From positions 422,773-459,949 of the forward strand of contig NW_003135349.1 in the NCBI RefSeq assembly GCF_000003605.2: a stretch of 37,177 nt of DNA, in the 5' to 3' direction. The translations under genes were made by a program, and so were the position numbers. Of this stretch, positions 1 through 37,177 are shown piece by piece (position 1 is the stretch's first letter; every line of letters starts with the position of its first letter). This DNA comes from Saccoglossus kowalevskii. Taxonomy: Eukaryota; Hemichordata; Enteropneusta; Harrimaniidae. The notes below the pieces were generated by a model, which saw nothing but the letters and a program-made list of their open reading frames with translations, was not told the origin of the DNA and ran no database searches.

Positions 1-720
1 TTTTAGTCGTGTATAAAACTTCATTAAATAATTAGCGAAACGAACCATTCACTAATCATAAAATCCCGTTATTTTCAGCAAATGTTTCATGGATTACAGA
101 TTTTTGAATATGTTTTATGTTGTTATATATACACTACTGAAAGGTCACGGAATATACTGGTCAAGTTTCAACCGACGGCTGTTAATACATGTATTGTACG
201 TGTATTTGCTGATTACAGATTTTTGATTATCTGTAATTAGCGAAACGAGGCATATGCGTATTAAATATTATTATTTTCGGCAAATATTTTGTAAATATTG
301 TGCGTATAAAACCCATTTTCACTGACAACAGTTTAATTTTTATTATGTGTGTTATCCCGTTTTGTTTCGTTTCGTCGATTACATACAGAAAGTCGTTCCC
401 CAGAGTCATCCACACTTCCGAAACTTCTTTCGCGCCTCGGTCTCATTTGCATCCAGCTCCTGCTTTTTTTTCTGGGTTTTCTACCCTGTATTCATGCCAA
501 AGTCACTCGGAGCTGAACATAAAATTGCGTAATGGTATCTGATGGAATAAGAATCCTGGCAAAGTCGTGTGCATTGTGTATTAAACTATAAAATAAATGA
601 TCATATTCACTATCATGTCAATAGTTCTGATCTGTCTTCATCAAACAACGAATGACACCAACAGGAGTTGCATACATAGTAACTTTTTTGAGTTGATTAC
701 ACTCCACTTGATTGCAAAAA
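1..720. repeat. AT-rich edge with an imperfect direct duplication
   Basis: A block at about 33-108 containing AATTAGCGAAACGA, TTTTCAGCAAAT and ATTACAGATTTTTGA recurs in shuffled, diverged form at about 210-300 (ATTACAGATTTTTGA, AATTAGCGAAACGAGG, TTTTCGGCAAAT). Positions 300-720 show only short open frames with no recognisable protein and no splice or promoter context that I can support. Confidence 0.4.
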
Positions 721-734
721 AACGGCAGAGAATG

Positions 735-885
735 CTCGCAATATGGGGTAGAATGTTCTCAATATGTGTTTGAAATAGGGGGTGTTTTTTTCTTCAATAT
801 GTCTGCTCTAGGGGGTACTAAATTTACATTGCGACCGCAATAGGGGGTATGGTTTGCCAATGTGCTGCCAGTCCTAGGGGCCTAG
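735..885 (+). repeat. Spaced G-run motif (TAGGGGGT-like)
   Basis: Short G-runs set in similar contexts recur at about 744 (ATGGGGTA), 776 (AATAGGGGGTG), 809 (CTAGGGGGTAC), 840 (AATAGGGGGTATG) and 873 (CCTAGGGGCCTAG). Spacing is roughly 30-35 bp in otherwise AT-rich DNA. It looks like a decayed minisatellite. The regular G-runs could also form a G-quadruplex, which I have not tested. Confidence 0.4.
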
Positions 886-889
886 TATT

Positions 890-1790
890 TTTTTTAGCAA
901 GAACGCACATGGTGTAAGGTTTTAATATAGAGTGACCCCCGGGATTTCTTGATAAGTGTGAGCGCCGTGAATCGGTGATTGATCGCGGTTTTGAAATTCA
1001 CAATAAATAAAAGTGTTTTTTATTCGATGCCTTTTCACGTTAATCCTGAATTTTGAATAGTTCATAATGTTAAAAGTAATCTATATAGCATACATCGGGA
1101 CAAAGTAATGCTACGAATCTTTTCCGCGTACTACTGAAACACCACGAGTGACTATTATTTTGAAACCATGTGTATACGCCGGATGGGAAACGGGAAACTA
1201 TGCAATTCGTTTTATCACAGTCCCTGTGGTTTTATGAAATCCGTATTTTTGGCAGCTGTAATCTAATATTCATTTGACAAAATTGCCAAAATTCGAGAGA
1301 GACAAAATAATTACGGGAGAATAATTCTAAATTTTTTGGCAAAATTTCGTGGACATAAATGAAAACTTGCCTAATTGAAACACTACGTTCATGAAAGCCA
1401 AACGTGAAATGTCGAAGTTTAAAGTATGGAAGTTCCGAAATATTTTCATTATCTCCCTCGCATGTCATGATATTTACTTTCCTACACTATTTTATATACA
1501 TGGGAGGTGACATTCTTTATATGTTGTTCATTATTCCATTCGTGGTGAAATTGCAATGCCATTATTTGTATTCCAGAACTTTACATAAATTGAGTTGTAA
1601 CGAGTGAAGACTACAGATAGAACCTCAGCACCTTATTTTACATCATTCGTATCACAAATATATGTCATGAAATAAACAAATATTAACGAACCAACCCATT
1701 TCACCTATACAAAGATAGAATAGCGATTTGTAAGAATTTGATTTGTTTGACCAAACGTAGCAAAAATGTATCAAAAATATAAAATTGGAG
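890..1790. other. No gene recognised
   Basis: Only short overlapping frames on both strands (for example about 1232-1468 minus and 1404-1607 plus). None has a recognisable domain or a convincing exon boundary. I see ordinary AT-rich non-coding sequence. Confidence 0.4.
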
Positions 1791-2165
1791 ATATTTGTAG
1801 TCCAATTTTAAGTCTTTCTAATCAGCTTTTACTACTTTCTGGACGTTTCCACTTTTTAGTCTAAACATACAACTCACCGAATAGTATTAGCCATTTAGCA
1901 GACAACTTTTACAGATTTTCAGTTAACTCTAGTAGTTTTACTACTTTCCGTGTAACTTTAACCACTTTGCAAACAAAGTTTTCCAATCAACTTTTCTACA
2001 TTTGTCTAACTTTTCAACTTTCCATGGAGCATTACTAACTTTGCAGACCAGATTTCAAGACATTTCATTCCATTTTACCAACTTGCCAGCGAACATTTTC
2101 GACTTTTCACCTAACTTTTTTGAGTTTCCACGAAATTGTTTAATTAACTTTTCTGACTATTTTCG
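1790..2165 (-). repeat. Degenerate short-period satellite, minus orientation
   Basis: The stretch is built from variants of CAACTTTTCGACTTTCCA and similar pieces (AACTTTTC, ACTTTCC, ACTTTGCAGAC) recurring about every 20-22 bp. They read as the reverse complement of the motif at 3120-4035. T-tracts fall about once or twice per unit. There is no credible open frame. Unit divergence is high, so this is an old array. Confidence 0.5.
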
Positions 2166-3119
2166 AAATTTGTTGATATAAAAGGCTAAAAAGAAAGCTA
2201 TTTCGACTTCTTATTGAAAACGCCTAGCCTGGTTGTTTTGGTACTGTATCTGTGTACCTCTATATTGTGACGGTATCTTCAATCCAACTTCTTCGCATGT
2301 GGACCAATTTGCTTGCAGAGTGTGCATCGTAAACAGTGGAGCTATGAACATACAACGGGTATCATATCATATGGCGTTTATAAGGTGATGAACAGACTAT
2401 ATTGGTTTCAGATGGAAATTTTACATATGTAATAATTGTCATCTGTAATGTTAATTGATCACCAAAGTATGTAAGCTCCCATATGGAATAGCCTTGAAGG
2501 CTAGGCTAATTATATTGAAGATGACTTCACTGTTATAATTAGGGCTGCTTTTGCCATTTATCGTTATATATAATTGTCTGATTACACGTGCTATGTAAAG
2601 TTAGGGGATTAGCTTAGTTGGACATTAAAACGAACATATTTCATGTCACATTTTAATAATTCACGTTAATTACCAGTCAAGTAAAGCCAAACTACATGTA
2701 GGCGTTAAACCACGATCCCATTAATATATTGTGTGGGGATTATCTGATATAATATTCACTAACTAGGGCCAGGCCACATAGAGGTAATTCCAGAAATCCT
2801 TCACCCAGACTGAGGATGTTCTCCCATTACGTTGTAAATTTTCGATTTGCAAGTTGGAGTACAACGGCCTTCTCAATTTAAAAGAAATGTTTTCTATTGA
2901 CAAAACCCGGGATTCGGGTCTCCTCAATCATCCAAGCCATGGAACGGTCACTCTACTTACATACCTAAGTAGGCAAGTTGTGAAGGAATACAACAAGTGG
3001 TCCGTGATTACATATACATGTGATTGGTGTTTTTCTGCTTACATAACACACTACTTATGCATCAATATTCACGCCAGCCGATATGTTAATTTAAACAAAA
3101 CCGGAAAATTCATTTCAAT
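2166..3119. other. Spacer between two oppositely oriented satellite arms
   Basis: About 950 bp with mixed composition separates the two satellite blocks. The longest frame (about 2854-3126 plus) has no recognisable domain. The spacer may be the core of a larger palindromic element, but I see no transposase or other protein signature in it. Confidence 0.3.
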
Positions 3120-4035
3120 ATTGTAAAAAGTGGTTTAAAAAATTGAAAGCAAACCTTGAAAGTCTAAAATTAGGATTTGAAAAGTCATTAAAATCACGCG
3201 GGATGTTGAAAGCATGGACAAGTTGTGTAGAAAGTCAAATAATTAGCCACTAAATAGAAACAATTTGTTGAAAAAATAGAATACTCAATGTTAATACGCA
3301 AACTTAAAAGACAACATCAGAATTTACAAGCAAATTTACAATTCCGAAAATCAAAGTTAGCAACCACACTACAGTGCAACACGGTTATAAAACGTCATAG
3401 AAATTATCTGATAAGACGTTAAACTTTCAGGGATAGTTGTCATAGTAGACTAAAACATTGAAAAGTAGAATTATAATTATGTGGGAAGTTATTAAAAGTA
3501 TGCTGTAAAAAGAGCACGAAGACTTTAAAAAGTGACGTGGAATGTCGAAAAAGTCGTAAAGAATTTAGGAAAATTTTTGATAACAAGTACAACAATAGAT
3601 AAATAGTACAAATCGGCTGGAGAGTAGAAAAACTTAGCCTGATTATCGGAAAATCGAAAACGTTGCCTGGAATGTCTAAAATGTTGTGTACAATTTGACA
3701 AAGTTTATTTGGACATGGAAAAAGTCTACATGAAAGTAGTAAAAAGTGCTTGAAATATCATAAAAATGGAATGTCACAAAAATTGGGTTGAAAACCAAAA
3801 ACATACTGGAAAATGAAACAGTATACTGGATCATTGTGAAAATTACCTGTAAAAACATTTCAACTTTGCAGAAACGTCAAAAAGTGGAAAGTTGTTGGAA
3901 TAGAAAGAAATCCGGGATATGTTAACAATAAAAGTTGTGTGGAAAATCAAAAATATATGCTGATAAGTATACAAAATTCAAAAGCTTCAATGTTGTAGAA
4001 GGTGTCTGAACATTCGAAAAAGTTACTTGTTGCCC
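3120..4035 (+). repeat. Degenerate short-period satellite, plus orientation
   Basis: Repeated variants of TGGAAAGTCAAAAAGTTG recur about every 20-22 bp for some 900 bp. Examples are GGAAAATCGAAAACGTTGCC near 3648, GGAATGTCTAAAATGTTG near 3669 and AACGTCAAAAAGTGGAAAGT near 3872. The motif is the reverse complement of the one at 1790-2165, so the two blocks form an inverted pair. The A-tract period is close to two helical turns, which could give curved DNA; that is inference. Confidence 0.55.
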
Positions 4036-4149
4036 GAGGAAGATTAAACTTTCGAATGCCAATTCAACTTCGAATTTTTAATTCATCTTGTTGATTTAGA
4101 TTATAGTTACATTTTATTTTTCTAGACGGAAATTCAGTGTATATTTCTT

Positions 4150-4510
4150 ATTGTAATATTATGTGGTTATTACGAAGATACCTCAAAGTATGCACGAAGA
4201 CAGTATAGCGACAGTATCGACCGACGCGCAGCGTAATGTCAGCGTACTGTCTACCAAGATTACATCATGGGAATGCCGAAATCTAAAAAGTTTAGAACAG
4301 AATCAGCGAACTTCTTTGTATTGAGTCCGGTCAACTCTGGTGGCAGCCATGTTTGTTTTTATTATTAGAGGACACTTACGCGCGTAATCATTCCATATTT
4401 GGAACTCGCATTTCCTAATATGGTAGGATGAAAATACCTGTAAAATACCGCAAAATCACGGCACGCTGCAACTTATGGCGTTACGGTGACAGATGTATAA
4501 TAAGATGATA
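4150..4510 (-). mobile_element. Non-autonomous MITE-like element, copy 1
   Basis: The reverse complement of this block matches 22013-22352 over most of its length, sharing the end TTATTATACATCTGTCACC, a middle segment with ACCATATTAGGAAATGCGA, and CGGCATTCCCATGATGTA. Its other end carries AAGTATGCA (4182-4190) as in copy 2. An imperfect hairpin lies at about 4197-4253, where AGACAGTATAGCGACAGTAT pairs with GTAATGTCAGCGTACTGTCT. No coding capacity is visible. The two copies differ in their subterminal parts. Confidence 0.6.
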
Positions 4511-5070
4511 TATTACAAATCAAAAGGTGACAAGGTGACAAAAGATAATGTTCTGGCACAGCCCAAATCAAAATAGTGATATTTTACGTATTCAAATAAG
4601 CCGATTTGAAATTTAAAAAAATGCAGTTCTACTTCTGATTATATACAGTATCTCAAGGGCTACAATAATACATATAATAATATTGGTAAAGTTCATCCAG
4701 TGCCTTTTATAAAAAGATTTCATCGTGGCAACTAAATTTTACAATAATCAAATAGCCAGTAACATCAACATATCTAAAGCAAGTAAATCATACGTTATGT
4801 TTCTGTTTTGAGATTGTTGCCTAAAAACTAGTTGTATGCTGAAATGAGAGACACAAATTAACAGTGATTCAAATTACGTGGTCTCCTAGCAATCCCCAAT
4901 TATTCGTCGTTATATATATTCATAGCCGTTGTAAATATTTTGAGACTCGCTATATGTCGTACAGCTGCCACGAGGGCGTCATATAAAACATATTGTCTTT
5001 GGCTAGTCGAGCAATAATCGAGATATAGAGAATCGCACATAGCGCCCTCTTTATTCAAATATACATGTAT
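4511..5070. other. No gene recognised
   Basis: AT-rich sequence without a credible exon. GAGGGCG near 4972 and CGCCCTC near 5043 form a short inverted pair about 70 bp apart. This is too short to call an element. Confidence 0.3.
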
Positions 5071-5337
5071 TTAGCTGTTGATGTTGAGGGCTATGTTAAA
5101 GCCAGTCATCGCGCTGCTCATGTGCGACATTTGTGTTGATAAACATAGATTTTTCCCACAATCCAATGCGTTCTTCAAATGGAAATCACAAGTATGAGGT
5201 TTGACCTGGGCACGACTTGCACTGATTACCGACGGTAACTCTTTCGATACCTTCCAATCACATGAAAATTGTCTAATTAAAGCTTGGAAATGTCCCAGTT
5301 CGTACTCGTTGATCTGCGGAACAGTCAAAGTCGCCAT
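5071..5337 (-). CDS. Possible first exon, unidentified protein (weak)
   Basis: An 88-residue frame begins MATLTVPQINEYELGHFQAL. The ATG has a good context (AAAGATGGC) and the local GC content is higher than in the surroundings. After about 29 codons there is a possible splice donor (GGAAG then GTATCG near 5251), so the true exon may be short. Upstream on the minus strand lie a TATA-like TTATATAAAC, only about 5 bp from the ATG and too close to serve it directly, and a CpG-rich patch with an NRF-1-like core (TGCGCATGTGCG, about 5365-5376). I recognise no domain and find no downstream exon. It could equally be part of a repeat. Confidence 0.25.
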   Translation of the reverse strand: MATLTVPQINEYELGHFQALIRQFSCDWKVSKELPSVISASRAQVKPHTCDFHLKNALDCGKNLCLSTQMSHMSSAMTGFNIALNINS

Positions 5338-5359
5338 CTTTGTTTATATAAGACCCATA

Positions 5360-5400
5360 TATGTCGCACATGCGCAGCGCGACGACTGTCGCGCTTTAAG
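5360..5400. promoter_or_regulatory. CpG-rich NRF-1-like patch
   Basis: A dense run of CpG and GCGC steps (CATGCGCAGCGCGACGACTG) stands out from AT-rich flanks and resembles an NRF-1 half-site pair. It sits just upstream of the MATLTV frame on the minus strand. Promoter activity is inference only. Confidence 0.25.
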
Positions 5401-5539
5401 TTGTGTAATGCAGGAATCGTTGCTTTTCCTATGATTGCAACGTTTTAGAGAGAAAGTCACTGTATGACCTGTATTAGAGGGTATTGACAAATTACCATAC
5501 AGAAAATCTATAATACATAAGCGATGTATATCCTGCACG

Positions 5540-6200
5540 CTAATGCGATATAATGGTCAAGCAAACAGCGCCACCAACCCAAGAAAATCGGTTTGAAAAA
5601 CGTTACTTTGCATTAATTTAACTGTACATATCGGAATGTTTTAGTTAATGTATAACCATTTACTAGTTAATTCATCATCTCATGCGATTCGAGACGACAT
5701 GTTCCCAGTTTCTACGACAGTCTGATATATAAAGAAGAATGAAGAATTTTCAAATGAAGAAATAATGATGCAACAATAACCCCAAAAAATGGTGAAATAG
5801 TGATCGAATATTTGATAAATAAAGACGTGTGGATTGAGTATGAAATTGTCACATAATGACGTACCAATCAAAAAATAAATTAAATTTGGCACAATCATGA
5901 CCCAATAGGAATAAAATGTTGTTAAAAAAAAAAAACCAAAAGAATGATATAATAACGTTCAAATAATGAAATGAGAAAATGACAAATAATTACGTAAAGT
6001 TCATACAATGAAACAATAATATAAATCTGATCAATTAATAACATATTAATGATGAAAGAATATAAGAATTATCAATTAATGATAAATATAATGTTTTAAT
6101 AATTAAATAAAAGCATAAATATGACCACAGAGAGACATGATAATGTATCATAAACTAATTATATTAATAGCAGACGTCTTATTAGAATACTGGTCTAAGT
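5540..6200. other. AT-rich sequence, no gene recognised
   Basis: Very A-rich on the plus strand, with recurrent ATAATGA and AATAATGA words and an A11 run near 5925. It may be a decayed simple repeat. No exon or RNA gene is visible. Confidence 0.35.
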
Positions 6201-9200
6201 ACAACAGGCCAGTAAGTCATTCGGTGTGAGTTCACCTGTACATGCTCACCAGTTCACGCCATGTTTAAATTGTTGTCTGTAGATAATTGTCACTGGATAC
6301 CAAGTTATGAATTTCATCATAGTTAAAATACGATAGCGAATTCTTTGATGTAAGAGCGGGCGTATTTGCATGGGGTCAGTCTGTGATCTCCATTTTAGCG
6401 TAGGTCATATTACACATCTTTGTCATTTAATTAATTATATTTATGTTAAACACAACACAACAGTCTTGTGTTAAAATAAACTTTATCTCTGTCATAAGGA
6501 ATAGCACCAATTTACACAACACATAAATCAAGAAACAATAAGCCAATCCCGTTAATTAAATTGTTACATTATGAACAGCTGTCACCATATAAGTGTGATC
6601 TGAAATGTGATCCCAAACAGTAATACTTCTACGTCTTTATAAACTTCATGAAAACGAGGCATATCATGTCATTTCTAATGAAATATCTTATTTTAACACT
6701 TAACCTATATACTAGTAGGTACAACTGATATCAGTTCATGTGATGCATGCCGGTCTGTACGTGCTAATCAGTTAACATAAGTAAAGTCGTGTTAAGTAAA
6801 GTCTGCAGATAGTTGTCACTAAACACCGAGATATGCATTCATCATTGTAAAAAAGCATAGCCTAACAAAGTAAAACCGTATCACAGCTGTCGAAACAGTC
6901 TCGTATAAAAACTAGTCACAAGGACTTTGATGATGGGAGTATTTTAGTGTCTCTCAGGCTGGCAACAGCGCACTGTTTTTCTTCTATGACTGACAGACTG
7001 AATACGTGCTCAGTTACATGCACTTGATTTTACCAACATTATCGTTAATGCGAAAGGTCGATCAGCTCCACATCTTTTCATGTGCAAGCAGTTTCATATA
7101 ATTGTATCGAACTTCAACTAGAAGTAAATTTATCAAAACACATACAGCGTTATGATTAAATATCAACACGTGCGGACAATCGGACCCCATATGCTCAATA
7201 TTGCGTAGCGCCCTCATGCGATATTACAACGCGTATTTTCACATTATCGATTCCGTCTTTTAGTTAAAAATGAATATTGAATTTGATTCAGTTTTATTAT
7301 ATATCCATGAATAGATTTTAACGAGAAAATAGTTTGTATAGGATTGTCATTTCATATTAAAGCTCAAACATAAAACTAGCTTTTCCACCTCGTGTCCAGT
7401 ATTTGTCAATATGACAAATGACATGTTGCATCAAGTTATAATGAACTGCCAGCGTACCAAGTACAGGTAGTACTTTAGCTCATATCAGACAACACATACA
7501 TTAATCTCAAACAATATGTGCTAATGTCAATCAATATCCCACTGTCCAGAATAGCCGCACTCTGAATTATATTTTGAAAACTCGAATATGCAATAAAATG
7601 TTTATCTATATATATTGCCGACTAAATACAAGAAACAACAATATAATTCCACACGGAATACTAGAATTGATATTCAAGTAGTGACCCTGAAATTTAGTCA
7701 CTTTTGTTATTGTCGATTCTTTTTCGATGTCTGTTCTTTGATTGACATTACATTGTCCCGTCTATAGTTGAATGCACAGACACTTGTCACGAAAACAAAT
7801 ATGCATGTTCATGTTACTCAGGCAAAATAAAAACCAAATAGCTACTATATTCTCCCAATAAGGGATTTAACAAGTAAATAGTTTTTATAGGATTGTCTTT
7901 TTATATTAAAACTCAAACATATAACTAGCATGTACCGTCCCCTTTTAGATAAACAGTTAAATTCACGAGGATTATTATTTGTAAGGCCCGTTTATTGATC
8001 ACTTCTAGTAATTACCTGGCGCCACTATTTTATCTTTATCTTACTTAGCCAAATTAAAACGATGAGTGTTCCAATATTGTTGCGTCTCCAAATATTTTTC
8101 TTCATCAATCTCGAAAACGCAACCTTGCATTACACATTTCAAGATGATAGTGTGATTTCAAACAGTAATACTCCTACGTCTCTATAAACTTCATGAAAAC
8201 GAGGCATGTCATGTCATTTCCAATGAAATATCTCATTTTAACACTTAACCTATATACTAGTAGGTACAGTTGATGTCAGTTCACGTGATGCATGCCGGTC
8301 TGTACATGCTAATCAGTTAACATAACGTGTTAAGTAAAGTCTGCAGATATCTGTTACTGAACACCAAGCTATGCATTCCTTCATTGTGAAAAAGCGTAGC
8401 CTTAACATAACATGGCAATTGTGGTTCAATCGTGAAACCAAGAAGTTTTACCTCTGTGTTCCAATGCCAGGTGTCAACGATGTCAGTGTATTTTGCTTGT
8501 GAATCTACTGATTTGTTATTATAATCACTGTGATCATAACAAAGTAAAACTGTAGCACAGTTGTCAAAACAGTCTCGTATAAAAACTAGTCACAAGGACT
8601 TTGATAGTGGGTGTGTGTTAGTATCTCTCAGGCTGGCAACAGCGCCACTGTTATTTGTTTTCGGTGACTGACAGACTGAATACGTGCTCAGTTACATGCT
8701 TTTGATTTTACCAAAATTATCGTTAATTCGAAAGGTCGATCAGTTTCACATCTGTTCACGTAAAAACTGTTTTACAAACTGTCAGTTTCATATAATTGTA
8801 TCGAACGTCGAATAGAAGTGAATTTATCAAAACACATATAGCGTTATGATTAAATATCAACACGTGCTTTATATAAATCGGATCCCATAAGTTCAATAAT
8901 CTGTAGCGCCCTCATGCGAAATTACAACGCGTATTTTCACATTGATTATGTTATTGGGTTGACAATGAATATTGAATTTGATTTAGTTGTATTATATATC
9001 CATGATTGGATTTTTAGGTAAATAGCTTTTATAGGATTTCTAGGATCATCACCAGACTTACTAATATATATCGCCTTCGTGTGGGTGATAGCTTATAACC
9101 ATAGCATATACTATATAACAACCTATTTAGTCTTGGTCAATGACAGCGTGGATATAATATTGCATTAAAGAATATTACAAGAATTAAAAAAGCACTTAAA

Positions 9201-12130
9201 CTAATAACTTTCGGAAACAATCTTTGGTTTAAAAACTATTTACTCTTATTTCCGACTACGGTTAGATTCAGTGCCAAATATTTCACTGTCAATAGTTTGA
9301 ACAATAATCACCCGTTAATTTGAGTGTACCTTCTGTAAGCATTACTCAGTCAATCTTAATACGACACGAGGATAGTTCATTCAACTAGGTGAAAACAACA
9401 GTTAGTTGCACTATCGAGTCATCTTTGACAACTTAACTTCTTCTGTGCCATGCACTCCTTATCTAATAATTCAATTAATGTATAAATCAATATGTACAAA
9501 TGTCAAGATGTGTAAATATCGCAATGTCTATACTTATCACACTCTAAAGGAAAACTTTAAGGAAAACGATGTGAAAACCCAAACGACTGTTGGTTTTATA
9601 GCAATTGTATATAATTCCGGTTAGAATAAAATATAAAATATAAATCTCTAGCCTTCATGAAATGTAGTCACAATGTGTTATTATCGATTTTATTGGTTGA
9701 TTGACATTACATTTTCCTATTTATAGTTGAATGTACAGACACTTGACACGAAAACAAATAGGCATTGTTTAGGTGAAGGTTCATATTTCTCTGGTAAAAG
9801 CAAAATTAAATTGTTACTATACCCTCCCATTTTAGATAAACAGTTAAACTCACGAGGCTTATTTTTTATTTTTTTATTTTGTCAAAAATTACTAACTAAA
9901 TATTTGCTTTGTTAAAATTACCTCAGACCAGCAAGTCCTGTTCAAGTATTGTTTGTAGATAGTTGTTACTGGATACCGAGTTATGCATTTCCTTATCGAC
10001 AAATTACAATGGCGCACTCTTTGATATAACCATGGGAGACATATCACATGACATAAATGCGGTGATTAATTATATGTAAGGTCAGAAGAGGTGACTTGTT
10101 ATCTGTAAGACATAAATTAATGGTTTAATCTTAGACCTTCAGGTGTGGAAGTTTTTTGTTTAATTTACTTTGCAGGGGCATACTGTTTTACAAATAAACA
10201 TGACCCACTCAAAATATTACTTTAAAAAGGTTATTATCACTTCAAATATACAATTTCGAAGTAATCTGAAATTGTGATTTTTTTTAAATACACCATACCA
10301 GTAAGTCATTCTGACTGTACTGATTTAGCAGATTACGTTATGTTTTTGTTTGTAGAGTATTGATATTGGTTACCTAGTTATGAATGTTATCATCAACAAA
10401 TTACAATGACGCACTCTTTGATGTTACAATGGGACATATCACATGCCATAAATGCGGCGATGAATTGTATGTAAGGTCACTAGATGTGACATGTTATCTA
10501 TGTGACGCAGTCTCTCATGCTGGCAACAGCGCCACTGTTATTTTTTACCGATGACTGACAAACTGAATACGTGCTCAGTTACATGCACTTGATTTTATCA
10601 ACATTATCGTTAATGTGAAAGGTCGATCAGCTCCACATCTTTTCATGTGCAAGCAGTTTTACAAACTGTCAGTTTAATATAATTGTATCGAACTTCGACT
10701 AGAAGTGAATTTATTAAGACATATAGCTTATATGATTAAAGTTCAACACGTGCTTTAAAATCGGGCCCCATAACCTCAATATTGCGTAGCGCCCTCATGC
10801 GTATTTTCACATTATTGATTCTGTTTTTTGGTTGACAATGAATATTGAATTCGATTTAGTTTTATTATATATCCATGAATTGATTTTAAGTAAATAGTTT
10901 TTTATAGGATTGTCTAGGATTATCACCAGACTTACTAATACATAGCACACTCACGTGGGGTGATAGCGTATAACCAAACTTTCAATACAGAGTATGCAAA
11001 TTTGTAACAACCTATTTGGTCTTGGTCAATGCAACATGGATATAATATTGCATTAAAGGATATTACAAAAAATAAAAACAGCACTTCACCTTATAACTCT
11101 TGAAAACAATCTTTGGTTTAAAATAGTTACTCTTATTTCCGACTATGGATAGATTCAGTGCCAAATATTTTAGTTTGAACAATACACGCCCTTTAATTTG
11201 AGTGTACCTGCTGTAAACATTACTCAATCAATCTAAATACGACATAGGGATAGCTCATTCAACTAGGTGAAAACAACAGTTGCATTATCAGGCTCATATT
11301 TGACGACGACCTACAACCAGCAAGTCACTCTAGGTGACTTTTTCTGTACCATGTACAAGAGACTCCTTATCTAATAATTCAGATAATGTATAAATCAATA
11401 TGTACAAATGTCAATCAAGATGTGTAAATATTACAATGTCTATATTTCCTTAAGGAAAACTTGAAGAAACACGATATGAAACCCAAACAACTGTTTTATA
11501 GCAATCGCATATATTCCCGGTTAGCATTAAGTATAAAATATAAAACTCCGTTCTTCATGAAATGTAGTCACAGTGTGTTATTATCGATTTTATTGGTTGA
11601 TTGACATTACATGTCCTATTTATAGTTAAATGCACAGACACTTGATACGAAAACAAATATACATTGTTTAGGTTAAGGTTCATCTATCTCAGGTAAAAGC
11701 AGAATAAATTGTTACTATACCCTCCCATGTTAAATAAATAGTTAAATTATTTGTTATTTTTCATCATTAGTAACTAAATATTTATTTTGGCAAAATTACC
11801 TCAGACCAGCAAGTCAATTGAAGAGAGTTCACCTGTACCGGATCATCAGATCACGCCATATTTAAAATGTTGTTTGTAGATAGTTGTTACTGGACACGGA
11901 GATATGCATTTCCTTATCGCAAAACACGGTAGCACACTTTTTGATGTAACAGTGAGGACATATCACATGACATACAGATACAGTGAATAATTGATGGCGT
12001 CGGTAGAGGTGTTGCAACGAAATTATCTTAGACTGATACCATTTTAGTCGAGCCTTGTAACGAAGTATTTACAAGGCCTGCTTATTGACAACTTCTGCCA
12101 TTTACTTATGACGTCATAGTTTTATACTTC
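6200..12130 (+). repeat. Decayed tandem array of kilobase-scale units
   Basis: Several blocks recur in the same order and orientation. Block 6605-7365 (CGTCTTTATAAACTTCATG, TATATACTAGTAGGTACA, GCATGCCGGTCTGTAC, GGCTGGCAACAGCGC, TAGCGCCCTCATGCG) is repeated at 8150-9040 and in part at 10500-10910. Block 9040-9990 (ATCACCAGACTTACTAATA, AATGTAGTCACA, CCTCAGACCAGCAAGTC, GATAGTTGTTACTGGA) is repeated at 10910-11890. GACATATCACATGACATA occurs at about 10029 and 11947, with a close variant near 10433. The frames inside have no recognisable protein. The unit is about 1.5-2 kb with many indels, so this is an old segmental or satellite-like expansion. Confidence 0.65.
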
Positions 12131-12800
12131 GAATTAAAGGGTTCCAATATTAATGTCACCTGTTTTCAAAACATTTCATCATCAATTGCGCTATACATAA
12201 GATTAGTTTTCAAACGCATGGCGTTTAAACTAGCGGTTTCTATAGTAACGAGCAACTCAGGTCTAAATGGTATTTATTGCAAGAGGGATAACTTGACGGC
12301 GAAGTATCATCTTTTCTCGTAGCTAGAATAATATTAAAACGACTTTTAATTAAACAAATTTGAAGAAAGGTATTTGTAATTAAATTTTCATGACTTTTCT
12401 AGAAGATACAGCCCTATATTGAAGTGGTTGAAATCATCGCCAACTATCAACGTCATCCCCACATGTTGAAAAAAGCGATTCGTTGAAAGCAATTGCCGAC
12501 ACCCTTTTTCCACGGGAGGATTCAACAGCCAGTCGTTTGCTGGTCACATATCTACGTTACAAATGACTCATCGTTATATTTGTTGACTTCGAATCGTTGT
12601 GCAGATTGTAGGATTTCGGAAGTTTATACCGGGTTGTGCATCTTTGTTTTGTTACCCGTACTATTTTATTTTTTGTTGCATCAAATTATTAGCCCATAGA
12701 CTCTATATGCTGATGTGTCTGTTTTCGGTGGAGGCATGATTAGTTATTAAGTTGAACGTCGCTTCGATCACACTATTTGTTAGCTCCGCTGTCGACTTTC
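12131..12800. other. No gene recognised
   Basis: Mixed-composition sequence between the array and the next repeat. A 68-codon plus-strand frame at 12493-12699 ends in a hydrophobic stretch but has no start context, splice signal or known domain. Confidence 0.3.
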
Positions 12801-12834
12801 GAGTTTTGAGTATTGGCTGACTGTACAACCTTAT

Positions 12835-13210
12835 ACCAGTGTTTGTCCATCGTTGTTCATTGTCGTCGGCGTCTGCACCAACTTTTACTTTTCCGACTTC
12901 TTCTTGAAAACTACAAGTCTGATTGCGTTGATACTTCGTGTATACTGACGTTGGGTAGACTTCTCTTAAGGATTGTTCATTTCGTGATGTTATCTTCAAT
13001 TCTCTATTTTTTATGAATATATATTTGACATTTTTGGTAAAAAGTGATATTATTGACTTCTTGCTAAAAACCGATTCGTTCAATAGCTTTGATATTATAC
13101 CTTAAGTGGACCTTTCTCAGATTCGTTCATTTCGTGATGATATAGGTACCTTGGATGGATCTCTCTTTGGTTTGTTCATTTCGTGATGACATGTTTATTT
13201 CTCTAATTTT
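12835..13210 (+). mobile_element. Interspersed repeat, same family as 26440-26740
   Basis: The run from about 12850 (CCATCGTTGTTCATTGTCG, CCAACTTTTACTTTTCCGAC, GAAAACTACAAGTCTGATTG, TTTGATGAATATTTG) matches 26465-26640 in order. Inside it GTTCATTTCGTGATGA recurs at about 12976, 13124 and 13176, showing internal tandem copying. The 126-codon minus-strand frame across it is a shadow of the repeat and not a gene. No transposase is present. Confidence 0.55.
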
Positions 13211-13278
13211 GATGAATATTTGAATCAGATTACAAAGTGGAGTAATACAGAATTTGCTATATTGATTAACCCAGTGAA

Positions 13279-13316
<38 letters not shown>

Positions 13317-15180
13317 AGTAAATATACAGTGGAAATTATCATATCAGAGATATGAATACAAGCAACAGCCAGCAGTAGAAAGAAAGCTACACAAAAATGA
13401 ATGTCCAAATTATACAGTAAAATTCAGTGAAGAGAACAACACAGCCTGTATGCTAAAGCTGATATTATAGTTGTACTAACCGAAGAAGGAATGGAAAACT
13501 GTACTTTCTTTCCGTTGGACATAAAACTTGTGATATTCAATGAGGTTTTTCTTAGGCTCATACATAGTTTTATACTCAGGGTTACTCAAGTGTTGCATAT
13601 CAGGTTTGCTTACGATAATTTTTTACTAATTCTTTACTTGTTTTGATTCTATATATTCAAATTACATCAATTTGTCATATATTGATATGCATGATTTCCG
13701 ATAATCTCTATCTATTATCAGGGTTTCGTCGTTCAATGAGTTTACCAGATTCTATTTTTTATACTCTGAGTCACTCCAGTATAGCATGCAGTGTCAGTAG
13801 CGTTTTTAGCTTTTGAGATAAAAAAATAATTCTATACCTTATTTGTTCAATTAGTAGCACATATGCTTAAGTAAAAAACATAAATTTGTCTATAGGCTAA
13901 AGGAATAATTTAGGTATTTAATAAATGCATTTTAGTGTTTGTTTCTCTGGAGATGTCTCAATGCAGCAACGGCTTACTACAGTATTGTTATTCTTAATTT
14001 CAATTATAAGTTATTTTTTAAATAGTGGGATCAATTTAAGAAAATACTAGGACATAATATCATTATGTTAAAATTAATAGGTGACATCGAAGAGTTAAGG
14101 GTCGTAATTTATATTTTAGCAAACTGAACCTAAAATGGCGAAACTATCACTGACACAGAGCCAAACATTTTTCTTGCATTTTCTGGAAAGAAACTATACT
14201 TCTTCATATATTACCATAGATTGTTACATTATTTCAATACCGTACTTGCTCTAGTAGCGCATGTACTTAATTTCTTTTTTTTTTCATTTGTGTTACTGTA
14301 GAGATGTCCTTCTAATTAAGCGAATATAGTATGTATTGGTATTATTAAGTTATTTTTAACATTACATTAATTTGCCATAAATTATTATTATAACATTGGA
14401 GCAGGTTATTTAATGATTGATTTCCAATCCAATGTTCGTGTAGTTCCCAAAATATATCATACTTTGATAATATTATTGTTATAAATTATATATTTATATG
14501 TAATCTTTTTCACATTTTATGAACTTAGTAAAATTTATAGCTATCATAACACTTTTGCAGTGTAAATGTTAACTTTATTTAACATATTTAGCATTCCCTG
14601 CTGTGATATCTTGGCTACAAGTATCCATATTCATAAAAGTATAGGCTAACTCTTTACCTACATTCTAGCAATAAGTACTCTAAACTGAAATGGTCAATCC
14701 CTTGGTTAAATATTATTGGCACAACACAAATTTGTTGACCATTTATATATTCCAAATTCTGAATTACATTACTATAAGACAAGTATACCCACTTTATTTT
14801 TATGTACATTCCAACACAAACTGCTCGAAACAATCGTAAATTATGACAAGAAATCTCCTATCTCTGATAGCTTTCTTGTTATATTTATGTTGATAGTTAT
14901 GATTTTCATAGATTACATCAATTTGTTATTTGTACCTAAGGTCTCACACTTCCACATGCCTTTGTTGATAAAAAGCAAACAAGAAGCTCTTCTGCCAAAA
15001 TTGGCTCATATTTTTTAATCACAGATCTGTCGTATGAATGATAATTGTTTTTTTTAATTTATCGTCGTAAATGAATAAATAATTTTTTTTTATCATACAT
15101 ACCTGTAACAGTTAATCTTTATTTCTTTTTGCTAGGTACCTACATTCACAGCCAAAGTATTGATATAATATTTTTAATTT
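13211..15180. other. AT-rich stretch, no gene recognised
   Basis: About 2 kb of AT-rich DNA with T-runs. A 93-codon minus-strand frame (13127-13408) and a 100-codon plus-strand frame (14716-15018) have hydrophobic stretches, but no known motif, start context or splice sites support them. Confidence 0.35.
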
Positions 15181-18100
15181 GAAAACTAAACTAATCATTC
15201 CGACTACAGTCAGTGAGATTACAAACATAAATCCGAAAGGCGCAACACCCGATTTCTCAAATTAATTGTCCCAATAAATCTTTTCATTTACTAAATTGAT
15301 TGGGTGTGAGCATTCAGTGTGCAACTTTTACACTGAGGTACCCTACTATTTGTATTAGTTCACAAATTAAATGTTTTTCTACTCTTAGTGATTTTTTTTT
15401 AATTTTAAGATTTCAGAGTTTGTGGATATTTTTTCACCTAGGCATCAAAACGCGCCTGGGAACTAGTTGTTACCAATGCACAAATAACCCCTTAGACGAG
15501 CATTTTCCTCTGAAATCTACAAGTTACATGTACTGTCTTGAATTTTGTAGATTGCCTGTTTTATTTACGGTGATATGGAATATTTGTGGTTAGTCGGTTA
15601 TTGCATGTAAACATTAAATAAAGCGGTCTGCTTCATCGATTTTCATGTCTGCACCAGTTTCATCATCAACAAATCCATTGAAATACATGTTAAATGTAAG
15701 TAATAGTGATATACTAAAACTGCAGTCCAAGATGTACACTTATATGTCATAGAACCGCAGATTTGAACAGTAGCTAGGTCTTGGCAAAAGTGGACATACT
15801 CAGTGTCAGCTAGCAAAAATTGAAATGGAGAAAATATAGAAAACGGTAAAAAATTGAATGATACAATTTCCTTAATTTATTTATAGATCTATTTTCGACT
15901 TGTTTTCTTGAACACAATTACCCTGATTTATTTGATAATACTAAACCACTGATTTTCAAAGAAAATATTTTATTGTTTTGACAAGTGTCAACTTCAAGCA
16001 TTTTTTCCAGTTATGACATCACTGGAAGGAACAACGGTGCTATCTGATTGGCCGTTCCCTCCTCATAACACAACTTCGGGTCGCTTTAAAAGCTCCACAT
16101 ACATTTTTGCAAGTAGAACATTATTAGTTTTCAGATGATGTACGATGTGGTTTCTGTGTAGGTCGGGTGCATTCAAATCAAAATTCGAGCCCCTTGTGCA
16201 CACATGGCCGCATTCCTATTTGTGATAATAACATTTCTGGTTGTTTAATATAAAAACTTTTTTTTTTTTCAATATTAGACAAATATATTCAACTACGTTC
16301 ATTTTTGCAAAATTATTATTGGTTAAGGAAGTAAATCAGGTTTAAGCGGGGAACATAAATTGAAATTCTAATAATTTAAGATCTTTCATTTAAATGGAAA
16401 TACTGAAAATACGGCCAAGCTAACTCGTCAGTGTAGACATCATTGAACGTTTCCCATTGATGACAGGTATTTGCATACATCTAGATATCAAACGGAAGAA
16501 CGCTACACTCAAGTCTATACAGACATGTTACTGAGCAGTGTACAGAGAAATTTTTTTTTTTTGGGTTCAATTTTCTATAACGCATGTTATTTAAATAATC
16601 ACCCCCTATGCAGCATAATGGTTCTGCCATATGCCATATTGATAATACATCACTAATTAACGTTGAATCTGCAGACATGCTGTTCTCAGTACACGTGTAC
16701 ATCTATTATGCATGCGTATAGCTACTCACGTCGGATTATTATGCAGAATTATACGTTTTTGCATTCGGTATATTTCATACGGACATTATGAAATAGAATC
16801 ACATTGCTGTTATTTGTAATCATACTGTTTGTAACTCTCGAGTACATGTGCTTTGACTGGGGAGTCATATCTACTGAGTCAGGTAAAGGTCAATCTATGT
16901 GGGACGCTGGATAGTGTACACAAACTTATGCAGTTATATATTTTCTTTTTATACCCATATACCTCTTTTATTATTGGCAATATCTCAAATGATTTTGGTC
17001 ATTTAAATTTTGTATTTGACCCTGCATAATGACAACATGATATGTCGGAACGTGAATATCATTTTGAGAGCATAATTATTTTTGGCAGCATATTTGAAAC
17101 TAAATGTGACTTTTTTACGATAAATTAATGTACTGGTCAGATTTGTTGATTTTAACAAAAACTATCCAAGCCAGATTAAGAACAGTCTTAACGGAATATT
17201 GACTTTGGAATTGACACAAAGACAACGACAACGATAACAACCGCACCTGCAGATACTTGTGCTCTGTTATCACATCTATGGTTATTGACCTGTGGGTGAC
17301 AAACCATTCAGCTACTGTGGTTAAAAAATAACATATGCATTTATATCATCTTGCTCCTGTCTTGTGAATCACCTGATTGCACGGATATACGTCGAGGTTG
17401 CAAAAATTTGACAACACGTGGGAGGGGATACCCGGTAAGACCAATACATGTCATCTTCGTAGACATAGATCACGTTGTAGCCGTAGCATGCAGTATGTGT
17501 GATTGCAACGCGATATGTACACATAGTTTGATACATAGTAGTAATAATCATTTTTTGAAACTTCAATTAAATTTTTCATGAAATAATTACACCAGTTTCT
17601 TGTAATATTCACTAGAATTACATTATACGAATATTTCCTACAACATTGTTAATAGAATTGTTGGTTGGAGAGCGTCTTTATTAAATTATGACTTACTGTA
17701 TACAAATGTAAGAATGTCGAAATTTAAGAATGTGAATGTTGAATGTTTAATGCCGATATAATTTGAATTGGTCCAAGATTATGAACTCTGCGAAACAACA
17801 TGCAATCAGTGGAACTCTTCATTCTGTCACAGAGTATAATCTACGTGTCATCAATAGTAAACAGTTCTTTTCCTAAGCACCTCTATTCGTAAGCAGTTAT
17901 ACTGTCGGGTAGTCCTTGATTGCAGCCGAATTACTTGATTCCATTGCTTGGTCGACATTACGTTACTCTTTTACATTTCAACACATCTTATCTAGTCTAA
18001 ATCAGAAATCAGATCTAGACCTTGGATCTTGTAAATCGACTATATTTTCGAGAAGTTCTCAAACCGGCGTTACTGTAATTGGCTTCACCTATAAGCAAAG

Positions 18101-18470
18101 GCAACAAGGACTCCTGTGATGAATTATTCCAGTTTAAGGATGCTGACTCAACAAAATGTATGTTATACAGTAGTTTACTGGTGCGTTCAACCTAGATTTC
18201 AGTTTTAAGTCGCGTTTTGTTTATGAAAAATAAGCAGTAAAAATAACCGGGTGATGTGTCGTCCTGGTGGAAAACTTTTCAGACAAGCCTTTTCTGGCCT
18301 ACGCTGGTTCGTATAATAAAGGCGTTCAATTGTGTGTTTTTGTCCAATTTCAGTTTACATTGTCAAATTCACGTAAATAGAAGAATTTGAAAACATTTAA
18401 TTTTGTTATTTTGAATATGTCAAATATAACAATTTAGATATCAAATGACCAAAAAAGAATTTATAAAATT
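15180..18470 (+). repeat. Segmental duplication, copy 1 (empty allele-like copy)
   Basis: The block matches 19230-23260 in order: GACTACAGTCAGTGAG / GACTACAGTCAATGAG, AGCATTCAGTGTGCAA, ACATCTAGATATCAAACGGA, the near-identical stretch 16590-16735 versus 20355-20515 (AGCATAATGGTTCTGCCATA), CTACAACATTGTTAATAGAA, and CAAATTCACGTAAATA. At about 17545-17620 it lacks the roughly 1.2 kb insertion present in copy 2. Frames inside are short and have no recognised product. Confidence 0.65.
16014..16092 (+). promoter_or_regulatory. Orphan core-promoter-like cluster
   Basis: A CRE-like TGACATCA (16014-16021) is followed 22 bp later by an inverted CCAAT box, CTGATTGGCC (16044-16053), then a TATA-like TTTAAAAG (16085-16092). 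The order and spacing resemble CREB plus NF-Y promoters, including the X2-Y arrangement of vertebrate MHC class II promoters. No gene is recognisable just downstream, so this may be a chance cluster or part of a repeat. Confidence 0.25.
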
Positions 18471-18479
18471 GACAACAGA

Positions 18480-19150
18480 AACTGTTTGATGTAATATCTT
18501 TAATATTACAATGGTACATATCACATGACAAAAATACCGTTAATAATTATTGGGGGTCAGTAGAGGTGTTTTTGTATGTATTGCAATGAAATATTCTTAG
18601 ACCGATTTCATTGTTGTCGATATTCTTAATATAAGATATCAATCGCTGGCCCTCATGAAATGTAGTCACCCCGTGTTATTATCGATTATATTGGTGTATT
18701 TATTGATTGACATAACATTGTCCTATTTCCAGACACTTAATACAAACACAAATAGGCATGCATGGTTTAATCAAAATAAGTTGTTACTCAGGAAAAGCAA
18801 AAATGAATTGTTACTATTTTTCTTAAATAATAAACTTTTAACTAAAATATTTATTTTTTCAGAATGACCTCAGACCAGCTAGTCACAAACCATCAAGTGA
18901 GTTTGCCTGTACTTGTTTATCAGATCACACCATGTTTTATGTGTTGTTTGTAGATTGTTGTTATTGTAACAATGGGGCCAGTGTTTTTATCTCTGTGTTT
19001 CAATGAAATAATCTCAGACCGTTATCATTTTAGTTGTGCCGTCTAACGAAGTATTTTCAAGGCCTTCTTATTTATCACATCTAGTATTCACTTATAGTGC
19101 CACAATTTTATTTAACTTACTTTGTAAAATCAAAGAAGTGCAATATTAAT
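18480..19150 (+). repeat. Displaced unit of the 6200-12130 array
   Basis: Pieces here match the array: TACATATCACATGACA (about 18504), CATGAAATGTAGTCACC followed by TATTATCGATT (about 18654), GACATAACATTGTCCTATTT, CCTCAGACCAGCTAGTC (about 18867) and CGAAGTATTTTCAAGGCCT (about 19047, compare 12061). Copies of both repeat systems therefore alternate along the window. Confidence 0.55.
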
Positions 19151-21133
19151 ATCATGTATCAATTACGCTATTGATATTATCTTTAAAATTATACTCACAA
19201 TCAGCTTGCATAAACATTGTACTTTCTCAAAAATCATTGACTACAGTCAATGAGTTCACAAAGGCTAAACACGAACGTTCCAATTAAATATTGTCCTCCA
19301 ACATCTGAGACAACCGATTCTTCAAAATAATTGTACCAGTCAACATATTACATAAATTTGACAGATTCACAAATTTTTCATTCACCAAAATGATTGAGTG
19401 TCAGCATTCAGTGTGCAAATTAACATACTCATTTAGATTTGTCTTTGAAATCTACAAGTTACTTGTACTGTCCTGAGTTTTTAATTTAATCTGATCACAC
19501 ACAAATCAACATGATATCTGACTATTAATTAAGTGAATTTATAAAATTGCACAAAACCCATCGGGGAACCAGTTGCATGAGTAAATACGATATGTTAACA
19601 CTTGTCTTAGAAGCCATGTCACTCAATGCTCATCCGTGTAGCATTTCATCTGGAAACCAGAAAATTATTACTGAAAATGTGAGACATGAAGATAACAGAT
19701 AACATCTAAAGTATCCAATTATGACCAATAAAGAAAACTCACACAACAATCCACTCACTCAGCGAGGTTTGGTGTAAGAAACAAATAAAGGGCTTGAATA
19801 ATTTGGCCGACACATTGCAGTGAAAATTCGTGTTGATATTCGGTCAAAAAATCAAACAACTCCAAAAGACTGTGTTTCATATACGACAACGATAACGATA
19901 ACATATTAAATGAGAGGTATTTCAATACGGAATAAATACGGAGTAAAGACACAGGCCAGAGTTATAGTTTTCTCATGGTCTGCTCAGTGCTATATTTTTT
20001 CACTAATTGAATTGGGTGATTCTCTAAATAGAAACACTAAAGATATGGCCATGATGTCACAGTTCTGAAATGGGGGTTTCAAATAACTGGTTTATCACTG
20101 TAGACAGGTCACTAAACTTTGCTCTTTGGTGACAGGTGTTTGTATACATCTAGATATCAAACGGAAGAAGGCAACCCTCAAGTCAATGGCGGCAGTCTGT
20201 ATCTCTGTGTGAAAAAGATTTAGGTATAACCACCAAACGTGTACAAGATATTCCAATACATATTTCGTGTTGCTAGTTATAAAATTGAACATGTTACTGA
20301 GCATATATACATACTATATTTTGTTAATTGGGTTCCATTTTCCATAACGCATGTTGTTTAATCTAATCACCCCTATGCAGCATAATGGTTCTGCCATATG
20401 CCATCTTGATAATACATCACTAATTAACGTTGAATCTGCAGACATGCTGTTCTCAGTACACGTGTAGATCTACTCTGCATGCATATAGCTACTCATGTCG
20501 GATTACTATGTAGAATTCTACGTATTTGTATTTGGAATAATTCAGCCGGACATGTGGGTCGCTGGATAGTGTACCGAAAAAACGTTCATTATTCACTTAA
20601 ATTATTATCTTTTTAAACCTATGTAACTCTATTTGGACAATATGGTCATTTAAATTTTGTATTTGACACTGCATAATGACAACTTAACATGTCGTTGCCA
20701 GAACGTGATCAGCATTTTGACCGCATATTTAAGTTGTAAGAAATGCATTTATTTGAAATTGCAACATTCCTGCAGTAAATTAATGATCTGGTCAAATTTG
20801 ATAATTTTAATTGTCTTTAATCAACGACCGCACCTGTGCTGCGCTTACATGCTCTGTTATCACATCTATAGTTATTGACCTGTGAATGACAAACTAATCA
20901 GCTACTGTGGTTAAAAATTTACATATGAATTTATATCACTTTGCACCTGTCTTGTGAGATAACGGATTGCACGAATATACGCCTAGGTTTTGGTTGCGAA
21001 AATTTGTCAAGATGTGCAAGGGGATACTCTGTAAGACCAATCCATAAACACTTCGCATAGACGTAGTCGTAGCATGCAATATGTGTGATTGCGATGAGAT
21101 GTTTATATATAATTGGATATAGTAGTAAAAATC

Positions 21134-22000
21134 AAGGGGGCTTGTAGTTCCCCCTTCGTTAGTCCGTCAGTCCGTCCGGAGTGATTTCTCGGAGATGGCT
21201 GGACCGATTTCTTTGAAACTAGGTACAAAGACATAGTGGTCAACCATACATGTGCACTTCAATTTATTTTCCTGATTCGATCAAATATGGCCGACTGGCG
21301 GTCATTTTTAATTCCAAAATTCAGTCAAATTTGGTCCATCGTCATTTCTCAGAGGTGGTTTGACCGATTGTGTTTATACTTGTTACAAAGACAAAGAAAC
21401 CACCCATACGGATGCACGTTGTTTTACGATGATGAAATATGGCCGACTGGCAGCCATTTTGATTGTCAATCATGACTATTGTCTGTCCATTGATATTTCT
21501 CAGAGATGCCTTGAGTGACTTCAATGATACTGGGTACAAAGACACAGTGAGGAGGTATACATATTCACATGGATTTATTTCCTGATTTGATTAAATATGT
21601 TTGCCTGGTGACCGATTTGAATGTAAACATCCTGTAAAATCCAGTTGTTTTGGGTGTGTCCATCATCATTTCTCGGAGATGTCTGGACTGATTTTACTGA
21701 GAATTGGTACAAAGACAGAGTGACCATTGGTACAGATGCACATTGATTTATTTTTTCAAGGAATCAATTAATTAGCTTATATGCACATTTAATTATTAAT
21801 TTGAATTCTTGTTAATATCATGTGAGCTAATAGTCCAATCAGACAAAACTTGGTAGAGACTTGATTTGTCAATATAATATGTTAATTATGAGTAACATAC
21901 TTTTGATATTCAACTAAATCTTCCTACCCGATTGTATACATATACATTCAAACTTTAATCACATCTGACAAGTGGTGGCTGTGTCATCTTCAGATGACTT
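21134..22000 (+). mobile_element. Repeat element with four internal tandem units and hairpin ends
   Basis: The left end has AAGGGGG pairing with CCCCCTT around CTTGTAGTT (21134-21156). Four diverged units of 151-173 bp begin with ATTTCTCGGAGATG-like words at 21184, 21344, 21495 and 21668, each followed by a TGGACCGATT-like and a GGTACAAAGACA-like word. Some also carry AAATATGGCCGACTGGC. The right end has GTCATCT pairing with AGATGAC around TC (21983-21998), followed by TTGT. The open frames across the units are shadows. No transposase is visible, so it is non-autonomous. Confidence 0.6.
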
Positions 22001-22012
22001 GTTTACTATTAT

Positions 22013-22352
22013 TATACATCTGTCACCGCAACGTCATAAGCTACGCATGCCGTAATTTTGCGGTATTATACAGGGTATTTTCAACCTACCATATTAGGAA
22101 ATGCGAATTCCAAATGTGGAATGGTTTACGCGGGTAATCGTTCTCTAATAATAAAAACAAACATGTCAGCTACCAAGGTTTGACCGGACTCCACACAAAG
22201 AAGTTCGCTAATTCTGTTCTAAACTTTTTGGATTTTGGCATTCCCATGATGTATCCTTGGGAAGAAAAGATGTATAGTAATAAGGTTATCGTGAGGATAC
22301 CGCAAAGTATGCACCTAGACATGCATACTTTTCGATATCCTCGCAATAACTT
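22013..22352 (+). mobile_element. Non-autonomous MITE-like element, copy 2
   Basis: It starts with TTATTATACATCTGTCACC. An inverted counterpart GATGTATAGTAATAA lies at 22269-22283. An imperfect hairpin follows: 22286-22313 pairs with 22322-22349 (24 of 28 positions, 8-nt loop). The body matches the reverse complement of 4150-4510. The 84-codon frame at 22180-22434 reads through the hairpin and out of the element, so it is not a gene. Confidence 0.6.
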
Positions 22353-23260
22353 GCAATATTATTACATTGCACGAATACGAATATTTACTACAACATTGTT
22401 AATAGAATTATTGGTTATCAAGCATCTTTTTTAAATTGTGACTTGCCGTATAACACTACAGTTATTAACCATTCACATTAAACGTTTTGTGCTGCCATTA
22501 CATTTGGCAATATGATTTGAATTGGTTGATTTGCAATATAAAATGCAAGAATACGAACACCGAAAAACAACATGACACCAAAGGAACTCATACTGTCATT
22601 GAATATATTCTACATGTCATCAATAGTAAACAGTACTTATCTGGTTATCTGTCGTCAGCAGTTACATAGTCAAGTAGTCCATGATTGCAGCCACATTATT
22701 TGATTCTATAGGCATGGTCAATATTACTTTACTAATTCAGCTTACAACAGAGCTTGTCTAGCCTTAATCTAGACCTAGATTTTAAATTCAATAAATCGAC
22801 TAAATTAGCTAAAAAGCTGCACCTATAAACATAGATGGCAAGATCAAACGTCCAATGTAGACAATGGACATAATATTTTTGCTTGTGTTATATTCAAACT
22901 CCAAATTACCAGTCATGAAGTTTAGAAGCCCTGCAGACCACGATCTAACAAGGTATTGACACTGCACCTCTGTATATATTAGTATCATTACAAATTGGTA
23001 AATAGAGCAGGCGGACTACGGAGTGGTCTCATCCGGCGGAAAATATGTATTTTGAAATACATATATTTTTTTGATAATTTGGTAATAAGTATTATAATGG
23101 CGTTCAAGTGTGCATTATTCCTCCATTTTAGCTTACATCCCCAATTATGTCAAATTCACGTAAATAACTAAATTTGGAAGCATTCTGATTTGTTGTGTAA
23201 AAAATGTCATAAATAACAATTTAGATACCAAATGACAAAGGTATTCACAAAACAAGAATT

Positions 23261-24020
23261 GAGAAACTTTCAAACAAATAAAAACATTTGAAGATCCACC
23301 CAAGGTACCTGTATATACAATTTGAAAGCATTCTGCTATAGGGTTTTAAGGAGGAACAGCAAATATCGATTTTTAAAGAACATTATCAACTCAAATAAGA
23401 ACAGCAATAATCAAATTATACGTCCATACACTGCATAACGCAATGGATTAAATAAGCAATATACTAGTTGGTAATACAATAACCGTCACACATTATCAAT
23501 AACAAAACGTCGATCACTGGTAGGTGTAGTTATTGTTGCGTGGGGCACATGATCGAGATATTACAAGCAAACTAGTTTAGATATTGGTATACTACCAGAT
23601 GTAAAGATCAACATTCATCACAGGATTGAGTTAACATAAACATAAATTGCCACTATATTGAGTAAAAAACATATTTTCAAGAAAATAAGGTGTATTATGT
23701 AATAAAATTGACAGACACTGTTTCTACAGAATTTGTCAGTTTTAAATTTGTTACTTTTTAATATAAACCTAGCAAGGACTTCTTGTTTCAATATCCACAT
23801 AATATGTTTGAATGTAATAAATAATTATATATGCACGCATCCTTCCTTCAGCAGCAGCGAATTATTAATGTTTTGGGTTATTATGAGAATTACAAAAAAT
23901 GACACTAGAAATGTCACAGGCTAAGCACACCATTGCCAGCTCAATGCAAAATCCTCGCAGTCACAGAGAACAATAGTCAGCTTAATGACATTATATTTGG
24001 GTAACTAGAAAAAAGGCAAA
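23261..24020. other. No gene recognised
   Basis: AT-rich sequence with short frames on both strands (60-63 codons near 23618-23924). None carries a known motif or plausible splice context. Confidence 0.35.
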
Positions 24021-24027
24021 TAATATC

Positions 24028-24850
24028 CCTGATGATTATTGGTCCTTCCATGTTTTATGAATTTCACATGGGACTTTTGATTTGATGTGCACATAAGGTA
24101 CAGAAAGTAAAAAAAAAATCACCATATTGAGTCCCAATATTTTTTCAAACGTTTCAGATGTTCACCATTCAGATATAAACTTGACCATCAAATATGTTGT
24201 ATATGCATATACGAAAACAGCATCCCGCCACATATGTCAAGTAAAGGTATGGAGAGTAATATATGTGTGCATTGTTGATCTAATGATGTGATTAAAGCAG
24301 ACTTTACCCACAGACTGATGATTATTGGTCCTCCCATGCTTCATGAAATTCACATGGGAATTTTGATTAAGAGAAATAGTTTAAGGACAAGTTGAAAGAA
24401 AGCTGATGCTATAATTCCTCAGAAGGTGTAGTACATGTTTTCACAGAGAACCACTACAGTTATCTGTGATTACACTGATGTGCTCTTACTGCTGAGAAAT
24501 GTAATTGGAGTATGTATAAGTTTGGCTAGGGGTGGCAGGTAACAAGCAAATAAACATATTCCACATTCCTTTGCTGAAAATTTGATAGCATTCATAAAGT
24601 TTATTAATAACCTTATAATCTGATAGCATGACGTTTGTTGAAATAGTTGTCTTTTACGATATACACATCAGTTACAGGAAGTAAAAAACAAACCATCATG
24701 TTGAGTTCTAGTATTTTTTTTAAACATTTCAGATGTTCACCATTGAGATATAAACTTGATTGTCAAATATATTCAAAAAAAGATATGTATATACGAAAAC
24801 AGCATCCCGCCACATATGTCACGCAAGGTATGGAGAGTGATGATGTGGTA
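24028..24850 (+). repeat. Local duplication with exon-like pieces
   Basis: Block 24028-24260 recurs in two parts at 24315-24370 and 24640-24850, with about 265 bp of extra sequence splitting the second copy. Both copies share TGATGATTATTGGTCCT, TTCACATGGGA, CATTTCAG/CGTTTCAG followed by ATGTTCACCATT, and ACGAAAACAGCATCCCGCCA. In the second copy the TTTCAG acceptor opens a frame encoding CSPLRYKLDCQIYSKKDMYI and onward, closing near CAAAAGG then GTAAAT (24868-24870). In the first copy the same frame keeps CSPFRYKLDHQI but loses similarity after it. It may be a duplicated exon of an unknown gene or a repeat. Confidence 0.45.
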
Positions 24851-24870
24851 GATTTGCAACAAAAGGGTAA

Positions 24871-26435
24871 ATAACATATGTATGTAATATGTATGTTCAC
24901 TGTGAAATCATTACACACATTTTTCAAATACGCTTGTGTTATTGATCTTTAGATTAATGACATCTTAATTGTGACCCATGTGTGGAGGTCGTTTTTGGGT
25001 ACCAACGTTTTAGTTTTAGTTGGCGGTAAACAGCAAGATTTAACCGACCACATTATCAAGCAACTTAAGTTTGGGTTCCTTGTTATTGTTAAAAATGGGT
25101 TCATGTGACTGATGCAATGTGTCTCACGTGACATTTGACAATCCTCAAAATTACCAATTCAAAAAGCAAAGCAGAAATGCAAATCCGTTTTAAAAAATCA
25201 AACTGGAATTTTAAAACGAAAAGCAGATGGCAATGAAATTATGAATACATTTTAAACTATAAAGTGAAATTTAATATCTAAATGGATAATAAGAATGAAA
25301 TTGAAGTTTCATTATGACATTAAATAAAACATAAATCAAGTGACAATGATGAAAATACGAAGTCATGGCCTTCCTTGGTTACCGCATACATGGGATAATT
25401 ACACATCGTCGTGTGTTACATATACCGTCATATATATTTGCATCCGTTGAATAAACCTTTGTGTAGGCCCTAGTACACGTCGTCCTCCCGACAGACGTAG
25501 TCAACGACCGTAATCTTTTGGTCGCGAAGCCAAGCCAGAGACAACTATACATATACAGTTACTAATTCTATACAACACTGATATAGCTCTGTATGGATTA
25601 GAGACGAGAGTACAATTGCCTGGTCTGCTAGAATGGTGTGTATTTGTATACAGGTTATATTGTAAATTAAAAATGCTACACGTTAAGATTGTTTCCCATT
25701 TTTGCTATACCAGTATTTTAGTTATAACAGACGAATTTGTATCCTAACCTAAATAGTACCCAACTAAAATGGAATGCGGAAATTTTACGAGAACTGGTCC
25801 CTGTCACACAATTTGAGAGAAGTACTTGTTGAGCAAATTGAGTTTCAGGGTATATTCTTTGCAAAAAATGAATGCTTAATTATCTATCTATCTTAATGAA
25901 GGTTAGACAACCACTTTAAATTACTAGTATTGCATAAATTGGAGAAATAGATAAATGAATATACATTACCAGTATATTAACCTTTTGAGACATGAGAAGT
26001 AAACTCAATATACAAATACTGTTGTTACTCCCCGGTAGAAACAATTACTGGCTCGACCCTATGCATGATTTCAAATTACGCCATTACGGTATCCTGTTAA
26101 ATTACCAGTGTATCAAATGGAACAAATATAACCTCTTATTTTCACCACATTTTGTACTGTTGTTGTGGACACAGCCTTTCATTTCAGTTCATTATCTTGA
26201 AGTATGTATTTATAGAAATCAGGTGCTATGTCAGTGAGCACTACTGGATGGTACGCTGTATACATGTTAGAACGTTACCGGTCCAGGGGTCAAGCTATCA
26301 TTACTCGTTATGATAAATCTGATGGTGTGCGGCTCGTATAGACAGATTGTATAATAGTGGATAGCTTTTTAGGAAAGGTAGAGAATACTTAGACGACTTG
26401 ATACTAAAGTGTTGCTATCATGATTTCAGCAGTTT
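24871..26435. other. No gene recognised
   Basis: The 61-codon minus frame (24949-25134) and 81-codon plus frame (25992-26237) have no known domain. Positions 25430-25520 are slightly richer in CpG, but no promoter or exon can be defended. Confidence 0.35.
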
Positions 26436-26439
26436 TCTG

Positions 26440-26740
26440 TCGAGCGGAGCTTGTCATATGGGTGATTGTCCGCCGTCGTCCATCGTCCGCGTCAACTTTT
26501 TACCTTTTCGATTTCTCCTAGAATACTACAAACCTGATTGCTTTGATGCTTGATGTATATGTGCTTTAGGCAGACCTCTCTTAGATTTGTTCTTTTCATG
26601 GTGATATCTTTAAGTCTCTAATTTTGGTGAATATTTGGTAAAGATTGATATTTTCAACAATTCTAATGATGTCTTCAGTTCTTTAATTGAAATATGCATT
26701 GCTAACAGCGGATCTATCTCAGCCGAGAGGCTGCTTGTAT
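26440..26740 (+). mobile_element. Interspersed repeat with a terminal hairpin
   Basis: It opens with CGAGCGGAGCTTGTCATATG (26441-26460). It continues with a CGTC-rich stretch and AACTTTTTACCTTTTCGATT, matching 12850-13050. It closes with a hairpin CAGCC-GAGA-GGCTG (26720-26733) directly followed by CTTGTA. The left end GGAGCTTGT and right end GCTGCTTGT resemble the ends of the element at 21134-22000. There is no coding capacity. Helitron-like 3' hairpins come to mind, but the expected terminal CTRR is not clear. Confidence 0.55.
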
Positions 26741-27408
26741 TATATTTAAAATTAGTATACTGATGTATTAATTATGTAATACAAATCACCTTGTGGTTTA
26801 TTTTATATTTTATTAACGTCCAGTCTATGGCAGATATCTTACTCGTTGAATTTGTTTCTTTTCTAACATTCAAGGTCTTATCAAGAATATTGTTTGCCTG
26901 TTTCTTGTTGTTTAAATTACTGGTTGACTGGTTTGTATAGGTATACATTGCTAAGTATACATTGAAACAACAGTCATAATATCATGACATATGGAGACAG
27001 ATTTTAATACATTTCGTGTCACAAGGGAATACCTTTTAAGTAGAAAATTTTACAGCATTTAGTGAGTAACCTTGCAGTTATTTGTGTTTAAATTTCACGG
27101 TCGTCACTATTCAAATCATGACCAATCTTTTTTGGTTTAATAAGGACGATTATCAATTAGTTGCTCGGTAAAAAAACACACAAATGATTTACAAGCAAAC
27201 TAAATTATCGCAATGGTTTTCATTAAGCGCTAAGTCCGTATAGCAAAACATTATTTTTGTGGATTTAAACGTTCATCCAATCCACGTATGTGAATCTGCT
27301 CTACAAACTCACCGTTTAGTATCGAGCACTCTCACCTGGAATAATCGACTACCTTCCTGTATATATGTATATATACGTGGACAGAGAAATTAAGACACGA
27401 CTACATGA
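26741..27408. other. No gene recognised
   Basis: AT-rich sequence up to the retroelement fossil. The alternating TATATATGTATATATACG run at about 27359-27377 may mark the outer edge of the fossil element. Confidence 0.35.
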
Positions 27409-27409
27409 G

Positions 27410-27476
27410 TAAAGTTGACTCTACAGTACTGTTTCGTAAGGTACATGGAGTACCTCACTCATCAGGGGTTAAGACT
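27410..27476 (-). ncRNA. Hammerhead ribozyme (type I) of a Penelope-like element
   Basis: On the minus strand every core element is present in order. CTGATGA (27465-27459) is followed by stem II GTGAGGTAC / GTACCTTAC closing a TCCAT loop (27458-27436, nine pairs including one G-T). Then comes GAAA (27435-27432), a very short stem III with CAG pairing CTG around TA, and the GTA cleavage triplet. Cleavage would fall after A27422, before G27421. Stem I is partial: G, G and T pair near the core and ACTTT pairs AAAGT outside an internal loop. Tiny stem III hammerheads of this type are known in Penelope-like retroelements, and this one lies 80-150 nt downstream of the GIY-YIG tail. Activity is untested. 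Confidence 0.8.
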
Positions 27477-27558
27477 TTATTAAATAAACTACCGAAACAG
27501 ACTACGTTATAAGCGCTACAGACTTGCATAGCAATGGAGTGGGTTTACGATATTAAAA

Positions 27559-27909
27559 CTAGTTGTTGCATAGCAACGATTTGGCTCTGTGTCTACAGGA
27601 AGAAAACAACTCATTTCTTTTATTTAAACTACAGTAATGTGGTTGGAAAATTATAATATATTTCTCTCTAATGCATAAGTTGCAACGTTTGCTTGAAGTA
27701 TTATATGGTGCAGCACGCGATAACACTCTCCATTTGATGTCATAATCGATGTTATTATCTTTTAATGACCAAGCGTATTTACTGAGCTCTGTTGCGTTTC
27801 TTATTGATTGGTTGCGTAGCGATGCAGTGTGGTTTCTGTACCGGGTTTTAAATTCATTTCCTGTTAGTCCCACATATGTTTCACACGTGTTGTTGTCTCG
27901 CCGTCTGAT
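27559..27909 (-). pseudogene. Penelope-like element fragment: GIY-YIG endonuclease tail
   Basis: The minus frame reads DNNTCETYVGLTGNEFKTRY, then TELSKYAWSLKD, SKRCNLCIREK and NKRNELFSSCRHR, and ends at a stop at 27559. This is the typical C-terminal end of the GIY-YIG endonuclease domain of Penelope-like reverse transcriptases. Visible are the YVG part of the YIG motif, the arginine in KTRY, the glutamate in TELSK, and the CxxC of RCNLC. The first half of the signature (GIY side) and the whole reverse transcriptase are missing. The homology runs into a TA microsatellite, so the copy is strongly 5'-truncated. It cannot be autonomous. The first ATG-like codon inside is not a real start. Confidence 0.85.
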
Positions 27910-27935
27910 ATATATATATATATTTATTTATATGC
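27908..27935. repeat. TA-rich microsatellite at the truncation point
   Basis: An alternating TATATATATA run merges into TTTATTTATATG exactly where the Penelope-like coding similarity stops on its 5' side. It is probably the insertion junction or a later microsatellite expansion that erased it. Confidence 0.55.
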
Positions 27936-28557
27936 ATATTCTGAATTAATTTATAGTTGTATTTAAATCTGATACCGATGGAATGTAGAAAATATTATTT
28001 CGACGCAATGACAAACTTAACATGTAAGCATAGTGTTAATATTTTAAATAAAATTGACATGTAAACACGTTACAACAGTTGCGACATAAGCATTTATTCA
28101 TTTAAGAACAGTATTATCTAAATTGATTTGATAATTAGGTCAAGATCTGTACTGAAAATTCTATACAAAAACGATATATATTTCTTTTGTTGGTAATGAA
28201 TGATCAGTCTGGCATTGAACATAAACATTCCTTCATCTTCTCTGCCTTTCTAAGTAAATGTCATTTTAAACCAAGTATTAAGTGCATTAAACACGTTTAA
28301 GTGACCTGACATAAACAGCTATTTCATTTACAATGAGTTTTCAGGTAATATTGAAAATGAAAAATAGCAACATGTTATATGTAATTATGCAGCCAAGTAA
28401 TATGTTTTCCATTGTAAAAAATATTAATAACAACATATTTAATGATCATGCATCAACTTAACTACATCAGTCTAATGCATTATTTAAAGATATTCCCTTG
28501 TTTATCCTTTTTTTAGAATAACAGTAATATCGTTGAAACTAGACTATGACTGATTAG
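27936..28557. other. AT-rich 3' flank of the minus-strand gene
   Basis: No exon is recognisable. This should hold the 3' UTR of the gene that ends at 28558. An AATAAA on the minus strand lies near 28090, inside TTTATT on the plus strand, about 460 bp past the stop. It is the only polyadenylation candidate I noted and is weak. Confidence 0.3.
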
Positions 28558-29793
28558 CTATCTTGCTTTTTTTCGCATTTTATTCAAAGCGGTTTCAAAT
28601 TCATCATTAACTTTTGGTATTTTTCTCTTCAGTACTGTTTTCATGTTTTGTGCTTCTTCGAGACATGCTCTATACGACCTGTTAACGTGAATTATTCGTT
28701 TTTCAAGATTCTCAGTTTTGTTCATCATGTCTACAGACACGTCACTACGGTAATATTCAGAATACTTGTTGATTATGTCACAGCTCTCCGAACCCCTTGG
28801 TACAATTATAGGAATTCCTATTGCCATTGCTGCGAGTGTGAACTGCGATGACACCATTGATTTAGGGGGGATAAGGGCCAGATGTGAACAACATACCTCA
28901 TCATACACTGACTCCATTATTGAATGCCGAGACAGTCTCAGATATCCATTAACATTGAACTTGCTGAAATCGTAATTATTCTTATCATTGAAGGACACAT
29001 CAAACACTTTCCATTTGGGAGGGGGTTTCTTCATTTCTGCCATGCCTTTTGCGACCGAACTCATGGCAGGTGATAACATTTTAATATAACCGTTATCATC
29101 ATGTTTTAAATGCTCAGGTTGGATTGGTGTTATTACTATTAGCTCTTCGTCTTCTCCAAGTTCATCAAGTGGCCGTTTCTCCATATACTGATGCGTAGGT
29201 ATCATGTACAAAGGAAAATGTTTATGTTTCATTTCTTCAATTGTTGCATATATTCTTTTAAAGTCTGTATATACATTTTTCCAAATCGAACAGACCAAAT
29301 CGGCATGGGTGGAATCTGTATATAAAAATTCCTCTTGACGTAGCTCCATGTTAGGCTCTGGATACCCAAGAATCTTTCTGTGGGTATCAAAATCGGATTC
29401 TAGTGACAAAGTGTTAATCAATATAAAATGAGCTTTGTTGAATAATGTTTCTTTAATATCATGAGCAGCATCTGAACTCACTAGTCCAAAACCACAAACA
29501 AAGCATATATTTCTCAATTTGTTCAGCCCTGGGAAGCAGATGGCATGCATGTACAGCCAGTCTTGTTTTGCTTCAAGGCCTTTGAATCTCGACTTTTCTG
29601 GTGATGGAAGGATCAATCTAACATCGAGTTCTTCAGCTTCTTTTTCTTCTTTACTGTTTTTTCGAAGTACCATGAGGTGAACTACCAGCCCCATTAATTT
29701 AAAGAGGTAGGCAAGGGTACGAATAGCAGCGGGGATACCTGCCTCTAAAGGGGAACCGAGCGTCTCAGCAACAATAAGTGCTGCGTCATTCAT
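28558..29793 (-). CDS. Glycosyltransferase-like (GT-B fold) protein, probable pseudoenzyme
   Basis: A 411-residue protein. I chose the ATG at 29793 (MNDAALIVAETLGSP) because it aligns with the start of the plus-strand paralogue (MAPAVLMVCTSWSP) and lies four bases after a splice acceptor, CATTTTAG. Upstream in-frame codons to 29937, including an ATG at 29862, are likely 5' UTR or intron. Landmarks are an N-terminal strand and helix (5-35), VRLILPSPEKSRFKGLEAK (about 58-76), VCGFGLVSSDAAHDIKE (about 98-114), an ILINT strand, and a C-terminal Rossmann half ending in HLALIPPKSMVSSQFTLAAM (about 302-321). A basic helical tail follows. The family resembles GT-B/GT4-type glycosyltransferases, but the Gly-rich N-terminal loop and both glutamates of the E-x7-E signature are absent. 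It stops here without the TRADD-N region of its neighbour. Cytosolic location and regulatory role are inference. Confidence 0.75.
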   Translation of the reverse strand: MNDAALIVAETLGSPLEAGIPAAIRTLAYLFKLMGLVVHLMVLRKNSKEEKEAEELDVRLILPSPEKSRFKGLEAKQDWLYMHAICFPGLNKLRNICFVCGFGLVSSDAAHDIKETLFNKAHFILINTLSLESDFDTHRKILGYPEPNMELRQEEFLYTDSTHADLVCSIWKNVYTDFKRIYATIEEMKHKHFPLYMIPTHQYMEKRPLDELGEDEELIVITPIQPEHLKHDDNGYIKMLSPAMSSVAKGMAEMKKPPPKWKVFDVSFNDKNNYDFSKFNVNGYLRLSRHSIMESVYDEVCCSHLALIPPKSMVSSQFTLAAMAIGIPIIVPRGSESCDIINKYSEYYRSDVSVDMMNKTENLEKRIIHVNRSYRACLEEAQNMKTVLKRKIPKVNDEFETALNKMRKKAR

Positions 29794-29990
29794 ATTCCTA
29801 AAATGGGATGAACATATAATTAAAATATTATAAACGTTTTGACAACAAAATGACAATGACATGATTTTTGTGATTAGGGCTATAATAATACATTGAATAA
29901 ATTGACGTTTTTTTCCTGGTATGAGCAGTTTTGTCAATCTGTTGTCATAATTTTGAATTTAAGTTTTGAAGTGTTTATATAGGGGTACCA
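29794..29990 (-). promoter_or_regulatory. Probable promoter and 5' UTR of the minus-strand gene
   Basis: A TATA box (TATATAAAC, plus-strand positions 29973-29981) would place transcription start near 29945. A splice acceptor-like CATTTTAG ends at 29798, just before the ATG, so there may be a short 5' UTR intron. If the region is unspliced, the in-frame ATG at 29862 would add a 23-residue hydrophobic leader. Confidence 0.45.
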
Positions 29991-32060
29991 ATCTTTGCTG
30001 GTCGACAGAAAGATAACAATCACTTCATACCATAGCTGCCATTTCTCGTGTGGGTAGACATACTTATCAAAAGGTGAAGTACATATCATGTTTTTAACCT
30101 GTTGGGCGTGATAATAACTTTATAATATACTTTCCAAATTTCATTTTCGGGTTGAACTATTTGCATTTAATATATCATAATTTATCGGCATTAGGTTGTT
30201 ATTTTCAGTAGTTTCTTCTTTAATAAATATAATAGCAAAATATTAGTGTTTTCGAAAACCTGTGCATTGTTTTAATGCATTATACAATATAATAAATGAA
30301 TAGCCAACATATGCAACGGATTGTCATGCATGTGAATGGTCACTTTTTACAGAAATATTGTGTTGTGAACCCTGGTTGTGTTGATTCAAACTGGTTCTTT
30401 GGGCGATTGCACTATGCGAGTTGGGCACTACCAAATAACACATTTCCCTATGATACTGTACGTCGAGTTAACAAAGTCACACTCTAACAACACTGTGACG
30501 CCGTCCATGAAATTACCAAAACTGCTACTGATTAATATTTATGAAAAATCAAATGTAATAAATATCAATCAATTGCAGTTTTAGGCCGCTATACATAACA
30601 CAGTGCCAATCAGCGACAAGGCAACTTGTTTTGTGTGGTTATGGATTTATTACACAAATCTCAACATGATTGTTGTACATATTAAACTCCCAGATAATTG
30701 TGTGAATGTAAAATTCTAAAATATACGATTGACAGAGCATCGTACACAGCCACGGGAACACTGACATGTAAAATAGCACGGTAGTAATAACGCTGTCGAA
30801 CAGTTTTCAATTTGTCAATAGGGCTAGGGAGGAGTACAAAAACAGACTCTATGATGATCTTTGGTTTGGAAGTACTAAATAAGGCGTATATTTTGGTGTT
30901 GTATTCCCGACCCAAGATTGACATCGCACTTTTCAACTTCACTGTTGAAGTCAATGAGAGCGTTCACGCTATGAGGAAAGCGCAATGAAATATGAAAAGG
31001 TAATTGGTTTTAGTCTGTTAGTAACATTGTTCATTGTTCTAATTTTAGACTGGAGACACTGATAATTGTTTTCATAGTTTAGTAGTTTAGAGTTGTTTTA
31101 TGAATTTAAGGTAATTCCATCAAGAATATTACCATTACCATTAATAATTTCATAGTTTAGTTGTTCGTTGTAAGATACCTGGATGCCCGCGGTAGAGAAT
31201 ATGTGACTAATTGGCATCGATCGGTTTTCCCCGAACTGTTTTTTTCAATGGTAGTTTTGGAAATTATTTCCGCACATGCGTATCAATCAGTTTTGATTTC
31301 TGCAAACGTTATAACATGCTCCTAATTTTCCAGGCCTTCAATTAGGCGTACATCTGGAACAGTAGGTTTTCCTTGTGCCATATTTAGTGGTTAGGGTTAT
31401 TCTGGAATCGAACAATTACAATCCAATTGCCCCACGTATTACAATACGGGCTGCCTACTCACGGCACTATTGTTGAAAAAATCTCAATACTATGGTTCAT
31501 GTTTTAAGTATTTGAAGTTAATGTTACGGCTAGTAAGAATGGGATAATGAAATACAAGTTATGTTTACAATGAGTTTCTCGTTTGAACATGTCTTTAATT
31601 TGTTTTACCGTCTATTTCGTTACTAGTTGTGTTCACCATTTGGTATTTTCAGGGTTATCGAAGAGTATTAGGTTTCACGCACTGAAAAATTCACTGTGTA
31701 CAACATTTCGAGACTGTAACCTGGCAGCGCCACAGAAGAAGAAAAATGAAGCAATGAAAATTAAGTTAATTCACAGCTCATATACACATTAAATATAAGC
31801 CACATCTATCAATACACAACAAAGAAGAAGCTGTTACTTACTTTCGATATACGAGAACAAACACCGTGTGTTTTGCGTGACTTTAATAGAATGTGATTTT
31901 ATCCACAAAAAGCCTTGACATGTTACAGAGAATCAGTAATAGTGTCATGACAACCCACTTCAGTTTGATTTATTGCAACGAATCTGTGATCAATAATTAC
32001 GGACTACATTTTGAGACAAATGAAACTAATTAACATGCACATGCAGCTGAATCTATATCA
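29991..32060. other. Intergenic region of the divergent pair
   Basis: About 2 kb with no exon I can support. Small frames (30296-30487, 30682-30954 and 31583-31792) show no domain. GTTCGATTCC on the minus strand near 31412 resembles a pol III B box but lacks tRNA pairing. Confidence 0.4.
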
Positions 32061-32064
32061 GCAT

Positions 32065-32333
32065 ATGTAATATAAAATTGCTATATATTTTTTTAAAAAA
32101 TTTAAATACATAGATTTTAAAAAAGCGATTTCGGCAATATACGAACAACTTGAAATAATGCGTTGACATCACGCATTCCACGGGCGTGGCAAATATGTAA
32201 ATGATGCTGCCACTAGTTAATCTCGAACAATGGGCAATAGTTGTGGGGGGTTTGGAACGTTACCTGTGGACGTGAAGTCAGTTCGTAGCAGAAGATAACA
32301 TGTTATAAGGTGTTCAGTTATATCAACTATACA
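32065..32333 (+). promoter_or_regulatory. Probable promoter and 5' UTR of the plus-strand gene
   Basis: Upstream of the ATG lie a TATA-like TATAAAAT (about 32070), a CRE-like TGACATCA (32164-32171), a KLF/Sp-like GGGCGTGGC (32182-32190) and an octamer-like ATGTAAAT (32195-32202). Which TATA or start site is used is not clear. These are simple string matches and need expression data. Confidence 0.35.
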
Positions 32334-33561
32334 ATGGCTCCAGCAGTACTTATGGTGTGTACGTCATGGTCTCCTTTCATCAACTGGGATGTATCGTATG
32401 CCGTCCTTCTACTGGCGAAATTATTCCGTACTCTTGGTGTGACTGTTTACTGTACTGTGCTTGATGTTGATAGCGAGTTCGAAAGAATGGCGGTATCTCA
32501 TGATATACGAGTTGTACACCCTACTCCAAAAGCAAGACGTTTCCATGGGATAAAGCCAAATCACAGTTGGGTACTTTTTTTTGAATACTTTTACACTGAA
32601 CTCAGTAGCCTCAATGACATTAAAATAGTAATTGGATTTGAGTCGTTGACATCTGAATCAGCTCTTCACATGAAGCTTAACATTTTTACAGATGCAGCTT
32701 TATACTTAGTTCACATCCCGAATTTACAACCCGATTTCGCTTTGAAAGAAGCAGAGGTCGAAGAGGTTGGTGGCGCAGTTGCTGCTAATCCTTCTAACTT
32801 GTCATCAGAGGAGTTACAGCAAGCCATGGCTGTACTTTCTATAGGACCATGTGCATTCAAGTGTTTTGTTTCAAAGTATAAACAGAAAACTGCTGGTGTA
32901 AGTCATGTTGAACTTGAACCCATTCCAGTCAACAATATTCTAAATGAGACAACTGCAAACATGCCATTACTGACTAAGAACTTCACTGTGATTTCAGTAA
33001 TGTCCACCAGTGATGATACCGGTGACATCGGAAAACTAACTGCCATAGCTCAAGCGTTTTTTAACATTCTACAACGTAGAGAGCACCTGATTAGGTCGAT
33101 AACGTGGCATATATTTGGTGTTCCTATTAGTGAAGAAGATACCTTGATAAAGACTCTTTCTAAAGGACATCACAATGTAAAAATAATTCCACACATAGTA
33201 CGATCTGTGCACAATCTACACCCGACTCTGTCTAGCTCACACCTTGTGTTAATTACACCAGACTTGCCATTTGCATTCGGCTATCTACTTGACGCTCTAA
33301 CTATTGGAATTCCGATACTTGTTTCAAGGAATTCTGAATGCCATGAATTTTTGAAGATAATATGCTGCGGCCATGACGTACATGTTAAAATGTCGACCAC
33401 TTCAACTGACATTGAATGTAAAATCATTGATGTAATTCAACATTATGCCTCTGCTCTATCTACTGCCTTTGAGATGAAAGGATTCGTACATAACTATACA
33501 GATAAATTGCTGAATGAAACAATGTTGTCACTCACAGAGAAAACAATTCATTCAGACAGCG
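32334..33561 (+). CDS. Exon 1: glycosyltransferase-like domain
   Basis: 409 codons plus one base, ending ACAGCG then GTAAAT. The N-terminal half has strand LMVCTSWSP (6-14), strand VTVYCTVL (36-43), IRVVHPTPKARRF (about 57-69), and IVIGFESLTSESALHMK (about 97-113), followed by LYLVHI. The C-terminal half has FTVISVMSTSDDTGDIGKL (about 218-236), WHIFGVPISEED, VKIIPHI, and SSHLVLITPDLPFAFGYLLD (about 302-321) with ALTIGIPILVSRNSECHEFL (about 322-341). That last block is the position of the GT4 E-x7-E signature, but the first glutamate is gone and the second is aspartate. The usual G-rich loop after strand 1 is also absent. Binding without catalysis is the likely mode. Confidence 0.8.
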
Positions 33562-36518
33562 GTAAATAATTTATTTATTTATTCACATCACCTTTTTTAA
33601 TTGTATGTTGTAATACAGCTTATAACGTCAGTAGATTAGAAATTATCATGCTTCATTTATCTTATGAATAAATATAATTGTCATTTATTAAAAATAGGAA
33701 AAGAACGGTTTCTTAATAAAGCTGAACAATCAATATCAGACGATCCAGCAAATGAAGTAGACCAGTCATCTGACGAAGCGCAAGAACAATTGACGGAGGA
33801 TGAAATCCAGAAAAGAAGTATGTACCTTCAAATTTCGCATCGTATTTCTATGTGAAATTAATGTAAGGCAACACGCATCCCATTAAAAAATTAATTAAAT
33901 TGACACGATGTACATGTATTTATTTGACTATACAACTGTAGAAAGAAAAAGAGATGGATCACATGTCACGTCCAAGCGTAGTCGACTAGAAAAACACGAG
34001 GAAAATCCAGATGACATCAACATACCATTGGAAAAACGAATACAAAGTATGTATTCATGTGTATGTGTGTTGGTTACCCTCGAAAGTGTGAACATCGAGC
34101 TTCTGAATAATTTAAATATCGTCAATTGTCAGCGTATCGTTGGTTTATCTTCTGTTTTAAAACTTTGTTCTTGTAGTCGCTTTCTTGTCGGTATGAATCT
34201 GCCAAATTATTCGTTTTTTTTCTTGTTTCCAAGATAGTGCTGCCTTGCTCGTCAGTGCAGTCAGAATTGCACCCGCCACGTCAACCTCGCAGTATTCGTT
34301 GTGAAACCATAGCTTGTCTTGCCATCCAAGCAAAACTGCTGGAATTGTTGGTTTTAAAAACGTTATTACTGATTCGAATGTTAACGGAAGCATGTTTATT
34401 TGTCTGTATGTCGAGCAGTTGTGTGAAGTTGGTTTTAGTTCCATATGTGATTCATTTGTGTACGTCAAGCCGCTGCCTAAGTCAGCTACCTGAATAGTTT
34501 TGTCTGGTGTTCCACCCTGCATTCCAATTTCCGCATTATACGTGAACTAAATATGAATGTGTTGTCAGCTCAATAAAATATTTACCAGTTAGTTGTAAAT
34601 ACCCCAAAGCAAAAACATTTGAAGGTGTAATGATTATAATATACTAGTACGCACAAAATATACATGTCCATGGATGAAATAACGTGGAAATTGCGGCAAA
34701 AAGTCGCATTCAAAGGAATTGTTGGAATGTTATTGGCATTAACAACGGTACATTTGACCTGCATTGACCTTTAAATGTATATAGTCGTAATTTCGGTTAT
34801 TTTTATACTCGATTAATACGAGAATTGTTTACACTGTAAATCATATTATCTGGTGATATTATATGGTATTATAACTGCACTATACCTACACCCTTCACTA
34901 ACCCTAGGATTTGCAAATATTTCAATGCTTATTACAAAATGCATGATGTTGTTTTTTTCTTTGTTGCATTTCTATTTAATTCAACTTTTAATTTAATTGA
35001 AAAGTCATTGCCTTAGAAAGGAATAGAGAATAACTATCATGAAGTTTTTGAGGAGCCATTATTCTCCAAACCACTAATAAAACACCATCTGAGTTTGTTC
35101 GTGTTTATTTAATTTATGTATTATTTTCTTCATGTGTCAAACACTCATTTTTATTATTTTTAAAAAGCTAATTATCAATTTATTATCAATTTTCTCAATC
35201 ATTTTAGATGACATACATCATGAGAATGACCTGTCTGATGTTGTGAATACACCAGTGATTCGGACACGTAATAAAGGTACAACCAAATTTCATAGAGGTA
35301 TATTCAAATTCTTCTATGTAATGAATTGTTATCATTTGCACTATCATGTTAGTGATTATAACGTTCTAGCTTCTTTTTACAGGTGAAGTGTGTGTGTATC
35401 TAGGGCTCCATAGTGTTGCCATCGAAGGTGGTACGGCAAAGGCCGTTGAAGGCGCACTGCTGAACAGTGATCTTGAGGAAAGTCTAAAGCAACATTGTCA
35501 CGACGGTTTGGAGTTGACAACACTAATTCTCTGCCCACCTAGCTACATTTTGAAGTGCAAGACGACTGGCGCATTAGCTCAACTATGGGAATCGTATCAG
35601 GCAAAACGTCTGAAATCAAATTTACAGAGCATAGTTACTCTGATACTTTTACGTCGTATTGGCGCTATTTCTTTAGATATATCTCCATATATAGATTATA
35701 CAGAATACCAGAAATGCAGAAAGGAATTGGAATTTGAAGGTATTGTCCATGCTTATTGCATTCATTTGAAACTGGATTCTTCATAATAAATCACTTAGAT
35801 ATATGAATTAGCTTATGGTGTGTACATAGAGTATAGTTCAGCGTGATACCAGTTACTGTACAACGGCCACCCCTTGCTATAAACTGCTCACTTTGTCGGG
35901 CGCTAAAAATAGACAGTATCGACTAAAGCACGTGATACATCTGTGAGCACGCATATTAAATCCAAATGACAGACGTTTTGTAGTTTTGAAACGGAAAAAT
36001 TTCTCGGCATTCGTAACCTTAATACCGTGCACATGTATTCGTAACCTTAATATTCGTGATGTATATTTGCCAGATTCCCCAGACTATAAATTATTGAGTT
36101 CAAGTCTATATAGTTACATACATTTTCCCATACTTGCAGTTTATTTTCTAAGCGAACATCCCCACAGTAGTATTCTGGTAGTATCGTCCGTCTCCTGGGC
36201 TATGTTTGGTATTGACGTACATTGTATAGACCATTTAAAACAAACGTCTAAATATTTATGCTGTCAGATGTAAAATAATAACATTGTACTCAACTGTGCT
36301 TATAGTGGTTTAATTTGCATGCCTTGTTTTTGTTTCTTATATTTCAGATGCTCTATCTGGAAGTTTCAATGCTGCATTTGATAGTAAGAAACATATTACT
36401 GGTATATACGACCTGATATATTCACTTCCTGTGTGCAAAGACAGAAAAGGAAATAAGCCCTCGTCATCTAAAGTGTTTACACCATATAATACCACAACAC
36501 AAATAGCTAGACGACAAG
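32334..36518 (+). CDS. Spliced gene: glycosyltransferase-like domain plus TRADD-N-like domain (3' incomplete)
   Basis: Predicted exons are 32334-33561, 33698-33817, 33942-34046, 35208-35276, 35383-35739 and 36348-36518, giving about 683 residues. A possible further exon lies at 36931-37041. All introns are GT-AG and all are phase 1, and each internal exon is a multiple of three, so the reading frame is kept through every join. Architecture: a degenerate GT-B-like domain (about 1-395), an acidic then basic disordered linker (about 396-507), a TRADD-N-like domain (about 508-626) and a polar tail. TRADD-N is an adaptor domain of TNF-type and immune/apoptotic signalling, known in metazoans and in prokaryotic conflict systems. 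The likely role is innate immune or cell-death signalling (inference). There is no stop before the window ends, so the C terminus is unknown. The ATG at 32334 has a strong context (ACAATGG). Confidence 0.7.
33698..33817 (+). CDS. Exon 2: acidic disordered linker
   Basis: 40 codons between AAAAATAG and GTATGT, joined in frame to exon 1. The peptide is low-complexity and acidic (SISDDPANEVDQSSDEAQEQ, then LTEDEIQKR). No domain is seen. It is most likely a flexible linker, possibly phosphorylated. Confidence 0.6.
33942..34046 (+). CDS. Exon 3: basic linker with NLS-like cluster
   Basis: 35 codons between ACAACTGTAG and GTATGT. Joined to exon 2 it gives QKRKRKRDGSHVTSKRSRLE, a bipartite-like basic cluster, then an acidic stretch HEENPDDINIPLEKRIQ. 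The basic cluster is completed only by the splice. A nuclear localisation signal is plausible but unproven. Confidence 0.6.
34047..35207 (+). other. Large intron
   Basis: Intron between exons 3 and 4. It contains a coding-like segment in antisense (34187-34540, listed separately). An exon-like piece at 35017 (frame KGIENNYHEVFEEPLFSKP) has the wrong phase for its neighbours, so it is not included. Confidence 0.5.
34187..34540 (-). pseudogene. Unidentified coding-like segment, antisense in the intron
   Basis: The minus strand is open for about 115 codons in a GC-richer patch, reading FTYNAEIGMQGGTPDKTIQV, then ADLGSGLTYTNESHMELKP, and LLGWQDKLWFHNEYCEVDV. It begins just after an acceptor-like CATATTTAG. 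The plus strand of the same interval has stops in its longest related frame. I recognise no family and find no partner exons. It could be an inserted exon of another gene, a retrocopied fragment or a repeat-derived frame. Confidence 0.3.
35208..35276 (+). CDS. Exon 4: short polar linker
   Basis: 23 codons between a pyrimidine-rich acceptor (CAATCATTTTAG) and a GTAC donor. The peptide is NDIHHENDLSDVVNTPVIRT, then RNK. Phase 1 on both sides. No domain. Confidence 0.6.
35383..35739 (+). CDS. Exon 5: TRADD-N-like domain
   Basis: 119 codons between TTCTTTTTACAG and GTATTG, phase 1 on both sides. Sequence landmarks in order are strand VCVYLGLHSVAIEGG, helix KAVEGALLNSDLEESLKQHC, strand LELTTLILCPP, strand YILKCKTTG, helix ALAQLWESYQAKRLKSNLQS, strand ISLDISPYIDY, and final helix TEYQKCRKELEFE. 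The pattern of a helix with LWxxY...RL, then a strand, then EYxxCRKEL matches the TRADD N-terminal domain family and its invertebrate expansions. TRADD-N mediates adaptor contacts in TNF and immune signalling. The alternating strand/helix order fits its alpha-beta fold. Alternative: an unrelated ferredoxin-like fold. I am fairly but not fully sure. Confidence 0.7.
36348..36518 (+). CDS. Exon 6: polar C-terminal segment
   Basis: 57 codons between CTTATATTTCAG and GTATTT, phase 1 on both sides. It reads DALSGSFNAAFDSKKHITGI, then YDLIYSLPVCKDRKGNKPSS and a Ser/Thr-rich end. An internal GATA-GTAAGA after 12 codons (near 36384) is a strong donor and is also phase 1, so a 37-bp alternative exon is possible. 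No domain is recognised. Confidence 0.5.
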
Positions 36519-36619
36519 GTATTTGTATCCGGGCTTCATATAATTCAAAGTTATTGCAATCTTCAAATACTCGAAATCTCTAAATCGTTTGTTGTGTCAT
36601 AATAAAGACAGTAGTGAGG

Positions 36620-36840
36620 GCGGTATGTGTTTTTAGCCCCCGCCGGATCTGTGATCCGGGCGGGGGGGGGGGTATTAATTTTGGTCGTGTCTGTGCAATG
36701 TGTGTGCACATTTTCATGTTACCAGCTTCTTCTCACACATGTGTGATCCAATTCAGTTCAGAGTTGGTACAGAGACAGAAATTGATGGTGCTATGGTGCA
36801 CATCAAGTTATTTTTTCGATTCTTCAAAGTTTCACTGTGT
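36620..36840 (+). mobile_element. Fragment of the 21134-22000 repeat family
   Basis: A hairpin CCCCCGCCGGATC / GATCCGGGCGGGGG (36637-36666, one bulge, TGT loop) leads into a G10 run. About 90 bp on, GTTGGTACAGAGACAG, GGTGCACATCAAG and TTATTTTTTC match 21700-21770 (ATTGGTACAAAGACAG, ATGCACATTG, TTATTTTTTC). The open frames across it are shadows of the repeat. Confidence 0.5.
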
Positions 36841-36930
36841 TTTTCCTTGATTTTTAACATTTTTCCTTCAAAATCCGACTTTTCCCGAAATTACCCGAGT
36901 TTAATCCGAGTTTTGATGACGCTTACGCAG

Positions 36931-37041
36931 TTCTCGTCTCGTTGGAAATCAGTCAATTTTGTGAGGATATTGTATCCCGGAATTGTATCTTTATTTGCGC
37001 AACGCTTCTATGGACAAAATTGTGTCTCGTCAATTTCAAAG
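36931..37041 (+). CDS. Possible exon 7 (weak)
   Basis: An interval of 111 bp lies between ACGCTTACGCAG and a strong donor, CAAAG then GTAAGA. It is open, phase 1 on both sides and joins exon 6 in frame, reading VLVSLEISQFCEDIVSRNCI, then FICATLLWTKLCLVNFK. The acceptor has a poor pyrimidine tract, and the interval lies just after a repeat, so it may be chance. Confidence 0.25.
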
Positions 37042-37177
37042 GTAAGACACTGTGCTTGTTATGGTATTTATACACTTTGTATTATCGTTTGTGTCTCGGG
37101 TTTGGTGATTGTGAGAAACTATTGCTAACCTGTCGAGAGTTTCGCCAGAAAAACTGCCTTTTTATTATGGTTGTAGG

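Follow-up and report, generated by a model that had tools for sequence, protein, structure and literature searches.

The locus at 32334..36518 of the window (the whole 37,177-nucleotide stretch of Saccoglossus kowalevskii DNA that was analysed) is predicted to encode an animal GT4–TRADD-N protein of intracellular immunity, in which a dead GT4 domain would act as a binding platform and the TRADD-N domain would recruit partners. We assign this reading a probability of roughly 0.6. The GT4–TRADD-N fusion is not new and was described in 2021 (PMC8195603). The present analysis adds that the E-x7-E motif is lost in all nine TRADD-N-linked GT4 copies, whereas it is kept in 15 of the 34 copies that reach the motif.

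The gene (32334..36518, + strand) consists of six open exons that are joined at GT-AG sites into one open-ended frame of 683 codons. All five introns are in phase 1, and the lengths of exons 2-6 are multiples of three. Exon 1 (32334..33561) encodes the GT4-conflict domain, by family of GT-B type, a fold made of two Rossmann domains, as residues 1-409. Three small linker exons follow in frame, each of phase 1-1 between GT-AG sites, as the preliminary description of this DNA had proposed. Exon 2 (33698..33817; 120 nt) encodes an acidic linker (residues 410-449), exon 3 (33942..34046; 105 nt) carries a basic KRKR...SKRSR stretch that we take to be a candidate bipartite nuclear localisation signal, and exon 4 (35208..35276; 69 nt) adds residues 485-507. 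The TRADD-N-type domain (residues 508-626) lies on a single symmetric phase 1-1 exon, exon 5 (35383..35739), and exon 6 (36348..36518; 171 nt, phase 1-1) adds residues 627-683, for which no Pfam family was matched. The open exons and splice sites that had been noted earlier are borne out by this chain. At the base composition of the window, a chance frame of 409 codons would be free of stops with a probability of ~5e-14 and one of 118 codons with a probability of 1.4e-4; for the short exons 2, 3, 4 and 6, the probability is 0.05, 0.07, 0.18 and 0.014, values that are singly not strongly beyond chance. The six-exon joins are predictions that are supported by the like exon order and matching intron phases of paralogous loci. 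Because exon 6 ends in a donor, the protein is predicted to extend further, and the 3' end of the gene probably lies beyond the window, where the contig continues directly with 8,988 N, either an assembly gap or a withheld stretch.

Exon 1 matches the Pfam family GT4-conflict (PF20706) over residues 27-373 with an E value of 4.6e-13 and 49.3 bits, above the curated cut-off of 26. A Glu pair, E-x7-E, in the C-terminal Rossmann domain is the mark of an active GT4 glycosyltransferase. We placed this site by alignment with 14 long intact paralogues and three bacterial relatives. The corresponding stretch of exon 1, PDLPFAFGYLLDA (33258..33296, + strand), contains no Glu anywhere, and both motif positions have lost theirs, which agrees with the earlier proposal of a GT-B-like domain that lacks its catalytic signature. 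Exon 1 also lacks the glycine pair, as well as the His, Arg and Lys found at aligned positions in most intact copies. The Arg or Lys position is altered in 3 of the 14 long intact copies as well, and these two positions alone are therefore no sign of a dead enzyme. For the exon 1 domain, a role in sensing looks likelier than catalysis, and the previously suggested "ligand-sensing pseudoenzyme" fits the sequence.

The assignment of exon 5 is predicted at the level of its family. Alone, exon 5 matches TRADD-like_N (PF20694) weakly and under the Pfam cut-off (E 0.14), with DUF4464 slightly ahead (E 0.071). Paralogous loci contain a similar exon in a similar phase. When exon 5 is aligned with the like-placed exons behind other GT4 genes (profile A5), hhalign relates the profile to that of separate TRADD-N exons (A7) at 98.4%, and the comparison of A5 with A6 gives 98.2%; an unrelated control reaches 0.6%, and exon 5 by itself (P0002) reaches 91.9%. 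The four members of A7 match PF20694 with E values of 5.5e-5, 5.8e-4, 7.3e-4 and 0.055. TRADD-like_N is matched by 8 of the 13 scanned family exons at E <= 1 (best 5.5e-5), and each of ten other families, among the matches listed, by one of the 13; taken one by one, all 13 stay under the Pfam cut-off. We place exon 5 in the TRADD-N superfamily, whose fold is of the RRM-like alpha+beta kind, as a member of this family, through the profiles of its paralogues. The preliminary description, which had proposed a TRADD-N-like domain here, named the lack of a TRADD-N match, together with a different predicted fold, among the results that would speak against it; the family does match, and exon 5 alone comes close to such a lack.

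The TRADD-N superfamily is described as having a strongly conserved, although not absolute, motif of a small residue followed by Ser (or Cys) between strands 2 and 3 (PMC8195603). Exon 5 has C-P at the aligned place and a Ser two residues further, and Ser or Cys occupies that place in 4 of the 7 GT4-linked exons, as read from the alignment. Searches of solved structures gave no match up to E 10 for P0002 and P0001, and for profile A1 nothing relevant, the best reaching only E 0.21. A haemoglobin alpha chain was the best solved-structure match of the family profile A4 (E 0.0063), and we judged it a chance match because only 52 profile positions were covered and no TRADD chain was listed. The TRADD-N exon L010 had no match among plasmids.

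How general is the loss of E-x7-E? A genome search with PF20706 found 36 places, and the neighbouring GT4 gene of the window, which was absent from that list, was added to give 37 rows. Three rows stop short of the motif (C4067, C1340:850947 and C3772:22201), leaving 34 that were scored; the motif is lost in 19 of these, among the 15 keepers, C4225 is a fragment interrupted by stops, and C1922 and C4117 differ so little that they may represent a single gene. A TRADD-N exon lies 0.5-2.9 kb downstream of nine GT4 stretches, on the same strand; one of these stretches, C3421, has five in-frame stops. No TRADD-N was found downstream of the ten intact copies with at least 4.2 kb of downstream letters; of the other five intact copies, two reach an N run after 2.3 and 1.2 kb, and the remaining three offer less. 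Should it hold that TRADD-N is joined to dead copies and that live copies occur on their own, sensing would be the likelier role of GT4 in the adaptor, and the two sorts of copy within one genome could be compared cleanly. Alternatively, the GT4 domain could still act through other residues as an active effector that TRADD-N only regulates. This would match the family-wide proposal of Kaur et al., who treat GT4 as a potential enzymatic effector (PMC8195603). The PF20706 match of exon 1 over residues 27-373 is consistent with such activity, as is one Glu of the pair being retained in 5 of the 19 copies without E-x7-E. However, a TRADD-N exon was found for none of these five, the second Glu is kept in none of the nine linked copies, and the window copy lacks the further residues of most intact copies. 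We consider an active effector unlikely.

A second alternative is that exon 1 belongs to a stand-alone GT4 gene that stops at its own stop codon and is followed by a separate TRADD-N gene. The donor of exon 1 (GCG|GTAAAT, phase 1, 5 bases upstream of the ORF end) has 6 of 9 consensus letters, a score that several intact copies match or surpass. This middling donor tells somewhat in favour of two transcription units. Among the 14 intact copies, the best phase-1 donor has 7 of 9 letters in one and at most 6 in 13, one of which has none at all. These copies look stand-alone, and the window donor falls in their range. The neighbouring GT4 gene (P0003, 28561..29793, - strand; PF20706 E 1.3e-6) also looks stand-alone. 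It lies head to head with exon 1, adjoins it in the tree, shares 23% identity with it, lacks E-x7-E, closes with its own stop and has a best phase-1 donor of 4 of 9 letters; a TRADD-N profile scan found no TRADD-N exon for it in the window. Against two units, nine loci have TRADD-N no more than 3 kb behind GT4 and in the same orientation. In 7 of the 9 linked copies, a phase-1 donor with 7 or 8 consensus letters is located close to where the GT4 frame ends, C166 adds an eighth case with AAG|GTAAAC further inside that frame, and the frames and phases of the six window exons fit. Two adjoining genes are also an improbable explanation. Elsewhere in the window, nine further ORFs gave no family over the cut-off, and searches for tandem repeats, and for inverted repeats within 30000-37177, added nothing for the gene. 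A mitochondrial COX1 piece reads as animal with TGA coding for Trp, and its four ATA codons resemble Ile codons, which does not fix the phylum.

What would a GT4 domain without its donor-site residues contribute to an adaptor? We propose that in the predicted GT4–TRADD-N immune protein it no longer transfers sugar and instead serves as a binding platform, whose ligand would most likely be a sugar-bearing molecule or a protein from an invader or the cell. Ligand binding would then change how TRADD-N contacts its neighbours and would recruit partners, following the switch model that Kaur et al. put forward for TRADD-N in general (PMC8195603). The preliminary description expected an effector or ATPase domain in the missing C terminus, and this expectation found no support: in C1342 and C3614, the two paralogues whose readable sequence extends over 5 kb past TRADD-N, that sequence leads into ankyrin-repeat ORFs, and no effector or ATPase was seen in either. 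These repeats could provide a second recognition surface. An NHL-repeat ORF past the N run (L016, 6351-7274) was left unjoined because it is separated from the gene by ~9 kb of N plus another 6 kb. A rather improbable extension is a two-part immune system, in which intact stand-alone GT4s would sugar-mark invader or host molecules, and dead GT4–TRADD-N–ankyrin proteins would read the mark or pair with live enzymes and signal via TRADD-N, the head-to-head dead pair of the window being sensor and partner.

The association between TRADD-N and a dead GT4 does not imply that one caused the other. In the GT4 tree (35 rows, two of them bacterial; short fragments and the Nostoc row left out), E-x7-E is present in 0 of 9 linked rows versus 14 of 24 other animal rows (Fisher p 0.004), rows that are not independent. 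The data do not reject a single clade of all dead copies (p-AU 0.41), and across four independent pairs in which only one partner has TRADD-N, both partners share the motif state. On these three grounds, we rejected TRADD-N fusion as the cause of the loss. No TRADD-N was found for ten dead copies in the tree; the dead copies C1604:276123, C1340, C2978, C3898, C2665, C3772, C1645 and C3219 were covered by genome-wide searches only, in which the best candidates were scored. The loss may be one old, shared ancestral event unconnected with TRADD-N. Dead GT4 domains look constrained: dN/dS is 0.40 and 0.52 in two pairs linked to TRADD-N and 0.68 in a dead pair that lacks it, next to 0.57 and 0.60 in two pairs with the motif intact, all values taken without a significance test. 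A decaying pseudogene family without function is very unlikely: in its favour are the strong divergence of the window copy (end branch 1.64), the five stops in the C3421 GT4 stretch and the fragmentary state of other copies, but the 409-codon and 118-codon exons are open and dN/dS is below 1 in all five pairs. Since phase-1 introns flank the TRADD-N exon on both sides, its insertion into another phase-1 intron would keep the reading frame intact, which suggests a way in which the mosaics are assembled.

Among known systems, exon 1 resembles GT4-conflict proteins, which include bacterial conflict glycosyltransferases, in scoring above the family cut-off; it differs in that E-x7-E is kept by the three bacterial relatives that were aligned out of 16 plasmid records. 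A GT4 profile built from seven intact copies and run against bacterial and archaeal genome contigs yielded 27 pattern matches, none of which was confirmed as a relative. The N-terminal domain of human TRADD, which binds TRAF2 (PDB 1F3V; PMC8195603), shares one superfamily with exon 5 by predicted membership; it is absent from the solved-structure matches up to E 10, and the known exons of the window gene include no Death domain. The closest system is the GT4–TRADD-N–LRR proteins that Kaur et al. reported in cephalochordates, hemichordates and cnidarians (PMC8195603). The words exon and intron are absent from that paper's text, and in its sections 8, 11, 12 and 15 the GT4 of these proteins is nowhere described as inactive. 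Both systems share the order of GT4 then TRADD-N, here seen in the splice-compatible predicted chain of the window and at nine loci, as well as many copies per genome and a predicted immune or conflict setting, in line with the tie to immunity that had been suggested from this DNA. In contrast to the published proteins, the two loci traced here have ankyrin repeats rather than LRRs after TRADD-N, C4098 has two TRADD-N-like exons, and E-x7-E is missing in every linked copy found. The sensor-like GT4 domain proposed here contrasts with the enzymatic role considered there.

The window gene is a predicted six-exon gene (32334..36518, forward strand) with a GT4-conflict domain in exon 1 and a TRADD-N-type domain in exon 5. 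The window spans C2730:422773-459949 of its assembly, for which a mitochondrial COX1 and an NCOA6-like gene suggest an animal source. The gene model of the preliminary description is exact: its coordinates and predicted GT-AG joins generate an open frame of 683 residues, in which exon 5 comprises residues 508-626 and all five introns lie in phase 1 (after the first codon base). Chance is a very unlikely explanation for the open frames of exon 1 (probability about 5e-14) and exon 5 (about 1.4e-4), but it could account for those of the four short exons. Residues 27-373 of exon 1 match Pfam GT4-conflict (E 4.6e-13). What is the state of this glycosyltransferase domain? Searches of the 572 Mb, 4830-contig assembly with the Pfam model identify at least 36 GT4-conflict places, all over the cut-off. 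In an alignment of these 36 places with the neighbouring GT4 gene P0003, 34 rows reach the donor-site glutamate pair, E-x7-E, which is kept in 15 (for example, SRSEPFGLVGMEAIATG in contig C1496) and lost in 19, five of which retain a single Glu. Aligned with its paralogues, the window gene shows not a single Glu in this stretch, and the domain was thus rightly described as lacking its catalytic signature. A glycine pair and His, Arg and Lys positions common to most intact copies are also changed in the window gene; the Arg or Lys position differs in 3 of 14 long intact copies too. The motif is probably ancestral because the three aligned bacterial relatives (of 16 plasmid records found) all keep it. 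A separate GT4 group (C2978, C3898, C2665 and C3772), with open frames of 563-625 residues, has the second Glu only.

P0003 (28561-29793, reverse strand) and exon 1 (32334-33561, forward strand) form a divergent pair, head to head and ~2.5 kb apart, and both lack E-x7-E. A 122-residue ORF at 27559-27927 (reverse strand) has a weak zf-CW match as its sole Pfam match and presumably resembles GIY-YIG proteins of mobile elements.

Relatives of the fusion were sought across the genome with the Pfam model, exon 5 and related exons. Similar exons follow GT4 stretches in C166, C3614, C1342, C3421, C1053, C4098, C4347 (known from the search table alone) and C3803 (50 residues, then an N run), making nine loci with the window. 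At each locus, the GT4 stretch and the TRADD-N exon share a strand and are separated by 0.5-2.9 kb. E-x7-E is lost in all nine, which favors a role of the GT4 half as a putative sensor or scaffold rather than an effector. C3614 has an additional, earlier TRADD-N-like exon that is weak (E 0.139) and has no TRADD-N match in a Pfam scan. Seven TRADD-N exons were examined first (those of the window, C166, C3614, C1342, C3421, C3472 and C4614). Phase-1 sites, picked by eye among several candidates, are available at both ends in six of them, and the scan of C3421 revealed a phase-1 donor only. Phase-1 donors at the GT4-exon end were scored by consensus letters (of 9). The best donor has 7 or 8 letters in seven of the nine copies linked to TRADD-N; C166 has 5 in the scored stretch, with AAG|GTAAAC further in, and window exon 1 has 6, a score that is not decisive. 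P0003 has 4. The 14 intact copies look mostly stand-alone, since their donors score 6 or less in all but one, which has 7. Furthermore, no TRADD-N exon at E <=1 lies behind the ten intact copies with at least 4.2 kb of downstream letters. No TRADD-N was found in the DNA downstream of a dead GT4 copy in C466 (piece L033), despite an 8-letter phase-1 donor in the GT4 frame. This piece carries a long run of overlapping ORFs (2284-9899), retroelement-like by eye.

The resemblance of exon 5 to TRADD-N holds at the family level; the exon alone matches TRADD-like_N weakly (E 0.14, under the cut-off), so the assignment rests on its relatives. A haemoglobin chain is the best solved-structure match of the family profile (E 0.0063) and, like the absence of the usual Ser from the aligned place in the window, counts against TRADD-N. 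DUF4464 scores slightly better on exon 5 (0.071). Among 13 such exons, GT4-linked or otherwise, TRADD-like_N is found at E <=1 in eight (best 5.5e-5), and ten other listed Pfam families are found in one exon each. None of the 13 reaches the TRADD-like_N cut-off of 23.7 bits in the Pfam scans; the genome search places the C3472 exon at 23.7 bits. A profile of seven GT4-linked exons matches four exons whose contigs have no listed GT4 at 98.4% in hhalign, compared with 98.2% for a set including a C4098 tandem exon, 91.9% for exon 5 alone and 0.6% for an unrelated GT4 profile. Single-pair hhalign E-values are uncalibrated, and therefore this control outweighs the numbers. The genome's best TRADD-like_N match (42.4 bits, 3.1e-8) lies at C3686:460449 (L009), in a gene that is NCOA6-like by eye and has a glutamine-rich tail.

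The contig is N for 8,988 bases directly from the window end. The effector or ATPase domain suggested for the missing C terminus finds no support: C1342 and C3614, the only linked paralogues in which readable sequence extends for over 5 kb past TRADD-N, carry same-strand ankyrin-repeat ORFs there (Pfam Ank 3.5e-10 and 2.2e-7, one ORF scanned per locus), which we infer to be spliced to TRADD-N. Beyond the N run, piece L016 contains a 307-residue NHL-repeat ORF (6351-7274, forward strand; Pfam NHL 4.6e-22) and an ORF that is reverse-transcriptase-like by eye (693-1592, reverse strand).

In a 35-row GT4 tree, all 14 intact animal copies cluster together (support 98/96). The nine TRADD-N-linked copies split over three groups, and their monophyly is rejected (p-AU 2e-61), although the two window GT4 genes pair (99/97) on long branches and this pairing may be false. 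A single clade of all dead copies is compatible with the tree test (p-AU 0.41), so the motif may have been lost just once, ahead of the fusions or of any losses of TRADD-N. Motif loss and TRADD-N show an association only. By simple counts, two TRADD-N-linked pairs have dN/dS values of 0.40 and 0.52, and a dead pair lacking TRADD-N has 0.68, compared with 0.60 and 0.57 in two intact pairs; given these similar values, dead GT4 domains seem to be under roughly the same constraint as live ones. The pairs are other paralogues, and no copy in the genome is closely related to the window gene.

The window gene thus genuinely belongs to an animal immune architecture that is already in print. Passages of Kaur et al. 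2021 (PMC8195603) describe GT4 followed by TRADD-N and LRRs in cephalochordates, hemichordates, cnidarians "and no other metazoan species", with over 500 GT4 copies in one coral. There, GT4 is interpreted as a potential effector, one that would modify molecules of invaders, and TRADD-N is proposed to keep flanking domains inactive until a signal comes. Sections 8, 11, 12 and 15, and 12 of the 17 passages with "inactive" or related terms, do not state that GT4 is inactive in fusions, and the words "exon" and "intron" are absent from the paper. TRADD-N and glycosyltransferase are co-mentioned in full-text matches to PMC7159879 and PMC12419801; among the matches listed, no title or abstract start indicates other work on GT4–TRADD-N fusions. 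The motif loss in TRADD-N-linked copies bears on the mechanism of this architecture, in which the ligand, partner and output of the window protein are putative. Finally, TRADD-N is mostly single-copy in the survey of PMC8195603, whereas a lone GT4 gene in C4098 is followed by a tandem pair of TRADD-N-like exons (L056 716-1204 and 1399-1884).
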